Of a DNA stretch of 64,000 nucleotides, positions 1 to 64,000 are shown in pieces. Location of the stretch: the NCBI RefSeq assembly GCF_900115675.1, contig NZ_FOXI01000002.1, forward strand, positions 1 to 64,000, given 5' to 3'. Every line of letters begins with the position of its first letter. Within the stretch, counting starts at the first letter, position 1. The notes below the pieces were generated by a model. It saw nothing but the letters and a program-made list of their open reading frames with translations. It was not told the origin of the DNA and ran no database searches. Both the position numbers and the translations under genes were made by a program. Source of the stretch: Halolamina pelagica (GTDB lineage: Archaea; Halobacteriota; Halobacteria; Halobacteriales; Haloferacaceae).

Positions 1-1
1 C

Positions 2-1030
2 CACTCCTACATCGTCTACGGCCCGCTCGCGCTCGGGACGACGACGATGATGTACGAGGGAACCCCGGATTACCCCGAGCGCGACCGCCTCTGGGAGATC
101 GTCGAAGAGTACGAGGCCACGCAACTCTACACGGCACCGACGGCGATCCGGGCGTTCATGAAGTGGGGGACGGAGTACCCCGACGCGCACGATCTGTCGA
201 GTCTGCGCCTCTTGGGTACCGTGGGCGAGCCGATCAACCCCCGCGCCTGGAAGTGGTACTACAAGCACATCGGCGACGAGTCCTGCCCGGTCGTGGACAC
301 GTGGTGGCAGACCGAGACGGGCGGGATGATGGTCACCACGCTGCCAGGGGTCAAAGACATGAAGCCCGGCTCCGCAGGGCCGGCGCTCCCGGGCGTCGAC
401 GCCGAGATCCTCGACACGAACGGCGAGCAGGTCGACCCCGGACGGGCGGGCTATCTGACGATCCAGAAGCCCTGGCCGGGGATGCTCCGGACCCTCTACC
501 AGAACGACGAGCGCTTTATCGACGAGTACTGGCGCGAGTACTCCGACATCGAGAGCGACGACCCCGAGGACTGGACCTACTTCCCGGAGGACGGGGCGAA
601 GATCGACGAGGACGACTACATCACCGTACTCGGCCGCGTCGACGACGTGCTCAACGTCTCCGGGCACCGACTCGGGACGATGGAGATCGAGTCCGCGATC
701 GTCGGCGTCGAAGGCGTCGCCGAGGCCGCCGTGGTCGGCGGCGACCACGACGTGAAAGGCGAGGCCGTCTACGCCTACGTCATCACCGAGGACGGCTACG
801 ACGGCGACGAGACGCTCCGCGACGCCATCGTTCAGGGCGTTGAGGACGCGATCGGCCCGATCGCCCGCCCCGAACAGGTGATCTTCACGCCCGAACTGCC
901 CAAGACGCGCTCGGGGAAGATCATGCGCCGACTGCTCGAGGACATCGCCAACGGCGAGGAACTCGGCGACACGTCGACGCTCCGGAACCCGGACGTGGTG
1001 GCCTCGATCCAGGAGCAGGTCGGCGAGTAA
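2..1030 (+). CDS. acs: acetyl-CoA synthetase, C-terminal part (5' truncated by window)
   Basis: AMP-forming acetate:CoA ligase that activates acetate to acetyl-CoA in the cytoplasm. The reading frame is open from base 2, so the N-terminal half lies outside the window and about 342 residues are visible. Seen in the sequence are the adenylation motif TWWQTETGG, the hinge region with VLGRVDDVLNVSGHRLG followed by the conserved E of the small C-terminal domain, and the A10 motif PKTRSGKIMRR whose lysine catalyses adenylation and is the usual acetylation target in this family. The long insertion between the WWQTETGG region and the hinge (FIDEYWREYSDIESDDPEDW) is an acidic haloarchaeal feature. Another acyl-CoA ligase is possible but motif context favours Acs. 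Confidence 0.93.
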   Translation, partial: HSYIVYGPLALGTTTMMYEGTPDYPERDRLWEIVEEYEATQLYTAPTAIRAFMKWGTEYPDAHDLSSLRLLGTVGEPINPRAWKWYYKHIGDESCPVVDTWWQTETGGMMVTTLPGVKDMKPGSAGPALPGVDAEILDTNGEQVDPGRAGYLTIQKPWPGMLRTLYQNDERFIDEYWREYSDIESDDPEDWTYFPEDGAKIDEDDYITVLGRVDDVLNVSGHRLGTMEIESAIVGVEGVAEAAVVGGDHDVKGEAVYAYVITEDGYDGDETLRDAIVQGVEDAIGPIARPEQVIFTPELPKTRSGKIMRRLLEDIANGEELGDTSTLRNPDVVASIQEQVGE

Positions 1031-1107
1031 ACGGCATAGAGCGATACAGAACTCCCCGGGCGGCTATTACGGCGGTGGCGACGAACGATCGTAACGGCTT
1101 TACTTGT

Positions 1108-1121
1108 TTAGGCTGGCCTAA
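1108..1121. promoter_or_regulatory. DtxR/IdeR-like metalloregulator palindrome
   Basis: TTAGGC-TG-GCCTAA is a perfect 6+6 inverted repeat with a 2-base centre. It ends 5 bases before the ATG of the flavoprotein gene and directly overlaps the AT-rich stretch (TTTACTTGTTTA, about 1099-1110) that would be the TATA element of a leaderless transcript. The half site resembles the TTAGG/CCTAA arms bound by iron-dependent DtxR-family repressors. A repressor here would block the promoter of the flavoprotein and the iron-binding lipoprotein behind it. Confidence 0.6.
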
Positions 1122-1126
1122 TCCGT

Positions 1127-2050
1127 ATGGCGAACCAGTCTGGGGAGGAAGCGTTCGATCACGACGTGGTCGTCGTCGGTGGGGGGCCCGCGGGCTGTGC
1201 AGCCGGCGTGTTCACGGCGCGGTACGGGCTGGAGACGGAGATCTTCGACCGCGGACGCTCGTCGATCCAGCAGTGTGCGCACCTGGAGAACTATCTCGGG
1301 TTCCCCGGCGGCATCGACGTCGCGACGTTCGGCGACCTGATTCACGACCAGGCCGAATCCGCGGGATGTGCGATCGTTCCGGATCTGGTCGAGTCAGTCG
1401 AACGCGCCGACGACGATGGGTTCCTGGTGGAGCCACAGACTGGTGAACCAGTGACGGCCCGGCGGGTGATCGCTGCCACGCGCTACGGCGGCGAATACCT
1501 GCGCGGGCTCGACGACGAGGACGCGATGTTCGAGACCCACGAGTACGACGGCGAGACCGAGGAGTACTTCGACAAACAGTACGCCGAGAGCGACGGGACC
1601 ACGCCCGTCGATGGACTGTTCATCGCTTCGCCGTACGCCGAAACGAGCCCGCAAGCGATCATGGCCGCGGGTCACGGCGCACGGGTCGGCGTCGCCGTCG
1701 TCGAGGCGGTCCGGCGGGAGCAGGGCTACCCCGACTCGGTGGCTGACTACTACGACTGGGTGCGTCCGGAGAGCGAGCGCACTGGCGAGTGGAGCGACCG
1801 CGACCGGTGGCGGGAGTTCTTCGAGAACCGGTTCCCCGACGACCACGAGCTCTCCCCGAACCGGGTTGCCGAGATCAGGGAGCGGGAAATCGACCGCCGG
1901 TTCGACATGTACATCTCCGAGGAGGAGGCCGAGCGGCGCGCGACTGCGGGCCAACGGCGCCTCCTCGACCACATCGACGACGACCTCGTGGTCGAAGCGG
2001 CCCGCGAGATCGAGGCCGAACGCGAGGAATCCGCTGCGACTGACGACTGA
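1127..2050 (+). CDS. thioredoxin-reductase-like FAD/NAD(P) oxidoreductase, iron-associated
   Basis: The N-terminus has a dinucleotide-binding fold (VVVVGGGPAGCAAGVFTARYG, residues about 13-33) and a matching FAD segment near residue 180 (GLFIASPYAETSPQAIMAAGHGARVG), as in thioredoxin reductase-like flavoproteins. The redox CxxC of true TrxB is absent, so it is not a classical thioredoxin reductase. About 100 extra acidic, charged residues follow the flavin fold. A DtxR-like palindrome overlaps its promoter, and an iron/siderophore-binding lipoprotein gene starts 15 bases after its stop. A role in iron handling, for example reductive release from a siderophore, is inference. The start at 1127 is chosen because it sits just after the operator and precedes the flavin fold by a normal short tail. 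Confidence 0.75.
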   Translation: MANQSGEEAFDHDVVVVGGGPAGCAAGVFTARYGLETEIFDRGRSSIQQCAHLENYLGFPGGIDVATFGDLIHDQAESAGCAIVPDLVESVERADDDGFLVEPQTGEPVTARRVIAATRYGGEYLRGLDDEDAMFETHEYDGETEEYFDKQYAESDGTTPVDGLFIASPYAETSPQAIMAAGHGARVGVAVVEAVRREQGYPDSVADYYDWVRPESERTGEWSDRDRWREFFENRFPDDHELSPNRVAEIREREIDRRFDMYISEEEAERRATAGQRRLLDHIDDDLVVEAAREIEAEREESAATDD

Positions 2051-2064
2051 GACGACGATTCTCT

Positions 2065-3284
2065 ATGACCGACAACGATCACGATCTGACGCGACGGAAG
2101 TATCTCACGTACGGAACTGCGATCGGTGCCAGCGGCCTCCTGGCCGGCTGCTCCGGCGGCGGGGGAACTGAAACGGCGCCGGCCGGCGACGGGACGGACA
2201 GCCCGACCCCGTCGTCCGACGGGACCGGGACGCCGGACAGGTACACGGCGTCAATGGCGCCCGTGGGCGAGGTCGAGTTCACCGCCGTCCCCGAGAACGT
2301 GATGGTGTACAGCCTACTGTACGCCGACATGGCCGTCGCCTACGGCCACGGCGACGCGGTGAACTCCCTCGGCTTCAGCGCCGAGGCCGGCGGGAACACC
2401 CTCGACGCCTACTACGAGCGGCAGCCGGGGGTCTCGTTCGACCACGCGGACCTCGAACAGCTGAACTCCGGGGGCGTCACCATCGACAGGGAGCTGTTCT
2501 ACGAACTCGACTCCGACCTCCACCTCGTCGACCCCTGTCTGGTCCAGTCCTTCGACGGCTGGGAGCGCGAGGACGTCGATGAGGCCCGGGAGACCGTCGG
2601 CCCGTGGTTCGGTAACGCCTTCAGCCGGCGGCGGAGCGACCCGCCCGAGGGTGCCAGGACGACTACGAGTACTACACGCTCTGGGAGATCGGCGAGAACG
2701 TCGTCGACGTGTTCCGCGCGCAGTCGACGTTCGAGGAACTCGGGGCGGTCAGGGACGACCTGCTGGCGACCATCGAGTCCGGGCTTCCGGCCGAGGGCGA
2801 GCGCCCGACGGTCGCCTCGGTCATCTTCATGCAGGGGACGTTCTACCCCGCACGGACCGACACCGCGGGGTTCAGCAACGCCCACATCCGGCCGCTGGGC
2901 GCCGACGACGCGTTCGCCGGCGACGACGTGACCTTCGAGACGTCCTACGACTACGAGCAGCTGCTGGAAGTCGATCCGGACGTGATCCTCCACCGCTACG
3001 GGATCGACTCCCACTACGACGTCGGCGAGATCCGGGAGACGATCGCGGACGACCCCGCCGGCGCGGAGCTATCGGCGGTGGAGAACGATCGGGTCTACGC
3101 CGGCGCCCATCCGGTTCAGGGGCCCCTGATGAACCTGTTCCAACTGGAGATGACGGCGAAGCAGCTCTACCCCGAGCAGTTCGGCGAGTGGCCGGGGTAT
3201 ACCTACGGCGAGCCGTACCCGGAGATCCCGGCCGAGGATCAACTGTTCGATCGCCAGCGCGTCGCCGACGCCGTCGGCGAGTAG
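2065..3284 (+). pseudogene. iron/siderophore ABC transporter substrate-binding lipoprotein, frameshifted
   Basis: The first segment (frame of 2065) begins with a Tat signal TRRKYL and a lipobox LAGC (Cys about residue 30), then a TP-rich linker and the N-lobe of a class III metal/siderophore-binding protein. Homology-like sequence runs to WFGNAFSRRRSDPPEG near 2650, then jumps to another frame and continues as QDDYEYYTLWEIGENVVDVF from about 2655 to the stop at 3284. The change of frame equals loss of one base between about 2640 and 2657. Joined, the product would be about 406 residues, normal for haloarchaeal periplasmic iron-binding proteins. It is either a real inactivating frameshift or a sequencing error in a GC-rich run. 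No permease or ATPase partner lies beside it. Confidence 0.8.
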
Positions 3285-3288
3285 AGCG

Positions 3289-4638
3289 CTACCGGTAGGC
3301 CTCGAACTCCTCGCCCATGACGAGGAAGTAACCAGTACCGGCGACGCCGATGACGGCCGCGACGGTGAACGCGAGCTCCGGGCTCACGAACTCCCACAGG
3401 TAGCCGCCGATCGCGGCGCTGGGGATCACGATCGTGTTCCTGAGGAGGTAGTACGTCCCCGTGACGCGCCCGCCGGCGCCCCGCTCGGCCGGCCCGACGA
3501 TGAGCGCCTTGTGGGAGGGTAGCCCCGCGAACCGGAGCCCCGAGAACGCGAACAGCAGTACCATCGCCCACTGGAGTGACACGGCGGGTGCGAGCACGTC
3601 GGGCCCGTAGATCAGGACGACGGGGAACGTCCCGTAGACGAGAAACCCCAGGCCGACGATGGGCTTGAGGCCGACGCGCTCGGCCAACTTCGCGGCGGGC
3701 ATCATCGTCGCCAGCGCGACCAGCATCTCGACGCCCAGCAGGTAGCCGAAGAAGGCCGCGGGGGAGAGGTCGACGCCGTACGTGGTCCCCGCCAGCGCCA
3801 CGGTGGCGTCGAACCCGATCTCGTAGAACTGCGTGACCACCAGCACGAAGAAGACGTACACCATCCCGTTGGCGAACCGGACGAGCGTGTCGCCGACGAG
3901 CAGCGGCCGGAGCTCGCTCGGCATCTCCCGGAGGTCCGCCCGGACCTGTTCGAGGCCGGTAAAGGAGCCGCCGATGCTGTCCTCGGTCGCGTCGTAGAGG
4001 ACGTGTTGGACGACCGTGCCGACGGCGCCGAAGACTACTGCGACCGCGAGCACGTATCGGAAGCTGACCGTGAACTGGGGATCGAGCCCGATCAGCACCG
4101 CCGCGAGCACCGGGCCGGCGAAGAAGGCGGTCCGGCGGAACGTCTCGGTGCTGGCGAACCCCGCCGCCAGTCGGGAGGGGGCCGTCGCCTGCTTCACGAC
4201 GGCGAACGTCGCGCCGAGGCCGAACGACTTCCAGGCCTGTGCGAGCAGCAGGCCGACGAAGATCCAGAGCCAGGGCTGGATCGTGCGGCCGGCGAGTTCG
4301 ATCGTGCCGAGGCTGGAGGCGACGAACCAGATCCCGAACCCCAGCGTCGAGAGCAGTCCGAACAGCGTGAGCGCGTACCGCGAACCGAGTCGATCCGAGA
4401 CGGCGCCGCCGGGGTAGGGGTAGACCGCGGAGATCACGTTCCCGACCGTGCCGTACAGCCCGATGACGAACCCCGAGGCACCGAGGGCGGCCATGTACTC
4501 GGGGAGGTACCGGCTGGTCATCTGGAAGCCGAGGCTGAACGCGAACATCGCCAGCGAGAGGGTCAGCACGTCCCGCTCCAGCGCGAAGAACTGTCTGAAC
4601 TGATCCCTGACTGTCGGGTCGTCCTCACCTGCGGCCAT
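3289..4638 (-). CDS. MFS transporter
   Basis: The 449-residue product is almost entirely hydrophobic, with about 12 predicted membrane helices split by a charged central loop (LEQVRADLREMPSELRP). The cytoplasmic loop after helix 2 carries GGAVSDRLGSRYALT, a clear form of the MFS motif A (G-x3-D-R-x-G-R), and a degenerate second copy lies in the C-terminal half (AAKLAERVGLKP). It is convergent with the iron-binding lipoprotein gene, with a gap of 4 bases. Substrate is unknown; metabolite or drug export is as likely as uptake. The ATG at 4638 gives a short cytosolic N-tail before helix 1. Confidence 0.85.
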   Translation of the reverse strand: MAAGEDDPTVRDQFRQFFALERDVLTLSLAMFAFSLGFQMTSRYLPEYMAALGASGFVIGLYGTVGNVISAVYPYPGGAVSDRLGSRYALTLFGLLSTLGFGIWFVASSLGTIELAGRTIQPWLWIFVGLLLAQAWKSFGLGATFAVVKQATAPSRLAAGFASTETFRRTAFFAGPVLAAVLIGLDPQFTVSFRYVLAVAVVFGAVGTVVQHVLYDATEDSIGGSFTGLEQVRADLREMPSELRPLLVGDTLVRFANGMVYVFFVLVVTQFYEIGFDATVALAGTTYGVDLSPAAFFGYLLGVEMLVALATMMPAAKLAERVGLKPIVGLGFLVYGTFPVVLIYGPDVLAPAVSLQWAMVLLFAFSGLRFAGLPSHKALIVGPAERGAGGRVTGTYYLLRNTIVIPSAAIGGYLWEFVSPELAFTVAAVIGVAGTGYFLVMGEEFEAYR

Positions 4639-4677
4639 CGACCGGCGGTTGTGTCGACGCCGAGGAATAGCTACTGC

Positions 4678-5685
4678 TCAGAAGGTGGCTTGCACCACCG
4701 CGAGGGTGACCGAGGAGACCGCGAGCAGCGCGGCCAGTACGACCAACACCGGGCGATACCCCGTTTCGCGGAGTTCCGAGAGCCGGATCTCCAGTCCCAG
4801 CCCCACGAACGCCAGCAGGAACAGCCAGTCGGCCGCGTTCGCGAGCGAGCCGATCTCCCCCGCGCCGAGCAGGCCGAGGTTGGCGATCGCGACGACCGCG
4901 ACGAAACCGACGACGAACTTCGGGAACGGTGCCCAGAGCCGCCCCAGGGGGCCGGGTTCGTCCCCGCCGCGCTCCCCGGCCGTACGTTCGCGTGCGTAGA
5001 TCACCGCGTAGGCGACGGCGACGATCCCGATGGCGGCGTTGCGCGTCAGCTTCACCAGCACCGCCCACTCGCCGGCGGTCTCCGATACCGCGAAGCCGGC
5101 GGCGGTCACGGGGCCGGTGCTGAACATCGTGAGCCCGGCCCAGATCCCGAAAACGCGGTCAGGGAGGCCGAGAACGGCACTCACGGCGGGGTAGGCGACG
5201 AGCGTCACCGCGTCGAACAGCAGGATCGTGGTCGCGGCGTAGGCGACGGCCGTCTCGTCGGCGTCGATGCTCTCGGCGACGGCGACGACCGCCGAGACCC
5301 CACAGATGCCCGAGCCCGCGGCGAGCAGCGACCCCGTCTCCCCGTCGATCCGGAACGCGAGTCGGGCCAGGGCTTCGACGAGCAGGATCGTCGCGGCCAC
5401 GACCCCGACGACGAGCACCAGCACCCGCGGCCCCGCCGCGACCACGCGGTCGAGCGCGACGCTCGCGCCCGTGAGGACGATGCCGGTTTTGAGCCAGAGC
5501 TTGTGGGTGCCGACGCCCGCACGGGTGAGGTCGGGAACCCCGACCGTATTGCCCACCGCGGCGCCGAGCAAGATCGCCACGACGAGGTGGTTCAGCGGGA
5601 AGACGGCGCCCAGTACGCGGGCGACGAGGCCGAGTCCCAGAAGGAGCGCGAGACCGGGAAGGAGCGTTCGGGACACGATCACCAC
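4678..5685 (-). CDS. YeiH/UPF0324-family putative sulfate exporter
   Basis: A 335-residue membrane protein with about 10 hydrophobic helices. Diagnostic family stretches are HLVVAILLGAAVGNT near residue 33, HKLWLKTGIVLTGASV near 60, and GSGICGVSAVVAVAESI near 145 (the conserved GxSICGxSA core of the family). YeiH proteins are annotated as putative sulfate/anion exporters of the inner membrane, with little biochemical proof. The chosen GTG start at 5685 overlaps the stop codon of a possible tiny upstream membrane ORF, which would couple their translation; the N-terminus VSRTLLPGLALLLGLG matches the usual family beginning. Confidence 0.82.
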   Translation of the reverse strand: MVIVSRTLLPGLALLLGLGLVARVLGAVFPLNHLVVAILLGAAVGNTVGVPDLTRAGVGTHKLWLKTGIVLTGASVALDRVVAAGPRVLVLVVGVVAATILLVEALARLAFRIDGETGSLLAAGSGICGVSAVVAVAESIDADETAVAYAATTILLFDAVTLVAYPAVSAVLGLPDRVFGIWAGLTMFSTGPVTAAGFAVSETAGEWAVLVKLTRNAAIGIVAVAYAVIYARERTAGERGGDEPGPLGRLWAPFPKFVVGFVAVVAIANLGLLGAGEIGSLANAADWLFLLAFVGLGLEIRLSELRETGYRPVLVVLAALLAVSSVTLAVVQATF

Positions 5686-5798
5686 GGGATCGTGAGCCCG
5701 AGTCGAACCGCAGCGACGAGCAGGAGCCCCAACAGGACCGCCTGCCAGCCTTCGCCCAGGTCCATCCAGTTACGCGCCAGGTCGTCGGCGTCGATCAC
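5679..5798 (-). CDS. possible tiny membrane protein translationally coupled to the YeiH homolog
   Basis: A reading frame ends ARNWMDLGEGWQAVLLGLLL... LTIPW with its TGA at 5681-5679, overlapping the GTG start region of the YeiH homolog by 7 bases. A GTG start near 5798 would give about 39 residues with one hydrophobic helix and a short charged N-tail; an ATG at 5765 would give 28 residues. The frame stays open upstream, so the start is uncertain. It could be a small subunit or simply an accidental ORF. The hydrophobic pattern and the tight overlap are the only support. Confidence 0.3.
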   Translation of the reverse strand: MIDADDLARNWMDLGEGWQAVLLGLLLVAAVRLGLTIPW

Positions 5799-5874
5799 TA
5801 CCCCAACCTGCGGGAGAGAGGTAGATACGGTTTGTGCCTGCGGCCGGCGCCGCCGGATCGACACCGGGTGAGGG

Positions 5875-6648
5875 TTAGCCGCCGTAGACGGCGTCCCAGC
5901 GCATCGCTCGCCGACGGTTCCCGCAGTCGTCACAGACGAACTCGTCCATCGTGCCGACGTTCACGTCGAGGCTGCCACAGACGCTGCAGTACCAGCCGTA
6001 GTGTTCCTCTCGTTCCTCGTCGAGGTAGGTCGGGTGGAACGGGCCGTCCGAGCCGCGTTCGCTCTCGTCGTAGGCGATCAGGACCGTCTCGCCGTCGTCG
6101 GTCTCCACGCGCTCGATGTCGTCGTCGGCCGCTGCCGGCCCGCGTTCGCCGACGAGCGTCACCTCGACCACGCGGTCGTCCGCGAGGCGCACGTATCGCG
6201 TGTGTTCGGGGTCGTACCCGTACTGTTCGTAGAACGCCACCCCCGCCTCGTTCGCCTCGATCACGCGGGCCTCGATCCGTTCGGCGCCGGCGTCGTGCAG
6301 CGCCGACTCGATCCGGTCGAGTAACCGGTCGGCGGCGCCCTCGCCACGCCGGTCCGGCCGGACGTGGAGCCACTCGATCTGGCCGACGCGGGGCGACTCG
6401 CCCGCGACGAACGCCTGCACGAAGCCGACGATCTCGCCGTCGTCCTCGGCGACGATCACGATCGTGTGGTCGTCGGCGAGCTCCTCGGCGATCGTGCCGG
6501 GAGAGGACTCCTCGGTCCCGTACCACGATTCGACCGCCATCCGGCGGCTCTCGTCGTCGAGTACGTCGTCGTAGGAGGCAGCGAGTGAGCGGTTCGCCAC
6601 GTCCCTGATCCCGGGGATATCGGTCTCCCGTGCGACTCGAAGGTGCAT
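5875..6648 (-). CDS. GNAT acetyltransferase with C-terminal zinc ribbon
   Basis: The 257-residue protein starts MHLRVARETDIPGIRDVANRSL, the typical beginning of a GCN5-related N-acetyltransferase. The acetyl-CoA loop is seen at about residues 105-125 (LHVRPDRRGEGAADRLL, motif A with R-x2-G-x-G/A), followed by EANEAGVAFYEQYGY (motif B). The last 45 residues add a four-cysteine ribbon, CSVCGSLDVNVGTMDEFVCDDC, seemingly a zinc site absent from most GNATs. The internal ATG at 6648 is preferred over the longer frame because the extra upstream residues do not belong to the fold. The substrate is unknown. Confidence 0.82.
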   Translation of the reverse strand: MHLRVARETDIPGIRDVANRSLAASYDDVLDDESRRMAVESWYGTEESSPGTIAEELADDHTIVIVAEDDGEIVGFVQAFVAGESPRVGQIEWLHVRPDRRGEGAADRLLDRIESALHDAGAERIEARVIEANEAGVAFYEQYGYDPEHTRYVRLADDRVVEVTLVGERGPAAADDDIERVETDDGETVLIAYDESERGSDGPFHPTYLDEEREEHYGWYCSVCGSLDVNVGTMDEFVCDDCGNRRRAMRWDAVYGG

Positions 6649-6726
6649 ACACCACCGTTCGGCGTGCGTCGTGTTCAATCTATGGCCGGATGCTCCGCCC
6701 GCGGGAGCCGATCGGCGGTCGCAGGC

Positions 6727-8388
6727 TCAGGCTCCCGCGTCGGCTTTCACCAGTTCGACGACGAACACGGCGCCTCGCGGCTCGTTGTCCTCGATCCGGA
6801 CCTCCCCGCCGAACTGCTCGGTCAGGGTGTGGACGAGGTAGAGCCCGATCCCGGAGCCGGGGCTGTCGAGCCCCTTTTCGCCCTTGCCGAAGATTCGCTC
6901 TTTCTGGTCGTCGGGGACGCCCGGGCCGTTGTCGGCGACGCGAACCTCGACGGTATCGGCGTGCTCGGTCGCCTCGACGGTGACCTCGGGCGCCGACGAG
7001 TCGTTGTGGCGAACGGCGTTCCCGAGGAGGTTCCGGAACACCGAGGAGAGCATCTCGCCGCCCAGCACCGACGCGGTCGGGATGTCGCCGGCGACGCGGA
7101 ACTCGGCGTCGGGGAACGTCTCCCGGACGGCCTCCAGTTCCGTCTCGAGGTGGCGCCGCAGATCGGTCGGTGCGGGTTCGGGGGCGTGTTCACCCGAGAG
7201 CGACTCGACGAACTCGCGGACGGTCTCGGTGAGCTCGATCACGTGGTCGGACTTCCGGAGCACGCGATCGAGCGCGTCCCGTCCCTCCTCGTCGACGTGG
7301 GGCGACAGCGTCTCGGCCCACCCGCGGATCACGGCCATGTCGTTGCGGATGTCGTGGCGCACGACGCGGTTCAGCGCCTCGAGCTGTTCGGTCTTCTCCT
7401 CGAGGCGGCGGCGGTACGCCTCCTGTTCGGTCACGTCGTTGATCGTCACCAGCTGCCCGGTCGTGACGCTGCCGGAGGTGAACGGGGAGACCGATAGCTG
7501 GTAGTAGCGGCGTTCGCCCTCGGGCCCGGTCGCGAACACCCCCGGATCGTCGAGTCGGGCCGCGAACTCGGGATCGACGGCGTCGACCGGCTGGCCGATC
7601 GAGTTCCGGAGTGCCGGGAACAGCGTCGCGGCGGCCTGGTTGAAGTCCCGCACGCGCTCGTCGCGGTCGAGGAAGACGGCGGGGGCGTCGCTGCCGCCGG
7701 TGAGCTGGACGGCCTCGAACCGCCGGACGTAGACGAACAGCGTCCCGACGGCGAAGACGGCGACGCCCGGCGGCTCGTACATCAGCGGGAGCAGCCAGTC
7801 GACCTGCTCGCCGAGGATGGTCGCGACCGCCGGCAGGCCGGTCACGACCGCGAGCGCGATCAGCGGGCGGCTGTCGGTCCCGGTGTGGTAGAACCGGTCG
7901 AGCAGCATGAAGAAGCCGACGGCGATGACCGCGTAGGACAGTCCCAGCGTGACCCAGTAGAGAAGCCCGTGCTGGATCGCGAGGTGGGGGAACGGGTCGG
8001 TCGTCCACTCGGTCGTGAAGTAGAGGTGGTGCAGCGGGTTGGTGAGTTTGAGGCCGACGAACAGGAGGAACACGCCGACCATGGCCCGTCGGTACGGCGC
8101 CTGGCGCGGGCGGCGTCCGGTGTAGGCTGCACAGAAGTAGGTCCAGGCCGCGACGGCGACGAAGGCGAAGATGAACCCGACGGTGTAGGCCGTCAACCGG
8201 AGGCTGTCGGTCGGGGCGACCAGGTAGCCGACGTAGCCCAGCGACCACAGGGCGACCGCGAGCAGGAGCCCGATGAGGCCCCGTCGGGTCCCCGGATGCT
8301 TGATCCGGAACGCGCGCGGGAGACTCAGGAGACAGGCGACCGCGGAGACGGCGAAGATACCGACGTGGGCCAGAAGCAGCGAATCCAT
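6727..8388 (-). CDS. sensor histidine kinase with N-terminal 7TM domain and PAS domain
   Basis: Residues 1-220 form seven hydrophobic helices like the 'histidine kinase N-terminal 7TM' sensor. A PAS-type domain follows (about 225-330; DAPAVFLDRDERVRDFN ... TINDVTEQEAYRRRLEEK). The HisKA H-box is RHDIRNDM with the phospho-accepting His near residue 345. The ATPase domain carries N box FRNLLGNAVRHN, G1 box VADNGPGVPDD, F box and G2 box GSGIGLYLV. The product is a membrane sensor that autophosphorylates from ATP. No response regulator is adjacent, which is common in haloarchaea. The signal could be a membrane-soluble ligand or energy state, but nothing in the sequence identifies it. Confidence 0.92.
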   Translation of the reverse strand: MDSLLLAHVGIFAVSAVACLLSLPRAFRIKHPGTRRGLIGLLLAVALWSLGYVGYLVAPTDSLRLTAYTVGFIFAFVAVAAWTYFCAAYTGRRPRQAPYRRAMVGVFLLFVGLKLTNPLHHLYFTTEWTTDPFPHLAIQHGLLYWVTLGLSYAVIAVGFFMLLDRFYHTGTDSRPLIALAVVTGLPAVATILGEQVDWLLPLMYEPPGVAVFAVGTLFVYVRRFEAVQLTGGSDAPAVFLDRDERVRDFNQAAATLFPALRNSIGQPVDAVDPEFAARLDDPGVFATGPEGERRYYQLSVSPFTSGSVTTGQLVTINDVTEQEAYRRRLEEKTEQLEALNRVVRHDIRNDMAVIRGWAETLSPHVDEEGRDALDRVLRKSDHVIELTETVREFVESLSGEHAPEPAPTDLRRHLETELEAVRETFPDAEFRVAGDIPTASVLGGEMLSSVFRNLLGNAVRHNDSSAPEVTVEATEHADTVEVRVADNGPGVPDDQKERIFGKGEKGLDSPGSGIGLYLVHTLTEQFGGEVRIEDNEPRGAVFVVELVKADAGA

Positions 8389-8478
8389 CGCGGTTGTGTG
8401 TCAGTCATGCCCACTCGGCATAACTGCTTTGGAACCGCACCCGACGGTGTGACGGGGCGTCGTCGCCGCCGCGGTTGG

Positions 8479-9591
8479 CTACTTCCGGACGATGATGCGG
8501 AGCTCGTCCTCGTCCTCGAGTTCGTGCTGGAGCCCGACCTGCTGGTCGTCGTGTTTGGCTGAATCACCGCGCACGCGGGCGAACCGGAATCGGTTCAGGA
8601 ACTCGTCGCCGCCGATGTCCAGGCAGGCGTCCTCGACGGTGGAACCCGGCGGCAGCACCAGGGGTTCCTCGTAGTCGACGCCCCGGCCGGGTTTGTCCAT
8701 GTAGACCCGGATCAGGCCCAACTCCTCCCAGATCTCCTCTTTGAGTCCCTCCAGGCCCCGCTCCTCCTCGGCGGAGATGAAGATGGCCTCCTCGGGGTCG
8801 ATGTCGTGCTCCCGGAGGTTCTCCTCGACGGTGGGGAGGTAGTCGGCGTCGATCAGGTCGGCCTTGTTGACCGTGACGATCGAGGGGAGGTAGACGCGGT
8901 TGTCCATGATCGCGTCGATGAGTTCGTCGATCGAGGGGTCGCCGCGGACGGTCACCTCGGCGTTGACGTAGCCGTGCTCGCGGAGCACGTCCTTGATCGT
9001 CTCCTCGTCCATGGAGACCGAGTCGCTGGTGGTGACCTGCAGCCCGCCGGTGTGGGATTTCGTGATCGAGATGCTCGCGGGCTCGGTGTCGAGCCGGATC
9101 TTGTTCTGGTAGAGCTCGTGGCGGAGGCGTTCGTACTGGTCGATCTCAAACACCGAGAGCATGAACACCACGAGGTCGGCGGTCCGGACGACCGAGAGCA
9201 CCTCCTGGCCGCCACCGCGGCCGCTGGCGGCGCCCTCGATCAGCCCCGGGACGTCGAGGATCTGGATGTTCGCGCCGCGGTGTTTGAGCATCCCGGGGTT
9301 CACGTCGAGCGTGGTGAACTCGTACTCGCCGGTCTCCGATTCGGCGTTGGTGAGCGCGTTGATCAGCGTCGACTTGCCGACGCTGGGGAAGCCGACGAGG
9401 GCGACGGTGGCGTCGCCGGTCTTCTCGACGGCGTAGCCGTGGCCGCCGCCGGAGGAGGACTGGTTCTCCAGCTTCTCCTTTTTCTCCGCGAGCTTCGCCT
9501 TCAGACGCCCGATATGTGCCTCCGTGGACTTGTTGTAGGGCGTCTCGGCGATCTCCTCGCGGAGCTCCTCTATCTCCTCCTCGAGTCCCAT
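8479..9591 (-). CDS. drg: DRG-type GTP-binding protein
   Basis: An Obg-superfamily GTPase of the Rbg/DRG branch, thought to act on ribosomes and translation. From the ATG at 9591 the protein has a charged helical N-terminus (GLEEEIEELREEIAETPYNKST), the G1 loop GFPSVGKST, G3 DVPGLIEGA, and G4 NKAD, and an archaeal/eukaryal helical insertion between G3 and G4. A C-terminal TGS domain begins near IRVYMDKPGRG and ends at ELRIIVRK. Length, 370 residues, is typical. The longer in-frame start at 9645 adds an 18-residue tail not seen in the family and is rejected. Confidence 0.94.
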   Translation of the reverse strand: MGLEEEIEELREEIAETPYNKSTEAHIGRLKAKLAEKKEKLENQSSSGGGHGYAVEKTGDATVALVGFPSVGKSTLINALTNAESETGEYEFTTLDVNPGMLKHRGANIQILDVPGLIEGAASGRGGGQEVLSVVRTADLVVFMLSVFEIDQYERLRHELYQNKIRLDTEPASISITKSHTGGLQVTTSDSVSMDEETIKDVLREHGYVNAEVTVRGDPSIDELIDAIMDNRVYLPSIVTVNKADLIDADYLPTVEENLREHDIDPEEAIFISAEEERGLEGLKEEIWEELGLIRVYMDKPGRGVDYEEPLVLPPGSTVEDACLDIGGDEFLNRFRFARVRGDSAKHDDQQVGLQHELEDEDELRIIVRK

Positions 9592-9634
9592 CGGGCGAAA
9601 ATCCGCCGTCGGCGTCGTTAAACCTGTTCCTTCC

Positions 9635-9739
9635 GAGCCAGTCACGGCGAGTGACCTGTGGCGACCGCCGTGTCGCCACCACAGAACTTGAGGCCGTGAC
9701 TGTGCAGAGCCAACTACGGCGCGTGACCTGTGGCGACCG
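9635..9739. repeat. pair of imperfect direct repeats in the intergenic region
   Basis: Two copies of about 33 bases lie at 9635-9667 and 9707-9739, offset by 72 bases. Both end in GTGACCTGTGGCGACCG. The first copy also contains GTCAC-GGCGA-GTGAC, a 5-base inverted repeat, and is followed by GGCGAC...GTCGCC, another hairpin. The pair lies between the divergent DRG GTPase and VOC genes, just behind the GTPase start. No CRISPR architecture is present because there are only two units. Confidence 0.5.
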
Positions 9740-9862
9740 TCATGACAGGACTCACGCCGGGGGTGTACTGTGCCACCCCGGTACGTCCGTCGGCGTCGAC
9801 TCGGGGCACGGGATCACCGTCTTCGGTAGCCTTTTCGCTCCGTCGACCCCAGATACTCGCGT

Positions 9863-10615
9863 ATGAGCCACACGCTGGATCACGTGATGATGCGGGTCGA
9901 GGACCTGGACGAGTCGCTGGAGTGGTACACGACCCACCTCGACTACGAGGAGAAGGGTCGCTGGGAGGCGGACACCTTCACCAACGTCTTCCTCGGGCCC
10001 GAGGACGTTCACGACGACGGCGCGCTGCTGGAGCTCACCTACAACCACGACGGGCGCTCCTACGAGCTGGGCGACGCCTGGGGCCACATCGCCGTCCGCG
10101 TCGAGGACGTGAACGAGGCCTACTACGAGCTGATGGACGAGGGCGTCGAGGACTACCGCCGCCCCGAGGACAACCCCGGCTACGCGTTCGTCACGGACCC
10201 CGACGGCCACGAGATCGAGATCGTCGAGCGCGACCACGGCGCCCGCTGGAGCATCGACCACACGATGATCCGCGTCGAGGACGCCGACGCCTCGCTCGGC
10301 TGGTGGACCCGGAAGATGGGCTACGAGACGACCGGGCGCTGGGAGGCCGACACGTTCGCGAACTACTTCCTCGCCCCCGAGGACGCCGCCGAGGAGGCGA
10401 TGTCCGTCGAGCTCACGTACAACTACGACGGGCGCACGTACGACCTCGGCGACGCCTGGGGGCACCTGGCAGTCGAGTGCGAGGACCTGGAGGAGTTCTG
10501 GGGGACGCTGATGACTCGCGAGGCCGAGGACTACCGCGATCCGGAGTCGTGTGACTACAACTACGCCTTCACGAAGACGTTCGACGGCCACGAAGTCGAA
10601 GTCGTGACGGAGTAA
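9863..10615 (+). CDS. two-domain VOC (glyoxalase-like) metalloprotein
   Basis: Two vicinal-oxygen-chelate domains are in tandem, each beginning with a HTM/HVM segment: MSHTLDHVMMRVEDLDESLEWY at the N-terminus and IDHTMIRVEDADASLGWW near residue 132. Each domain ends in a DPDGHEIEIVE / FDGHEVEVVTE strand carrying the usual metal-ligand glutamate. The pattern, including ELTYNHDGRSYELGDAWGHIA, matches lactoylglutathione-lyase-like proteins, although haloarchaea use other thiols, so the true substrate is unclear. A decayed copy of its last 57 codons lies 690 bases downstream, past a toxin/antitoxin pair. Confidence 0.85.
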   Translation: MSHTLDHVMMRVEDLDESLEWYTTHLDYEEKGRWEADTFTNVFLGPEDVHDDGALLELTYNHDGRSYELGDAWGHIAVRVEDVNEAYYELMDEGVEDYRRPEDNPGYAFVTDPDGHEIEIVERDHGARWSIDHTMIRVEDADASLGWWTRKMGYETTGRWEADTFANYFLAPEDAAEEAMSVELTYNYDGRTYDLGDAWGHLAVECEDLEEFWGTLMTREAEDYRDPESCDYNYAFTKTFDGHEVEVVTE

Positions 10616-10639
10616 GCGAGCCCCAGCGTTCTCTCGCGA

Positions 10640-10891
10640 CTATCGGTCGTAGACGCTATCGCGTTTGCCGATACGGCGAACGCGCAGTACGCCCGCTTCC
10701 TTGTCCCAGTCGATGATGACGCGGTAGTCGCCGACCCGGAGTCGATACAGGGTCGACCCGGAGAGGCGCTTCAAGTAGTGGTCCGGAAAATCGGTAATCG
10801 AGTGGAGCTTCTCCGTGATGCCTTCGCGTACGTCCGGTTCAGCGTCGGCCAGCCAGTCCGCGGCTTGCTCCGAAATCCGCACCTCCGTCAT
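10640..10891 (-). CDS. RelE/ParE-family toxin
   Basis: An 83-residue basic-acidic mixed protein of the RelE/StbE superfamily: MTEVRISEQAADWLADAEPD at the N-terminus, then LYRLRVGDYRVIIDWD, the core strand of the family, and a C-terminal arginine-rich IGKRDSVYDR. RelE proteins cleave mRNA at the ribosome; the family-typical basic residues needed for that are present in the C-terminal half, but activity is inferred. Its ATGA start overlaps the stop of the preceding antitoxin gene by 4 bases, a normal toxin/antitoxin coupling with the antitoxin translated first. Confidence 0.85.
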   Translation of the reverse strand: MTEVRISEQAADWLADAEPDVREGITEKLHSITDFPDHYLKRLSGSTLYRLRVGDYRVIIDWDKEAGVLRVRRIGKRDSVYDR

Positions 10892-11229
10892 TCGTGGAGT
10901 CGATCATCCAGTTCGTCCATCGAGAGGTACTCGTCCTCGTCGGCAGTCGCGTCCAGTTCGTCAGCGAGCTCCGGGTCGAGTTCCGGGGCGACCTCGGCCC
11001 ACCAGACCACGCGGTTGCCGAAGTCCTTCTTGCCTAAGTCCCCGTCACGGTGCATCTTCTCGAGTCGATCGTGGAGTGCCCGTCGTCCAATGGGCAGTTC
11101 CTCGGCAACCTCCGCGGTGGTAAGTGGCTCCTCGTCGGCGAGGCGGTCGAAGACCAGCAGGATATCCTGCCGGCTGGCGGACTCGCTGAACTCACCGCCG
11201 CCTTCACGAGCGAAATCGTCGCTGGACAT
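10888..11229 (-). CDS. winged-helix antitoxin-like protein partnered with the RelE toxin
   Basis: From ATG 11229 (or 11259 for a 123-residue form) this gives about 113 residues. A helix-turn-helix spans about residues 25-75 (QDILLVFDRLADEEPLTTAEVAEELPIGRRALHDRLEKMHRDGDLGKK), and the C-terminus is very acidic and helical (ELADELDATADEDEYLSMDELDDRL), as expected of a region that wraps a basic toxin. Its position directly upstream of and overlapping the RelE-like toxin supports an antitoxin and operon autorepressor role. It is not a classic RelB/Phd sequence, so the class is uncertain. Confidence 0.7.
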   Translation of the reverse strand: MSSDDFAREGGGEFSESASRQDILLVFDRLADEEPLTTAEVAEELPIGRRALHDRLEKMHRDGDLGKKDFGNRVVWWAEVAPELDPELADELDATADEDEYLSMDELDDRLHE

Positions 11230-11301
11230 GCTGCCGACTACGCTTTCGAGATACTTCACGGTTTCCTACGTAGGAGGGCCGTGTCTTCTCGGTAGTTCTC
11301 A

Positions 11302-11475
11302 CACTACCTCGGCGACGCCTTGGGCTACCTCACGGTATGGTGTAACAACCTCGAGAAGTTCTGGGGGACGCTGATGACCCGGGAGGCCGAGGACTACCGC
11401 GATCCCGAGTCGTGTGACTTCAACTACGCGTTCACGAAGCCCTTCGACGGCCACGAAGTCGAAGTCGTGACGGAG
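11302..11475 (+). pseudogene. 3' remnant of a second VOC gene
   Basis: The frame reads YLGDALGYLTV ... NNLEKFWGTLMTREAEDY ... EVEVVTE and matches the last about 57 residues of the VOC gene ending at 10615, with many synonymous changes plus several substitutions (for example WGHLAVE to LGYLTVW). There is no start and the stop has been lost (TAC where the intact gene has TAA). It appears to be the surviving end of a diverged tandem paralog rather than a fresh duplication. Confidence 0.75.
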
Positions 11476-11689
11476 TACCGCCGGCACTCGTTCTTTCTCC
11501 TTGGCTCTTCGCACGTGAGCGCGCGGGCGATCGCTCAATCGGCGTCGACGACGGGCTCACCGCACGCCACGGATAAAGGAGGGGTGGACCGGCAGAAAGT
11601 ACTTAAGCGGGGTGTCCGGGTAGGACCGCTCTCGCGGCCGTTCCCGGGGTTGTGACGGTGTAACACGCCACTCGGGTACCCACAAGACA

Positions 11690-11696
11690 TTTATAA
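11690..11696 (+). promoter_or_regulatory. probable TATA box of the S-layer gene
   Basis: TTTATAA, preceded by CACAAGACA, is the best archaeal TATA element in the 330-base gap before the S-layer start at 11809. Transcription would begin about 25 bases downstream, leaving a 5' leader of roughly 90 bases. Long leaders are known for haloarchaeal S-layer mRNAs. A second, weaker AT-rich site lies at about 11595-11605. The rest of 11476-11689 shows no gene that can be supported. Confidence 0.55.
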
Positions 11697-11808
11697 CCAG
11701 CTGTGCTTGTTTCCGATACCCCTACCCATGGTGGCAACAGCGAGTATCGCCGTTCGGTTCGGCGTGGAAGTTGGCGCCGCCGACTGCAGTGCAGAACCCT
11801 AACACACA

Positions 11809-14631
11809 ATGACAGACAACTCAGACAAGATCCGCAGCATCGTTCTGGCTGCGCTGATGGTGTTCAGCGTCTTCGCTGGCACTGTTGCGTTCGCCGGAAC
11901 TGCTGCTGCGGCTGGTAACGGTTCGTTCGCCACTCCGGATAGTTCGGAGCAAGGCGCTGACACGAACCTTGAGGCATCGTTCACCGTCGATTCTGACGAC
12001 GTAGATAACAACGACCACCAAGAGTTCCGGATCACATTCTCCGGAGCAAGCAACTTCGACAACGGATTCGCGTCCGACATCGGTTCGGGGGACGTGACTG
12101 TGTCTTCCACCGGTGCTTCGCTTGACGGGAAGAACGTCAATTCCGTTGAGGTAAGTAACGAAGGAGCGACGCTCGACGTCACTCTGGATTCCTCGGCCAC
12201 GCTTGACGAGGGTGACACGATCACCATCACGGTCGAGAACTCGCAGTTCCAGAACCCGAGTGATGACGCCACGTATACGGGTCATATCGTCGTCTCCCCG
12301 CAGTCTTCGTACACTGGAGATTCGGCCAGTGCCGATCTTGAGGTGACGGAGGCAACATCCGGTGGTGCCGGTACGCCGTCGGATGTGTCCGCTAACAGCG
12401 CAGTTCACTTTGACAACGATACGTCCGATAGTGTAACGCCTGTCATCGAGATCGCGTTCGAGAGCTACGTTGACCTCTCCGGTGGACAGGACTTCGTAGT
12501 CAACTTCGCGGATGGTACGACTGAGAACGTCACCGAGACTGATTACGAACAGACAGATGACGGCCGAGTCGTTCTAACGGTCGACGAACTCAACAGCTCC
12601 ACTGAGAGCGTTACGGTTCCCCACGAGGCGGTTGGGACCGATAGCGATGTCGACGTTGATGTCACCTACGCACCGGTGACTGTCGACGCCTCGAACAAGA
12701 ATTCGGACGTGAGTAACACGTCGGCCTACATTGGATCGAACGTCGTCGTTCGTTCCGATAAGGTGGACAAGTCCTTCGACTTCAGCGGTAATGTATACTC
12801 CCCGACGCGTGGAACTGGGGACCACAGCAAGGTCTTCGTGATTGACACGGACGACTTTAGCGAAGGGCTCATTGAGGTTGACACCCAGGATGACGGCGAC
12901 GTTAACGCCAAGATCTCCATGGAAACCCTGGGTCTTTCCGTCTCGGCTGACGACGTCAAAAGCGACACGGACGTCACCGGGACCGTTGAGGCTGACGACA
13001 TCAACCGACCGATCGACGTCGCGCTGGTCGACAGTGACGACGATGTCGTCGACAGCACCCAGGTGAACCTTGGTTCGAGCGGTAACGCCGACTTCACCCT
13101 GGCCAACCAGAGTGCCGGCAACTACACGGTTGTCGCAACGGACGTGAACACCGGCGTCGAGGCGACGACCGACGTTAACGTCACTGCGGCCGCCGAGGGC
13201 GCAGTCACGTTCACTAACGACACCTACGTCGTCCCGCAGGGTGGCATCGCGAACATCACCCTTGACGTCGTGGGTACGACCGAGGGTTCGCTCGTTATCG
13301 GGCAGAACCAGAACTCGGGCTACCAGGCTAACGTGACCTTCGTCGACGAGGACGAGGACGGCGAAGTCACTATCCAGTTCAACAGCTACGAGGCTGGTAA
13401 CCAGAACGCCGAAGTCGTCAACGCTGCAGGCGAAGACACGGCGACGCTGCACACCCACACTGACCTCGGTTCCAACGATCTGCTCGCTGAGGGTGGCTAC
13501 GACCTTGCCGCCGTCGCGGGTCATGAGAGCAACGGTACCAAGGTCTTCAACAGTGGCGAATCTGACTTCAGCTCGCTCGGCATCAACCCCCGCTCGACTG
13601 ACGAGATGGTCCTCTGGACCGCTCCCAGCTCGGCGGACGCTGACGAGCTGCTGACCAGTGTCACCGAAGACTCCACCATCGCTAGTGGGGACTGGGTCGT
13701 CCATCAGGTCTCCGCGACGGGTCTTGATGGTCTCGTTGACTCGGAGGGTGGCCTCTCGGATGCGCTCGACAATGGTGTGAACGTCACGGTTGAGCAGACC
13801 GAGGAGACCACGCGACAGAACCGTCAGCCCAAGACGCTCGACGTCACTGAGGCGACGGAAGACGGCGACCTCAAGTTGATCGCCGACGCGGAGAACGACT
13901 CCTACTACATCGCGCTGGACACGTCCACGGACGCATTCGAGCGAGTGGACAGTAGTGATACCGTCACGGCAGACGGTCTCTCTGCCAGCACCGATGAGGA
14001 GTTCATCTCGACCTTCACTGTCTACGACGAGAAGCTCGTCGGAGGCACGAGTGATTCGGACCACGAGTCCGTGAACGCGACCTTCGAGGTCGTCGCGGGG
14101 ACGGCTTCCCTCGACGAGACCCCGGTGAACGTGACGGCTGAGACGAACCAGACGATCTCTGGTACGTCCACGCTCGCGCCGGGCACCGAGATTCAGGTGA
14201 CCGTCCAGAGCACGGACGACACCTCGCCGCGGTTCTACAACAACCCGACCGCGACGGTCCAGGACGACGGTACCTGGAACATCACCATGGACTTCGACGA
14301 GCAGTCCACCGGTGACACCTTCAGCGTGAGTGCAGGCAGCTACTTCGACGCTGACGGTAACGTCGTCGAGAGCACGACCGAGGCGACGCCGACGGCGACG
14401 CCCGAACCGGACACGGAGACGGCGACGCCCGAACCGGACACGGAGACGGCGACGCCCGAACCGGACACGGAGACGGCGACGCCCGAACCGGACACGGAGA
14501 CGGCGACGCCCGAACCGGACACGGAGACGCCCGAGGACGACACCACCACGACGACGACGCCCGGCTTCGGCGTCGCTGTCGCGCTGGTCGCACTCCTCGC
14601 CGCGGCGCTGCTGGCCGGTCGCCGAGAGTAA
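11809..14631 (+). CDS. S-layer glycoprotein (PGF-CTERM)
   Basis: The main cell-surface lattice protein. The 940-residue product has the typical haloarchaeal surface-protein signal peptide (KIRSIVLAALMVFSVFAGTVAFAGTAAAA), a very acidic ectodomain rich in D, T, S and V with many N-x-S/T sequons, a Thr/Pro/Glu linker of five identical 9-residue repeats (near 863-907), and a C-terminal PGFGVAVALVALLAAALLAGRRE, the PGF motif, helix and basic end recognised by archaeosortase A. Maturation should replace the C-terminal helix with a lipid anchor. The next gene downstream encodes that archaeosortase. Codon use in the first third is less GC-biased than in neighbours. Strong expression is expected from the promoter and abundance of the family. 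Confidence 0.95.
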   Translation: MTDNSDKIRSIVLAALMVFSVFAGTVAFAGTAAAAGNGSFATPDSSEQGADTNLEASFTVDSDDVDNNDHQEFRITFSGASNFDNGFASDIGSGDVTVSSTGASLDGKNVNSVEVSNEGATLDVTLDSSATLDEGDTITITVENSQFQNPSDDATYTGHIVVSPQSSYTGDSASADLEVTEATSGGAGTPSDVSANSAVHFDNDTSDSVTPVIEIAFESYVDLSGGQDFVVNFADGTTENVTETDYEQTDDGRVVLTVDELNSSTESVTVPHEAVGTDSDVDVDVTYAPVTVDASNKNSDVSNTSAYIGSNVVVRSDKVDKSFDFSGNVYSPTRGTGDHSKVFVIDTDDFSEGLIEVDTQDDGDVNAKISMETLGLSVSADDVKSDTDVTGTVEADDINRPIDVALVDSDDDVVDSTQVNLGSSGNADFTLANQSAGNYTVVATDVNTGVEATTDVNVTAAAEGAVTFTNDTYVVPQGGIANITLDVVGTTEGSLVIGQNQNSGYQANVTFVDEDEDGEVTIQFNSYEAGNQNAEVVNAAGEDTATLHTHTDLGSNDLLAEGGYDLAAVAGHESNGTKVFNSGESDFSSLGINPRSTDEMVLWTAPSSADADELLTSVTEDSTIASGDWVVHQVSATGLDGLVDSEGGLSDALDNGVNVTVEQTEETTRQNRQPKTLDVTEATEDGDLKLIADAENDSYYIALDTSTDAFERVDSSDTVTADGLSASTDEEFISTFTVYDEKLVGGTSDSDHESVNATFEVVAGTASLDETPVNVTAETNQTISGTSTLAPGTEIQVTVQSTDDTSPRFYNNPTATVQDDGTWNITMDFDEQSTGDTFSVSAGSYFDADGNVVESTTEATPTATPEPDTETATPEPDTETATPEPDTETATPEPDTETATPEPDTETPEDDTTTTTTPGFGVAVALVALLAAALLAGRRE
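14395..14529 (+). repeat. five tandem 27-bp repeats encoding ATPEPDTET
   Basis: Five identical in-frame 27-base units encode a threonine/proline/glutamate spacer just before the PGF-CTERM motif of the S-layer protein. Such stalks are normally O-glycosylated and lift the lattice from the membrane. Identical codons in all units suggest recent expansion by slippage or recombination, so copy number may vary between strains. Confidence 0.9.
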
Positions 14632-14781
14632 CTGACTCTCGCGACTCCCAGTAACTAACTACCGGCTTCGCGCCGGTCCTCCGGTTTCACTTCTTTCGAA
14701 CGCTACACCGAGCAGCGACGGCTGTCCGCCGGCGATACCCACAACGGTAAGGGATTTACCCGCGGACCGTCTCGCTCCAGT

Positions 14782-15828
14782 ATGGCCGGTATCGCAGACG
14801 CTGTCCCGCCGTGGCTGCTGGACGTGACAGACGTCCTCGCGTGGGTCGTCATCGGCGCGTTCGCCCTCGGCGCGGTGCTCGAGATCACCGCCCGCCGCCG
14901 GAACGACGCGGCCGATGGGTCGCTCGCGGCCGTCGTCGGCGACGGCCGCCGCCGTCTCGAGCACGCGCGGCGCGTCTCCACCGGCGCGTGGGGGCTGTTC
15001 GGGCTGTTCTGGCTGCTGCTGTTCCCCCACTTCGCGTTCGTCCACAAGAGCTACGTCGAGGGCGTGCTGGCGCTGATCGCGGTGCCCGCCAGCCTCTACG
15101 CGGGCTACCTGCTCTGGCAGGGCCGCGACACGCTGTTCCTGCTCTCCCGTGCGACGGCGATCATGGGGCTGATCTACCTCCCCTTCGAGACGATCCCCGC
15201 CGTCGAGGTGGCGGGGCTGCGGATCCCCGCGCCGCGGCAGGTGCTGATCGAGATCGTCACCACCCAGACGGGCTGGCTGATGGACCTGTTCGGCGCCCAC
15301 CCCGAACTGATCGTGGGCCCGCAGGGCTACCAGAACACCTACGAGTTCGTCGCCAGCGACGGGCAGATCCTCCACTTCTCCGTCGTGCTCGCGTGTACGG
15401 GGCTGGGCAGCATCGCGATCTTCGCGGGGCTCATCGCCGCCGTCCGCGCGCCGCTGCGCCGGAAGCTCCGCGCGCTGAGCGTCGCCGTCCCCATCATTTA
15501 CGGGCTGAACCTCGTCCGTACCACGTTCATCGGGATCGCCTTCGGCGAGCAGCTACTGCATATCTACCCCGACCTGGTGCTGACGATGTTCGGGGGCTCG
15601 GACCCCTACCGCGTCTCGTGGTACGTCTCGGACCGCATCATCAGCCAACTGCTCGCAGTCGTCGCGCTGGTCGGCGTCACCTACCTCGTGGTCCGGGAGC
15701 TCCCGGAGATCCTCACGATCATCGAGGACGTGCTGTACATGGTGACCAACGAGGAGTACGACCTCTCGACCGCGCTGGACCTGCCGCGGAGCCCGGCGGC
15801 GTCGCAGTTCCAGGCCAGCGACGACTGA
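14782..15828 (+). CDS. artA: archaeosortase A
   Basis: An integral membrane transpeptidase-like enzyme that cuts PGF-CTERM proteins and permits their lipid attachment. The 348-residue protein has about eight hydrophobic helices. The catalytic cysteine lies in LACTGLGSIAIFAG (Cys205), followed by an arginine in NLVRTTFIG (Arg246) and another in YVSDRI (Arg285). The spacings 41 and 39 match those of the catalytic C173, R214 and R253 reported for Haloferax ArtA. It follows its presumed main substrate, the S-layer glycoprotein, by 150 bases on the same strand; a second PGF-CTERM protein in the window is BtuF. Confidence 0.93.
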   Translation: MAGIADAVPPWLLDVTDVLAWVVIGAFALGAVLEITARRRNDAADGSLAAVVGDGRRRLEHARRVSTGAWGLFGLFWLLLFPHFAFVHKSYVEGVLALIAVPASLYAGYLLWQGRDTLFLLSRATAIMGLIYLPFETIPAVEVAGLRIPAPRQVLIEIVTTQTGWLMDLFGAHPELIVGPQGYQNTYEFVASDGQILHFSVVLACTGLGSIAIFAGLIAAVRAPLRRKLRALSVAVPIIYGLNLVRTTFIGIAFGEQLLHIYPDLVLTMFGGSDPYRVSWYVSDRIISQLLAVVALVGVTYLVVRELPEILTIIEDVLYMVTNEEYDLSTALDLPRSPAASQFQASDD

Positions 15829-15837
15829 CGAGCGAAC

Positions 15838-16644
15838 TCAGTTCTCGTCCAGTAACGCCGTCGGCGCGCCGGCCAACTCCTCGAGCGCCTCGGCCTCCAG
15901 GTGGTGCGGCGCAGCCGGCACCACGAGCAGGTGCAGGGGCCCGCCGAACTCCCGATCCGCCAGTTCCGAGAGCCGATCGGCCGCCACGACCGGCTCCGGG
16001 CTGCCCGCCCGGGCGACGACGACGCCGAGTTCGTCGGCCCAGTGCTCCGCGAGCAGGCCGGCGGCGTAGTCGCCGGTCATGTAGCGCTCGTCCTCGCCGA
16101 GCCCGGCCGCGTCGGCGGTGGGGTCGTCGACCTTGATGTCGAGGTAGACCAGCGTGTGCAGGTCGCGCTCGCGGTTGGCCTCGATCGTCTCGATCACGCT
16201 GTCGGGCACGTCGCCGCCGCCGTGGGCGCCCGGGAACGGTAGCGTCGTCGCCTTCCCGAACCGGTAGTTCTGCAGGCCCGTCAGCCCCGCGGCGGCCGAC
16301 TGGGCGGAGACGCCGTGGATCACGCGCGTCTCGATCCCGCGTTCGTGAGCGCGCAGGCGCAGATCCACGTGGGTCGTCGAGATCATCGTGTCCCCGGCAG
16401 TGAGGAAGGCAACGTCCTCGTCCTCGGCGGCGTCGAGGATCGGCGCCGGATCGCGCTCGACGCCCGCGCGGTCCCGCACGTCGATCCCGATGTCGTGGAA
16501 CGACTCGAGGGCCTCGACGGTCGTCCCGACGAGGCGGCTGGTGTAGAACTCCGCGAACGCGCGATCGGCCCCAGCGAGCGCCTCCCGCCCCTCGACGGTG
16601 ATCGACCGCTCGTCGTAGAGCCCCAGTCCGATGAACGTGAGCAT
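15838..16644 (-). CDS. dph5: diphthine synthase
   Basis: SAM-dependent methyltransferase that methylates the modified histidine of elongation factor 2 during diphthamide synthesis. From ATG 16644 the 268-residue protein begins MLTFIGLGLYDERSITVEG, the hallmark start of the tetrapyrrole-methylase fold in Dph5, followed by GDTMISTTHVDLRLRAHERGI and VIHGVSAQSAAAGLTGLQNYRFGK (SAM-binding and dimer segments), and LVVPAAPHHLEAEALEELA at the C-terminus. The extra upstream part of the open frame is arginine/proline-rich and not part of the family. Confidence 0.95.
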   Translation of the reverse strand: MLTFIGLGLYDERSITVEGREALAGADRAFAEFYTSRLVGTTVEALESFHDIGIDVRDRAGVERDPAPILDAAEDEDVAFLTAGDTMISTTHVDLRLRAHERGIETRVIHGVSAQSAAAGLTGLQNYRFGKATTLPFPGAHGGGDVPDSVIETIEANRERDLHTLVYLDIKVDDPTADAAGLGEDERYMTGDYAAGLLAEHWADELGVVVARAGSPEPVVAADRLSELADREFGGPLHLLVVPAAPHHLEAEALEELAGAPTALLDEN

Positions 16645-16739
16645 GGGCGGTTCTGGGGGAGCACGACCCAAAGCGGTGTCCATCGACTGCGGGTGACACG
16701 GCGGCAAGGAATACGTACCTCGGGCCGACAGGGGAGTGT

Positions 16740-17933
16740 ATGAGCGATTCAGACCCAGTCGAGGAGGCCGCGTCGGACGGGCGGGACCTCTACGATATCG
16801 CGACGTGGGAGCCACGGACCGTTCTCGACCGGACGGCGGTGCGCCTCCACGGCGCGCTGTCGGGGGTGGCACGGCTGTCGGTCGTCCTGCTCGCGGCGTT
16901 CGTGTTCCTGATCCAGGTCGGCGGCGTCGTGTGGCTGGCGAGTCGGAACCCGACCGTCGGCGCGGTCGCGCTGCTGTCGGCGCTGCCGGCGCTCGTGCTC
17001 GTGGCGTTCGTCTGGCGGCAGGACGTGGTCGAGAAGGAGCCGATCGACACGCTGGCGGTGACGTTCGTCCTCTCGGTGCTGTTCGCGAGCTTCGCGGCGA
17101 CGGCGAACACGCTCCTCCAGGGCACCTTCCGGATGATCCCGCTGGTGGGGATGGGGCTGTTCTTCTTCCTCGTCGTCGCGCCGGTCGAGGAGGCGGTGAA
17201 GTGGCTCGCGGTCCGCCTCCACGCCTACCGCCGGCCGGAGTTCGACGCCGTCATCGACGGCGCGGTGTACGGCGCCGTCGCCGGCCTCGGCTTCGCGACC
17301 ATCGAGAACACCCTCTACGTCGTCCAGGGGTTCCTGCGGGCACAGGAGGCCGGCGCCACGCAGGCGATCGGCGCCGCGATCGGCACGGCGACCTCGCGGG
17401 CGCTCGCGGGGCCGGGCCACGTCATCTACTCGGCGTGGGCGGGCTACTACCTCGGGCTGGCGAAGTTCAACCGCGAGAACCGTGGCCCCATCGTGGTCAA
17501 GGGGCTGCTGATCGCCGCGTTGCTCCACGGCGGCTACAACACGACGGTGACCTACGTCCCGGCGCTGTTCTCGCCCCCGAACTGGTGGTACCTCCTCTTC
17601 GTCGTCGCCTTCGACGGGACGTTCTTCTACCTGCTCTACCGGAAGCTGGGGCGCTACCGCGACAATTATGCCGCCGTCAACGGGGAGGCGAGATCGGACG
17701 AGGCTGACGCCGGTGAGTCGGACGACGCCGACGGGAGGGAACCGGACGATACCGAGGAGAGCGAATCGGACGAAACCGGCGAGCGAGCGAGCGAGAGGGC
17801 CGGATCGGGCGACGACACCGACTCGACGGGGGACGCCGTCCAGTCCGACGATCCAGGGCCGGTCTGGGACGCGCCGGACCGGACCGATCCCGTCGACGAC
17901 GACGAGGGAGACCGCGACGGTTCCGGGCGCTGA
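16740..17933 (+). CDS. PrsW-family intramembrane metalloprotease
   Basis: A membrane protease of the PrsW/CPBP-related group, 397 residues with about eight helices. The glutamate motif PVEEAVKW lies near residue 148, followed by GAVYGAVAGLGFATIENTLY, the histidine helix ALAGPGHVIYSAWAGYY and LLHGGYNTTVTY near 260, which are the expected metal-binding residues. The last about 85 residues form an extremely acidic Asp/Glu/Ser tail with no structure predicted, unusual in length. Bacterial PrsW cleaves an anti-sigma factor; the archaeal target is unknown. Its stop abuts the convergent permease gene with no gap. Confidence 0.88.
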   Translation: MSDSDPVEEAASDGRDLYDIATWEPRTVLDRTAVRLHGALSGVARLSVVLLAAFVFLIQVGGVVWLASRNPTVGAVALLSALPALVLVAFVWRQDVVEKEPIDTLAVTFVLSVLFASFAATANTLLQGTFRMIPLVGMGLFFFLVVAPVEEAVKWLAVRLHAYRRPEFDAVIDGAVYGAVAGLGFATIENTLYVVQGFLRAQEAGATQAIGAAIGTATSRALAGPGHVIYSAWAGYYLGLAKFNRENRGPIVVKGLLIAALLHGGYNTTVTYVPALFSPPNWWYLLFVVAFDGTFFYLLYRKLGRYRDNYAAVNGEARSDEADAGESDDADGREPDDTEESESDETGERASERAGSGDDTDSTGDAVQSDDPGPVWDAPDRTDPVDDDEGDRDGSGR

Positions 17934-18908
17934 CTACTCGGCGCGGTCGACCCGCGGGTCGAACAGTTCGTAGTAGGCGTCCTGGAGGAAGTTCACCGCC
18001 ACGACGAGCGCGACCGGAAGCAGGACCACGCCGAAGATCAGCCCCGGGATCCGGCTCCCGACGGCGTCGATGGTCAGCGTGCCGAACCCCGGCGTGCGGG
18101 TCACCCACTCCACGGCGTACAGTCCGACGAGCACGATCCCGAGCATCTCCGAGGAGAGCACGGTCAGCAGGCGCGCCGCGGAGTGGGGAAACACGTGCCG
18201 GCAGATCCCGAGCAGCCCCACGCCCTTCGCCCGGGCGGTCTTGACGAACGGCTCGCCCGCGTACTGCTCCAGATCCGTCCCGGCCGCCCGGAGTTGGATC
18301 GCGAACAGGTAGAACGTCATCGTGAGGAACGGCCACAGCGCCGCCCGGAGGTTCCGCGTCGAGAACGGGGTTTCGCGGGTGTTGTATCCCAGGTCCACGA
18401 TCCGGCCGGCCAGCCGGAACACGAACACCGGGAGGTAGATGTGGACCAGGTACGCGAACAGGAAGACCGGGGTCGCGACCGCGGCCGCGCCCAGCAGCGT
18501 CGTCTTCTTGGTGAGGTCGCGGCGCTCGACCGCGACGGCGAGCAGCTGGACGACCGTGCCGGCGACGACGGCGATGATCGCCGCGGGGAGCAGGTAGATC
18601 AGCGTCACCACGATCGAGTCAACCAGCAGCGAGGTCACGGGGACCACGCCCTCGTTCGTCCGGATGCTACCCAGATCGAGCGTGAGCACGCGGACCGTCC
18701 ACTCGGTGAACTGCGAGAACAGCGGCTCGGCCTGTGCGGCGAAGCGCGGCTCCGGGTAGGTGGAGACGAACGACCGGGGGACGTAGCCCATCGGCGTGGC
18801 GTTGGGGTTCTTGGTGAACGCCATCGCCAGGAAGGCGACGACGAAGGCGATCGCCATCGACAGCACCGTACGACCCCCGCGCCGGAGGAGCGTGAGGGCG
18901 CTATCCAT
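17934..18908 (-). CDS. DppB-type ABC transporter permease, copy 1
   Basis: A 324-residue inner-membrane permease of the oligopeptide/nickel type (six helices). The conserved cytosolic EAA-like loop reads VKTARAKGVGLLGICRHVFPHSAARLLTV near residue 225, and the C-terminal helices LGIVLVGLYAVEWVTRTPGFG are typical of DppB. The start at 18908 (MDSALTLLRRGGRT) is chosen because the longer frame upstream is arginine- and cysteine-rich noise. It is divergent from a DppC-type gene 137 bases away. The pair is repeated immediately downstream. No ATPase or binding protein lies here, so subunits encoded elsewhere must complete the importer. Confidence 0.87.
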   Translation of the reverse strand: MDSALTLLRRGGRTVLSMAIAFVVAFLAMAFTKNPNATPMGYVPRSFVSTYPEPRFAAQAEPLFSQFTEWTVRVLTLDLGSIRTNEGVVPVTSLLVDSIVVTLIYLLPAAIIAVVAGTVVQLLAVAVERRDLTKKTTLLGAAAVATPVFLFAYLVHIYLPVFVFRLAGRIVDLGYNTRETPFSTRNLRAALWPFLTMTFYLFAIQLRAAGTDLEQYAGEPFVKTARAKGVGLLGICRHVFPHSAARLLTVLSSEMLGIVLVGLYAVEWVTRTPGFGTLTIDAVGSRIPGLIFGVVLLPVALVVAVNFLQDAYYELFDPRVDRAE

Positions 18909-18981
18909 CGGCGCGTCGTTCGCGGCTGTCGGCTTGCTGTGTGGGCACCGGGAGGGGAGACCGCTGCGGGCGGGGCATCTG

Positions 18982-19010
18982 TTCCGTGTTGGAAACACCC
19001 AAGCTATTAG
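18982..19010. promoter_or_regulatory. divergent promoter of permease pair 1 with palindrome
   Basis: The 137-base gap between the divergent permease starts contains TTCC-GTGTT-GGAA (18982-18994), overlapping GTGTT-GGA-AACAC, and then CTATTAG (19004-19010), a TATA-like element 36 bases before the DppC-type ATG. The equivalent gap of pair 2 has a different palindrome but the same ATTAG-type TATA element. Confidence 0.4.
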
Positions 19011-19045
19011 TCGTGTCGGCTCGCGACGACATAGACACTGCTCCG

Positions 19046-20233
19046 ATGAGTGACGAGCCCTCCACGGACGCCGATCGGTTCGAAAGCATCGACTGGAGCG
19101 AGTTCGACGCCGACGACACGACGGTCGGGGTCCCCCGGTGGCTGCCGGCGACGGCGGCGCTACTGGTCGTCGCGTTCGCCTACGACTACCTCACCGTCGA
19201 AGGGGTCCCCCTCGAGATCACCGGCCTCGACTGGCTGTTGATCGCGGGGCTGTTCGTCCTCGGCTCGCTGATCGTGATCCCGGCCACCCAGAGCCCCGAG
19301 CAGGTCGGCACCTACTGGGCGCAGTTCCGACAGGACCGCCTCGCGGTCGCCGCGCTTGGCTATCTGGGCCTGTTCTTCCTCGTCGGCCTGTTCGGTCCGT
19401 TCTACTTCAACGACCCGCGACTCCACGTGCTCTACTCCTCCCAGCCGCCGGTGTGGGGGAGCATCGACCCCATGTTCGTCCCGCGCTGCTACGGCCCGAT
19501 CGTCGACGGCCGGTGTCAGGGGACGTGGGACTTCCCGCTCGGCACGAACGCGATCGCGGGGAAGGACGTGGTGACGCTGCTGGTGCTCGGGACGCGAACC
19601 AGTCTGAGCGTCGTCCTCGGCGCCGCGGCGATCGTCGTCCCGACCGGCGTCGGCGTCGGCGTCGTCGCCGAGTCCATCGGCGGGCGCGTCGAGACGGTGC
19701 TGATGTGGCTGGCCGAACAGCTGCAGACGTTCCCCGCCATCCTGATCTACTTCCTCCTGTTCTTCTGGATGGTCGAGGGGCGGCTCCGCCTGCTGATCGC
19801 CGTCCTTGGCTTCGTCAGTTGGGGCGGGCTGGCCCGCCTCGTCAGAAACGAGATCCGGGTCCGGCGCAACGAGCAGTACGTCCAGGCGGCCCGCCTCGGC
19901 GGCGTCGACGACCGACGCCTGCTCGGCCGCCACCTGCTCCCCAACATCGCGCCCTCGGTGCTGACGAACGTCACCCTGCAGGTGCCGCTGTTCGTGCTGA
20001 TCGAGGTGTCGGTCTCCTTCATCGTGATCGCGCTGGCGGGCGGCACGACGACGCTCGGCGATCCGACGAACTTCTCGTGGGGCGAGCAGATCTACAACGC
20101 GCTCTTCTCGGTCGGCGCGCCCGCCGCGTGGTGGCTCGCGGGGTTCCCGCTGCTCCTCCTTTTCCTGACGGTGTTCGCGTTCAACGTCGTCGGCGACGCG
20201 ATGGTCGACGCGCTGGAGCCCCGCAGCGACTAG
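19046..20233 (+). CDS. DppC-type ABC transporter permease, copy 1
   Basis: A 395-residue permease starting MSDEPSTDADRFESIDWSEFD. Two extra hydrophobic helices precede the usual DppC N-terminal domain (FRQDRLAVAALGYLGLFFLVGLFGP). A large external loop follows (VLYSSQPPVWGSIDPMFVPR... with two cysteines, C165 region and QGTWDFPLGT). The ABC-coupling loop is QAARLGGVDDRRLLGRHLLPNIAPSVLTN. It pairs with the divergent DppB-type gene to form a heterodimeric channel. The stop overlaps the convergent next permease stop by 4 bases. Confidence 0.87.
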   Translation: MSDEPSTDADRFESIDWSEFDADDTTVGVPRWLPATAALLVVAFAYDYLTVEGVPLEITGLDWLLIAGLFVLGSLIVIPATQSPEQVGTYWAQFRQDRLAVAALGYLGLFFLVGLFGPFYFNDPRLHVLYSSQPPVWGSIDPMFVPRCYGPIVDGRCQGTWDFPLGTNAIAGKDVVTLLVLGTRTSLSVVLGAAAIVVPTGVGVGVVAESIGGRVETVLMWLAEQLQTFPAILIYFLLFFWMVEGRLRLLIAVLGFVSWGGLARLVRNEIRVRRNEQYVQAARLGGVDDRRLLGRHLLPNIAPSVLTNVTLQVPLFVLIEVSVSFIVIALAGGTTTLGDPTNFSWGEQIYNALFSVGAPAAWWLAGFPLLLLFLTVFAFNVVGDAMVDALEPRSD

Positions 20234-21207
20234 TCGCCCGTCTCCACCCGCGGGTCGAACAGCGAGTAGTACGTCTCCCGGGCCGTGTTGACGACGGTGA
20301 CCACGAGGACGGGGAGCAACACCGCGGCGAAGATCAGCCCCGGCCCGCGGCTCCCGGCGGCGTCGATGGTGAGGGCGCCGAAGCCCGGCGTCCTCGTGAC
20401 CCATTCGACCGCGTACAGCCCCACGAGCACCATCCCGAGCATCTCGGAGGTGAGCACGGTCAGCAGGCGCGCCGCGGAGTGGGGGAACACGTGCCGGCAG
20501 ATCCCCAACAGTCCGACGCCCTTCGCCCGGGCGGTCTTGACGAACGCCTCGTCCGCGTACTGCTCCAGATCCGCCCCGGCCGCGCGGAACTGGATCGCGA
20601 ACAGGTACAGCCCCATCGTCACGCTCGGCCAGACCGCGGCCTCGAGGTTCGCCCGGGAGAACGGCCCCGTGGATTCGTCGTACCCCAGGTCGGTGATCTG
20701 GCCCGAGGTCTCGATCACGAACCCCGGGAGGTAGATCTGCAGCAGGTACGCGACTAGGAACACCGGGATCGAGATGGCGGCCGCGCCGACCAGTTTCGAC
20801 GTCGCGCTGGCGTCGCCGTACTCGACGGCGACGGCCAGCAGCTGGATCAGCGTCCCCAGGACGATCGCGAGCAGCATCGCGGGCACGAGGTGGATCAGGG
20901 TGACCGTGACCGCCTCGGCGACGACCTCGCGGACGACGACCGCCTCGTCGCCGAAGCCGATCCGCCCCAGATCGAGGGTCACGATCCGCACCAGCCAGTC
21001 GGCGTACTGGGCGACCAGCGGTTCGGACTGGGCCGCGAACCGCGGCTCCCGGTGGATTCCGCGGAACAGCCGGGGCTGGTAGGCGACCGTCGCGGTGTGT
21101 GGGTTCGGCACGTACGCCAGCGCGACGAACACGCCGGTGAACACGACCCACAGCGTCACCGCCACGCGCCCGAACCGGCGACCGAGCGCCAACAGCAGGC
21201 TACGCAT
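20230..21207 (-). CDS. DppB-type ABC transporter permease, copy 2
   Basis: A 325-residue permease, closely related at protein and DNA level to the gene at 17934-18908. The coupling-loop segment VKTARAKGVGLLGICRHVFPHSAARLLTVL is almost identical in both copies. The N-terminus MRSLLLALGRRFGRVAVTLWVVF gives the first helix after a short basic tail. It is divergent from copy 2 of the DppC-type gene and convergent with copy 1 of it, so the two-gene unit has been duplicated in tandem. Confidence 0.87.
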   Translation of the reverse strand: MRSLLLALGRRFGRVAVTLWVVFTGVFVALAYVPNPHTATVAYQPRLFRGIHREPRFAAQSEPLVAQYADWLVRIVTLDLGRIGFGDEAVVVREVVAEAVTVTLIHLVPAMLLAIVLGTLIQLLAVAVEYGDASATSKLVGAAAISIPVFLVAYLLQIYLPGFVIETSGQITDLGYDESTGPFSRANLEAAVWPSVTMGLYLFAIQFRAAGADLEQYADEAFVKTARAKGVGLLGICRHVFPHSAARLLTVLTSEMLGMVLVGLYAVEWVTRTPGFGALTIDAAGSRGPGLIFAAVLLPVLVVTVVNTARETYYSLFDPRVETGD

Positions 21208-21282
21208 CCGGACCGGCTGACTGCCGTCGATCGGCGGGCCTGTTCGGCGTCGTCGTCAGGGGTGGAGGGAGAGCCATCGGCG

Positions 21283-21315
21283 AATTGATAATGACACGTA
21301 GTCACAATTTATTAG
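21283..21315. promoter_or_regulatory. divergent promoter of permease pair 2 with palindrome
   Basis: Within the 144-base gap, TGAC-ACGTA-GTCA (21292-21304) is an inverted repeat flanked by AATTG on the left and CAATT on the right, forming a longer broken palindrome. It runs into TTTATTAG (21308-21315), a TATA-like element 37 bases before the DppC-type ATG at 21352. A regulator bound here would control one or both genes. Confidence 0.4.
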
Positions 21316-21351
21316 TTCTTGCTGACCAGTTGTCGGCGTGTCCTCCCCGCA

Positions 21352-22539
21352 ATGAGCGATCCCTCCCCCCCGGACGCCGGGCGTTTCGCGACCGTCGACT
21401 GGGACGAGTTCGACGCGGCGGCTGGCGTGCCGGCGATCCCCCGATGGCTTCCGGCCGGCGCCGTCGTCCTCCTCGCCGCGTTCGGGTACGACTACCTCTC
21501 TCCCGAGGGGCTCCCGATCGCGATGGACGGCCTCGACTGGCTGCTGGTGGTGGGGCTCTACACGTTCGGCTCGCTGGCGCTCGCGGCCCTCCTGAGCGCG
21601 CCCCAACAGATCGCCCACTACTGGAGCCAGTTCCGGACCGACCCGGTCGCCGTCGCGTGTCTGGCCTTCCTGACCGCGTTCGTCGGCGTCGGGCTGTTCG
21701 GCCCGCTCGTGGCGAGCGAGCCCGAAGTGAACGTGCTCTACTCCTCGCAGCCGCCGGTCTGGGGCAGCATCGACACGATGTACGTCCCCTCCTGTGCGGG
21801 CGAGGTCGTCGACGGGCGGTGCCACGGCTCGTGGCAGTACCCGCTTGGCACGACCGCGATCGACGGGAAGGACCTGATCGCGCTGCTGGTGCTGGCCACG
21901 CGGACGAGTCTGAGCGTCGCCCTCGGCGCCGCCACGCTGGTGGTCCCGGCGGGCGTCGGCGTCGGCGTCGCGGCGGTCCGGTTCGGCGGCCGGGTCGAGG
22001 CGGCGCTGATGTGGCTGGCCGAACAGCTCCAGTCGTTCCCCGCCGTGCTGATCTACTTCGTACTGTTCTACTGGATCGTCGAGGGGCGGCTCCGCATCCT
22101 GATCGGCGCGCTCGGACTCGTGGGCTGGGGCGGGCTTGCCCGGCTGGTGCGCGACGAGCTCCGGGTGCGACAGAACGAGCAGTACGCGCAGGCGGCCCGC
22201 CTCGGCGGCGTCGGCGACCGCCGGCTGCTGGGTCGGCACCTCCTCCCCAACGTCATGCCGGCGGTGCTCTCGAACGTCACGCTTCAGATCCCGCTGTTCA
22301 TCCTCGTCGAGGCGAGCATCGCGTTCATCCAGATCCCGGTCTCGACGGGGACGACGACGCTCGGGGACCCCTCGAACTTCTCGTGGGGGCAGCTGATCTA
22401 CAGTTCGCTGTTCACTGTCGGCTTACCGGCCTCGTGGTGGCTCGCGGGGATCCCGCTGCTCCTCCTGTCGGCGACGGTGTTCGCGTTCAACGTCGTCGGC
22501 GACGCGATGGTCGACGCGCTGGAACCCCGTGGCGACTGA
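21352..22539 (+). CDS. DppC-type ABC transporter permease, copy 2
   Basis: A 395-residue paralog of the gene at 19046-20233, with the same architecture: acidic N-tail with DWDEFDAA, two extra helices, the DppC core, the external SSQPPVWGSIDTMYVPS loop, and the coupling loop QAARLGGVGDRRLLGRHLLPNVMP. Identity is highest in the loops, while some helices differ, suggesting retained but possibly shifted substrate specificity. The start at 21352 (MSDPSPP) matches the start of copy 1; upstream in-frame codons do not. Confidence 0.87.
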   Translation: MSDPSPPDAGRFATVDWDEFDAAAGVPAIPRWLPAGAVVLLAAFGYDYLSPEGLPIAMDGLDWLLVVGLYTFGSLALAALLSAPQQIAHYWSQFRTDPVAVACLAFLTAFVGVGLFGPLVASEPEVNVLYSSQPPVWGSIDTMYVPSCAGEVVDGRCHGSWQYPLGTTAIDGKDLIALLVLATRTSLSVALGAATLVVPAGVGVGVAAVRFGGRVEAALMWLAEQLQSFPAVLIYFVLFYWIVEGRLRILIGALGLVGWGGLARLVRDELRVRQNEQYAQAARLGGVGDRRLLGRHLLPNVMPAVLSNVTLQIPLFILVEASIAFIQIPVSTGTTTLGDPSNFSWGQLIYSSLFTVGLPASWWLAGIPLLLLSATVFAFNVVGDAMVDALEPRGD

Positions 22540-22617
22540 GGCTGGACCGACGGCGGAGCTCGCTTGGCCGACGCCCGCGACCGACACCGGCTTTCGACTC
22601 CGGCCCGTGTGACGCCT

Positions 22618-22899
22618 GTGACCGAGCGTATCGAAGGCGAAGTGCTGTACGCGATCCCGCCGACGGAGCTGGGCGAGCACGATCTCGACCCGGAGCTCCG
22701 GTCGCTGGCGGAGGCCCGCCACGTCCTCGTCTGTCGGCGCGGCGGCCACCCGTCGATCTTCGAACTCGCGTGGGCGATGCTCCGCCGGGAACCGATCGAA
22801 CCGGTGACGATCGTCGCCCGCGAGGCCGCCGCCGAGGGCGACACCGTGATGCTGACCGTCGAGGAGACCACGATGAGCGGCGTCTACCGCCAGGTGTAG
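22618..22899 (+). CDS. hypothetical protein, small conserved-looking
   Basis: From the GTG at 22618 a 93-residue soluble protein is read: MTERIEGEVLYAIPPTELGEHDLDPELRSLAEARHVLV..., ending VMLTVEETTMSGVYRQV. It shows balanced alpha/beta composition and no cysteine cluster, signal or membrane helix. Its 3' end overlaps the convergent membrane-protein gene by 16 bases. I do not recognise the family. The frame is open further upstream (to 22564), but those residues are arginine-rich and look non-coding. Confidence 0.55.
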   Translation: MTERIEGEVLYAIPPTELGEHDLDPELRSLAEARHVLVCRRGGHPSIFELAWAMLRREPIEPVTIVAREAAAEGDTVMLTVEETTMSGVYRQV

Positions 22900-23567
22900 C
22901 GACGGAGCGGCCGCGCAGCGAGCACCCACGCGGCCAGCACGAACGCCGCCGTGCCGAGCAGGTAGGTCCCGCCGCCGACCGTCGGCGCCGCGCCGACGCC
23001 GAGGCCCGCGCCGCCGAGCGCGCCCGCGGCACTCGCGACCAGCGGGAGCGCACAGCTCGCACACGACCCCAGCGCCACCACCCCGCCGACGCCGACGGAG
23101 AGTCCCTCGTCGACCACGTCGCGGAGGGCCAGCGAGACCAGGTAGCCCAGGGCGACGATGCCAACCAGTCGGTAGGGGATCAGCGTGAGCGCGACTTGCG
23201 AGCCGCTGTAGCGGAAAAGCGGCCCCCAGCCGGGCGGCAGCAGCAGGAGGTCGGCGCTCGTCCCGGCGTTCGCCGCCGCCCCCACGGCGCCGGTCAGCCA
23301 CCCGAGGCCGAGGGCGTAGGCGGCGCCGATCCCACCGGCGATCCAGCGACTGACTCGCCCGACCCGCGGCCGGTCGGCGTGGCGGACGGCGACCACAGCG
23401 ACGGTGACCCAGACGAACGGCACCGCGAGCATCGTCGGCGCCGTCAGCCCGGCGTCAGTCAGTCCGAGGTAGGCCAGCGCCAGCGCCGACTGGACGCCGA
23501 GTGCCAGCACCGCGGTCCGGAGCGGCGCGGGGACCGACCACGCCGGCGCGCTGACGGTCCGGGTCAC
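22884..23567 (-). CDS. polytopic membrane protein linked to the copper/oxidase cluster
   Basis: A 227-residue protein with about six hydrophobic helices and a conspicuous CASCALP motif (VVALGSCASCALPLVASAAGALGGAG) near residue 170, two cysteines in a CxxC spacing within or beside a membrane helix. It overlaps the start of the P-type copper ATPase gene by 4 bases (its ATGA lies in the ATPase stop), so the two are translationally coupled. A part in copper supply or oxidase assembly is inferred from this coupling and the CxxC. Confidence 0.7.
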   Translation of the reverse strand: MTRTVSAPAWSVPAPLRTAVLALGVQSALALAYLGLTDAGLTAPTMLAVPFVWVTVAVVAVRHADRPRVGRVSRWIAGGIGAAYALGLGWLTGAVGAAANAGTSADLLLLPPGWGPLFRYSGSQVALTLIPYRLVGIVALGYLVSLALRDVVDEGLSVGVGGVVALGSCASCALPLVASAAGALGGAGLGVGAAPTVGGGTYLLGTAAFVLAAWVLAARPLRRYTWR

Positions 23568-26071
23568 GCGTTATCACCGCCGTCGTCGCTACGTTCAGCC
23601 GGCTCCGTCGCCGCGGTCCGGCCGCCGTCGGCGACGGCCGCGTCCGGGGTTGCGCGCGGGGGCTCGCTCGCCGACGTGGGTTCGTCGCCCCCCGACTGCG
23701 GCCCGAGCGGTCGGGTCGTGTTGCCGACCACGAGCAGGCTCGACGCCGCCATGGCGACGGCGGCGATCAGCGGCGTGATGACGCCCAGGACGGCCGCGGG
23801 GACGGCGACCGCGTTGTAGAGGAACGCCCAGGCGAGGTTCTCGCGGACGCGCCGCCGCGTGGCGGCGAGCGTGTCGAGCGCGCGGTCGACCGCCGAGAGG
23901 TCCCGCCCCACGAGCACCGCGTCCGCGGCGTCGGCGGCGAGTTCCGTGCCCGAGGCGACCGCGACCCCCAGGTCCGCGGCGGCCAGCGCGGGGGCGTCGT
24001 TGCTGCCGTCGCCGACCATCGCGACGGTGCCCTCCGAGCTGAGCCGCCGGACGGTCTCGGTCTTGCCCGCCGGGGGCAGGCCGGCGTACACCTCGTCGAT
24101 CCCCGGGACGTCGCGGAACCGGTCGGCGGCGGGGCCCTGGTCGCCCGTGAGGACGACGACGCGGCGGTCCTCGCTCAGTCGCTCGACCGCTTCGCGCCAC
24201 CCGGGACGCGGGTCGTCGCCGGCGACCAGCACGCCCCGGACGCGTTCGTCCCAGCCCACGAAGGCGGCGAGGCGGCCCGCGGACTCGGCGCTCGCGTAGC
24301 GTTCGCGGAGGTCGTCGGGGACCGTGGCGTCCTCGAACAGCGACTCGTCGCCGACGGTGACCCGGCGTTTCCCGGCGACCCGCCCCGCGACGCCGCGGCC
24401 GGGATGGGTCTCGTAGTCGGTCACCGTCGTGTCCGGGCCGACTCGCGTGCCGGCGTCGTCGGCCGCCTCGACGATCGCGGCCGCGATGGGGTGGTCCGAG
24501 CGCGCCTCGACCGCCGCCGCGTGACCCAACACCGTCTCGCGGTCGGCCCCGTCGGCGGCTTCGACCTCGTGCAGCGCCATCTCGCCGGTCGTGAGCGTCC
24601 CGGTCTTGTCCAGCGCGACCACGTCGACCCGTCTCGCGGTCTCGACGGCGCTCCCGTCGGTCAACACGACGCCGTCCGCGAGCAGCGAGCGCGTGCCGGC
24701 GGCGATGGCCAGCGGCGTCGCCAGTCCCAGCGCACAGGGACAGGACACCACGAGGACCGCGAGCCCCGTCAGCAGCGCCCCGGTGAGCGGGGCGCCGAGG
24801 AACAGGTGGACGGCGAAGGCAACGACGCCGAGGACGAGCACCAGTGGGACGAACACCGTCGCCAGCGCGTCGGCCAGCCGCTGGGGGGCGCCCTCGCCGC
24901 GCACGTCCCAGAGCAGCGAGACCACGCGGTCGAGCGTCCGCTCGGCGCCGTCGGCGGCCCGGATCACGAGCCGGCCGTCCGAGACGACCGTCCCGCCGCG
25001 CACCTCGTCGCCCTCCCTGCGCCGGACGGGCAGGGACTCGCCGGTGACCAGTGACTCGTCGACGGCCGCGGTCCCCTCGATAACCTCGCCGTCGACCGGC
25101 ACGCGTTCGCCCGCGCGAACGACCAGTTCGTCGCCGCCGTCGACCGCCTCGACCGGGACGGTCTCGGTTCCCTCGCCCGTCCGGATCCGCGCCTCGGAGA
25201 CGCGGTCGCGCGTGAGGTCGGTGAGTTCGCCGACCGCACGCTGCTTGATCCGCTCCTCGTAGTAGCTCCCGACGGTGACGGCCATGATGACCACGATCGT
25301 CACGTCGAAGTACACCTCGATCCGGCCGGCGGCCACCGCGAGCGCGCTGTAGAGGTAGGCCGTCGTCGCCGCGAGCGCGACGAGCAGGTCCATGTTGGGC
25401 TGGCGCGTCCGGACCGCGACGTAGGCGCCCCGGAGGAGGGGGGCGCCGGTGTAGCCCAGCACGACCGTCGCCGAGAGCCAGACGTTCGCGAGCAGGAACC
25501 GCCCGGCGCCGTCGCCGAGATCGAACAGCAGCGCGTCCGGTGGGAGCCCGAAGTAGACGGGGTAGAGGAAGAGGACGTACCACAGCATCGCCATCATCCC
25601 GAAGAAGCCGCCGACGAGCAGGCGTCCGACCGTCCCGTCGTCGTCGCCCGGGCTGCCGTCCTCGGCGGTCGGTTCGGCCCGGTAGCCGACGCCCGAGACG
25701 GCGTCGGCGACCGCGCTCGGGTCGGTCGCGTCGGCGTCGTAGTGGACCCGCATCGCGTCCGCGGGGAAGTTCGCGTCCGCCGCGGCGACGCCGTCGCTGT
25801 CGGCCGCCCGGCCTTCGAGGAACGCCTCGCAACTGGCGCAGTGCATCCCGTCGACCTGGAGGTAGGCGGTCTCGGCGTCCTCCGGGATGGATGCTTCGGG
25901 CTCCCGGACCGACTCGCGGGCGTCGGCGGCGTCCATCGTTGCCGGGTCGTCGAGGCTCCGGGCGACTTCGAGACAGCCCCGACAGCAGAACTCGCCGTCG
26001 ACGCCCTCGTCGGTCACGGGGTCGGGCGGCGTCGTGAGCCCACAGAGCGTGCAGCCGTCGCTCACGGTCAC
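23564..26071 (-). CDS. CcoI/FixI-like copper-transporting P-type ATPase
   Basis: An 835-residue heavy-metal ATPase of the plasma membrane. The N-terminus has CTLCG (residues 7-11) and FCCRGC (28-33), a cysteine-rich pattern typical of CcoI/FixI proteins, then an HMA domain with MHCASC (76-81). Membrane helices include the copper-site CPCALGLATPLA; the catalytic DKTGTLTTGE and hinge GDGSNDAPALAAADLGVA are intact. CcoI-type pumps supply copper to cytochrome oxidase rather than detoxify the cytosol, and this gene sits about 1.5 kb from coxBA and next to a halocyanin. The C-terminal about 40 residues are a low-complexity polar tail. Confidence 0.9.
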   Translation of the reverse strand: MTVSDGCTLCGLTTPPDPVTDEGVDGEFCCRGCLEVARSLDDPATMDAADARESVREPEASIPEDAETAYLQVDGMHCASCEAFLEGRAADSDGVAAADANFPADAMRVHYDADATDPSAVADAVSGVGYRAEPTAEDGSPGDDDGTVGRLLVGGFFGMMAMLWYVLFLYPVYFGLPPDALLFDLGDGAGRFLLANVWLSATVVLGYTGAPLLRGAYVAVRTRQPNMDLLVALAATTAYLYSALAVAAGRIEVYFDVTIVVIMAVTVGSYYEERIKQRAVGELTDLTRDRVSEARIRTGEGTETVPVEAVDGGDELVVRAGERVPVDGEVIEGTAAVDESLVTGESLPVRRREGDEVRGGTVVSDGRLVIRAADGAERTLDRVVSLLWDVRGEGAPQRLADALATVFVPLVLVLGVVAFAVHLFLGAPLTGALLTGLAVLVVSCPCALGLATPLAIAAGTRSLLADGVVLTDGSAVETARRVDVVALDKTGTLTTGEMALHEVEAADGADRETVLGHAAAVEARSDHPIAAAIVEAADDAGTRVGPDTTVTDYETHPGRGVAGRVAGKRRVTVGDESLFEDATVPDDLRERYASAESAGRLAAFVGWDERVRGVLVAGDDPRPGWREAVERLSEDRRVVVLTGDQGPAADRFRDVPGIDEVYAGLPPAGKTETVRRLSSEGTVAMVGDGSNDAPALAAADLGVAVASGTELAADAADAVLVGRDLSAVDRALDTLAATRRRVRENLAWAFLYNAVAVPAAVLGVITPLIAAVAMAASSLLVVGNTTRPLGPQSGGDEPTSASEPPRATPDAAVADGGRTAATEPAERSDDGGDNA

Positions 26072-26118
26072 GCCACCCCCGGTCGGACCGCGCGGGCGCT
26101 ACCGCGTCGGTGCATCGC

Positions 26119-26301
26119 TCAGATGCCGCTTGCGTCGGGCGTCTCGTGGGGCCCGAACATCATGTACAGCCCCGCCAGGATCAGCAGCACGCACGCTGTC
26201 GACGCGAGGCCGACGACGATCCCGCCGCTGACGCCGAGTGCGTACACCCAGACCGGGATCAGCGCCGCGAGCCCGATGGCGATCAGTTTTCGTGCAGACA
26301 T
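26119..26301 (-). CDS. small two-helix membrane protein of the cox region
   Basis: Sixty residues, MSARKLIAIGLAALIPVWVYALGVSGG..., with two hydrophobic helices and a short polar C-tail ending DASGI. It is upstream of and on the same strand as the copper ATPase gene with a 47-base gap. Haloarchaeal oxidase loci often carry such short proteins, but function is unknown. The clear membrane pattern and clean ATG support it. Confidence 0.65.
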   Translation of the reverse strand: MSARKLIAIGLAALIPVWVYALGVSGGIVVGLASTACVLLILAGLYMMFGPHETPDASGI

Positions 26302-26401
26302 TGGACGCCGGTACGCGTTCCGGGATGTACTGTCCTGTGCCGATTCCTACCCCGTGGGAACTGCCGGGATCGGTTAATGGGTTGGGGGATAAGGCGGCCC
26401 C

Positions 26402-27619
26402 ATGGCACCGAACAGGGACAGACAGCCACGGCCGACACGGCGACGGCTCCTCGCCGCCGGTGGTACGGTCGCGACGGGGGCGCTCCTCGGCGCGACTGCG
26501 CCGGCGGCTGCGCAGTCGAGCGATTTCGACGGGTGGTTCGACGACGTCGACAACTACGACGGCGTCGTCGACCGCACGGGAGAGTCCGAGGTGACCGTCG
26601 AGGTCGGCGTCGACAACGGCGGGCAGCCCTACGGGTTCGGCCCGCCGGCGGTCAGGATCGATCCGGGAGCGACTGTCGTCTGGGAGTGGACCGGCAGGGG
26701 TGGTTCGCACAACGTCGTCGCGGAGGACGGCTCCTTCGAGTCCGAGCTCGTCGGGGAAGCCGGCCACACCTTCAGTCACACCTTCGAGAGCGAGGGGACG
26801 TTCAAGTACGTCTGTATCCCCCACGAGGCGCTCGGCATGAAGGGCGCCATCGTCGTCGGCGGCGGCGGGGGCGGCGGTGTCTCCGAGCCGGACTACGACG
26901 GCTGGTTCGACGACGTCGACAACTACGAGGAGACCGTCGACGAGCGCGGGAACTCGGAAGTCACCGTCGAGGTCGGCGTCGACAACGGCGGGCAGCCCTA
27001 CGGGTTCGGCCCGCCGGCGGTCCGGATCGACCCGGGGACCACGGTCGTCTGGGAGTGGACCGGCAGGGGTGGTTCGCACAACGTCGTCGCGGAGGACGGC
27101 TCCTTCGAGTCCGAGCTCGTCGGGGAAGCCGGCCACACCTTCAGCCACACCTTCGAGAACGAGGGCACGTACAAGTACGTCTGTATCCCCCACGAGGCGC
27201 TCGGCATGAAGGGCGCCATCGTCGTCGGCAACATCAGCGGCGGTGGCGGCGACGGCGGCGACGGCGGTCAGGAGACACCGGCGGAAGGGGAGACGGGCGG
27301 CGGCAGCTTGATCCCCGTCCCCTCGGACTTCGTCGGCTGGTTCGCGCTCGTGATCGGCGGCAGTCTCGGGGTCGCGGTGACCACCGTCCTCGGGGCCGAG
27401 TCCTACGCGGCCTACCGCGACCACGCGGCCTCCGAACAGGCGTACGTCGGCGAGCAGGCCACCGAGGCGGTCGAGCAGGAGCCGGTCGAGGAGATCGACG
27501 GTGACTACGACCCGCTGGGGACGGCGGCGCTCGTCGCGGGGTACTTCGTCCTGATCGTACTGCTGTGGGTGTTCATGTACTTCGTCGAGTTCATCGGCGG
27601 TCCCACGATCACTGGCTAA
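26402..27619 (+). CDS. double-domain halocyanin (blue copper protein), membrane anchored
   Basis: A periplasm-facing electron carrier. A Tat signal (TRRRLLAAGGTVATGALLG) leads to two near-identical plastocyanin-like domains (about residues 38-158 and 163-280). Each has the upstream His ligand in GRGGSHNVVAEDG and the C-x2-H-x4-M cluster in CIPHEALGMKG, the full type 1 copper set. A Gly-rich linker and two C-terminal hydrophobic helices (GWFALVIGGSLGVAVTT and AGYFVLIVLLWVFMYFVEF) follow. It is directly ahead of coxB, so it is the likely electron donor to the oxidase. The two domains share long stretches of identical DNA. Confidence 0.92.
   Translation: MAPNRDRQPRPTRRRLLAAGGTVATGALLGATAPAAAQSSDFDGWFDDVDNYDGVVDRTGESEVTVEVGVDNGGQPYGFGPPAVRIDPGATVVWEWTGRGGSHNVVAEDGSFESELVGEAGHTFSHTFESEGTFKYVCIPHEALGMKGAIVVGGGGGGGVSEPDYDGWFDDVDNYEETVDERGNSEVTVEVGVDNGGQPYGFGPPAVRIDPGTTVVWEWTGRGGSHNVVAEDGSFESELVGEAGHTFSHTFENEGTYKYVCIPHEALGMKGAIVVGNISGGGGDGGDGGQETPAEGETGGGSLIPVPSDFVGWFALVIGGSLGVAVTTVLGAESYAAYRDHAASEQAYVGEQATEAVEQEPVEEIDGDYDPLGTAALVAGYFVLIVLLWVFMYFVEFIGGPTITG
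26675..27144. repeat. intragenic duplication in the halocyanin gene
   Basis: The segments 26675-26775 and 27044-27144 are identical over 101 bases, offset 369 bases (123 codons), inside a longer region of high similarity covering both copper domains. Identity including third codon positions points to recent duplication or gene conversion between the domains. Confidence 0.9.
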
Positions 27620-27621
27620 CT

Positions 27622-28143
27622 ATGCACGTTCATCGATTCGAGAGACTCTGGTTCGGCGTATCGCTCGTCCTGATCGTCGCGTTCATCGGGACCATCATCT
27701 ACGGTGCGGTCGGTCCCGGGATCGCGATGGTCGACGACAGCGGCGGTACCGTCGAGCCGTCGGTCATCGCCGACGGCAACTACGAGCAGACGAACAACTT
27801 CCGGGAACCCGGCGTCTACGACACCGAGGACGGCGTCGAAGTGTACGTCATCGCGCGACAGTACTTCTTCCAGCCGGGGACCACGGAGCCGATCCGAGTG
27901 CCGGCGGGCGAGCCGATATCGTTCCACGTCACCTCGCCCGACGTGACACACGGGTTCAACCTCGCGGGGACGAACGTGAACACGATGGTGATCCCCGGAC
28001 AGGTCGCGGAGTTCTCCGTCACGTTCGAGGAGACGGGCGAACACGGCATCGTCTGCCACGAGTACTGCGGCAGCGGCCACCACACGATGGAGGGGCAGGT
28101 CGTCGTCGTCGAGCAGTCGGAGTTCGAGGGAGGTGAGAACTGA
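27622..28143 (+). CDS. coxB: cytochrome c oxidase subunit II (ba3-type, CuA)
   Basis: From ATG 27622 the 173-residue protein has a single N-terminal membrane helix (FGVSLVLIVAFIGTIIYG) and a cupredoxin domain. The CuA centre is CHEYCGSGHHTM (C-x3-C-x3-H-x2-M) near residue 140, with the upstream His ligand in DVTHGFNLAG. One helix and short length are typical of ba3/B-type oxidases. The stop overlaps the start of coxA (TGATG), preceded by a GGGAGGTGAG ribosome-binding sequence. It accepts electrons from the halocyanin encoded just upstream. Confidence 0.94.
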   Translation: MHVHRFERLWFGVSLVLIVAFIGTIIYGAVGPGIAMVDDSGGTVEPSVIADGNYEQTNNFREPGVYDTEDGVEVYVIARQYFFQPGTTEPIRVPAGEPISFHVTSPDVTHGFNLAGTNVNTMVIPGQVAEFSVTFEETGEHGIVCHEYCGSGHHTMEGQVVVVEQSEFEGGEN

Positions 28144-29900
28144 TGGCTACTGAACACGGCACCGAGACGGGGTTCGAGACCGAGCAGGAGTACGTCGAAA
28201 CCGAGGACGGGACGCGCCGCCGACTGGCGTTCGTCGACCGGTTCCCCGAGGCGGCCCGGACCGCCCGGATCTGCCTGTGGATCGCCTTCGCGGCCTTCGG
28301 CGTCGGCGCGCTGTTCGGGCTGATTCAGGCACTGCACCGGACGAACACGCTGCGGATCATCCCGTCGTCGGACTACTACACGATCCTGACGGGGCACGGC
28401 GTGCTGCTGGCGCTGGTGTTCACCACGTTCGGGATCGCGGGGCTGTTCCACTGGGCGAACACCCGCAGCCTCGGCGTCTCGCCGACGAGTCGGCGGCTGA
28501 CGCAGGGCTGGCTCTGGACGATGTCGATCGGTACCCTGCTCGCCGCGGGGACGATCGTCGGCGGGCTGTTCGACTGGATCCCGGCGAGCGCGGACGTGTT
28601 GTACACGTTCTACGCGCCGCTCGAGGCCCACCCGCTGTTCTACATCGGCGCCGCGTTGCTGATCGTCGGCTCGTGGGGCGCGGGACTCGACTGGTTCCTG
28701 CAGTACCGTGAGTGGCGCTCGCACAACCCCGACGCCCGCATCCCGCTGCAGTCGTTCATGGTGATGACGACGATGCTGATGTGGTACCTCTCCTCCGCGG
28801 GGGTGGCCATCGAGGTGGTGTTCTTCCTCATCCCGTGGTCGCTCGGGCTGATCAGCCAGGTCGACCCGCTGCTGACCCGGACGCTGTTCTGGTACTTCGG
28901 CCACCCGGTGGTGTACTTCTGGCTGCTGCCGGCGTACGTTGTCTGGTACACCGTCCTGCCGAAGCTCGCGGGCGGCCGGCTGTTCAGTGACCCGCTCGCG
29001 CGAGTGACGTTCGTGCTGTTCCTGTTGCTGTCGACGCCGGTCGGGTTCCACCACCAGTACACCGACCCCGGGATCGCCTCGGGCTACAAGTTGGTCGCGA
29101 TGACCAACACGTTCTTCCTGCTGTTGCCGTCGCTGTTGACGCTGTTCACCGTCGTCGCGAGCATGGAACACGGGGCGCGCCAGCAGGGGGCGAAGGGGTA
29201 CCTCGCGTGGCTCAAGGACCTCCCGTGGGAGCGCCCCGAGTTCTCCGGCGTCGCGCTCGCGGGGATCATGTTCGCCGCCGGCGGGTTCTCCGGGATGATC
29301 AACGCCGGGATGAACATCAACTACCTCATCCACAACACCATCTGGGTGCCCGGCCACTTCCACCTCACCGTGGGGACGGCGTACGCGCTGACGCTGATGG
29401 CCATCGCCTACTGGCTGGTGCCCCAGCTCACCGGGAAGCGCCTGCAGTTCCGCGGGATGGCGGCGATCCAGCCGTTCGTCTGGTTCGTCGGGATGGTGCT
29501 GATGTCGAACGCGATGCACCGCGGCGGCCTCGCCGGGATCCCCCGGCGGACCGCCGAACCCCAGTACGACCAGGTCACCTTCGACGCCGTCGTCGGGACG
29601 GTCGGCGAGATGCGGATCCAGATCGCCATCGGCGGCACGCTGCTGTTCGTCGGCGCGATGATGTTCCTCGCCGTGATGGCCGGTACTTGGGCGCTCGGCA
29701 AGCCCAACAGCCAACTCCGTGTCAACGGCTCGATCCCCGAGCCGCTCTCCGGCGCCGAGGAGTCGCCGCGCGTGCTCGACAACCTGAAGCTCTGGACCGC
29801 GATCGCGATCGCGCTGGTGCTGCTGGCCTACGGCATCCCGCTGTACGACATGGTCGCCGACGGGATCCTCTGGCCCGGTAGCGTCCCGTTCCCGGAGTAG
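28143..29900 (+). CDS. coxA: cytochrome oxidase subunit I (ba3-type)
   Basis: A 585-residue heme-copper oxidase subunit with 12 or more helices. Seen are the low-spin heme ligand region ILTGHGVLLALVFTTFG, the CuB/cross-link segment YFGHPVVYFWLLPAY (His and Tyr of the active site), the CuB pair HHQYTDPG, and the heme-ligand helix GHFHLTVGTAYALT. These forms, with VYFW and no K/D-channel glutamate motif of A-type enzymes, suit the B-type (ba3) family known as CbaA in Natronomonas. It reduces oxygen to water with proton pumping, in operon with coxB. Confidence 0.94.
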   Translation: MATEHGTETGFETEQEYVETEDGTRRRLAFVDRFPEAARTARICLWIAFAAFGVGALFGLIQALHRTNTLRIIPSSDYYTILTGHGVLLALVFTTFGIAGLFHWANTRSLGVSPTSRRLTQGWLWTMSIGTLLAAGTIVGGLFDWIPASADVLYTFYAPLEAHPLFYIGAALLIVGSWGAGLDWFLQYREWRSHNPDARIPLQSFMVMTTMLMWYLSSAGVAIEVVFFLIPWSLGLISQVDPLLTRTLFWYFGHPVVYFWLLPAYVVWYTVLPKLAGGRLFSDPLARVTFVLFLLLSTPVGFHHQYTDPGIASGYKLVAMTNTFFLLLPSLLTLFTVVASMEHGARQQGAKGYLAWLKDLPWERPEFSGVALAGIMFAAGGFSGMINAGMNINYLIHNTIWVPGHFHLTVGTAYALTLMAIAYWLVPQLTGKRLQFRGMAAIQPFVWFVGMVLMSNAMHRGGLAGIPRRTAEPQYDQVTFDAVVGTVGEMRIQIAIGGTLLFVGAMMFLAVMAGTWALGKPNSQLRVNGSIPEPLSGAEESPRVLDNLKLWTAIAIALVLLAYGIPLYDMVADGILWPGSVPFPE

Positions 29901-29922
29901 CGGCGCTCCCTCTCCGCCCTCT

Positions 29923-30522
29923 ATGAGTGATTCCCCACCGGACACCGACGAACCGACTGATCCCGACGAGCCCACAGCGCCGCCGGCCGACGACGAGGAG
30001 ATCGACCGGCGCCGACTGATCCGCTGGATCGCCCTGATCGCCTTCGGCATCCCCGTCGTCGTCGAAGTGCTGACGTTCGCCAACATCATCGACGCCGAAC
30101 TGCTCGGTGGCGACGACGATGACCCGACCGAGACGGGCACGGCGACGCCGACGGACCGGCCGGACGCGGTCGGGGTCGGCGACGAACTGCTGCCCGAGAC
30201 CGCGGCTAGCGAGACGATCACCACGTCGGAGATCCGTGCGGAGGAGTCGTCCCGGACGTACGTCTTCGGCGTCGAGGTGGAGAACGACACCGACGCCACG
30301 GTCGAAATCCGGACGCGACACGTACGTCTGCGCGACGGGGAGCGTATCGACGGCGTCTCGAGTACGGGCTCGATCGAACCCGGTAGCTCGGGGACGCTGA
30401 CGGCGGCGTGGCAGATCCCCGAGGGGTCGATGCCCGGCGCCGTCGAGGTGGTGGCGCTCCGGGACGGGGGCCGCGTGTTCGAGGACTACGTGACGGTGGA
30501 GCGGCCGCCGATCGTCGGGTGA
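29923..30522 (+). CDS. membrane-anchored protein of the oxidase operon
   Basis: A 199-residue protein: an acidic cytosolic tail, one helix (LIRWIALIAFGIPVVVEVLTF, about 30-50), a TP linker, and an extracytoplasmic beta-rich domain (SRTYVFGVEVENDTDATVEIRTRHV ... GTLTAAWQIPEGSMPG) like FxLYD/immunoglobulin-type modules. It begins 22 bases after coxA on the same strand. No metal ligands are visible. Accessory or assembly role is only inferred from the operon. Confidence 0.7.
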   Translation: MSDSPPDTDEPTDPDEPTAPPADDEEIDRRRLIRWIALIAFGIPVVVEVLTFANIIDAELLGGDDDDPTETGTATPTDRPDAVGVGDELLPETAASETITTSEIRAEESSRTYVFGVEVENDTDATVEIRTRHVRLRDGERIDGVSSTGSIEPGSSGTLTAAWQIPEGSMPGAVEVVALRDGGRVFEDYVTVERPPIVG

Positions 30523-30979
30523 GCCGGCGGCGTCGCCTACCGAGGGAAGAAGGACTCCGGGCGTGGCGGGCTCGAGATCGTCTACGAGGATGACGGCGGT
30601 CCCGGGAAGGCACCGAGACGATCTACTTCGCCCCGTCGGAAACGACGCGGGAACTCCGTGCCGAGCGAGGCATCCTCAGCGACATCGTCGCCCACGAGAT
30701 CCCCGAGCCAGCGGTCCGACTCGTGGTCGAGGACAGCTTCGGCAGAAGCGTCCAGGACTTCATCAACAACCCGACGAAGAGAGTAGGCAGAACAGTTCGA
30801 GTACACCGCCAGAGCCTTCAAACAGGTCATGGACCACCAGGGCTGGGACGAACCACTCAGGGTCAGCGGAACCCTGGAGGACCCGACATACGAACACCTT
30901 GCAAGAGACGAATTCGACCAGATAATGGACCAGCGAGGAAGCTCAAGTACTTCAACGGGCTTCTTCTCGATCAGTTGAA
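30523..30979 (+). pseudogene. multiply frameshifted remnant of an unidentified protein
   Basis: Protein-like sequence jumps between all frames: VAYRGKKDSGRGGLEIVYEDDG (from about 30532), then GTETIYFAPSETTRELRAERG to FINNPTKR (30609-30780), then AEQFEYTARAFKQVMDHQGW to DEFDQIMDQRG (30787-30945). At least two frameshifts break it. I do not recognise the family. From 30980 to 31171 I see no gene. Confidence 0.5.
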
Positions 30980-31171
30980 GATGATCTCTGCGGATGCTTG
31001 AGGCGGCGGTCTCGTCCCATAGCAGTAGGAATATAAAAACAAACAGGCTCCATTCACACACCTACTTACCGGCTGTTTCACTCTAGACCCGGGTGAGAAC
31101 CCGCTTCGATGTTGTAGATGGATTCGGTAGTAAGCCAAACATTTGCCCTTGTATCAAACCCCTAACTCCAC

Positions 31172-31498
31172 ATGGATCGGAGGCAAATACTGGCCTCCAT
31201 CGGACCTGGTCTAATTCTCATGACGGCGGGATGTTCCTCGACAAACACTCCGACACCTGAACCAGCTCAAATCGAAGTAGCCAATAATGAACTACAGAAT
31301 GACCCAATCGTAAGAGGGGACCACGTCACAATCGATGTGACTGTCCGAAACACAGGCGGAGTCACCGGAGCCATCGATACAGAAATCCAAGGCTATACTG
31401 AACCTATCCCTGGATTCCCAGAGATCAAGGGGGAGGTGCCGCCCGGAGAAAAACATTCAGAACATCTTGTTCGAATGAACGGGCGTCATAGTCGATAG
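31172..31498 (+). CDS. lipoprotein, probably truncated
   Basis: It begins with a basic N-terminus and signal (MDRRQILASIGPGLILMTAGC) whose lipobox is TAGC, followed by a TPTPEP linker and the start of a beta-sandwich domain (IEVANNELQNDPIVRGDHVTIDVTVRNTGG). Base composition is clearly more AT-rich than that of neighbours. The frame runs into unrelated sequence near 31480 and ends soon after, at about 108 residues, shorter than such CARDB-like lipoproteins normally are. Truncation by rearrangement is likely. Confidence 0.5.
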   Translation: MDRRQILASIGPGLILMTAGCSSTNTPTPEPAQIEVANNELQNDPIVRGDHVTIDVTVRNTGGVTGAIDTEIQGYTEPIPGFPEIKGEVPPGEKHSEHLVRMNGRHSR

Positions 31499-31588
31499 AA
31501 CTGCCTCCTCGGTTTCGACCGCTAGGACTCTCGCCCGCGCCGGGATCAGCGTCGAGGCGTCACTCAGACGACGGGGGATCTCAGGATC

Positions 31589-31602
31589 CCAAACAGTATT
31601 GG
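31589..31602. promoter_or_regulatory. box A of a bipartite palindromic element
   Basis: CCAAACAGTATTGG, with CCAA/TTGG arms. The 22 bases from 31589 are identical to those from 35191, ahead of the Fe-S subunit gene. A second half-similar box lies 52 bases downstream. It is the probable upstream activating site of the small-protein/SUOX-fold/mobA operon. Confidence 0.65.
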
Positions 31603-31641
31603 TACCCGAACGATACCCCGAACGCCTCGTCGTATCTGTCC

Positions 31642-31654
31642 CCAACAGTATTGG
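31642..31654. promoter_or_regulatory. box B of the bipartite element
   Basis: CCAACAGTATTGG, one base shorter than box A, with its end 52 bases after that of box A. Exactly 39 bases separate it from the ATG of a 12-codon upstream ORF, the same distance as at the other copy (35257 to 35297). Both sites are followed by TACGTGTATG 32 bases on. Confidence 0.65.
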
Positions 31655-31693
31655 ACGTACGCTCAACAACCGGGATCGCGTATCCCTACGTGT

Positions 31694-31732
31694 ATGTTGA
31701 CAATCGCTGCAGGTGTGAAAGGAGGTGCTTAG
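31694..31732 (+). CDS. short upstream ORF (12 codons)
   Basis: ATG at 31694 opens MLTIAAGVKGGA, stopping at TAG 31730-31732, two bases before the GTG of the next gene. The end of the ORF contains a strong GGAGGTG ribosome-binding sequence (31721-31727) for that gene. It lies at the same distance from box B as the 25-codon upstream ORF does from box D at the other promoter. The peptides differ, so a regulatory rather than peptide role is more likely. Confidence 0.3.
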   Translation: MLTIAAGVKGGA

Positions 31733-31734
31733 CC

Positions 31735-31956
31735 GTGAGTAGTACCGACGAATGGCCTCTCGGTATCCCCGACATCGGAACGAATGAGTTGAACACGAGG
31801 GTTGATGCGGAGCTGACAAATCCGCAAGAGGGACTCGAAAAGACCGACGACGACACGGAGCTGGGGCTCGAGATAACCGAGGACCCACAACGGGTCTCGC
31901 GCGGTGAATTGTCGGACGACGAGGCGGCGACTGAGGTCGTGCGAGGTGACGCCTGA
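31735..31956 (+). CDS. small acidic protein related to the N-terminal extension of the Fe-S subunit
   Basis: A 73-residue protein starting at GTG 31735 with a GGAGGTG Shine-Dalgarno 7 bases upstream. IPDIGTNELNTRVDAEL ... DDDTELGLEITEDPQRVSRGELSDDE aligns by eye with residues about 11-60 of the Fe-S subunit encoded at 35371 ([17 protein letters not shown] ... [12 protein letters not shown]), roughly 45% identical. It has no cysteines. The stop overlaps the next start (TGATG). It may be a free-standing version of a docking or maturation domain, or what remains of a second Fe-S subunit. Function is unknown. Confidence 0.6.
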   Translation: MSSTDEWPLGIPDIGTNELNTRVDAELTNPQEGLEKTDDDTELGLEITEDPQRVSRGELSDDEAATEVVRGDA

Positions 31957-32456
31957 TGGATGGCGGTATCGTCTTTGACGGTGACGGCCCCAACGAGCTT
32001 GCGGACGCGCCGACGAGCTTTGTCATCGCCAGCGACGGTGAGCAGCGTGCGGTTGACGCCGCCGCCTGCGCCGACCGGTCGACCGTCACCCGCGAGTACA
32101 CGATCCGCTGTGCGACCGGCGAGCGGACGACCGCCACCTGGACCGGCATCCCGGTGACCGACCTGCTGAATATCGTTGACGCCCCGGCGGAGACGACGCA
32201 CTTCCGGGTCGAAAGCGAAGACGGCTACGCCATCTGTGTCCCGGTCGCCGATGCACTCGACGGGGTCGTCGCGTTCGAACGCGACGGCGAACAGCTCCGG
32301 GAGACGCGGCCGTACGGTCTGCGGTTCCTGGCCGGCGATATCGACGGCGAGCGACTGGTGAAAGGGATCCACCGGGTCGACCTGCTCAGCCTCCCGGCGG
32401 ATGCTGATCCGGACCGGTACGAAACAGTGACCCTCGACAACCCCGAGTACGAATGA
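31956..32456 (+). CDS. SUOX-fold molybdopterin-binding protein
   Basis: The 166-residue protein corresponds to the sulfite-oxidase-type molybdopterin domain: YTIRCATGERTTATWTGIPVTDLLN carries the conserved cysteine that ligates Mo and the W-x-G-x-P-x-x-x-LL core, followed by GYAICVPVADAL and YGLRFLAGDIDGERLVKGIHRVDLL. No signal peptide, heme or dimerisation domain is present, so it is a minimal cytosolic member of the family. Neighbours, mobA and a Mo respiratory enzyme, suggest cofactor handling or a partner oxidoreductase. It overlaps both neighbouring genes by a few bases. Confidence 0.75.
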   Translation: MDGGIVFDGDGPNELADAPTSFVIASDGEQRAVDAAACADRSTVTREYTIRCATGERTTATWTGIPVTDLLNIVDAPAETTHFRVESEDGYAICVPVADALDGVVAFERDGEQLRETRPYGLRFLAGDIDGERLVKGIHRVDLLSLPADADPDRYETVTLDNPEYE

Positions 32457-33109
32457 GCGACGAGCACAACCAGAACGGTCGCGACTGTCGGGCCGTGTCG
32501 GTCACGCCCATCGTGCTCGCTGGCGGCGGGAGTGAGCGCTTCGGGCCCGTGCCGAAATCGCTGGCGACGGTCCAAGATCAGCCGATGATCGCTCGCATCG
32601 TCGACGCGGTGCATGCCGCGACCGGTCGGACGCCGGTCGTCGCCGTCGGGGATCCGGAGAAGCAGTCCGTCGTCGACCCGGCCCTCTCGTCGTCAGTCCG
32701 CTATCGGTACGATGTCGAGTGGGGACGCGGCCCGCTCGCGGGGATCGCGGGAGCGATCGGTGCGGTCGAGACGGACCCCGTGTTCGTCTGCGGATGTGAT
32801 ATGCCGCAACTCGATCCCTGCGCGGTCGAGTGGCTCGTCGGCGAATACGCAAGCCGACCCGGCGCCGCGATCATCCCGGCGAACCACGCCGGCCACCACC
32901 CCTTGCACGCAGTGTACGACTGTCGGGCGCTGGAACGGTACTGTTCGCAGCAACCTTCCGACCTCCGCCTCCAGCGGCTCGTGTCCGAACTCGATGCGAC
33001 GGTCGTGCAGGACCAAGACGCCCCCGACCGTGTCCCGCTGACCCGTTCGGTCTCGAACACGAACACGCAGGCCGAACTGTGTGCCGTGCGAACGCGGATC
33101 AGCGACTGA
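32453..33109 (+). CDS. mobA: molybdenum cofactor guanylyltransferase (MobA-like)
   Basis: It attaches GMP to Mo-molybdopterin to make the bis-MGD cofactor of DMSO-reductase-family enzymes. The 218-residue protein has the nucleotidyltransferase signature LAGGGSERFGPVPKSLATV at residues about 20-40, VGDPEKQSVVD, DVEWGRGPLAGIAGAIGAV, and the metal-binding CGCDMPQLDP motif near 105. The gene's start overlaps the stop of the SUOX-fold gene by 4 bases. A MobA beside the catalytic subunit fits a dedicated cofactor supply for the downstream enzyme. MocA-type specificity cannot be excluded. Confidence 0.85.
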   Translation: MSDEHNQNGRDCRAVSVTPIVLAGGGSERFGPVPKSLATVQDQPMIARIVDAVHAATGRTPVVAVGDPEKQSVVDPALSSSVRYRYDVEWGRGPLAGIAGAIGAVETDPVFVCGCDMPQLDPCAVEWLVGEYASRPGAAIIPANHAGHHPLHAVYDCRALERYCSQQPSDLRLQRLVSELDATVVQDQDAPDRVPLTRSVSNTNTQAELCAVRTRISD

Positions 33110-33186
33110 CATCGTTTCTCACTTGTCAGTGATAAGCCACAACAGCAAACCGGCGAGTATGAACCAGCGTAGCGACGTTCACTCAA

Positions 33187-35025
33187 CTAAGTGGCTACGG
33201 TTCCGTCGAACAGTGCCTCGAAGAGTTTCTTTTCCGCTGCCCGAAGGTGCTGGGTAAACGTCGTCTGTGAGATATCCATCATCGACGCGACTTCCTCTCC
33301 GCTGTGCTCACGGGGCCAATCGAAGAACCCTGCAAAATGGGCGGTCCGGACTGCCTCTCGTTGTCGCTCCGTCAACGCGGCTGTAAGCTGTTTTCGGAAG
33401 GCGGCTTCAGTCTGTACCTCCCGCTCGTGCTCTCGCTGTGCGATCAGCGTCAACCCATCGTAGGTCGTCCGAAGCGCGTTGACAACACTTCGAATATCGT
33501 TCGAACTAGCTACCTGTGCAACCAGATGCCCAGTGGTTCCAGTAATCGAAAACGACTCGATGCTTACTCCGTACTGCGCTAACGTCGTGACGATCGACGG
33601 CTCGTCGACCGATAACCGGTAAAGCGCCCTGTCTTCGTACGTGTGAACGTGCTGTACGGTACTGATAGCCTCGGTATCGGCCGCGTACTCGGTGACGACA
33701 TCCGGCTCAGGCTGGGTGATGGTAACGTACTGGATTCGGTTCTCGTTCCCGTCGTCGACGACGTCCTCTACTGTGACCGTACAATCGAGCTGTGCTGCCA
33801 TCGTTGCAAGCGGTTCGTCGACTGCTGTCAACCGGAACTCCAATTCGGTTACGCTGTCGGAGATGAGTGTTTGCTTGCTCTCGACGGCGCTGATGGCGTC
33901 TGCGATCGTTTGACCGAGTTCGATGAACACGTCCCGTTCGATGAGGTCGAACGCGTGGGGGTCGCTGGTGACGACGCCGAGGACGCCATACTCCGCCTCG
34001 TGGTAGGTGAGCGGAACGACGACACACCGTTGTTTGTCGACTGTCTCCAATTGATCGGCCTCAACGTCGGTAAACACTGGACTCTGTTCCTCTAGTGCCT
34101 GCTCGACCGGTGTCGGATCCGCCTTACACATCTCTTCGACATGGTTCTCGAGCGACCCCATATCGCTGCCGGCCCAAGAGTTCGGGCTAACCGTGCCGTC
34201 GACGAGTCCTTGACTACCGATCCAAGCCACATCGAAGAGGTCCGACGAAGCGAACTGCTCACAGACGGCAGCCTCGATCTCCTCGCGTGTCGAGGCGGCG
34301 ACAAGTTCGCGGTTGATATCGCGAAGCACTTGATTAGTGTTGTTCAGTACCGTCAATCGCTTGTTCTGGTCCTCGATACGCATTTCGTGCTCCTTTCGTT
34401 CGGTGATATCGCGCTCGATCGCGACGTAGCGATTCACCTCTCCGTCCTCGGTGATCGGAGCGATCGTCGCGTCTATCCAGAGTAATTCTCCCGATTTCCG
34501 GCGGTTCGTCAGTTCGCCTTCCCAGACTGACCCTGACGTGATTTGTCCCCAGAGGTCCGCATAAAAATCGTCGCCGTGTTTCCCGGATTGCCAGAGCCGA
34601 GGATTCTCTCCGATCACCTCGTCCCGCTCGTACCCAGTGACCGACTCGACAGCCGGGTTTGCGTACTCGATCGTGCCGTCGGAGTCGGTGATAAAAATCG
34701 CGTGACCGGCGTGTTCGATCGCCTTCCGAAAGCTCTGGAGGCGCTCGTTTACCGTCCGAAGCTCCGTCTTGAGGGCGTCTTCGTCGCTGACGTACTCTGA
34801 GAGGTAGTACACTGTCAGCAACGTGAGCGCGCTTACAACGAGGCCGGGAAGCTCTTCAAGCCCAGTGCTCGCCGTCTGTACGGTGAGCAGTTGTCGAAGC
34901 GTCATAAAGGCAAACAGTAGCATCAGGAAGCCGAAGCGGCGATCGCGGGTGCGAGCGAGTAGTAGAATCGAATAACCGACGCCTAGCAGTCGCAGTCCGA
35001 TCGAGAGGGCAATAATCCAGTTCAT
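33187..35025 (-). CDS. bat-type membrane sensor/transcription regulator (PAS-GAF-HTH_10)
   Basis: A 612-residue one-component regulator. Residues 1-75 hold two to three hydrophobic helices (SIGLRLLGVGYSILLLA, FGFLMLLFAFMTL), then a coiled linker, a PAS domain (about 100-215; FITDSDGTIEYANPAVESVTGYERDEVIGE), a GAF-like domain (about 235-390), the bacterioopsin-activator-specific region, and a C-terminal HTH_10 (LTERQREAVRTAHFAGFFDWPREHSGEEVASMMDIS...). DmsR of Halobacterium, which activates the DMSO reductase operon, has this C-terminal type. It lies between two promoters sharing CCAAACAGTATTGG boxes and is the best candidate for their activator. An alternative is redox or oxygen sensing through PAS. 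Confidence 0.88.
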   Translation of the reverse strand: MNWIIALSIGLRLLGVGYSILLLARTRDRRFGFLMLLFAFMTLRQLLTVQTASTGLEELPGLVVSALTLLTVYYLSEYVSDEDALKTELRTVNERLQSFRKAIEHAGHAIFITDSDGTIEYANPAVESVTGYERDEVIGENPRLWQSGKHGDDFYADLWGQITSGSVWEGELTNRRKSGELLWIDATIAPITEDGEVNRYVAIERDITERKEHEMRIEDQNKRLTVLNNTNQVLRDINRELVAASTREEIEAAVCEQFASSDLFDVAWIGSQGLVDGTVSPNSWAGSDMGSLENHVEEMCKADPTPVEQALEEQSPVFTDVEADQLETVDKQRCVVVPLTYHEAEYGVLGVVTSDPHAFDLIERDVFIELGQTIADAISAVESKQTLISDSVTELEFRLTAVDEPLATMAAQLDCTVTVEDVVDDGNENRIQYVTITQPEPDVVTEYAADTEAISTVQHVHTYEDRALYRLSVDEPSIVTTLAQYGVSIESFSITGTTGHLVAQVASSNDIRSVVNALRTTYDGLTLIAQREHEREVQTEAAFRKQLTAALTERQREAVRTAHFAGFFDWPREHSGEEVASMMDISQTTFTQHLRAAEKKLFEALFDGTVAT

Positions 35026-35190
35026 ACGGTCCGTGTCTGCCTCCGACAGCTGAGGGACCCTCGGCCGCGGGGCAGTCGTCGACTTCGACTCGACCAGGTC
35101 ATAGTCGAAGGTAACTGGTCTCTTTGAATAATCCCTGTGGTCGGTGTTTCGCTTGAGACGCGCCCCGATTTCCCCCCAACCGAGCCCGAC

Positions 35191-35204
35191 CCAAACAGTA
35201 TTGG
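35191..35204. promoter_or_regulatory. box C of the bipartite element
   Basis: CCAAACAGTATTGG again, identical with box A and the 8 bases after it. Located 167-180 bases before the ATG of the Fe-S subunit gene. Confidence 0.65.
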
Positions 35205-35244
35205 TACCCGAAATATGGGGTATCTCTCCGGGTTCGGCCCGGTT

Positions 35245-35257
35245 CAGAGTATATTGG
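35245..35257. promoter_or_regulatory. box D of the bipartite element (degenerate)
   Basis: CAGAGTATATTGG, followed by TAT, is a degenerate copy of the box, ending 53 bases after box C. It retains AGTAT and TTGG. As with box B, 39 bases separate it from the ATG of an upstream ORF, and TACGTGTATG follows at the same distance. Its TATAT core could also be the TATA element itself. Confidence 0.5.
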
Positions 35258-35296
35258 TATCACCCTCTCCACGGGGGACCACGTACGAATACGTGT

Positions 35297-35374
35297 ATGA
35301 ACTCCAGGACTAACCGACCGACGTGGGAGCAAGTGGTCGTCGACGAGACGATCGGTGACGGGTGGTGGCGATGA
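35297..35374 (+). CDS. 25-codon upstream ORF overlapping the Fe-S subunit start
   Basis: ATG 35297 opens [20 protein letters not shown] and ends GDGWWR with its TGA (35372-35374) overlapping the ATG of the Fe-S gene (ATGA). Such overlap implies termination-reinitiation coupling. No ribosome-binding sequence as strong as that of the other operon is seen before the Fe-S gene, so coupling could matter. The translated peptide has no known match that I recognise. Confidence 0.4.
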
Positions 35375-36402
35375 GCACCACAGACGACGACACGCTTCCC
35401 GGTATTCCGAACGTCGGGAAAGCTGATCTCGACGCGATGGTCGAGAACGAGCGACCCGATCCACGAGAGGAGCTCGCAGACGTCGAGGCGGACACGGATC
35501 TCGGCGTCGCGATGGCCGAGGACGCACAGCGCGTCGCACGCGGTGAACTCACCGGCGACCAGTACTGGGAAAAGTACGATGAAGCCGCGGCCGACGAGTT
35601 CGGCGAGGCGTATCAGGAGACGCCGAACCCCGCGGTTGACGCCGGCGACCAGACTGTCTCGACGGGGACGGCCGAGTCGTTGAGCTGTGCGGTCGGTTCG
35701 ATGGACACCGTTGCGGCGGAGTCCGCGCAGGTTGAAGGGGAGGAGCCCGACGGTGGGATCGGCGCGGGCGACGAGAAGTGGGGGATGGTGATCGACCTCC
35801 AGAAATGCGTCGGCTGTGACTCGTGTACGGTCGCGTGTAAGTCCGAAAACCGGACGCCACCCGGCGTTTCGTACAACGTCGTGATGGAAGAAGAACACGG
35901 CGAGTTCCCGAACGTCACGCGGACGAACGTGCCTCGGCCGTGTATGCAGTGCGATAACCCGCCTTGTGTACAGGTGTGTCCGGTCTCGGCGACGTACAAG
36001 ATGGACGACGGCGTGGTCAACATCGACTACGACCGGTGTATCGGTTGTCGATACTGCATCATTGCTTGCCCGTACGGCGCGCGGTACTTCGACTTCGGCG
36101 AAAACTACGACGACGAGGTCGACGAGGCCGGCGAACTGACCAGCCCCGAGTACGGCGTCGACCGCGGACCGCGCGAGGAGGGAAAATCGCCGATCGGCAA
36201 CGTTCGCAAGTGCAGTTTCTGCACCCATCGGTTAGAGCGCGGCGAAGAGCCGGCGTGCGTCGAGACGTGCGTCGGCGACGCCCGGAACATGGGCGACCTC
36301 GAGAACCCCGACAGCGACGTCGCACAGATGGCCGATTCGTCACGCGCGTTCCAACTGAAAGAAGACGAAGGGACTGACCCCAACGTCTACTACCTCAAAT
36401 AG
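35371..36402 (+). CDS. four-cluster Fe-S subunit of Mo oxidoreductase (TtrB/DmsB-like)
   Basis: A 343-residue electron-transfer subunit. An unusual acidic N-terminal extension of about 130 residues precedes a ferredoxin-like module with four [4Fe-4S] cysteine groups: [50 protein letters not shown], and [20 protein letters not shown]. No signal peptide is seen; such subunits are exported with the Tat-bearing catalytic partner. It is first in the ordered set Fe-S, NrfD-type anchor, Mo catalytic subunit, the ttrBCA order. The start at 35371 follows a coupled upstream ORF; an in-frame GTG lies 9 bases earlier. Confidence 0.9.
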
Positions 36403-36406
36403 ACCG

Positions 36407-37675
36407 ATGTCGACACAGAGTTCACGGTTCGAGTTCGATCCGGGGTTCGAAGACGACCGGCTACGCGTCGCCTGGTACGCGGTCGTCGGCGTACTCGTCG
36501 CTGTCGGCGCCTACGCGACGTATCTCAGGATCACGGGGGGGATGGCAACCACGAACCTCACGAGTATCGTCCCGTGGGGGGCGTGGGTCGCCTTCTACAT
36601 CTACTTCGTCGGCCTCTCCGCCGGTGCGTTCCTCGTGAGTACGATGGCCAACGTCTTCGAGGTCGAGGGGATGCACAGGATCGATCGCGACGCGCTGTTT
36701 GCGGCCATCATCAGCATGGCGGTGGCGCTGCTGTTCGTCTGGATCGACCTCGGACGGATGGACCGGATGTACTTCCCGTTTATCTGGCGCCAACTGACCT
36801 CCGCACTCTCGTGGGAAGTGCACGCCTACGTGGCCTATATCGGGATTCTGGTCACGGAGCTGTATTTCTCGATGCGGATCGACCTCGCACGGATCGCCGA
36901 GCGCACCTCGGGACTTCGACAGACGTTCTACACGGCGCTCGCGCTCGGCCGACTGGACACGAGCGAGGGGTCCCGGTCGTTCGACCAGCGCTGGCTCAAG
37001 CGGGCCGGCATCGTCGGGATCCCATTGGCGATCTTCATGGTCCACGGCGGGACCGGCGTGCTGTTCGCCGTCTCGAAGGCCCGTCCGTACTGGAACAGCG
37101 GGCTGTTCCCGGTTATCTTCGTCATCTCGGCGCTGCTCAGCGGGACCGCGCTCGTGATGGTGGTCTACGTGCTTCGGACCCGGCTGTTCGACGGCGACTC
37201 GGTCGACCCGGACCTGCTGGATCGACTCGCACAGCTGTTGATCGGCTTCATTATCGTCGACGCCGCCCTGACCGCCATCGAGACGTTCATCGCGATCGCC
37301 AGCGTCCACCCTCACGAGATCGAGACCTGGCAGGTCATCATGTACGGCCCGATGTCGTGGTCGTTCTGGTGGTTCATGGTTGGATTCAGCTGGGTATTCC
37401 CGATGGTCTTGCTGACCAAGAAAGCGTGGCGGCGCACGCCGTCGGTGATGGTACTCGCCGGACTGAGCGTCGTCATCGGGATCATCGCGGTTCGGTTCAA
37501 TATCGTCGTCCCGGCACAGATCATGCCGGTGATGGAGGGGCTCCCCCACGGGGCGTACTTCCCGACGCTGGTCGAGTGGGGGACGAGTATCGGTATGATC
37601 GGTGTCGGCCTGCTGTTGTACACGCTCGGTGCGGAGACGCTGCCGTTGACGCCACTTACCGGAGGTGACCACTAA
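36407..37675 (+). CDS. NrfD/PsrC-type membrane subunit
   Basis: A 422-residue quinol-interacting membrane subunit with about nine hydrophobic helices. Family features include the first-helix TSIVPWGAWVAFYIYFVGLSAGAFLVSTMANVFEV segment (WG-x3-A-x-Y-x2-F-x-G-x-S-G motif), and later polar residues within helices. It is translated 4 bases after the Fe-S subunit and its stop overlaps the catalytic gene start (TAATGA). It would pass electrons from menaquinol to the Fe-S subunit. Confidence 0.88.
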   Translation: MSTQSSRFEFDPGFEDDRLRVAWYAVVGVLVAVGAYATYLRITGGMATTNLTSIVPWGAWVAFYIYFVGLSAGAFLVSTMANVFEVEGMHRIDRDALFAAIISMAVALLFVWIDLGRMDRMYFPFIWRQLTSALSWEVHAYVAYIGILVTELYFSMRIDLARIAERTSGLRQTFYTALALGRLDTSEGSRSFDQRWLKRAGIVGIPLAIFMVHGGTGVLFAVSKARPYWNSGLFPVIFVISALLSGTALVMVVYVLRTRLFDGDSVDPDLLDRLAQLLIGFIIVDAALTAIETFIAIASVHPHEIETWQVIMYGPMSWSFWWFMVGFSWVFPMVLLTKKAWRRTPSVMVLAGLSVVIGIIAVRFNIVVPAQIMPVMEGLPHGAYFPTLVEWGTSIGMIGVGLLLYTLGAETLPLTPLTGGDH

Positions 37676-40600
37676 TGAGTGCTGATGATTCAGGCGAGGA
37701 CGGCGCAGGCGTATCGCGTCGTGACTTCGTCAAAGCGGCCGGGAGTATCGGAGTCATCGCGGCGGCGAGCAACGCCGCGGTTGACGTTGACCTCGACGAC
37801 CTGTGGACCGACGACGAGCAGCACTACGTCGGGGACGACTACGGGGAGTACGGTGCGAGCGACGTGATCCACACCACCTGTGGACAGTGTAACACGTTCT
37901 GTCCGATCAAGGTCCAGCTCGCGGACGGGAGCGGTACCGGCGAGTACAGCTCGCTCGTCCGGAAGCTCGCCGGGAACCCGTACTCGTTCCTCAACACGCA
38001 GCCGTTCTCACAGGTGCCCTACGAGAGCGATCCGGCGGACGTGGCGATGGGCGACGTCGAGGGGAGCGGCGACGTTGACACCGACCGCTGGTCGCTCTCG
38101 GGCGGCCGGATATGCCTGAAAGGGCAGGCAGGGATCCAGACGGCCTTCGACAGCTACCGTGTCCGCCAACCGATGAAACGGGTCGGTCCGCGCGGCTCGG
38201 GCGAGTGGAAGACCGTCTCGTGGGACCAGGTGATTCGAGACATCGTCGAGGGCGACGACGACCTCGGCCACCCCGGACTCAAGGACATCCGGGGATACGC
38301 CCCACAGGAGACGGTGATGAGCGACTGGGAGGCCGTCCAGAACGGCGAGCTGTCCAAGTCGGCGTTCGACGAGAAGTACGCCGACGACCTCATCGACACC
38401 GACCACCCCGACCTCGGCCCGAAGACCAACCAGATCGTCGATATCGGCGGGTTCCGCCGGAACTTCATCCGGAACCGGCTCTGGCACCAAGGGTTGGGAT
38501 CGATAAACAGCATCCACCACGCCGGAACCTGCGGCGTCTCGAGCGTGATGGGCAACGTGCGCTCGCACGCCGCCCAAAAGAAGCGGCAGTACCCCGACAT
38601 CGAGAACTGCGAGTACCTCATCGTCTGGGGGACCAACCCGATGGTCGCCAACAAGGGGCCGACGTGGCTCGCCCCGAAGCTGACGAACGCCATCGAGGAC
38701 GGGATGCGGATGGATGTGGTCGACCCGCGCCTGTCGAAGACTGCCGAGAAGGCCGACACGTGGGTCCCCGTCGAACCCGGCGCGGACGGAGCGCTGGCGC
38801 TCGGGATGGCGCGGTGGATCATCGAGAACGGCCGCCACGACCTGACGTACCTCCAGAACCCCTCACAGTCGGCCGCGAGCGACGACGACGAGCCCACCTG
38901 GAGCGACGCGTCGCACCTCGTCCTCGTCGACGAGGAGGCGGGGCCGAAGGCGCGAGCTAGCGATCTCGGGCTCGTTCCGGAGGACGCCGACGCCGCGGAC
39001 GACTTCGTCGCCGTCGACGCCGCGACGGGCGAGCCGCGCCCCGCGAGCGAGGTCGACACGGCGGTTCTCGACGTCGACGTGACCATCGACGGAACGGCGG
39101 TTCGAAGCGTCTGGAGCCAGTACCGCGAGCGCGTCTTCGAACACACGATCGAGGAGTACGCCGAGATGGCCGGCGTGTCGGCCGAAAAGATCGCCGAGAT
39201 CGCCGACGAGTTCACCAGTCACGGCAAGCAGGCGGCGATCATGGCCTACCGCGGCCCGGCGAAACACACCAACGGGTTCTACAACACGCGGGCGATCGCC
39301 ACCCTGCAACACCTCATCGGGAACTACGACTGGAAGGGCGGCCAGATCACGCCATACGCGGGCTACGACACCATGTCCGGGCGATACGAGCTCGGATCGG
39401 TCCCGGACGGGCGCTCCCCGTGGGGGATCCCCCTGCTCCGCGGCGGCGTCAACTACGAGGACACCTCGCTGTTCGACCGCGACGACGGCTACCCGGCGAA
39501 GCGGCCGTGGTTCCCCGTCGCGCCGCCGCAGGCGACCCAAGAGCTCTACGGTAGCGCCGCCGACGAGTACCCGTACGGCGTCGAGGCGCTGTTCATCCGG
39601 CCGTACTCGAACAATCACGTGATGGCGATTGCCGGCGGCGACGAGATCCCGGCGATCCTCAAAGACACCGACACGATCCCGCTGATCGTCGCCTCGGACA
39701 CGGTCATCGGCGAGACGAGCCAGTACGCCGACTACATCCTGCCCGAGCCGACCTACCTCGAACGATGGGAGAACTTCGGGACGTACCCGAACAAGCGGCT
39801 GGCCGACGAGAAGATCAGCCAGCCAGCCGTCTCTGTCGTTCCCAACGCGCGTCCGTTCGAAGACGTGCTCATCGAGCTGTGGTCGGAGCTGGACCTGCCG
39901 GGCGTCGGCAAGGACGCCATCCCCGACGCGGACGGCGACCTGTGGCCCCTCGAACAGGCGGAAGACTTCTACCTGAAGCTCGCGGCGAACATCGCGTACA
40001 GTCGCGATCCCGTCGCGGACGCGAGCGAGGACGAACTGCGGGTGTTCCGCGAGAGCCACGAGAACGGCCTCGGCGATCAGTTCGCCCTCGATCGCTGGCG
40101 GGCGGCCGTCACCGACGAGGAATGGCCGAAGGTCGTCACGGTGTTGAACCGGGGCGGCCGCTTCGAGGAGCCGACCGAGGGCTACGACGAAGCGTTCGCA
40201 GAGCACGGTCACGGGTACGACTACGCCGAGCGCGGAGACGACTCGAACGCCTACGACGGCGAGCACATGCGGTACAAGCTCGAGTCGCGGGTCGACTTCT
40301 ACAGCGAGGTCGTCCCGAACGGGAAACACTCCTTTACCGGCGAGCGGTTCGACCCGCTTCCGAAGGTCGACGACGTCGAGCACTACGACGGGACCGTTCA
40401 GGCCGCGGTGAGCGGCGACGACAACCGAGAGCGCCCGCTCCGGCTGATCAACTGGAAGCCGCGGACGCAGGGGATGCACCGTACCCAGAACAGCCCGTGG
40501 CTCCGCGAGACGCGCCCGGAGAACCCCGTGTGGATCAACCCCCACGACGCCGAGGAGCGCGGGATCGAGAACGGGGACGACATCGTCCTCGATGCAGGAC

Positions 40601-40932
40601 GCAAGAGCGTCGACGCGGTTGCGATGGTCACGAGCGGTATCCGCCCCGGCGTCGTCGGTTCGATGTGGGGATGGGGTCGGACGGGAGACGGTGCGACGGC
40701 CGAGACGATCGACGGCGAAACGCGGCCGGCGGTCGAGGCCGACGGACACAGCGACTACCAGTTCGACGAGCCGATGACCGAGGAGGCCGGGTACGCGAAG
40801 GGGCGCGACGCCGGCTTTGCGATCAATCACGTCCAGCCGTTAGATGAGGAGCTCGGCGATACCGGACTCTCGGACCTTGTTGGTGGAAGCAACGCGCAGT
40901 ACGACGCCTTCGTCGACGTGGAGCTGAGGTGA
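37675..40932 (+). CDS. molybdopterin oxidoreductase catalytic subunit (TtrA/PsrA-like)
   Basis: A 1085-residue DMSO-reductase-family enzyme exported by Tat (VSRRDFVKAAGSIGVIAAAS). A [4Fe-4S] site is CGQCNTFC (Cys69, 72, 76) plus the later GGRICLKGQAG Cys. The Mo ligand is apparently Cys286 in HHAGTCGVSS, as in the polysulfide, thiosulfate, arsenate and tetrathionate branches rather than the serine of DMSO reductase or the aspartate of NarG. The C-terminus has the MGD-binding HRTQNSPWLRETRPENPVWINPHDAEERGI region. Length is close to tetrathionate reductase TtrA. The electron acceptor cannot be fixed from sequence; tetrathionate or another sulfur/arsenic/selenium oxyanion is plausible. Confidence 0.88.
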   Translation: MSADDSGEDGAGVSRRDFVKAAGSIGVIAAASNAAVDVDLDDLWTDDEQHYVGDDYGEYGASDVIHTTCGQCNTFCPIKVQLADGSGTGEYSSLVRKLAGNPYSFLNTQPFSQVPYESDPADVAMGDVEGSGDVDTDRWSLSGGRICLKGQAGIQTAFDSYRVRQPMKRVGPRGSGEWKTVSWDQVIRDIVEGDDDLGHPGLKDIRGYAPQETVMSDWEAVQNGELSKSAFDEKYADDLIDTDHPDLGPKTNQIVDIGGFRRNFIRNRLWHQGLGSINSIHHAGTCGVSSVMGNVRSHAAQKKRQYPDIENCEYLIVWGTNPMVANKGPTWLAPKLTNAIEDGMRMDVVDPRLSKTAEKADTWVPVEPGADGALALGMARWIIENGRHDLTYLQNPSQSAASDDDEPTWSDASHLVLVDEEAGPKARASDLGLVPEDADAADDFVAVDAATGEPRPASEVDTAVLDVDVTIDGTAVRSVWSQYRERVFEHTIEEYAEMAGVSAEKIAEIADEFTSHGKQAAIMAYRGPAKHTNGFYNTRAIATLQHLIGNYDWKGGQITPYAGYDTMSGRYELGSVPDGRSPWGIPLLRGGVNYEDTSLFDRDDGYPAKRPWFPVAPPQATQELYGSAADEYPYGVEALFIRPYSNNHVMAIAGGDEIPAILKDTDTIPLIVASDTVIGETSQYADYILPEPTYLERWENFGTYPNKRLADEKISQPAVSVVPNARPFEDVLIELWSELDLPGVGKDAIPDADGDLWPLEQAEDFYLKLAANIAYSRDPVADASEDELRVFRESHENGLGDQFALDRWRAAVTDEEWPKVVTVLNRGGRFEEPTEGYDEAFAEHGHGYDYAERGDDSNAYDGEHMRYKLESRVDFYSEVVPNGKHSFTGERFDPLPKVDDVEHYDGTVQAAVSGDDNRERPLRLINWKPRTQGMHRTQNSPWLRETRPENPVWINPHDAEERGIENGDDIVLDAGRKSVDAVAMVTSGIRPGVVGSMWGWGRTGDGATAETIDGETRPAVEADGHSDYQFDEPMTEEAGYAKGRDAGFAINHVQPLDEELGDTGLSDLVGGSNAQYDAFVDVELR

Positions 40933-40938
40933 TCAGAG

Positions 40939-41670
40939 ATGCCCACGCACACAGACGACGACCGCGACGAGGTGGCGGTGGCGACGGCCCGGGCACGGCT
41001 GTACGGGCTGTTAGCTGCGACCTTCGACGGCGAGGCCGAGACGACCGCTGCCGCGCTCGATCGAGGGGTCTTCGCGGCCGTTGCCGAGGTATTCCCGATC
41101 GACATCGAGACGGCTGACCTACGTGGCGACGACTACGACGCTGACTCGCTGGCCATCGGCTACGACAACCTGTTCGTCGTTCCTGGGACCCACTACGTCC
41201 CGCCGTTCGCGTCCGCTCACGCGATCGATCCGAGCGAGGCGTTCGAGTCGGACTCCAGGTATCACACCGCCGGGGAGGCCGGCGAACTCCTCGGCGATCC
41301 AGCCGCCGATATGGCACAGCTGTACGCCGCCGCCGAGTTTACGCCGGAGCGCGGCGACGACATCCCCGACCACATCGCTGCATGCTTCGAGTTCATGCGT
41401 GCGCTCTGCGAGCGAGAGGCGGCTCTCCTCGAAAACGACGGAACTGAAGCGGACCTCGACGCAGTCCGCGGGCTTCAGGCCCAGATGCTCTCCCGCCTGG
41501 GTTGGATCGACCGGTTCGAAGAGGCCGTTGCGAGCAGCGACACGGTCGAAGGCGTCTTCGCCGCAATCGCTCGTCTCACACGGACGTTCACCGCATGGGA
41601 CGCGCAAGAAGCCGTACAGACTGATCTGCAGCCGTCCGAAACCACATCCGCAGACCTACCCGACCAATGA
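40939..41670 (+). CDS. TorD/DmsD-family chaperone for the Mo enzyme
   Basis: A 243-residue all-helical protein of the TorD family that binds Tat signal peptides and prevents export until the Mo cofactor is loaded. The family core segment YDNLFVVPGTHYVPPFASAH near residue 80 corresponds to Y-x2-L-F-x2-P-x6-P-P, followed by the helical C-half (ACFEFMRALCEREAALL). It follows the catalytic subunit by 6 bases and its last codons overlap the start of the Mrp ATPase gene (CAATGA). The acidic C-tail is haloarchaeal. Confidence 0.83.
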   Translation: MPTHTDDDRDEVAVATARARLYGLLAATFDGEAETTAAALDRGVFAAVAEVFPIDIETADLRGDDYDADSLAIGYDNLFVVPGTHYVPPFASAHAIDPSEAFESDSRYHTAGEAGELLGDPAADMAQLYAAAEFTPERGDDIPDHIAACFEFMRALCEREAALLENDGTEADLDAVRGLQAQMLSRLGWIDRFEEAVASSDTVEGVFAAIARLTRTFTAWDAQEAVQTDLQPSETTSADLPDQ

Positions 41671-42746
41671 CAACCACAGATATCTCAGACGCCGACCTCC
41701 GTGATCGCCTCCGCGCCGTCGACGACCCGGCGCTCGATACAGACATCGTCACTGCCGGACTCGTCAACGAGATCACCGTCAACGACGGAACCGCCGCCAT
41801 CGAGCTCGCACTCGGTGCGCCGCACGCTCCGGACGAGTCCGCCATCGCGGAGCGCGTCCGTGAGGTTGCCGACGAAGCGGGGATCGACGTCGAGCTCTCG
41901 GCGAACGTGCCGCTGTTCGATTCCGCCGAGTCGTCGGTTCTGCCCGGCGTCAAGAACGTGATTGCCGTCGCCTCCGGAAAGGGCGGCGTCGGCAAAAGCA
42001 CCGTCGCCGTCAACCTCGCCGCCGGCCTCGCCGATCGCGGGGCGAACGTCGGGCTGTTCGACGCTGACGTGTACGGGCCGAACGTCCCGCAGATGCTCGG
42101 CACCGACACCGATCCCGACGTGAGGACCGTCGACGGCGAAGACCGAATCGAACCGCCCACCGCCCACGGGCTCAAGCTGATGAGCGTCGGACTGATGATC
42201 GAGGAGGACGACCCGGTCGTCTGGCGCGGTCCGGTCGCACAGGACACACTCACCGACCTGTTTGGCGACGTTTCGTGGGGAACGCTCGACTACCTCGTCG
42301 TGGATCTCCCGCCTGGGACTGGGGATGTCCAGCTGACGGTGCTACAGCACTTACCCGTCACGGGGACTGTCGTGGTCACGACACCGCAGTCCGTCGCCGT
42401 CGGCGACACCCGTCGGGGTATCGAGATGTTCGGTGAGTACCAGACCAACGTGTTGGGTGTCGTCGAAAACATGAGCGGCTTCGTCTGCCCTACTTGCGGA
42501 GACGCCCACGAGATCTTCGGTGAAGACGGTGGCCGATCGCTGGCCGGCGAAGTCGACGTCCCCTACCTCGGCTCGCTTCCGCTGGATCCAGCGGTTCGTG
42601 CCGGCGCCGACGACGGCGAGCCGATCGTTCGTCAGGACGACGCGAAGTCCGCGGAAGCATTCCAGGACTTAGCGGCGAGGGTCGCGAACAAAGTCGGCGT
42701 GCTGCGACGCCATCAACGCCAGACTACTACCGTCGGTGATAATTGA
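41667..42746 (+). CDS. Mrp/NBP35-family Fe-S carrier ATPase with MIP18 domain
   Basis: A P-loop ATPase that assembles or carries Fe-S clusters. Residues 1-85 form the MIP18/DUF59 domain (DPALDTDIVTAGLVNEITVND). The deviant Walker A is GKGGVGKST near residue 110, followed by GLFDADVYGPNVPQMLG, Walker B DYLVVDLPPGTGD, and the CPTC pair (GFVCPTCGDAHEIFG). In this operon it probably serves cluster-rich subunits. It overlaps the TorD gene by 4 bases. The TGA stop abuts the end of an IS-like element, so the element may have changed the last residues. Confidence 0.9.
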   Translation: MTTTDISDADLRDRLRAVDDPALDTDIVTAGLVNEITVNDGTAAIELALGAPHAPDESAIAERVREVADEAGIDVELSANVPLFDSAESSVLPGVKNVIAVASGKGGVGKSTVAVNLAAGLADRGANVGLFDADVYGPNVPQMLGTDTDPDVRTVDGEDRIEPPTAHGLKLMSVGLMIEEDDPVVWRGPVAQDTLTDLFGDVSWGTLDYLVVDLPPGTGDVQLTVLQHLPVTGTVVVTTPQSVAVGDTRRGIEMFGEYQTNVLGVVENMSGFVCPTCGDAHEIFGEDGGRSLAGEVDVPYLGSLPLDPAVRAGADDGEPIVRQDDAKSAEAFQDLAARVANKVGVLRRHQRQTTTVGDN

Positions 42747-43500
42747 CATCCTCCTCCGGCTAAAGCCGGATGAATCCCGAGCGTTGGGATATTAGGGTTT
42801 GCAGTCTCCCTGTTCTCTCGGTGTGAACCGTCCGCTCTCGCGGTCGAACAGGAAGACCCCGGGCTGTGCCAGACAGCCGTTACTCATATCCCTTGTCGGG
42901 GGACTCTGAGGTATCTTTCTCCGAATGTTCACCGCACCGTTCACGTCTGCGTTCATCGTCGTCTCGCACGACGAACAGACGTACAGACCACGTTCCACGC
43001 GGTTGCTGCCCCGAATCTGCCCGCAACACGAACACGTCTTCGACGTGTTCTCCTCATCAACACGGTCAACGAGGATGCCGTGTTCCTCGGCCTTGTATTC
43101 GAGGAGACGGGCGAATCGGTCGAACTCCCATCCGTGGAGTTTCTTGTTCCCCGACCCACCCCAGTTCCGCGAATCGCCGTTCTCATCCTCGCGGATGTCG
43201 CCAAGGTCGCCAACTGCGATCTTCTCCACACCTTCTTGGACACACCGCTCAACGATGTGTTCTGTAGCGTTCGTGGTCTTTCAACTCCGATTTCAGTTCG
43301 GATTCGGCGGGTATCTCACCGTCGCCGTCCCACCGTTGTTGGATGTAGTAGCGCCCGACGTTCCACAGTTTGGATGCAGAGAACCCACACTGGTCGAGAT
43401 CATCACGAACCTGCGAGTGGTTCGTGATGCGAGCGACGTAAGTGCGGGTCGTCTCCAGCATCGTTCTGTGTTTCATAATCAGTTATGAGTTGAAATCAAC
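42747..43500 (-). mobile_element. IS200/IS605-type (IS1341-like) TnpB-only element, decayed
   Basis: The element's right end carries TCCGGC-TAAA-GCCGGA (42755-42770), the conserved haloarchaeal hairpin next to the end, one base after the Mrp stop. It continues through the TnpB remnant to the left end near 43500. TnpA is absent. The right-end region downstream of tnpB is where the guide-like omega RNA of such elements comes from, but with TnpB broken this is unlikely to work. Confidence 0.6.
42792..43476 (-). pseudogene. tnpB: TnpB RNA-guided nuclease, internally deleted and frameshifted
   Basis: The N-terminal piece (43476-43249) reads TRTYVARITNHSQVRDDLDQCGFSASKLWNVGRYYIQQRWDGDGEIP, the usual TnpB start. 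The second piece (from about 43229) reads IREDENGDSRNWGGSGNKKLHGWEFDRFARLLEYKAEEHGI, then the zinc ribbon CSCCGQ ... CSSC and the RuvC-III Asp region MNADVNGAVNIRRK. About 200 residues, including RuvC-I and II, are missing between them, and the frames differ. The product cannot be active. Confidence 0.8.
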
Positions 43501-43547
43501 GACCGGGCGTTGAATATCCGGCTGGAGTGCCGTCGGTGGGGTGCCTG

Positions 43548-43745
43548 TCAGAGTGTCGGATTCATCTCGTGCCTAAAGGCGCGGATATTCTCCTCGCTCT
43601 TTATAATACCACGAATCCAACTGCCGACCCGAACCGGTGAATTGTCTTCATACCCGACGATGTGGTCCGTTCCCTGATGAATCAGTAGGAAAGAGCCGGT
43701 GAACTGGTTGCGGACGATACTCACGACTGTGTTGACCGATCTGAC
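43548..43745 (-). pseudogene. C-terminal fragment of an unidentified protein
   Basis: The minus frame ends SVNTVVSIVRNQFTGSFLLI ... GSWIRGIIKSEENIRAFRHEMNPTL with a clean stop and ordinary protein composition, but the upstream frame becomes arginine/serine-rich noise before any start. I do not recognise it. It is treated as gene debris behind the IS element. Confidence 0.3.
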
Positions 43746-44395
43746 CTGATCGCTACGCCGGGGTTCGGTGCCTGGCCGGTTCGCTTCGCCGGCGCACGGT
43801 GCGGCCTCGGCGACAAGGACCAAGGGTTGCTCGACCGGTACGGGATCGCGTGTGGCGCTCGAGTCCGCGAGGATGCTCGCGACCGCTGGCTCTCTCGGCA
43901 CGAATACGTCGACTGGTGGGTCGGAGTCAACGACACCACGATCCACGACATGCCCGAGAAGCCACAGTTCAGGGAGTTCTACAGCGACTGGTTCCTGCTC
44001 GACGCCGATCGCGACCCACGACCGGGCGCTCGAACTAGTGGAGGGCGGCCCCCGTGACCGGGCACGCGCAGTCGCGCTCGCGGAGCTCGATATCGACGCC
44101 GAGGCTGTCGCCCGCCGAAAGCGCCGGCTGGCGTGCATCGAGCGGCCTCGGCAGGCTCGGGATGCGCTTCCCGGCGTGTCGTCGGCGAGCCGCCGAAGGC
44201 TGTCACGCGGCGCCGGACACGAAGGACAGGCTGCTCGAACGCCACGCCCTCGCCGGCCTCGAAGCGATCTCCGAGGCGTCGCCCCGGCTCGTCCAACCGT
44301 ACCTCGAGGCGATCCGACGCCGCCGGCCGGCCGACTCGTCGACGACGGCGGCCATCACCAACACGATCGTCGAGCGGCAGGAGGCGACACGCTGA
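43746..44395 (+). pseudogene. frameshifted gene debris
   Basis: Protein-like runs occupy different frames: FAGARCGLGDKDQGLLDRYG to EYVDWWVGVNDTTIHDMPEK (frame of 43827), then HDRALELVEGGPRDRARAVALAELDIDAEAVARRKRRLACIER (frame of 43768), then DTKDRLLERHALAGLEAISE to ITNTIVERQEATR ending at 44395 (frame of 44054). A single ancestral gene with two or more frameshifts is likely. The family is not recognised. Confidence 0.4.
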
Positions 44396-44424
44396 TGACG
44401 GTGGGTTCGGACCGTACGCATTGC

Positions 44425-44814
44425 TCAGTCGTCGTACGCGTGGGTTTCGAGTGTCGCTAACTCGACCGAGTCGAGGACGGCCTCGTTGGTCGCTTCGAGC
44501 ACCACCGGCGGGACCGTCGTCTCCGGCAGCCGTTCCTGTCGCGTCGCCTCCAGGGCCTCGATCCAGCGACCGAGACAGAGACACCATCGATCCCCCGGCT
44601 CGAGCCCCGGGAACCCCATCGACGGGCGCGGGGTGACGAGGTCGTTCCCACGGCGCTTGCTGAACGTGAGGAACGCCTCGGTCATCACCGCACAGAGTTC
44701 GTGCCGGCCACGATCGCCCGGATGCGTGCCACAGCAGCCGTCGCGCTCGAAGCCGGTGGTCGGGTCGGTGCTGCAGGTCGCCAGTTCCCCGCCGCGGACG
44801 TTCCGTTCGGTCAT
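44425..44814 (-). CDS. DUF2237 family protein
   Basis: A 129-residue soluble protein from ATG 44814 (MTERNVRGGELATCSTDPTTGFERDGCCGTHPGDRGRHELCAVMTEAFL...). The pattern TGF-x-R-DGCC-x3-x2-D-x-G-x-H-x-VCA-x-MT, FL-x-FS, GNDL-x-TP and PGL-x-PGD-x-WCLC matches DUF2237, a family of unknown function with conserved cysteines. The longer open frame upstream is rejected because homology-like sequence begins at this Met. The gap 44815-45083 (269 bases) shows nothing I can support. Confidence 0.87.
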   Translation of the reverse strand: MTERNVRGGELATCSTDPTTGFERDGCCGTHPGDRGRHELCAVMTEAFLTFSKRRGNDLVTPRPSMGFPGLEPGDRWCLCLGRWIEALEATRQERLPETTVPPVVLEATNEAVLDSVELATLETHAYDD

Positions 44815-45083
44815 ACGCTCGGTCGCCGCCGCGGACGCAAAAAGACGGGTGGCTTGGCAGCCGCCTCCAACGCCTGCCCGAGGTCGTCGCCGGCTGAGTC
44901 TCCCGTTGGGAGCCTGTTCGCAGTCGACAAATAAGGATGACGCCGGTGGCTTCTCGTGGGCTCGCGAGAACGCAGGTGACCGCCAGTTACCGACCGCCCG
45001 GCCGGAGCCGTGGCTGCGCTGTTCGCACGTCAGTATACGAGAGCCGTGCCGAGCGAACTGCGGACGACCCAGGGAGTGCGCAC

Positions 45084-46295
45084 TCATCCCCGGAGCGACT
45101 CCACCGGCGGCTCCCACGCCGCGCGGTAGGCGGGGTAGAGTCCACCGACGAGCGCGATCAGCACCCCGAAGCCGAACGCGCCGAGGGCGACGAGCCCGTT
45201 GGTCGGCACGAACACCGCCGACAGGGGGAGCCGGGTGTGCAGCGCGATCCCGACGACGACGGCTGCACCGAGAACGCTCCCCAGCGCGCCGCCGCCGACG
45301 CCGAGCAGCGTCGCCTCCACGAGCAGCGTCCGCAACACCTCGTTGCGGTGGATCCCAACCGCTCGGAGCACCCCGATCTCGCCGCGGCGCTCGGAGACCG
45401 TCATCAGCATGACGTTGAAAATCGAGACGCCGGCGACGACCAGCGAGATGCCCGCCACCGCGAGCAGGAACCCGTTGAGCAGCGCGAAGAACTCCGTGAT
45501 CCGGGAGAGCACGCTCGTCAGCGAGAGCACCGACACCCGCTCCTCCCGGGTGTTCAGCCGCTCGCGGACGCCGTCGGCGATCGCCCGCGCGTCGTCGGCG
45601 GAGTTGGCCTGCACCACCACCTGCGAGTAGCTGTCGGCGACGAACTCCCCGGGCGGGAGCACGACCGCCGAGCCGGGTCGGATCGGCGAGAACGTCCCCT
45701 CGGAGTCGATGATGGCGACGACCCGGTAGCGGTTCCCCTCGATCTCGACGGTCGAGCCGACCCGTGCACCCAGCCCCTCCGCGAGTTCGTCGCCGACGAC
45801 GGCGCCCTGACGGAGGTACTCGGGGACGCCGTCGACGCCGAACAGGGCGGCGGGCTGGGTCGTCCCGTAGAGTTGGGCGAAGGACTGCCCGTCCGGCCCG
45901 GCGACGCTCGCCCCGCCGGACTTCAGCGGGACGACCGTCCCGCGGCCGGCGGCCGCCTGCCGGATTCCCCCGAGTTCGCGGGCACCGAGCCCGTCGCCGC
46001 CGTCGGCGGGGCTGACGATCACCTGATTGCCGAGCCCGCCGAGTTCGGCCAGCGCGGCGGTCTGGAGGGCGGTCCCCAACATCCCCAGCGTGACGACGGC
46101 GAACACGCCGATGACGATGCCGAGCGTCGCCAGGCCAGCTCGCAGTCGCTGTCGGGAGAGGTTCCGGAGCGCGAGCGATGCGGCCGGGAACCGCCGGGCC
46201 AGCCGGTCTCCGAGGGCGGGATCGGCCGCCGCTGTCGGCTCGGTCTCCGGGACGCGGACGCCGGGATCGTCCCCCGACTGGTCGGTCTCAGTCAT
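45084..46295 (-). CDS. MacB/FtsX-like ABC transporter permease
   Basis: A 403-residue permease with one N-terminal helix (LATLGIVIGVFAVVTLGMLG), a large extracytoplasmic MacB-like domain (about 75-270), and three C-terminal helices of the FtsX domain (LLAVAGISLVVAGVSIFNVMLMTVSERRGEIGVLRAVGIHRNEVLRTLLVEA). Its start overlaps the stop of the ATPase gene by 8 bases. Such systems act by mechanotransmission or export of lipids, lipoproteins or antimicrobials rather than import. Confidence 0.9.
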   Translation of the reverse strand: MTETDQSGDDPGVRVPETEPTAAADPALGDRLARRFPAASLALRNLSRQRLRAGLATLGIVIGVFAVVTLGMLGTALQTAALAELGGLGNQVIVSPADGGDGLGARELGGIRQAAAGRGTVVPLKSGGASVAGPDGQSFAQLYGTTQPAALFGVDGVPEYLRQGAVVGDELAEGLGARVGSTVEIEGNRYRVVAIIDSEGTFSPIRPGSAVVLPPGEFVADSYSQVVVQANSADDARAIADGVRERLNTREERVSVLSLTSVLSRITEFFALLNGFLLAVAGISLVVAGVSIFNVMLMTVSERRGEIGVLRAVGIHRNEVLRTLLVEATLLGVGGGALGSVLGAAVVVGIALHTRLPLSAVFVPTNGLVALGAFGFGVLIALVGGLYPAYRAAWEPPVESLRG

Positions 46296-47007
46296 GGAGC
46301 TTCCCGTCGATCAGTTCGACGGTGCGGTCGGCGTACTCCCCGACGAGTTCGTCGTGGGTGACCGCGACCACGCCGACGCCGCCGTCGGCGATAGTGTTGA
46401 TCTCGCCCAGTACGGCCTCGCCGGTGTCCCGGTCGAGGTTCCCGGTCGGCTCGTCGGCGAGCAACACGTCGGGCTCGTTGATCAGCGAGCGGGCGATCGC
46501 GACGCGCTGTTTCTGCCCGCCCGAGAGCTCGTCGGGCGTGTGTCGTAGCCGATCGCCGAGCCCGACCCGCGTGAGCAGGTCGACCGCGCGGTCGGTGTAG
46601 TCGGCGTCGAGAAAGCGCGTCGGCAGCCGGACGTTCTCGACGGCCGACAGCGTCGGGATCAGGTGGAAGTCCTGGAAGACGAAGCCAACGCGCTCGCGGC
46701 GCACGTCGGTCCGCTCGGCCGCCGAGAGGCCGGCTACCGGCTCGCCGAGCAGTTCGACGCTACCGGTTGTCGGGTCGTCGAGCAGCCCGAGCATGTTCAG
46801 CATCGTCGATTTCCCCGAACCCGAGGGGCCCATGACCGCCGTGACCTCGCCGCGTTCGACGGTGAAACTCACGTCCTCGAGTGCGGTGACGGTGCCGCCG
46901 CCCCCGGCGTACTGTTTGGTGACGCCGTCGAGCCTGAGCGGAGGTGGATCGCCGTCGGGTGCCGTGGCGTGGGCTGCCCCGCCTGCGGCCTCGCGGTCGC
47001 CGCTCAT
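46288..47007 (-). CDS. LolD/MacB-type ABC transporter ATP-binding protein
   Basis: A 239-residue ATPase: Walker A GPSGSGKST near residue 55, Q loop FQDFHLIPTLSAVENV, signature LSGGQKQRVAIARSLI, Walker B DVLLADEPTGNLD, and H-loop AVTHDELVGEYADR. The motif forms match the LolD/MacB group. It stands between the permease and the surface protein in a three-gene operon with overlapping ends. Confidence 0.93.
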   Translation of the reverse strand: MSGDREAAGGAAHATAPDGDPPPLRLDGVTKQYAGGGGTVTALEDVSFTVERGEVTAVMGPSGSGKSTMLNMLGLLDDPTTGSVELLGEPVAGLSAAERTDVRRERVGFVFQDFHLIPTLSAVENVRLPTRFLDADYTDRAVDLLTRVGLGDRLRHTPDELSGGQKQRVAIARSLINEPDVLLADEPTGNLDRDTGEAVLGEINTIADGGVGVVAVTHDELVGEYADRTVELIDGKLHD

Positions 47008-48578
47008 CGGTACCGCCTGGCGCTGAAGACGATCAGCGGGACGGTGACCACCACTCCGAGGGCGACGCCGACGACGGTCCCGCCGAGCCCGCCGAGGAGG
47101 CCGCTCCCGTTCCGGCCGGTGTCAGCCGGCAGCACCACGTCGACGGTCGTCGTCCGGCGCTCCCCGGCGGTCGTGTAGGTGACCTCGACGGGGACGCTCG
47201 TCGCGTTCGCGGCGTCGACCCGCGCGGTCAGTTCGAACGGTGCGAACTCGCTGGGGCCGACGGTGCCGAGGAACTGGTCCCGGCTGGGATACGCCGGGGC
47301 GACGTACTCGCTCTCGGCGACCCCGAGGACGACACCGCTCACTTCGCCGTCGCCGACGTTGCCGAGGTTGCCCGACAGCCGCAGCCGGTCGCCGTCGAGG
47401 CTGACGTTCAACCCCGTGACCGACACCGCGCCCGTCTCCCGGTCGAGCGCGTACTGTCGGGTCACCTCGCGCTTCTCGGCGTCGAGTTCGTAGCTGACCG
47501 CGAACTCGACTGACGCGGCCCCGATACCCGAGAGATCGACTGTCACGCTCTCGGCGTCACCGGGGGCGATAGCGTCGGCGAGGGCGATCCGACCCAGTTC
47601 CGCCGCCGCGCTTCCGTTGGGGAGTCGGGGGACGAGCACCGCGTTCTCGATCGGCGCGTTGCCGAAGTTCGTCACCGTCACGCTCACCGCACCCGCCTGC
47701 TGCCCGCCGTCGTCGCTCCCGCTGTCGGACTGGAGCGTGTTGCCGCCGCCGAGCGCGCCCGCGAGGCCGGCGATCCCGCCGGCGCCACCGCCGTCAGCCG
47801 CCGCCGCGCCATCGGCGCTTGCCCGCTCGACGCGGACGCCCACGTCGTCGGACAGTGTCGCGACGTCGACGGAGCGCTCCCAGCGCTCCGTCACCTGCGT
47901 CCCGACGGCGGTCGTATACGTGACTTCGACCGCGAGGTCGCGCTCGCCGTCGGTGTCGGCCCGGAGGCTGAAGTTCAGCGTCTCGCTCCCCCCGGCGGCG
48001 AGGGTGGGGATCGTCCGCCGGGTCCGGTCGCCGTCGACGCCTGCGACGGCGACGGAGATGTTCCGGAGGGCGGCAGTGGTGGGGTTCGCGACTGTCACGC
48101 TGGCAGCGGAGTCGACGCCGGCGACGAGCCCGTCGAGGTCGGTCTCGACCTGTGGCGCGCCGGACTCGACGACGACCGACAGCGGCCGGCGGACGGTCGT
48201 GCGCTCGTCGTCGGCGTCGGAGACGGTCGCGAGAACGGTGAGGTTCCGCGCGCCCGGATCGGGGAAGCGGACGGTCACGGGGACCGAGAGCGTCTCACCG
48301 GGCGAGAGCGAGCCGAGATCCGTCGCCGTGCCGAGGCTCTCGCCGTCGCCATCAACGATCTCGACGCGTTCGAGTGTCGCTGCGGAGGCGCTGCCGGCCG
48401 AGAGCCGGACCGTCGCGGAGACGGTCGTCGGGGCGCCAGCCGTGGGCGTCCCCGACGAGACGGTCGCATCGGTGATCGTCACACGGTTGTCGGGGATCGT
48501 CCCGGCGGTCAGTCCGGGCATCCCGGCGAGCACGAGGAGGATGGCCATCACGAGGGCGGCGCCGCGGGCACGAGCCAT
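47004..48578 (-). CDS. CARDB-like secreted protein of the ABC operon, C-terminally anchored
   Basis: A 524-residue protein with a Sec signal (MARARGAALVMAILLVLAGMPGLTAG), three or more beta-sandwich repeats of the CARDB/COG1361 type (PTTVSATVRLSAGSASAATLERVEI ... SLSPGETLSVPVTV; TVANPTTAALRNISVAVAG; VTVTNFGNAPIENAVLVP), a Gly/Ala-rich loop, and a C-terminal helix (GTVVGVALGVVVTVPLIVFSARRYR). It is first in the operon with the ATPase and permease, the common haloarchaeal trio. Its partner role is unproven; it may extend the MacB-like machine outside the cell. Confidence 0.83.
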   Translation of the reverse strand: MARARGAALVMAILLVLAGMPGLTAGTIPDNRVTITDATVSSGTPTAGAPTTVSATVRLSAGSASAATLERVEIVDGDGESLGTATDLGSLSPGETLSVPVTVRFPDPGARNLTVLATVSDADDERTTVRRPLSVVVESGAPQVETDLDGLVAGVDSAASVTVANPTTAALRNISVAVAGVDGDRTRRTIPTLAAGGSETLNFSLRADTDGERDLAVEVTYTTAVGTQVTERWERSVDVATLSDDVGVRVERASADGAAAADGGGAGGIAGLAGALGGGNTLQSDSGSDDGGQQAGAVSVTVTNFGNAPIENAVLVPRLPNGSAAAELGRIALADAIAPGDAESVTVDLSGIGAASVEFAVSYELDAEKREVTRQYALDRETGAVSVTGLNVSLDGDRLRLSGNLGNVGDGEVSGVVLGVAESEYVAPAYPSRDQFLGTVGPSEFAPFELTARVDAANATSVPVEVTYTTAGERRTTTVDVVLPADTGRNGSGLLGGLGGTVVGVALGVVVTVPLIVFSARRYR

Positions 48579-48964
48579 TGATTACCCCGAGTAGGGGATG
48601 GAGGCTTATGAGTTCTTCCCGCGCGTGCGCGAATACTTGGAAAGAAAATTCTCCGACTAATCGGCGGAGAACGCTCGCATCAAGCGATCCGCCAGTGGGG
48701 GAACCGAGTTGCTGATAGCGTCGGCGCCGCCGACGGCCGAGCCGTCTCGGGTCGCGGTTGGCGAGAAATAGATTGAGGTCGATGCGGAGAGCGGTTCTAC
48801 ACTGTGATTGACACAGAGGACATAGTGAGAATACGACTCAGAAAGGCAGTACAGACCAGTTAGAAGGTCACTGTCCGTTCGTGACGCACTCCCGACAGGT
48901 AAATCGTCGTTCCCGGTTTCCATCCTCGTCGCGTCCTCTACTTGTAGGATTCTTCACGACCGCA
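48579..48964. other. gene-poor spacer with possible coding debris
   Basis: This AT-richer 386-base stretch holds no convincing gene. Minus-strand fragments ending ADAISNSVPPLADRLMRAFSAD (about 48657-48740) and NRERRFTCRECVTNGQ (about 48868-48920) have protein-like composition but no starts or signals, and may be remnants. Confidence 0.35.
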
Positions 48965-49660
48965 TCACAAGATACTAGATGCGGACCCTTTCGTCCCCGG
49001 GAGAGACAGAAGACTGTCAAGAGACTTGATGTGATGCGTCGCGGAATATTGTTCACTCTCGTTGGCGTCGGCGATCAGTACGGAGTCGATCCCGGCAGCA
49101 GTTGCACCAGCGACATCAGTTTCTGGTGAATCACCGACGTGTATCGTGGACGGGGGGGTTGCGTTGAGCGATTGCATCGCTCGTTCGAACGGTTCTGGGT
49201 CAGGTTTCGGCGGGACTTCGTGACTCGCAACGATGATTTCATCAACCCACTGTGTGAGGTTCACAGCGTCGATTTTCTGCTGTTGCGCATCCGGGGCTCC
49301 GTTGGTCACAATACCGATTCGGTACTCTCGACTGAGTTCGCTCAACACGTCCTCTACAGCGGGGAGTAACTCAATTCGCGTCTGATCACGCTCCTTACTG
49401 AACGCGTCCGCAACAGCTCGGCCCCGGTGTCGTTCGTACCCGTTCGCCGCAGCGAGTGCTGCGAAACATTCGGACCGAAGTTCATCCATCGAATCACACT
49501 TCTCCGCGAACTCGTCGTAGCGAGCATAATACTCCTCAACCGAGAATAGTGGTTCGCTCCCTATCGTATCGAACGCCACCTGTAACACGTCTCCGGGGGA
49601 TCTCTCGTACTCCACTAACGTATTATCGAGGTCAAAGAGGACCGCCTCGATCTGCGTCAT
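48965..49660 (-). CDS. HAD-superfamily hydrolase
   Basis: A 231-residue hydrolase with catalytic motif I EAVLFDLDNTLVEYER (DxDNT), motif II in GIVTNGAPDAQQQK, motif III lysine in PPKPDPEPFERAM, and motif IV HVGDSPETDVAGATAAGI. A helical cap lies between motifs I and II, as in subfamily I phosphatases and haloacid dehalogenases. The substrate is unknown. ATG 49660 is preferred; an in-frame GTG 12 bases upstream is possible. Codon use is less GC-biased than in neighbours. Confidence 0.88.
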   Translation of the reverse strand: MTQIEAVLFDLDNTLVEYERSPGDVLQVAFDTIGSEPLFSVEEYYARYDEFAEKCDSMDELRSECFAALAAANGYERHRGRAVADAFSKERDQTRIELLPAVEDVLSELSREYRIGIVTNGAPDAQQQKIDAVNLTQWVDEIIVASHEVPPKPDPEPFERAMQSLNATPPSTIHVGDSPETDVAGATAAGIDSVLIADANESEQYSATHHIKSLDSLLSLPGTKGSASSIL

Positions 49661-49672
49661 ACTGTCATTCAC

Positions 49673-50132
49673 TGGATGAGTCTATTTGAACCCTGTTGTA
49701 TTGGGACTGAACACGGCATTATTCATCGTTTGGAGAGCGCGAATCACTGATGTGGAGCAAGAAGTATCTCTAATACGTTACAGCGAGCGAGGCCTGCGCG
49801 AAGGTCGTTCTTATCGTCAGGGCAGCCTATAACTGAAAATAAAACTACAAATAGCGGATCAATTATTCCCATTGTTACTCTGGTCTGTGTTTATCAGCCT
49901 CCGGTAAAGTTTTCCAACGACGTATACGCCCTCTGAACCTGGTTCCAGTCCCTTATACAGTGATCCCGCTACGTATCACATCCATATGGCCGGTATTCGG
50001 TACCCCCTACCTGACCCCTTTTGGAAATATACCTCCACGGAGGGTTCGCAACCTAACCGCAGCGGCTGTTTTACCGGAGATCGTGTCTGTCCAATAGAGT
50101 TGCAGCAGAACCGAAAATATCGAGACGGACGC
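49673..50132. other. AT-rich intergenic region
   Basis: A 460-base stretch of clearly lower GC than the rest of the window. No ORF, tRNA or hairpin of note could be supported. Its composition and position between a HAD gene and a broken regulator suggest acquired or decaying DNA. Confidence 0.35.
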
Positions 50133-50535
50133 TAGCTGTCACTCGTACTGTCGTACATTTCTTCGAACTCCTGTTCGCCCCGGACGAGTTCGTCGACGCC
50201 GTCGGTAAGCGTTACTTCGCCGTACACGGTTGCCCGGTAGTACGTGTCGAGGCCGTCCCGTCCCCGTTCGGTCCGTTGGCGCTTTTCGATCAGGCCGAGG
50301 TCGACGAGTTCGTGGAGGTGGTCGTGGAGGGTGCTGTCGTCGACGTCTATCGCAGCTTCCAGCTCTGCGGACTCGTTTCGCCAGTGTGGACGAGCCGGTA
50401 GAGGATTCCGTACCGAGTCCGGTGGCCGACGGCGGCGTACATAGCCAAGTACTCGTCGAGGCTGAGGACACTATCCGGTGGGAGGAGGTCCTCTGGGAGG
50501 TCGCCGCCGACCGAATGGGTCGGATTGGTCGCCAT
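50133..50535 (-). pseudogene. winged-helix transcription regulator, frameshifted
   Basis: From ATG 50535 the frame reads MATNPTHSVGGDLPEDLLPPDSVLSLDEYLAMYAAVGHRTRYGILYRLVHTGETS, the first helices of a haloarchaeal ArsR-like wHTH. It then runs into a stop, while the homology continues one frame away as AELEAAIDVDDSTLHDHLHELVDLGLIEKR to QEFEEMYDSTSDS, ending at 50133. One base is missing near 50370-50380. The joined product would be about 134 residues. A sequencing error is possible. Confidence 0.65.
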
Positions 50536-50579
50536 CGTGTGAGACGATACGGGTGAGAGACTCTTAGATGTCCTCAAGC

Positions 50580-50877
50580 CGAGAACCCGCGCCCCGCGCG
50601 TCGCGTGTGCGGTCAGATCATCGTCGACGGCGGCCTGAACGCGCTTCCATAGATCGGGATGGTGCTCGCGATACCGAGCGAGGTGGTAGCCGCAGTACGC
50701 GATGTCGCCGCCGACGGAGTGCCACGGAACGCGGTAGACAGCATCTTCGTCACAGGCTCCCACTCCATAGGAAACGGCGGGATCGACGGGCCCGACATCT
50801 GCCTCGAGGAAGGATCGCGCCGCGGCGTTGAACTGCGGGAAGCGACCGCGGCTCGTACGGCCACCTCCGGGTAGCAA
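50580..50877 (-). CDS. possible small His/Cys protein, start and end unclear
   Basis: The same frame as the wHTH gene, upstream of it, has protein-like sequence AARSFLEADVGPVDPAVSYGVGACDEDAVYRVPWHSVGGDIAYCGYHLARYREHHPDLWKRVQ, with two cysteines and several histidines that might bind metal. No stop separates it from the wHTH, so it could be a separate small gene that has lost its stop, or a fused domain. No clear start is visible. Family not recognised. Confidence 0.3.
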
Positions 50878-50921
50878 TGCGACTCCCCGTTTCGACGAAC
50901 GGCTTTGAACAAAGAGTAGAG

Positions 50922-50994
50922 AGCCGGAGGAGGGATTTGAACCCTCGACCTATTCCTTACGAAGGAATCGCTCTGCCAGCTGAGCTACCCCGGC
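50922..50994 (-). tRNA. tRNA-Thr (anticodon CGT)
   Basis: Read on the minus strand, it starts GCCGGGGTAGCTCAGC and ends CTCCGGCT (discriminator T). The acceptor stem GCCGGGG/CTCCGGC, the D arm AGCTCAGCTGGCAGAGC, the anticodon stem ATTCC/GGAAT around loop TTCGTAA, and the T arm GAGGGTTCAAATCCCTC all form. Anticodon CGT reads ACG (threonine). CCA is not encoded and no intron is seen. Length is 73. Confidence 0.95.
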
Positions 50995-51050
50995 GCGTCT
51001 ACCCCCACGTACCGGCAACGCGGACATAAGGGTTCCGAAACCCGGCGCAG

Positions 51051-52052
51051 TCAGTCGATCCGGTCCAGCCGCGCGTCCAGACAGACGTTCAGTTCGTGGG
51101 GGGCGTACGACCGAACGACGCGCTCCTCAAGCACCGTCACTGCGTACTCGTCGCCGGCCGCATCCTCGAGCGCCGTCGTCGCCCGCTCGAAGGGATCGTC
51201 CTCGTGCTGGATGTCGTAGAGGTGGACGACACACGACTCCCCGGCGAACGCCACCGCGGCGTCGGCGAACTCCGCGGCGGTGTGGGGGAGGTTCATCACC
51301 AGCCGATCCGCCCAGTCGGCGTACTCGTCGGTCAGCGCCCGTACGTCGCCGACGCGGGTGGTGATGCGGTCGGCGACGCCGTTGCGCTCGGCGTTCTCCT
51401 CGAGGTACGCGATGGCGTCGGGGTTGATGTCGCAGGCCACCACCTCGGCGCCCGCGCTGGCCATGGGGACGGCGTACGGCCCGACGCCGGCGAACATGTC
51501 CAGCGCGTGCTCGCCGGGGGCGACCTGCTCGACGACGCGGTTGCGCTCGGTGGCGAGTCGCGGGGAGAAGTACACCTCGTCGACGTCGACGAGGAACTCG
51601 TGGCCGTACTCCCGGTGGACCGTCTCGGTCGGCGATCGGTCGCCGTCCTCGTCGGCCAGCACCTCCCAGTCACGGACGCGGGTCTCGCCTTTCACCTTCG
51701 AGTCACGGTTGAGCACGCTCCGGACCGGGATGTCCGACTCGACGACGGCCTCGGCGATCTCGTCGGCGCGCTCGGGGTCGTCCTCGTCGACGAGTACCAC
51801 GTCCCCCAGTCGCTCGTACGTCGGTTCGTAGCCGAGCAGGTCCGCGGGCGTGCGCTGTGGTGTGCGTGCGGGCACGTCCCGCGGGGTGACCAGCAGGTCC
51901 TCGGGAACCGCGTCGGGGTCCGTCACGGGGATGTACAGGTTGCCGTCCGCGACCTCGATGCCGAACTCCCGGTCGATCAGGTCGGCTTCGGCGAGACGCT
52001 GTCGGGTCGCCTCGCCCGACTCGCGGGCGACGACGACGCAGGGCCGATCCAT
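51051..52052 (-). CDS. trm5: tRNA (guanine37-N1)-methyltransferase Trm5
   Basis: A 333-residue class I SAM methyltransferase that makes m1G37 next to the anticodon, needed to prevent frameshifting. The N-terminal D1-like domain is followed by a D2 region (VRSVLNRDSKVKGETRVRDWEVL) and the D3 catalytic domain with HALDMFAGVGPYAVPMA, ACDINPDAIAYLEENAERNGV, and the NLPHTAAEF motif in place of the usual NLPP. The C-terminal segment VRSYAPHELNVCLDARL closes the fold. A wyosine-pathway paralog (Taw2/Trm5a) is the alternative. Confidence 0.88.
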   Translation of the reverse strand: MDRPCVVVARESGEATRQRLAEADLIDREFGIEVADGNLYIPVTDPDAVPEDLLVTPRDVPARTPQRTPADLLGYEPTYERLGDVVLVDEDDPERADEIAEAVVESDIPVRSVLNRDSKVKGETRVRDWEVLADEDGDRSPTETVHREYGHEFLVDVDEVYFSPRLATERNRVVEQVAPGEHALDMFAGVGPYAVPMASAGAEVVACDINPDAIAYLEENAERNGVADRITTRVGDVRALTDEYADWADRLVMNLPHTAAEFADAAVAFAGESCVVHLYDIQHEDDPFERATTALEDAAGDEYAVTVLEERVVRSYAPHELNVCLDARLDRID

Positions 52053-52132
52053 ACCCGACCTCGGCGCCCGGCGGGAGTAAGGATGACGAAAGGGAGTTCG
52101 CGTCCTCGCCCGCCGGCCGTGGCCGGCGAGCG

Positions 52133-53422
52133 CTACGCGAGCACGTCGAGCAGCTCCGGGGTCGACGCCGCGACGCCCGCCTCGCCCACGCGGAGCCGTC
52201 GATACGCCGCCGCGGCCGCCTCGGCAACCGTCCGCTCGTTCGTCGGCCGCTCCTCGATGCAGTACGCCGGCGTCCCGCTGTCGGCGACCGCCGACAGCAC
52301 CGGCGCCAACCCCGCAGTGAGGTCCACGTCGGCGACGACGACCGCGTCGGCCCGCTCGACCAGCGTTCGCAGGCGGTCGAGCGTCGCGTCGTCGACGCCG
52401 TCGAGCGCGCCGACTTCGAGCGTCGACATCCCCAGCGCGTCGGCGACCGCGGCGTCGCTGTCGCCCGCGGAGAGGGGGCCGACCGTCGCCTCGAGGCCGG
52501 CGCGATCGAGACGGGTCAGCAAGGGGCCCGCACGCCCGCCGCCGGCGACGACGTGGACGCGGTCGACGGGCGGGATCTCCGGGGCGTCGTCGGCGGGTTC
52601 CACGTCCGGCAGGGCGGTCACGCGTGGACGCTCGGTGACGGGGTCGGGGGTCACGACCGCGTCCACGTCGAACGCGTGGCCGACGGTCGAGCCGGTGAGC
52701 ACCGACTCGGGCGGCCCGTCGGCGACGATCCCGCCGTCGGCGACGACGACGATCCGGTCGCAGTACCGCGCCGCAGTGTCGAGGTCGTGGATCGCCGCGA
52801 TCGCCGCTCGCCCCTCCCCGGCCAGTTCGGCGACCGTCTCGAACGTTCGGAGCCGGTGGTTCGGGTCGAGGCTGGCGGTCGGCTCGTCGAGGAGCAGCAG
52901 CGGGGTGTCCTGGGCGAGCGCGCGGGCCAGCAGCACCCGCGAGCGCTCGCCGCCGGAGACCGCCGGCACGGGGCGCTCGGCGAACTCGGTAACCTCAGTC
53001 CGCTCCATCGCGCGCTCGACGGCCGCGTGGTCGGCCTCGTCCATCGCGCTGAACCGTGGGACGTGGGGCGTCCGGCCCATCGCGACGATCTCCCGGACGG
53101 AGAACGCGAAGGAGAGCGAGGTGTCCTGTGGGACCGTCGCGACACGGCGCCCCACGGCTCTCGCGGGAAGGTCGGCGACGGGATCGCCCGCGACCCGAAC
53201 CTGGCCGGAATCGGGCGAGAGCGTCCCGCGGGCGGTCCGCAGGAGCGTCGTCTTCCCCGCGCCGTTGGGGCCGACGAGCCCCACGAGTTCGCCGCGTTCC
53301 ACCTCAAGGCTCACGCCGTCGAGAACGTCGGTCTCCCCGAGCGTGACCGAGAGGTCGTCGATCGACAGCACCGGGTCGTCGGTGGGGGTCGGTACCGCTG
53401 TCTCGGTGGGGTCGCCCGTCAT
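52133..53422 (-). CDS. btuD: cobalamin ABC transporter ATPase BtuD with C-terminal extension
   Basis: A 429-residue ATPase for vitamin B12 uptake. Residues 20-260 are the ABC domain: Walker [11 protein letters not shown] loop [11 protein letters not shown], signature [15 protein letters not shown], Walker [13 protein letters not shown], and [14 protein letters not shown]. About 160 extra residues ([44 protein letters not shown]... ) form a nucleotide-fold-like domain often fused to haloarchaeal BtuD and of unknown role. It overlaps the btuC stop by 4 bases. Confidence 0.88.
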
Positions 53423-54492
53423 AGCTCGTGAACCCTCCGCTTGCGCAGCAGGAACAGGAAGAAGGGCGCGCCGACCGCGGCGGTGACGATCCCGACGGGG
53501 AGCTCCTGGGGGGCGCTCCGGGCGGCCGTGTCCGCGGCCACGAGGAACGCCGAGCCAGCGAGCGCCGCCGTCGGCAGCAGGATCCGGTGGTCCGGGCCGA
53601 CGACGAGTCGCATCACGTGGGGGACGATCAGGCCGACGAAGCCGATCACGCCCGAGACGGCGACGCCGGCGCCGGTCACGACGGCCGAGACAGCGAGCAG
53701 CAGGCGCTTGGTTCGCTCGACCTCGATCCCGAGGCCGGCGGCCTCCTCCTCGCCGAGCAGCATGACGTTCAGGTCCCGCGCGTAGGCCAGCAGGACGAGG
53801 AAGCAGCCGAGGACGAACAGCGGGAGCAGCGGCACGCCCGCCACGGGGACGAAGTCCGCCCAGCCGGCGTTGTCGAGGTGACCCATCAGCCAGTAGACGA
53901 CGCGACGCATGCTCTCGCCCGACTGCAACAGGAGGAACGAGGTGACTGCGCCGAGGAACGTCTGGACTGCAACCCCGGCCAGGAGCAGCGTCGCCACCGG
54001 CGTCCGTCCGTTCTCGGTCGCGATGGCGTAGACGCCGAAGGCGGTGAGCAGCGCGCCGGCGAAGGCTGCGGGCTCCAGCCCCAGCCCGAACGGGACCGCC
54101 GCGGGGGCGACGATCGACGCGACGGCGCCCACCGCCGCGCCCGAGGAGACGCCGATGATCGAGGGATCGGCCATCGGGTTGCGGAAGAACCCCTGCATCA
54201 CCGTCCCGGCGGCGCCGAGGGCGAACCCCACCAGCGCGCCCAGCAGGATCCGCGGCAGCCGGATGCGCATCACGATCGCGCGGTGGGACTCCCGCAGCGA
54301 GAACTCGAAGGGGTGGCGCCAGGCGAACTCGCCCCCGGCGAGGGTCGGCACCGCGACCGCTTCGAGCACGGCCTTGAACGCCGTCCCGGCGGGGACCGCA
54401 ACGGGACCGATCCCGGCGCTGAGGACGACGACGCCGGCGAGGGCGACGGCTAAGCTTGCCGACCAGCCGGTGGCGCGTCTCGCGACGCTCAT
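53419..54492 (-). CDS. btuC: cobalamin ABC transporter permease BtuC
   Basis: A FecCD/BtuC-type permease of 357 residues with about ten helices. Typical segments are [58 protein letters not shown] and [25 protein letters not shown]. From ATG 54492 it begins [20 protein letters not shown]; the open frame upstream (to 56139) is antisense to btuF and rejected. It is divergent from btuF with 60 bases between the starts and transcribed with btuD. Confidence 0.92.
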
Positions 54493-54506
54493 GTACTCAA
54501 AGCTGA

Positions 54507-54538
54507 GTTGCGTTAGACAAATACTTGTTGCACTAGAC
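54507..54538. promoter_or_regulatory. direct repeat in the btuC/btuF divergent promoter
   Basis: GTTGCGTTAGAC (54507-54518) and GTTGCACTAGAC (54527-54538) share 10 of 12 bases and lie exactly 20 bases, two helical turns, apart in the 60-base gap between divergent starts. The AAATACTTG between them is AT-rich and may include the TATA elements. This is a candidate site for a dimeric cobalamin-pathway regulator. Confidence 0.5.
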
Positions 54539-54552
54539 GCGAGGTGGAGGCG

Positions 54553-55704
54553 ATGCGAACGCGAACGACGCTGTTGATCGTACTGTGTACGCTTCTTGCG
54601 GCCGTCGCGCCGGCCGGCGCGGTCGGCGCGCCCGACGCGTCGACGGCCCAGGCGGCCGTCGACGCCGACGCGGCGGTTCAGCAGGAGGTTCCTGACTGCA
54701 CGTTCCCCTTCACGTCGACGGACGCGACGGGGACCGAGGTGACCGTCGAGGAGAGGCCCGAGACGGTGACGACCCTCGGGGCCAGCGCGGCCCAGACGAT
54801 GTGGGAGATCGGCGGCAAGGAGCAGGTCGTCGGGCTCAGCAGTAACGCCGCCTACCTCGCCGACGCCGGGAGCCGGACCAACGTCTCCGCCAGCGGCTTC
54901 GGCTACAGCACCGAGGCGGTGGTCGGGACGGAGGCGGATCTGGTGCTCGCGGCCAACATCGTGCCCGCGGAGACCGTGACCGCGCTGCGTGACGCCGGCA
55001 TGACCGTGTACCAGTTCGAGGCGGCCACCTCGATCGAGGACGTGGCGAACAAGACCACGCTGATCGGCAAGCTCACCGGGAACTGTGAGGGCGCCGCCGA
55101 GGCGAACGCGTGGATGAACGCGAACGTCGAGACCGCACAGGAGGTCACGGCCGACACGGAGTCGCCCGAGGTGCTGGTGCCCCTCAGCGGCGGCTCGCTG
55201 GTCGGCGGCGGCACGTTCATCAACGCGATGGTCGAGGCCGGCGGTGCCACGAACCTCGCCGTCGAGGCGTTCAACACCTCCTACCCCTACCAGGTCTCCG
55301 ACGAGACGATCCTCGAACTGAACCCCGAGGTGCTGGTGCTGCAGGAGGGGCTTACGGGTCTGATCACCCAGGAACCCTACGCGTCGACGACCGCCGGCGA
55401 GAACAACGCGAGCGTGGTCGTCGACCCGAACTACCTGAGCCAGCCCGCCCCGCGCTCGGTCGTGTACTCGACGCGGAACCTGACCGAAGGGTTCCACCCC
55501 GAGGCGGCCGCGAGCGCGGAGTGGACCGCGAAGTCCGAGGTGAGCGTCGGGACTGAAACGGCGACCGCAACCCCGACCGAGGCGATGACCGAGTCGACGC
55601 CGACGCCAGAGCAGCCGACGACGACTGAAGGGCCCGGCTTCGGCGGCGTCGCCGCCGTCGCCGCCCTCGGCGCGGGCGCGGCGCTGCTCGCCCGGCGCGA
55701 CTGA
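54553..55704 (+). CDS. btuF: cobalamin-binding protein BtuF with PGF-CTERM anchor
   Basis: A 383-residue periplasm-type binding protein for vitamin B12. A Sec signal ([22 protein letters not shown]) is followed by the class III fold ([44 protein letters not shown] ... [26 protein letters not shown]), a TP-rich linker, and [24 protein letters not shown], a PGF-CTERM signal. It is therefore a likely substrate of the archaeosortase A encoded at 14782 rather than a lipoprotein. It is divergent from btuCD. Start at ATG 54553. Confidence 0.9.
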
Positions 55705-55748
55705 GCGGCACCAAAACCGATATCCCCGACGACGGCCTCTTCTTTCGC

Positions 55749-56027
55749 ATGATCGAGAACGTCGTCTACCCCGCGTATTTGGACGCGGACTACAGCCGCT
55801 CGGAGGGCCGGCGGGTGCCGCTCGACGAGGCCGTCGAGGACCCCACGGTCGACGAGATCGCGAAGGCGGTGCAGCAGGTGGGCTACGACGCGGTCGTCGA
55901 ACGCGACAAGAGCTACTCACGGGAGTTCGAGTCACGCGGGCGCGTGCTCGTCCAGGGCGCCGACGACGCCTCGAAGAACGACCTCGTGCAGGCGATCGCG
56001 GCCTACGTCGCGATCCTCCGGGACTGA
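55749..56027 (+). CDS. srp19: signal recognition particle 19 kDa protein
   Basis: A 92-residue RNA-binding protein that folds SRP 7S RNA so that SRP54 can bind. It begins [45 protein letters not shown], the archaeal SRP19 core with YP-x-YLDA and GRR-x-P, and continues [17 protein letters not shown]. The stop overlaps the gar1 start (TGATG). Confidence 0.95.
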
Positions 56028-56254
56028 TGGAGCGAGTCGGCACGGTCTCCCGGACCGCACAGGGACTCGCGATCGTGCGCTGTCCGGACGGCGACCACCC
56101 AGACATCGGCCGGCCAGTCGTCGACGAGAGCCTCGACACGGTCGGGCGCGTCGTCGACGTGTTCGGCCCCGTCTCCCAGCCGTACGTCGCGGTCTCGCCA
56201 TCGAACCGGGACGGACTCGCCGCGTTAGTGGGCCAGAAGCTCTACGCCCGGTAG
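56027..56254 (+). CDS. gar1: H/ACA RNP subunit Gar1
   Basis: A 75-residue beta-barrel protein of the H/ACA pseudouridylation complex that regulates Cbf5. [39 protein letters not shown] and LVGQKLYAR match the Gar1 fold (G-x-V-x2-V-x-GP-x-x-x-PY). It is translationally coupled to srp19, a common archaeal pairing. Confidence 0.93.
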
Positions 56255-56302
56255 CTGAACCGGACCACAACCGCCAAACCTCCCGCGAGTGAACGGCCGG
56301 CA

Positions 56303-57310
56303 ATGACCTCTCGTGCGTTCCGCGGGACGGCGTTCGCGGCCCTCGTCTTCCTGCTCGTCCAACTGGGCGCGCTGGCGCTCGTTCCCTCCTTCGAGGCCAG
56401 CGGCTACCAGCAGTTCGAGAACCCCCAGAACCCCACGAACAGCCTGATATACATCGTCCTGATCCTCGTGATGACGGCGCTGATGCTCGCGGCGTTCAGG
56501 TACGACTTCGACTGGGTGGTGCGGGCGTTCGTCGTGTTCACCAGCGGCCTGCTCGCGTGGTACGTCCTCGGCGTGTTCCTGCCGGCCCTCGTCGCGATCC
56601 CGCTGTCGGCGCTGATCGCGGTCGCGCTCTGGGTGTACCCAGAGTGGTACGTCATCGACGTCGCCGGGGTGGTGATGGGCGCCGGCGCCGCCGGCCTGTT
56701 CGGCATCAGCTTCGGCGTCCTGCCGGCGATCGTCCTGCTCGCGGTGCTGGCGGTGTACGACGCGATCTCCGTCTACGGCACCGAGCACATGCTCGACCTC
56801 GCGGAGGGCGTCATGGACCTCCGGGTCCCGGTCGTGCTGGTGATCCCGCTCACGCTGGGGTTCTCGATCCTGCCGGACGACGACGGGGAAGCAGGGGCCG
56901 AGAGCGGGAGTGACGATGGCGAGAACGAGACTGACGAGGGAGGGAGCGACGAGACCGAGGCGTCCTCCCCGGCCGACGAGGCGGCCGTGGATGGCGAGGG
57001 CCCCGGCGTGGCCGACCGCGACGCCTTCTTCATCGGGCTGGGCGACGCCGTGATGCCCACTGTGCTCGTCGCCAGCGCCGCCCACTTCTCGCCCGCGGCG
57101 CCGATCGACCTCGGGATCGACCTCGCAGTGAACCTCCCCGCGCTGACGGCGATGGTCGGGACCTTCCTCGGGCTGTTCGTCCTGCTCCGGATGGTGTTCG
57201 CGGGGCGCGCCCACGCGGGCCTGCCGCTGCTCAACGGCGGCGCCATCGGCGGCTACCTCGTTGGGTCGGTCGTCGCTGGCGTGCCGATCCTGACGGCGCT
57301 GGGGCTGTAA
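56303..57310 (+). CDS. presenilin/signal-peptide-peptidase-like intramembrane aspartyl protease
   Basis: A 335-residue nine-helix protease. The two catalytic aspartates are in VLAVYDAISVYGTEHM (YD motif, about residue 152) and FFIGLGDAVMPTVL (GLGD, about 247), and a PALTAMVG segment near the C-terminus equals the PAL motif. Between the catalytic helices is a long acidic cytosolic loop (about 193-238). It cleaves membrane-spanning peptides such as spent signals. It follows gar1 by 48 bases on the same strand. Confidence 0.93.
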   Translation: MTSRAFRGTAFAALVFLLVQLGALALVPSFEASGYQQFENPQNPTNSLIYIVLILVMTALMLAAFRYDFDWVVRAFVVFTSGLLAWYVLGVFLPALVAIPLSALIAVALWVYPEWYVIDVAGVVMGAGAAGLFGISFGVLPAIVLLAVLAVYDAISVYGTEHMLDLAEGVMDLRVPVVLVIPLTLGFSILPDDDGEAGAESGSDDGENETDEGGSDETEASSPADEAAVDGEGPGVADRDAFFIGLGDAVMPTVLVASAAHFSPAAPIDLGIDLAVNLPALTAMVGTFLGLFVLLRMVFAGRAHAGLPLLNGGAIGGYLVGSVVAGVPILTALGL

Positions 57311-57326
57311 CTGCCCCGGAAACCGG

Positions 57327-57812
57327 CTACCCTCCCGAACCCACGTACTCGTCGACGCCCTCGCGGACCATCACCGCCATCCCGGTCCGGAAGTCCTGCA
57401 TCCCCCCCGCGGAGAGCTCCGCGCGGCCGACGCCCAGCAGTTCGCCGTCCTCGTGAACCACCAGCACCTCGTCGCCCGGCCGGATCTCCGGCCCGGAGCG
57501 GTCGACGAACTTCGCGAACGTGTTCTCGCCGTCGCGGACGAACGGCTCGGACTCGTCGCCGACGTAGACGCGGTAGGCGGGGGCGTCGAGGTGGTCGTGG
57601 AGGCGGCGCCCGCCCGCGAACCCGAGCGTGAACCGCCCGTCGGTGCCCATCGACGCCAGCCGGCCGTCGGGGGCGTGGATCTGGCTGGGGCGGCCGCCGG
57701 TGGAGTAGTCGATCTCGAGGTGGGCCTCCGCGGGGAACAGCGCGTCGCCGGCGCCGCGGCCGAACTGGTAGTCGGCCGTGGTCCGCAGGTCCGCACGCGA
57801 GGTCTTGGCCAT
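57327..57812 (-). CDS. PUA-domain RNA-binding protein
   Basis: A 161-residue protein from ATG 57812. The N-half (MAKTSRADLRTTADYQFGRGAGDALFP) resembles the C-terminal domains of archaeal tRNA-guanine transglycosylase, followed by a PUA domain from about residue 80 (EPFVRDGENTFAKFVDRSGPEIRPGDEVLVVHEDGELLGVGRAELS). It is inferred to bind RNA, perhaps tRNA. The open frame upstream to 57926 is not family-like. Confidence 0.82.
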   Translation of the reverse strand: MAKTSRADLRTTADYQFGRGAGDALFPAEAHLEIDYSTGGRPSQIHAPDGRLASMGTDGRFTLGFAGGRRLHDHLDAPAYRVYVGDESEPFVRDGENTFAKFVDRSGPEIRPGDEVLVVHEDGELLGVGRAELSAGGMQDFRTGMAVMVREGVDEYVGSGG

Positions 57813-57939
57813 ACCTCCCGTAGCGCCCGCTCGGCGGAAAAGCGTCTCGAAGCCCGGGGGCGAGTCGGCTACACACAGCCACGGCGTGGGCTCCGCCGCC
57901 GCGAGCCGGAACTCGCGACAGGCCACTCGCCGTGGCTGG

Positions 57940-58437
57940 TCAGAGTAAGAACTCCTCCTCGCGCTCGGCCATGTCGTGGAACGCGTCGGCGGCGTCGATC
58001 AGCTCCTCGGCGGTCGAACTCTCGAAACAGAACACCTCGACGCGGACGCCCTCGTGGCGCAGGTGCGAGCAGAGCCGCGCGAAGTCGCCGTCGCCGGAGG
58101 CGAGCACAAGCGTGTCGACCTTCTCGGCCAGCGTCACCGCGTCGAGGACGATGCCCACGTCCCAGTCGGCCTTCTGGGAGCCGTCGCCGAAGGTCTTGAT
58201 CTCCTTGATCTTGCGCTCGAAGCCGATGTCCTCCAGCGCCTCGAAGAAGGACTCCTCCTCGGGCGAGTCCGCGCGGATGACGTACGCCAGCGCCCGGACG
58301 AGTTCGCGGTCCATCACCGCCTTCTCCAGCAGCGCGGAGTAGTCGATGTTCCGGGAGTAGAGGCTCTGGGCCGTGTGGTAGAGGTTCTGCGCGTCGGCGA
58401 GCACCGCGACGCGCTGGCCCTCGTGGATCTCGGTCAT
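57940..58437 (-). CDS. NYN-domain (LabA-like) putative ribonuclease
   Basis: A 165-residue PIN-like NYN protein: VAVLADAQNLYHTAQSLY with the first catalytic Asp and DxxN motif, KADWDVGIVLDAVTLAEKVDTLVLASGDGDFARLCSHLRHEGVRVEVF with the GDGDF motif, the remaining acidic site. All three are intact, so it is probably an active metal-dependent RNase. The start is leaderless-like, 22-29 bases from a TTTTTTAACC element (58458-58467, minus strand). Confidence 0.9.
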   Translation of the reverse strand: MTEIHEGQRVAVLADAQNLYHTAQSLYSRNIDYSALLEKAVMDRELVRALAYVIRADSPEEESFFEALEDIGFERKIKEIKTFGDGSQKADWDVGIVLDAVTLAEKVDTLVLASGDGDFARLCSHLRHEGVRVEVFCFESSTAEELIDAADAFHDMAEREEEFLL

Positions 58438-58507
58438 TGGCCGTTCGTTTCCCGTCGTCGGTTAAAAAATGCCGTCTCCCCGCGGCGTCGACGGAGCAGA
58501 ACCGTTA

Positions 58508-58620
58508 TGGTCGTCGGACCCTCGGTCTCAGTCGTGACCCGAACGGCCGGACTCCGCGGCGCCGCTCCCCGCCGAGCCACGGCCGTCGTCTTCGCCCGCG
58601 GTAAACGCAGTAAACGCTGA
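58508..58620 (+). CDS. possible leader peptide ORF ahead of the lysine operon
   Basis: A 37-codon ORF (MVVGPSVSVVTRTAGLRGAA...) ends ARGKRSKR with two rare AAA lysine codons just before its TGA. It lies 95 bases upstream of dapA, in the 277-base spacer 58438-58714, and downstream of a possible TATA-like TTAAAAAA (58459-58466). The AAA codons contrast with AAG in the neighbours. Attenuator-like control is an inference; the sequence may equally be chance. Confidence 0.25.
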
Positions 58621-58714
58621 TTCTCCCGCTGCCGGCCGGTGTCGCGCCCGGTCGCCGGTGGACTCCAGACTGCATCGCGCAGCGACCGCCAACGCTCCGA
58701 CCCACGACACACCG

Positions 58715-59620
58715 ATGACGACACCGTTCAGCGGGGTCTACCCCGCCATGACCACTCCCTTCCGGGAGGACGAGAGTATCGCCCACGACCGACTCGCCGC
58801 CGACGCCCGGCGACTCGAAGCCGCCGGCGTCGACGGGCTCGTCCCCGTCGGCTCCACCGGCGAGTCCGCGACGCTGACCCACGACGAACACGCACAGGTC
58901 GTCGAGACGGTCGTCGACGCCGTCGACGACGTGCCGGTCATCGCCGGCGCGGGATCGAACGCGACCCACGAGGCCGTCAGCCTCGCCGAGGACGCCGAGG
59001 CCGCGGGCGCCGACGCCGTCCTGCTGATCTCGCCGTACTACAACAAGCCCGAGGCCGCGGGCTATCTGGAGCACTACCGTACGATCGCCGACGCCGTCGA
59101 CCTGCCGGGGATCGTCTACAACGTGCCCTCGCGCACTGGCCGGAACGTCCCCGTCGACGTGGTCGCCGAACTCGCCGAGCACCAGAACATCCGGGGGTAC
59201 AAGGCCGCCAGCGGCGATCTCGGCCGCGTCTCCGAGGTGATCGAGCGCACGAGCGACCAGCAGTTCTCCGTGCTCTCGGGCGACGACGGGCTCACGCTGC
59301 CCATCTGCTCGCTCGGCGGAACGGGAACGATCAGCGTCGTGGCCAACGTCGAACCCGAGCGCACGGGCGCGATGATCGGCGCCGTCGCCGAGGACGACAT
59401 GGGCCGCGCCCGCGACCTGCACTACGAGCTCGCCCCGCTGATCCGCGAGCTGTTCGTCGAGACCAACCCCATCCCGGTGAAGGAGGCGATGGCGATCCGC
59501 GAGGACCACCCGCCGCACGTTCGCTCGCCGCTGACGCGCCTCTCCGCGGAGCGACGCGACGAACTCCGCGAGGCGCTCGACGACCTGGCCGACGAGCCCA
59601 CGCCGGAGGTGACTGCCTGA
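58715..59620 (+). CDS. dapA: 4-hydroxy-tetrahydrodipicolinate synthase
   Basis: A 301-residue class I aldolase that condenses aspartate semialdehyde with pyruvate, the first committed lysine step. TIM-barrel motifs: GVYPAMTTPF, GLVPVGSTGESATLTHDEH (the G-x-T-GE-x2-T-L motif), PYYNKPEAAGYLEHY, and YNVPSRTGRN; the Schiff-base lysine is in IRGYKAASGD. The ATG at 58715 aligns with the family start. dapB follows with a TGATG overlap. Confidence 0.96.
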   Translation: MTTPFSGVYPAMTTPFREDESIAHDRLAADARRLEAAGVDGLVPVGSTGESATLTHDEHAQVVETVVDAVDDVPVIAGAGSNATHEAVSLAEDAEAAGADAVLLISPYYNKPEAAGYLEHYRTIADAVDLPGIVYNVPSRTGRNVPVDVVAELAEHQNIRGYKAASGDLGRVSEVIERTSDQQFSVLSGDDGLTLPICSLGGTGTISVVANVEPERTGAMIGAVAEDDMGRARDLHYELAPLIRELFVETNPIPVKEAMAIREDHPPHVRSPLTRLSAERRDELREALDDLADEPTPEVTA

Positions 59621-60402
59621 TGACGGGCGAGCCGACCCGGATCGTCGTCACCGGCGCCTCGGGGCGGATGGGCGAGGAACTGATCGACGCTGCCGGCGAC
59701 CGCAGCGACGTGCTGATCGTCGCCGCCGTCTCCCGGACGCCCGGGTCCGTCACCGCCGAGGCGGCGGTCGGCACGCACCTCGACGCCACGCTCGCCGACG
59801 AGGACCACGTCGACGCCGTGGTCGACTTCACCGCGCCCGAGGCGACTGCCGAGTACGCCGCCATCGCCGCCGAGCACGGCGTCGCGTTCGTCACCGGGAC
59901 GACCGGATTGGCGGGCCACGAGGCCGACCCCGTGACCGCACTCGACGCCGCCAGCGAGTCGGTTCCGGTTCTCCACGCCAGCAACTTCTCGCGGGGGATC
60001 GCCACACTCCGCGGGGCGATCCGCGAGGCCGCGGCCTCGCTCCCGGGCTACGACGTGGAGGTCACCGAGACCCACCACGACGGGAAGCGTGACGCCCCGA
60101 GCGGCACCGCGCTCACGCTCGCCGAGGATATCGAGGCCGAGCGCTCGGACCTGACCGAGCGCCAGCACGGCCGCGAGGGCGAGCAGCCCCGCGAACCTGA
60201 GGAGATCGGCGTCCACGCCCGCCGCGCCGGCGACGTGACCGGCGAGCACGAGGTGCTGTTCGCGGGCAACCGCGAGACGGTCTCGCTCTCCCACCGTGCG
60301 GGCGACCGCGGGGTGTTCGCCGAGGGCGCGCTGGACGCCGCCGTCGCCGTCGCCGACCGCGAGCCCGGCCGCTACGAGTTCGCCGACCTGCTCCGGGATT
60401 GA
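59620..60402 (+). CDS. dapB: 4-hydroxy-tetrahydrodipicolinate reductase
   Basis: A 260-residue NAD(P)H-dependent reductase. Rossmann motif VVTGASGRMGEE at the N-terminus, DFTAPEATAEY, VTGTTG, and the signature ETHHDGKRDAPSGTALTLAEDI with the active-site histidines and lysine. The long acidic stretch EAERSDLTERQHGREGEQPREPEEIG is a haloarchaeal insertion. Start overlaps the dapA stop by one base. Confidence 0.96.
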   Translation: MTGEPTRIVVTGASGRMGEELIDAAGDRSDVLIVAAVSRTPGSVTAEAAVGTHLDATLADEDHVDAVVDFTAPEATAEYAAIAAEHGVAFVTGTTGLAGHEADPVTALDAASESVPVLHASNFSRGIATLRGAIREAAASLPGYDVEVTETHHDGKRDAPSGTALTLAEDIEAERSDLTERQHGREGEQPREPEEIGVHARRAGDVTGEHEVLFAGNRETVSLSHRAGDRGVFAEGALDAAVAVADREPGRYEFADLLRD

Positions 60403-60430
60403 TTGCCCCCCAACTCACTACCTATCACCA

Positions 60431-61264
60431 ATGAGCCTCGAACCCGAGATTTCGGACCTGTGGAACCGCTACCAGGACGGACTTACCGCCGCCGACGCCG
60501 GCAGTAGTGAACTGGAGACACTCGACGCCTTCCTCGCCGCGCTGGAGGCCGGCGAGTACCGCGCCGCCGAACAGGTCGGCCCCGCGGAGTGGGAAGCCGT
60601 CGAGTGGGTCAAGCAGGGCGTCCTGCTCAACTTCGGCCTGCGCGAGACCCGGCCCCGCAGCTACGGTGGCGTCGACTACTACGACGTGCTCCCGCTGCGG
60701 TCGACCGACGACCTCGCGGAGCGCGGCACGCGGAACACGCCCGACGGCACCGTCCTCCGCCCGGGCTCCTACCTCGGGGAGGACGTGATCGCCATGTCGC
60801 CGAGTTTCGTCAACATCGGCGCCTACGTCGGCGACGGGGCGCTCGTGGACTCCAACGACGTGGTCGGCTCCTGTGCCCAGATCGGTGCGGGGGTCAAGCT
60901 CGGCGCGAACACGCTGATCGGCGGCGTGCTCGAACCGGTCGAGGAGGCGCCGGTGGTGATCGAGGACGGCGTCTCCCTCGGCGCCGGCTGCCGGGTCACC
61001 TCCGGCTTCGTCGTCGGCGAGAACGCCGTCGTCGCCGAGGACACGCTTTTGACGCCCCGGATCCCCGTCTACGACCTCGTGGATGACGAAGTCCACTACG
61101 GCCGGCTGCCGCCCGAGCGCCGGGCGTTCCAGCGCTACGTGGAGTCCTCAGTCTCCGAGGAGGAACTCATCCCGGGGAAGGCGTACAAGCCGGCCGTCGT
61201 CGCCACCGGTCTGGAACAGGAAACGCTCGAAGCGACCCAGCGCGAGGGCGCGCTCCGGGAATGA
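60431..61264 (+). CDS. dapD: tetrahydrodipicolinate N-succinyltransferase
   Basis: A 277-residue acyltransferase with a left-handed beta-helix of hexapeptide repeats (VIAMSPSFVNIGAYVGDGALVDSNDVVGSCAQIGAGVKLGANTLIGGVLEPV...). The N-terminal helical domain and GTVLRPGSYLGEDV match DapD rather than generic maltose acetyltransferase. It shows the pathway uses the succinylase branch. Start at ATG 60431, 28 bases after dapB; the stop overlaps the lysA start (GAATGA). Confidence 0.92.
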   Translation: MSLEPEISDLWNRYQDGLTAADAGSSELETLDAFLAALEAGEYRAAEQVGPAEWEAVEWVKQGVLLNFGLRETRPRSYGGVDYYDVLPLRSTDDLAERGTRNTPDGTVLRPGSYLGEDVIAMSPSFVNIGAYVGDGALVDSNDVVGSCAQIGAGVKLGANTLIGGVLEPVEEAPVVIEDGVSLGAGCRVTSGFVVGENAVVAEDTLLTPRIPVYDLVDDEVHYGRLPPERRAFQRYVESSVSEEELIPGKAYKPAVVATGLEQETLEATQREGALRE

Positions 61265-62571
61265 GCCACGAGGACCACAGCCCGACGGGCGTCGACGAGC
61301 GACCCGACGGCGGCCCCGCAGTCCGTCGACTCGCTGACTGGGACCGCGAGACCCTGGAAGAACTCGCCGCCGAGCACGGCACGCCGCTGTACGCGTTCGA
61401 CCCCGCGCGAGTCCGGGAGAACTGCCGGCGCCTCCACGGCGCGTTCCCCGGGGCCGACATCCAGTACGCCGCGAAGGCCCACACCGCCCGCCGGACCCTC
61501 AAAGCCGTCCACGACGAGGGGCTGGGGATCGAGTCCGCCTCGGCGGGCGAAGTGCGGCGTGCGCTCGACGCCGGGATCCCGGGCGCGGACGTGACCTACA
61601 CCGCGGTCAACCCGCCAGCCCAGGACCTGGACGCCGTCGTCGCGGCGTGGCGGAGCCACCCCGACCTGACGATCACCGCGGGAGCGGCGGACACGATCGA
61701 CCGCCTCGCCGAGCGCGGGTTCGACGGCCGCCTGCGCCTGCGAGTGAACCCCGGCGTCGGCGCCGGCCATCACGAGAAGGTCGTGACCGGCGGCCACCCG
61801 AAGTTCGGCGTCGCGCTCGACCGCGCGCCCGACCTCGCCGCCCGGGCGGCCGAAGCGTTCGAGTTCGCCGGCATCCACGCCCACGCCGGGTCCGGGATCT
61901 CGGGCGAGGATCTCGCGGACCACCGCGAACTCGTCCGCCGGATGGGCGAGTTGGCGCGGGAGCTCGAAGCGGACGGCATCCCGGTCGAGACGGTCGACGT
62001 GGGCGGCGGATTCGGCGTCCCCTACCGCGAGGACGCACCGCCGCTCGATCTCGACGCCGTCGCCGAGGCGACCCGAGAGGCCCTGGGCGAGGTCGACGCG
62101 ACGCTCGCGATCGAACCTGGACGCTACGTCGTCGCCGACGCCGGCGTCCTGCTGACGCGGGTGAACACCGTGAAGGAGGCCCTCGGGACGGTCGTCGCCG
62201 GCGTCGACGCCGGGATGACGACGCTGCTCCGGCCGGCGATGTACGACGCGTACCACGCGGTTCGGAACCTGGGGGGGGACACGAGCGGCCGCGAGCAGGT
62301 CGGCGTCACCGTCGCCGGCCCGGTCTGTGAGACCGCGGACCTGCTCTGTGAGAACCGCCCCCTCCCCCGTCCGGAGCGCGGGGACCTGCTCACGGTGGGG
62401 AACGCCGGCGCGTACGGCTACGAGATGGCGTCGACGTACAACTCCCGGCCCCGGCCCGCGGAAGTCACTGTCGACGGCGACCTCCTCCGCCGGCGCGAGA
62501 CGCTCGCGGACGTGAGCCGGCTCGACGCGCCGGGGGAGTCAAGCCGCCGGAGCGACGAGAGGGAGCCATGA
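61261..62571 (+). CDS. lysA: diaminopimelate decarboxylase
   Basis: A 436-residue PLP enzyme that makes lysine in the last step. PLP lysine in IQYAAKAHTARRTL (near residue 65), HAGSGISGEDL, VDVGGGFGVPYREDAPP, EPGRYVVADAG, and the C-terminal GPVCETADLLCENRPLP and GNAGAYGYEMASTYNSRPRP with the substrate-binding Cys and Tyr. Start overlaps dapD by 4 bases and its stop overlaps dapF by 4 bases. Confidence 0.96.
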   Translation: MSHEDHSPTGVDERPDGGPAVRRLADWDRETLEELAAEHGTPLYAFDPARVRENCRRLHGAFPGADIQYAAKAHTARRTLKAVHDEGLGIESASAGEVRRALDAGIPGADVTYTAVNPPAQDLDAVVAAWRSHPDLTITAGAADTIDRLAERGFDGRLRLRVNPGVGAGHHEKVVTGGHPKFGVALDRAPDLAARAAEAFEFAGIHAHAGSGISGEDLADHRELVRRMGELARELEADGIPVETVDVGGGFGVPYREDAPPLDLDAVAEATREALGEVDATLAIEPGRYVVADAGVLLTRVNTVKEALGTVVAGVDAGMTTLLRPAMYDAYHAVRNLGGDTSGREQVGVTVAGPVCETADLLCENRPLPRPERGDLLTVGNAGAYGYEMASTYNSRPRPAEVTVDGDLLRRRETLADVSRLDAPGESSRRSDEREP

Positions 62572-63452
62572 GCGTCCCGTTCGAGAAGTACGACGGCGCG
62601 GGCAACGACTTCGTGGTGGTGGACGCAGACGACGGCGCCGTCGAGGACCGCGCCGCGTTCGCCCGCGCTCACTGCGACCGGGAGACGGGCGTGGTCGACG
62701 GGGCGGGGGGGCGCCGCGGCGCCGACGGCGTCCTCTTCCTCTCACTCGATGGCGACACCGACCCAGCAACGGTGACGATGACCCTGGTCCAGCCGGACGG
62801 CTCCGTCGCCGAGATGTGCGGCAACGGCGCGCGCTGCGTGGCCGCGTGGGCGGCCGACCGATCGGGGGCGTCGACCGTCGCCATCGACACGCCAGCGGGC
62901 CGCCGGCGCGCGGTCGTCGAGGAGGAGGTCGCCGTGGAGATGGGGACGCCGACGTTCGATCCCGGGGCGGTCCCGCTCGCGGGCGACGACCCCGCGATCG
63001 ACGCGACGCTCGACGAACTCGACGGAACGCCGGCGGCGGGGCTGTCGGTGACGGCGGTCAACACCGGCGTGCCCCACGCAGTCGTCTTCGTCGACGACGT
63101 GGAGGCGGTCGACATCGACGCCGTCGCGCCGCCGATCCGCCACGCCGACACGTTCCCCGAGGGCGCGAACGTCACGTTCGCGGCTCGGGAGGGGGACGGC
63201 TACCGCCAGCGCACCTTCGAGCGCGGCGTCGAGGGGGAGACCCGCGCCTGCGGCACCGGCGCCGTCGCCGTCGCCGCCGCCGCGGCGCGCCTCGGCCACC
63301 TGTCCGACGCCGGCGAGACGAACTGGGTCACCGTGACACCGCCGGGGGGCGAACTCGGTGTCGCGGTCCCCGACGACGGACCGGCGCGCCTGCGCGGCCC
63401 CGCCGAGAAGCGCTTCGAGGGGGAGCTTCCCGTTCCGGGGGGCGAACAGTGA
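62568..63452 (+). CDS. dapF: diaminopimelate epimerase
   Basis: A 294-residue cofactor-free racemase. The two catalytic cysteines are in EMCGNGARCVAAW and RACGTGAVAVAAAAA; the N-terminal KYDGAGNDFVVVD and central VNTGVPHAVVFVDD are typical. It converts LL- to meso-diaminopimelate, the substrate of LysA. The GTG start of dapE overlaps its stop. Confidence 0.96.
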   Translation: MSVPFEKYDGAGNDFVVVDADDGAVEDRAAFARAHCDRETGVVDGAGGRRGADGVLFLSLDGDTDPATVTMTLVQPDGSVAEMCGNGARCVAAWAADRSGASTVAIDTPAGRRRAVVEEEVAVEMGTPTFDPGAVPLAGDDPAIDATLDELDGTPAAGLSVTAVNTGVPHAVVFVDDVEAVDIDAVAPPIRHADTFPEGANVTFAAREGDGYRQRTFERGVEGETRACGTGAVAVAAAAARLGHLSDAGETNWVTVTPPGGELGVAVPDDGPARLRGPAEKRFEGELPVPGGEQ

Positions 63453-64000
63453 GCTTCGACCCGATCGACTTTCTCGCGGACGCGGTGCGGGCGGACTCGA
63501 CGACCGACGTGCGCGAGTCCCGCGATCTGTTGCTCGACGCGCTGCGGGACGACGAACACGACCCAGACGTCGACGCCGCCGGGAACGTCCGCGCGAGCCG
63601 CGGATCCGGGCGCCCGCACCTCGTCTTCAACACCCACCTCGACACCGTCTCGCCCCACGTTCCCTTCGAGCGCGACGGCGAGGTGATCCGCGGCCGGGGC
63701 GCCTGCGACGCGAAGGGCCCACTGGCCGCACTGCTCGCCGCGTTTCTCGAGGTAGAGATCGACGAGGGCACGCTTACGCTCGCGGTCACCCCGGACGAGG
63801 AGGCGCTCTCGACGGGCGCCCACGCGCTGATGACCGGCGAGGTGGCGCCCGGCGGTCCGGGCGAGGCGGGCGCGAGCGTCGATCCGCTCCCGGCAGTCCG
63901 CCCGGAGCCGGACGCGTTCGTCGTCGGCGAGCCGACCGGACTCGACGTCTGCACCGCCGCGCGCGGTCGGTTCGAGGGGACGATCGCGGTCGAGGGGACC
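63449..64000 (+). CDS. dapE: succinyl-diaminopimelate desuccinylase, N-terminal part (3' truncated by window)
   Basis: An M20-family metallohydrolase starting at GTG 63449, 184 residues visible. The metal sites are in FNTHLDTVSPH (His and catalytic Asp), RGACDAKGPLAALLAAF (bridging Asp), and PDEEALSTGAHAL (Glu-Glu). It overlaps dapF and completes the succinylase branch set by DapD. Related ArgE/LysK cannot be excluded without the C-terminus. The aminotransferase step (DapC) is not encoded here. Confidence 0.88.
   Translation, partial: MSFDPIDFLADAVRADSTTDVRESRDLLLDALRDDEHDPDVDAAGNVRASRGSGRPHLVFNTHLDTVSPHVPFERDGEVIRGRGACDAKGPLAALLAAFLEVEIDEGTLTLAVTPDEEALSTGAHALMTGEVAPGGPGEAGASVDPLPAVRPEPDAFVVGEPTGLDVCTAARGRFEGTIAVEGT

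Follow-up and report, generated by a model that had tools for sequence, protein, structure and literature searches.

Divergent DppB/DppC permease pairs of Halolamina pelagica that may be powered in trans by the ATPases of a complete DppABCDF operon

Results

The window, a stretch of 64,000 nucleotides from Halolamina pelagica, carries two divergent DppB/DppC permease pairs in tandem. The new observation is that the branch to which these pairs belong is always ATPase-less (in all 10 carrier genomes among 292 sampled) and strictly co-occurs with one complete operon, here called the L004-type DppABCDF operon. The reading we favor, at a probability of about 0.5, is that the pairs are separately regulated and powered in trans by L004-type ATPases, probably without standard use of DppA. 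In this mechanism, neighboring genes would pair into DppB-DppC heterodimers (B1 with C1, B2 with C2), and each heterodimer, lacking an ATPase of its own, would dock via its intact coupling loops onto DppD and DppF supplied in trans by the L004-type operon, which in this genome is a complete DppABCDF set at locus L004 on contig C25.

Organization and age of the locus

The four genes are Dpp/Opp-type ABC permease pairs by their domains and coupling loops:

17934-18908, minus strand: B1, DppB-type permease, 324 aa, PF00528, intact frame, orthologues in Halolamina
19046-20233, plus strand: C1, DppC-type permease, 395 aa, PF00528 and OppC_N, model similar to E. coli DppC
20230-21207, minus strand: B2, second DppB-type permease, 325 aa, PF00528, 60% protein identity to B1
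21352-22539, plus strand: C2, second DppC-type permease, 395 aa, PF00528 and OppC_N, 66% protein identity to C1

PF00528 (BPD_transp_1) lies above the Pfam cut-off in all four proteins, as does OppC_N in C1 and C2; the best match of the C1 model is E. coli DppC, and the B profile matches both OppB and DppB. The head-to-tail duplication of a divergent B/C unit, which a sequence-only reading of the window had described, is borne out by the order B1(-) C1(+) B2(-) C2(+), by the four intact frames and by the 2296-2306 bp spacing of the repeated unit. C1 and B2 converge with stop codons overlapping by 4 bp, an overlap present in all four tandem genomes examined. A profile search of the genome found neither a PF08352 ATPase nor a PF00496 binding protein on the window's contig (C17), in agreement with the same reading's view that the locus lacks both. 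The 20 PF08352 ATPases of the genome, which form couples in ten complete operons, and its 11 PF00496 binding proteins are all located on other contigs.

Five of the 7 Halolamina genomes carry the tandem (a narrower window-clade profile matched three Halolamina records). At the corresponding position, relatives within the genus have either the tandem or one pair, and none of the Halolamina loci read has a conventional operon there. In the tree, the two copies form separate clades across species. The tandem is older than the split of these Halolamina species, and both copies go back to an ancient duplication that selection has retained. The regular spacing of the head-to-tail units might point to misassembly or to a duplication of very recent date; however, the proteins of the two copies are 34-40% different and each copy has its cross-species clade, and both explanations are ruled out by synonymous-site divergence, which is at background level, together with the recurrence of the tandem across the genus.

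Coupling loops and DppC extension

The coupling (EAA) loops lie at the following positions:

18171-18254, minus strand: coupling loop of B1, conserved across all DppB rows
20467-20550, minus strand: coupling loop of B2, conserved across all DppB rows
19871-19945, plus strand: coupling loop of C1
22177-22251, plus strand: coupling loop of C2

In the window clade, identity in the loop exceeds that in the remaining protein, at 0.69 versus 0.52 for DppB and 0.62 versus 0.58 for DppC. The similarity of the coupling-loop DNA between copies, which had been described as near identity, is due mostly to protein constraint: fourfold sites are 64-65% identical between copies, about as in orthologues from different species. 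Gene conversion was rejected as its general source, with the exception of short local tracts suggested in places, such as columns 240-290 of the G240 DppB, where the copies are 90% identical. The loops also bear on the very improbable reading that the proteins no longer transport anything and are decaying or have taken up another role with no need of an ATPase, such as that of a sensor or scaffold. A locus without partners would fit such a fate, but the better conservation of the loops, the intact frames and the maintenance of the copies across the genus speak against it.

Two further features of DppC had been singled out in the sequence-only reading:

19139-19291, plus strand: additional pair of N-terminal helices in C1 (residues 32-49 and 60-82), model with mean pLDDT 83
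19487-19516, plus strand: cysteine pair of the C1 external loop (residues 148 and 157)

Both are present, and the C1 model supports the helices, but neither distinguishes the window proteins: they also occur in ordinary DppABCDF operons, and the cysteine pair is found in 78 of the 80 DppC rows examined, DppCs of operons among them (the distant operons L070-L073 and L075-L078 were left out).

Promoter regions

The two divergent promoters carry different palindromes, as had been proposed, and for each copy the adjoining footprint is kept in 5 of 5 genomes:

18980-18997, no strand: palindromic stretch upstream of C1, by sequence inspection, arms partly retained in relatives
19001-19022, plus strand: TATA-like core of the C1 promoter, conserved, with 19 invariant columns across 5 of 5 genomes
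21292-21304, no strand: palindrome upstream of C2, unlike that of C1, with related, sometimes imperfect, sequence in 5 of 5 genomes
21308-21329, plus strand: TATA-like core of the C2 promoter, conserved, with few changes across 5 of 5 genomes

The C1 core has a single other match in the genome, with 3 mismatches. With such different promoter sites, the duplicated pairs would be regulated separately. No promoter element common to the pairs and the L004-type operon was seen in the stretches read.

The wider clade of divergent pairs

The survey took the best hits of the window proteins, not a random sample of loci. Of 91 pairs, three truncated by the end of their locus were set aside, giving 88 (39 divergent and 49 codirectional); trees and later counts use 80 rows, with the eight distant operons of the window genome omitted and L074 retained as the outgroup of the trees. 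One omitted operon, L078, was entered in the pair survey as having no binding protein, yet the profile search detects one at this locus. Three loci, L068, L062 and L085, were moved by hand to the ATPase-bearing group, their D genes having been overlooked by the distance rule.

None of the 39 annotated divergent pairs has a binding protein nearby. ATPase genes follow C in some divergent pairs and are absent in others: they stand beside the pair in ten divergent rows outside the window clade, and the divergent loci of the window clade have no DppD/DppF ATPase and no DppA gene. A divergent B/C arrangement without a binding protein is typical of the whole clade and no local peculiarity. The presence or absence of the ATPase genes within it has, as far as these rows indicate, changed repeatedly, and the L004-type operons form the sister clade of the divergent pairs in the trees. 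We tentatively suggest that this haloarchaeal clade may consist of plug-in permeases, DppB-DppC heterodimers that no longer depend on the binding protein and on several occasions have lost the ATPase genes, such that the motors of one resident operon could drive several separately regulated channels.

A conserved partner gene of the pairs was sought among the neighbors and rejected, the widespread gene clusters beyond B, C and the ABC ATPases being the ones that make up the Halolamina locus. A single cluster recurs in 9 loci (6 of Halolamina and 3 others) and may, in our reading, be copper-protein-like; a few others recur in 3-5 loci.

SapBCDF is a peptide-family system whose permeases work without a binding protein (SapA-free, as its name indicates). 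It has been described as a putrescine exporter (PMC12772348), and the window pairs could be exporters of this manner, energized by borrowed ATPases. A clade without binding proteins, some of whose members have ATPases of their own, would suit this possibility; on the other hand, the sequence carries no sign of direction and the window clade itself lacks ATPase genes; we consider export decidedly unlikely.

Co-occurrence with the L004-type operon

A window-branch pair was found in 10 of the 292 sampled genomes. The L004-type operon is present in all 10, versus 35 of the 282 genomes without the pair (Fisher 3e-9), in a test framed after the data had been seen, with six of the ten pair-bearing genomes from one genus. 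At the genus level, the operon occurs in 5 of 5 genera with the pair versus 18 of 77 (p 4e-4), and the association also appears within genera (p 0.01). The single control operon is found in 5 of the 10 pair genomes and 2 of the 5 genera (p 0.33). The L004-type class comprises 45 genomes, cut at the G238 row; seven g13 genomes (57-58%) were left out because their sole tree member, L036, lies outside the L004 subclade, and with them included the 10/10 is unchanged and the others become 42/282 by hand count. This distribution suggests that the pairs borrow their motor from one particular complete transporter. The neighbors of the L004-type operon vary among the five genomes read and give no hint of a substrate.

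Alternatively, the ATPases may be supplied by more than one operon or by a different one, with a shared habitat or joint transfer behind the co-occurrence. ATPases are plentiful, with ten operons in the window genome and 10-26 Dpp-type ATPases in each of the 19 checked genomes with ATPase-less pairs, and the weight of one genus among the carriers also fits this explanation. We regard it as unlikely: the pair and the L004-type operon lie at unlinked places, the control operon is present in 5 of 10, and the association persists among 121 ATPase-rich genomes, where the L004-type operon occurs in 10 of 10 with the pair versus 14 of 111 without it.

The DppB docking segment

E. coli DppB has a "scoop" that docks onto DppA (PMC12136057). 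At its position, the window proteins carry:

18723-18815, minus strand: B1 segment, shortened and changed
21019-21111, minus strand: altered B2 segment, counterpart of that in B1

Compared over the 80 rows, without the eight distant operons, the segment in the window clade is shorter (33.9 versus 38.9 residues) and has fewer charges (5.6 versus 9.6); L018, a member of the clade, has a segment of normal length. In the model of B1, it is predominantly coil, at moderate confidence. Because the segment is altered, DppA would probably not be used in the standard way. Consequently, the earlier proposal that all partners are shared from elsewhere is supported for the ATPases but is doubtful for the binding protein. 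Some of the DppD-contact positions given for E. coli DppB (PMC12136057) differ in B1, and they are partly different in the DppB of the L004-type operon as well.

The pairs could instead be alternative modules for ordinary import that borrow both the ATPases and a binding protein, either from the same operon or as a free protein. The L004-type operon provides both, its co-occurrence fits equally, and a lone family-5 binding protein lies on contig C18 of the window genome. However, the C18-type protein was rejected as a partner, as it is widespread, with 185 carriers among the 292 genomes, yet present in just 6 of the 10 pair-bearing ones. This and the altered segment, as well as the absence of a nearby binding protein throughout the divergent pairs, make import of the ordinary kind rather unlikely.

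Comparison with known systems

The DppABCDF/OppABCDF importers, with structures from E. coli and M. tuberculosis, share their permease families and coupling loops with the window pairs, whereas the window locus has no ATPase or binding-protein gene, its B and C genes are divergent, its DppB docking segment is altered and its DppC is extended. The haloarchaeal L004-type operons have the DppC extension and cysteine loop in common with the window pairs, but they are complete and codirectional, with DppA, DppD and DppF. SapBCDF works without a binding protein; the window pairs have no nearby binding-protein gene but might use one in trans. In contrast to the pairs, SapBCDF comes with ATPases of its own (SapD and SapF).

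ATPase sharing is already documented for sugar and lipid importers. MsmK of Streptococcus serves carbohydrate systems (PMC4519317) and MceG of Mycobacterium serves lipid systems (PMC9947336), in both cases driving permeases that, like the window pairs, have no ATPase of their own from a gene encoded elsewhere; the window's peptide-type heterodimer would differ in needing two ATPases, and here the sharing is our inference. If true, ATPase sharing would be extended to a peptide-type system that works without a binding protein and borrows both of its motors. Because the pair and the operon are unlinked yet strictly co-occur, a candidate partner can be named and the idea can be tested directly, and lone DppB/DppC genes in haloarchaea should not be assumed to be remnants. 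In P. aeruginosa, DppBCDF is served by five DppA proteins (PMC4206461). There, as proposed for the window pairs, parts of peptide transporters recombine in trans, but several binding proteins use one translocator, whereas in Halolamina several translocators would share one ATPase pair.

Organization and age of the tandem permease pairs

In a 3.16 Mb haloarchaeal genome that is 99% complete, the window makes up contig C17; named relatives were found in Halolamina, with DppB identities of 94% in H. rubra, 90% in H. pelagica and 76% in H. salifodinae. The gene order first read from the sequence alone, B1(-), C1(+), B2(-), C2(+) at positions 17934-22539, was confirmed with all four frames intact. 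All four products contain an ABC permease domain, and C1 and C2 also contain the OppC N-terminal domain. The copies are 60% identical for B and 66% for C, and C1 and B2 converge with a 4 bp overlap. A PrsW-type protease gene flanks the block on one side, and DUF7526 and DUF7546 genes flank it on the other. The latter two (22564-23567), whose families assign no function, adjoin the pairs in six Halolamina genomes.

The locus was compared in relatives to date the duplication. The tandem is present in 5 of 7 Halolamina genomes, and a single pair is found in the other two (G042 and G190); the same neighbouring genes occur in six of the genomes, the seventh (G292) being left out of this comparison. 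In the trees, copy-1 genes from five genomes group together, as do copy-2 genes from five genomes; because the genes group by copy across genomes, the duplication predates these species. The tandem duplication is real and old. G042 retains the copy-2 pair and G190 the copy-1 pair, a pattern suggestive of reciprocal loss. In the draft genome G292 (H. pelagica, L091, about 7001-7974), the one-frame match of the copy-2 DppB covers only residues 1-243 and the terminal part sits in a separate short frame, which is a frameshift or a sequencing error.

Fourfold-degenerate sites are 64-65% identical between the copies, the level of orthologues across species; the near-identity of coupling-loop DNA described in the sequence-only reading therefore comes mostly from selection on the protein. 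A few tracts look like gene conversion between the copies, which is probable for alignment columns 240-290 of the G240 DppB copies (L010), where fourfold sites are 90% identical, against about 60% elsewhere.

A footprint lies in the C-side half of both intergenic regions, approximately 40 bases from the start codons, a spacing that suits an archaeal TATA box; the B-side halves show little conservation. The copy-1 footprint has a 19-column core identical in 5/5 genomes, and its pattern occurs in the own genome at one exact place and at one further place with three mismatches. The copy-2 footprint has a related core that continues differently and shows few changes across 5/5 genomes. Each footprint is preceded by a distinct palindromic stretch; these are the different palindromes noticed earlier.

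Traits shared with the permease family

The two added N-terminal helices of DppC are present in the C1 model, ahead of the usual first helix, and the closest structural match of this model is E. coli DppC; the extension is not special to the locus, since operon DppCs share it. Similarly, the external-loop cysteine pair exists but occurs in 78 of 80 DppC rows, the two exceptions both being outgroup.

Partners and phylogeny of the divergent pairs

In the own genome, 11 genes encode family-5 binding proteins and 20 encode oligopeptide-type ATPases; the ATPase genes form ten neighbouring couples, each adjoining one B and one C gene. The rest of the genome was searched for these partners, and all 20 and all 11 lie off contig C17, so the locus does lack both. 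A third divergent pair without ATPase (L001) is on contig C20. The window contains two more ABC-ATPase-like genes:
46288-47007, minus strand, ABC-ATPase-like gene
52133-53422, minus strand, ABC-ATPase-like gene
They scored 160 and 109 bits on home-made profiles, on which true DppD/DppF reach several hundred, and PF08352 did not find them to be of the Dpp type.

B, C, ATPase and binding-protein genes were annotated with these profiles in 89 sequences. A binding protein lies within 4 kb of 0/39 untruncated divergent pairs and accompanies 45/49 codirectional pairs; no binding-protein profile hit above 23 bits occurred at any divergent-pair locus. All divergent pairs, together with three codirectional pairs without other partners, form one clade in both trees (support 85 for C and 98 for B), adjoining operons with extended DppC; both trees were computed quickly and have some long branches. 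Within this clade, ten rows have ATPase genes after C (nine assigned by rule, L068 by hand). A single clade of ATPase-bearing rows is rejected (AU p 2e-79 for C, 1e-38 for B), as is one of ATPase-less rows in the C tree (p 3e-9); therefore, loss or gain of ATPase genes happened repeatedly. The window branch comprises 16 rows from 10 genomes, all without ATPase genes.

Unusual arrangements were also observed. At L088 (G155, 6344-11030), three consecutive DppB genes face one divergent DppC, without ATPase or binding protein; extra DppB copies also occur at L054 and L056. At L049 (G216, 6246-10441), a codirectional A-B-C set was found with no DppD/DppF alongside, so that an operon with a binding protein may likewise lack ATPase genes.

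Putative docking surfaces of the permeases

Coupling loops, which connect DppB-DppD and DppC-DppF in the E. coli DppABCDF structures (PMC12136057), were found in every row compared. Their conservation in the window clade is 0.69 versus 0.52 for the rest in DppB, and 0.62 versus 0.58 in DppC. As judged from these loops, the window-clade permeases are still built for an ATPase.

The same study describes a scoop motif behind the first membrane helix of E. coli DppB that inserts into DppA (PMC12136057). The equivalent segment averages 38.9 residues (9.6 charged) in 37 operon rows and 33.9 residues (5.6 charged) in 16 window-clade rows, with L019 at only 23 and L018 at a normal 39. When aligned to E. 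coli DppB, the DppB of the L004-type operon (see below) spans the scoop stretch, and B1 aligns only beyond it; in the B1 model, the segment is mostly coil at moderate confidence. Other divergent pairs keep approximately 41-42 residues and the three codirectional pairs have 29.7; thus, the change is specific to the window branch and, differently, to those three pairs.

A family-5 binding lipoprotein that stands alone, with no permease operon, is encoded in the own genome at C18:402999-404783 (L069, 6000-7784). Its relatives occur in 185/292 haloarchaeal genomes, some with two or three copies, but in only 6/10 genomes carrying the pair, and it was therefore rejected as a specific partner.

Association with a complete operon

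The window-clade pair is found in 10/292 genomes of the class, and the complete DppABCDF operon of the L004 type (contig C25 in the own genome) in 45/292, including 10/10 with the pair (Fisher 3e-9). By genus, the association is 5/5 versus 18/77 (p 4e-4), and within genera p is 0.01. In the 121 genomes that have 12 or more ATPases (up to 20 candidates per genome were scored, so counts are lower bounds), the operon is present in 10/10 with the pair versus 14/111 others. One other operon type of the own genome, used as a control, occurs in 5/10 pair genomes. The pair and the L004-type operon are on separate contigs or separated by over 200 kb. The association is a strong lead rather than proof, the test having been devised post hoc on data already seen, with 6/10 pair genomes from one genus.

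Most oddities of the locus belong to the permease family and to a clade that lacks binding proteins; the strict link of the ATPase-less window branch to one complete operon is the part worth following. Among the matches listed in an open-literature search, we recognised no paper on haloarchaeal Dpp permease pairs that lack an ATPase. In one study, a Streptomyces mutant is reported to regain hyphae when given a peptide-transport operon from haloarchaea (PMC10067837); orphan pairs are not its subject.

Follow-up and report, generated by a model that had tools for sequence, protein, structure and literature searches.

The 64,000-nucleotide stretch of Halolamina pelagica DNA analysed here (the window) carries a 73-codon open reading frame (ORF) directly ahead of a gene for a SUOX-like protein, and the product resembles the N-terminal extension of a respiratory Fe-S subunit encoded further downstream. 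The question raised by this locus is whether the small gene encodes a working, free-standing version of that extension, as a sequence-only reading had proposed, or something else. Our main reading, to which we assign a probability of about 0.85, is that the ORF is a decaying stub of an Fe-S subunit gene, and that the exported Fe-S subunit has the intact module, which is built of three helices, as its partner. The features concerned are the following.

31588..31654, + strand: copy of the promoter region, CCCAAACAGTATTGGTACCCGAA (31588-31610) plus a second AACAGTATTGG element (to 31654); 23-nt identity with 35190-35212
31735..31956, + strand: 73-codon ORF with a truncated Ferredoxin_N module, read as a 5' stub left from a type-I gene for the Fe-S subunit and now decaying (similarity, neutral dN/dS, least conserved body, tree nesting)
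31825..31923, + strand: PF16947-matching part of the stub, profile positions 12-44 of 65, helix 3 missing (profile match, model)
31956..32456, + strand: SUOX-like (Oxidored_molyb) protein, whose gene mostly closes such operons at their 3' end (PF00174; dN/dS 0.21 against locus L122)
32453..33109, + strand: MobA-like guanylyltransferase (NTP_transf_3 and MobA models)
33187..35025, - strand: PAS/GAF/BAT-HTH_10 regulator (profile match)
35190..35212, + strand: same promoter element, ahead of the Fe-S gene (23-nt identity; 18-mer match)
35371..36402, + strand: Fe-S subunit (DsrO/TtrB/ArrB-like) with fused module (profiles; residues 1-64, dN/dS 0.07-0.14)
35464..35607, + strand: functional Ferredoxin_N module, residues 32-79 of the Fe-S subunit (PF16947, 55.2 bits)
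36407..37675, + strand: NrfD membrane subunit (profile match)
37675..40932, + strand: TtrA-like molybdopterin catalytic subunit with Tat motif (profile matches)
40939..41670, + strand: TorD/NarJ-family chaperone (PF02613)
41667..42746, + strand: Mrp/ApbC-type Fe-S carrier (profile matches)

The ORF at 31735-31956 begins with GTG and is preceded by GGAGGTG. Its product has 73 residues and zero cysteines, as the sequence-only reading had described. The alignment of about 45% that had been judged by eye over residues 11-60 of the Fe-S subunit was reproduced by BLASTP over a slightly longer segment, residues 1-64 (29/64 identical, 45%, E 2e-14), and at the DNA level the ORF and the Fe-S gene were 73% similar across 89 nt. 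The Pfam profile PF16947 (Ferredoxin_N, gathering cut-off 25 bits) matched the 73-residue protein with 32.8 bits (profile 12-44 of 65) and the Fe-S subunit with 55.2 bits (profile 12-59). As both proteins exceed the cut-off, the extension corresponds to an already catalogued domain, and together with the E value these scores rule out chance similarity between the two. The faint matches that the 73-residue protein or PF16947 gave to unrelated proteins (L004, L021-L024) are probably chance hits. The ORF does not contain the full-length domain, as it covers only profile positions 12-44 and stops before helix 3 of the modelled module. The Fe-S subunit carries the domain N-terminal to a 4Fe-4S ferredoxin; the ORF, ending at 73 codons, does not. 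Among Pfam profiles, PF02613 (TorD/NarJ family) gave no match in the 73-residue protein. We class the window gene as an incomplete and decaying representative of a Pfam domain that was already known.

The distribution of the module was then examined. In a class-wide search, PF16947 was found above the cut-off in 147 of 292 Halobacteria genomes, and in a phylum-wide draw of 247 genomes the matches listed all fell within the window's own order. Bacterial relatives of the Fe-S subunit align only from residue ~93-137 on; since they start past the module, the extension lies outside the standard ferredoxin subunit, which upholds the earlier claim. Three arrangements were observed. In type I, seen in Ttr-like operons, module and Fe-S subunit form one fused protein (27 loci in addition to the window). 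In type II, a free module of 59-87 residues is encoded directly upstream of the catalytic subunit, usually overlapping it, and the Fe-S subunit of these operons has no extension; free modules in polysulfide-reductase-type operons replace the extension that is fused in tetrathionate-reductase-type operons. In type III, the module is followed by a linker, a twin-arginine motif and then a ferredoxin domain, with RR-x-x-x-K located 13-44 residues past the module in 36/36 proteins; the genes are mostly found beside NrfD and Mrp genes, without a Mo subunit. When the N-terminus of a type-II catalytic subunit was used as a query, which makes the search blind to the module, 30 loci were obtained and a free module was present immediately upstream in 30/30, all polysulfide-reductase-type operons. 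Free versions do co-occur with Fe-S/NrfD/Mo operons, which the sequence-only reading had suggested inspecting. The free modules are under strong purifying selection, with a median dN/dS of 0.08 over 50 pairs that are mutually non-independent, and 344/311/1447 differences at codon positions 1/2/3. The modules are homologous, and elsewhere they show both purifying selection and obligate linkage. The suggestion that the module exists both fused and alone accordingly holds in haloarchaea, as judged from the 30/30 operons and this dN/dS, but not for the gene in the window. Two variants were noted in passing: one locus (L028:6921-7460) has two different free modules (87 and 82 residues) in tandem ahead of one catalytic subunit, and two others (L036:6574-8202, L196:8064-9722) encode solitary module-RR-ferredoxin proteins in an operon without NrfD, Mrp or a Mo subunit.

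Concerning the surroundings of the ORF, the 18-mer AAACAGTATTGGTACCCG occurs exactly twice within the window (31591-31608 and 35193-35210; 0 expected by chance), once preceding the stub ORF and once preceding the Fe-S gene. The common promoter element that had been noticed before both genes is thus real. Of 24 type-I loci, 17 carry its core, AACAGTATTGG, in front of the Fe-S gene, and the AAACAGTATTGGTACCCG/AACAGTATTGG element is a candidate site at which the neighbouring BAT/HTH_10 regulator would bind. The gene of this regulator lies on the opposite strand and separates the stub and Fe-S transcription units. The stop codon of the stub overlaps the start codon of the SUOX-like gene (TGATG). 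Several other Mo operons end with the SUOX-like gene and mobA, which follow Mrp or TorD on the 3' side, indicating that the pair usually forms the operon tail. In the window the pair is instead located upstream, behind a copy of the Fe-S gene promoter and first codons. A locus from another genus of the same family (L118) contains the BAT, FeS, NrfD, TtrA, TorD, Mrp and SUOX-like genes in that order, with the SUOX-like gene downstream of Mrp, and the small gene is absent. The SUOX-fold protein itself (166 residues, stand-alone) is conserved in a number of Mo operons of haloarchaea, where its gene neighbours that of Mrp, that of MobA or both.

We compared four orthologs of the stub, those of the window, Halorubrum distributum JCM 10118 (L122), Halolamina rubra (G005/L121) and a congener (G004); genes in the relatives were called by a simple codon-usage script, and their exact starts are uncertain. 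The small ORF was present in 2 of the 24 named type-I loci. Its pairwise dN/dS values (Nei-Gojobori, 42-73 codons in four orthologs, with wide error) were 1.16 for window-L122, 1.08 for window-G004 and 0.77 for window-G005, and 1.63, 0.96 and 0.83 for the remaining three pairs. None of the six pairs departs from neutral placement of the same substitutions; the window gene evolves neutrally. Between the window and L122, the SUOX-like, MobA, FeS, NrfD, TtrA, TorD, Mrp and BAT genes gave values of 0.06-0.22, and 0/200 neutral placements were equally low. Across comparisons, these eight neighbours and the fused domain ranged from 0.06 to 0.48, the fused module itself (FeS residues 1-64) giving 0.14 for window-L122 and 0.07 for window-G005. 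The H. rubra stub has lost its domain core through an in-frame deletion of 93 nt. In G004 the stub motif is lost and the SUOX-like gene is truncated, the small ORF still persists, and the genome retains no PF16947 match. DNA identity to the window in the three orthologs was 86-92% in the promoter, 67-86% in the ORF body and 94% in the last 33 nt in all cases. The stub locus has thus preserved its promoter and the junction at which the ORF overlaps the start of the SUOX-like gene, and the ORF body is the least conserved part. We also noticed that in H. rubra the BAT regulator is split across two frames (L025:8029-9866) and that a 4-nt deletion near the SUOX-like start shifts the frame of that gene; each may reflect real decay or an assembly error.

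These data bear on two other explanations of the ORF. One is that it is kept as a leader, in which translation started at the Shine-Dalgarno sequence feeds the overlapping SUOX-like start, so that length and frame matter and the residues do not. The TGATG/TAATG overlap, the near-identity of the last 33 nt relative to the body, a deletion in H. rubra that is a multiple of three, and zero stops in four orthologs would all agree with this. However, the chance that no stop would arise in three lineages is ~0.14 (0.48 x 0.42 x 0.72), and selection for the open frame is consequently not convincing; moreover, the 4-nt deletion in H. rubra shifts the SUOX-like frame, and the ORF persists in G004 despite the truncated SUOX-like gene. 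We regard a maintained leader as unlikely. The original proposal of a working free-standing docking or maturation module is highly improbable: although the protein scores above the Pfam cut-off, has its own promoter and Shine-Dalgarno sequence, keeps its frame open in four orthologs and has intact free-standing homologs in other haloarchaea, its dN/dS is neutral in every ortholog pair, its core is deleted in H. rubra and its motif lost in G004, helix 3 is absent, it is missing from 22 of 24 type-I loci, and a conserved fused copy is already encoded in the same operon. For this gene, the neutral dN/dS and the core deletion point to the degenerate copy, free of purifying selection, that the sequence-only reading had itself named as the outcome that would refute its proposal.

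The 73-residue gene is best read as a decaying 5' stub ahead of the SUOX-like gene and mobA. When 112 modules were placed in a tree, the stub nested in the fused type-I group, which is separated from the free family by a 100/100 branch; within that group it lay near FeS genes of other genera and not beside the window's own FeS gene, its exact place being unsure because the alignment has few columns. This position led us to reject a recent duplication of the window's own FeS gene, and suggests that the stub is not a fresh local duplicate and that its origin may be older or horizontal. An origin by one deletion that joined the start of FeS to the end of Mrp was also rejected, as the tail of the stub is unlike Mrp C-termini. 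The stub is probably the leftover 5' end of a haloarchaeal Fe-S subunit gene, comprising the promoter and the first ~64 codons, which a rearrangement may have placed ahead of the SUOX-like gene and mobA, an order of events that we infer from gene order. The preservation of the promoter and of the last 33 bases with the stop/start overlap suggests that the remnant, now decaying, would today at most bring transcription and coupled translation to the SUOX-like gene.

As for the intact module, every type I and type III locus also encodes an Fe-S subunit, as do 24 of 25 type II loci, the remaining one being a truncated contig. By contrast, a Mo subunit was present in only 1 of 12 type III loci. The fusions and the constant presence of the Fe-S subunit identify this subunit as the probable partner. 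In type III the module precedes the twin-arginine motif and, if the motif works, would stay on the cytoplasmic side. An AlphaFold2 model of the free module displayed three helices with moderate confidence (core pLDDT ~84); that of the full Fe-S subunit (pLDDT 40) was too low to show docking. A Foldseek search of the module against the PDB gave no match at E <= 0.001, and the best hit of the module profile against PDB sequences had an E of 0.1. A docking or maturation role for it is plausible. The intact module, small and composed of three helices, would partner the exported Fe-S subunit, fused or free depending on the operon type, holding or presenting this subunit in the cytoplasm during cluster insertion and assembly before Tat export, and the Mrp and TorD proteins of the same operons would work alongside it. 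From gene order and Tat topology, we put slightly less than even odds on a function that precedes export, be it in inserting the clusters, in assembling the Fe-S subunit or in controlling its export. More tentatively, it may be a haloarchaea-specific factor similar to redox enzyme maturation proteins (REMPs) for exported Psr/Ttr-type Fe-S subunits, supplied in cis or in trans and gating export until the clusters are placed. Supply in cis would correspond to modules fused N-terminally or ahead of the Tat signal, and supply in trans to the free first gene of psr operons.

The main alternative would make the intact module a structural part of the exported reductase complex, as a subunit or a domain, and not a maturation element. 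The fusions with the Fe-S subunit seen in type I and type III and the obligate nature of the type II gene are compatible with a structural role. On the other hand, the type III module precedes the twin-arginine motif and should remain cytoplasmic, the free form lacks its own signal, and for the best-known relatives, among them Thermus PsrB (2vpz) and ArrB (6cz7), the similarity is confined to parts outside the module. We consider a structural role doubtful, and favour the cytoplasmic partner of the Fe-S subunit described above.

We finally compared the stub and the module with known systems. The name of PF16947, which both the 73-residue protein and the Fe-S extension match above the cut-off, refers to a ferredoxin N-terminal region and not to a free gene, and the window ORF is a partial (12-44) and unselected member. 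The free Psr/Phs-type modules (L027, L028, L030, L068-L087, L161-L190) are, like the stub, small and cysteine-poor, share the core motif TxLGxxMAxDAxRVxxGELS with it, and are likewise encoded by the first gene of a Mo/Fe-S/NrfD operon. In contrast to the stub, they possess helix 3 (EFHEKYHExVxxEFG), are followed by a MopB catalytic subunit in 30/30 cases rather than by a SUOX-like gene, and have a median dN/dS of 0.08 against 0.77-1.63 for the stub; the stub also falls outside their family in the tree, on the type I side of the 100/100 branch, with the reservation on its exact place given above. TorD, DmsD and NarJ (PF02613) resemble the module in being small helical proteins from the same operons. 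These redox enzyme maturation proteins are thought to be active before Tat export. They differ from the module in sequence, with no match, and in length (~200 residues against ~75), and nearly all type I and type II operons also encode their own TorD.

The haloarchaeal psrABCD genes (PMC6176080) and the Ttr-family thiosulfate reductase (PMC5437934) include the same catalytic, Fe-S, NrfD-type and chaperone genes. The main text of the former lists psrA-D, sulfurtransferases and bacterioopsin-activator regulators in the psr operon without a small gene (PMC6176080). Free proteins from Halomicrobium, Halobiforma and Halorubrum plasmids bear the NCBI product name '4Fe-4S ferredoxin N-terminal domain-containing protein'. 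Our literature search for the PF16947 accession or this product name found no mention, nor did we find a described function of the module; as far as the literature was searched, the free/fused pattern across haloarchaea has not been described. The window gene alone is ordinary, a decaying fragment. Every Psr-type operon sampled, however, contains a conserved small gene omitted from the operon description in the main text of PMC6176080, and the fusion partner together with the type III position ahead of the twin-arginine motif makes a role before export directly testable in tractable haloarchaea. Finally, residues ~211-241 of the TtrA-like subunit (window 38305-38397; DWEAVQNGELSKSAFDEKY) resemble helices 2-3 of the module. 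A DWEAVQNGELSKSAFDEKY-type stretch occurs at the same position in 24 type-I catalytic subunits, each with a weak score (iE 0.0006-0.6).
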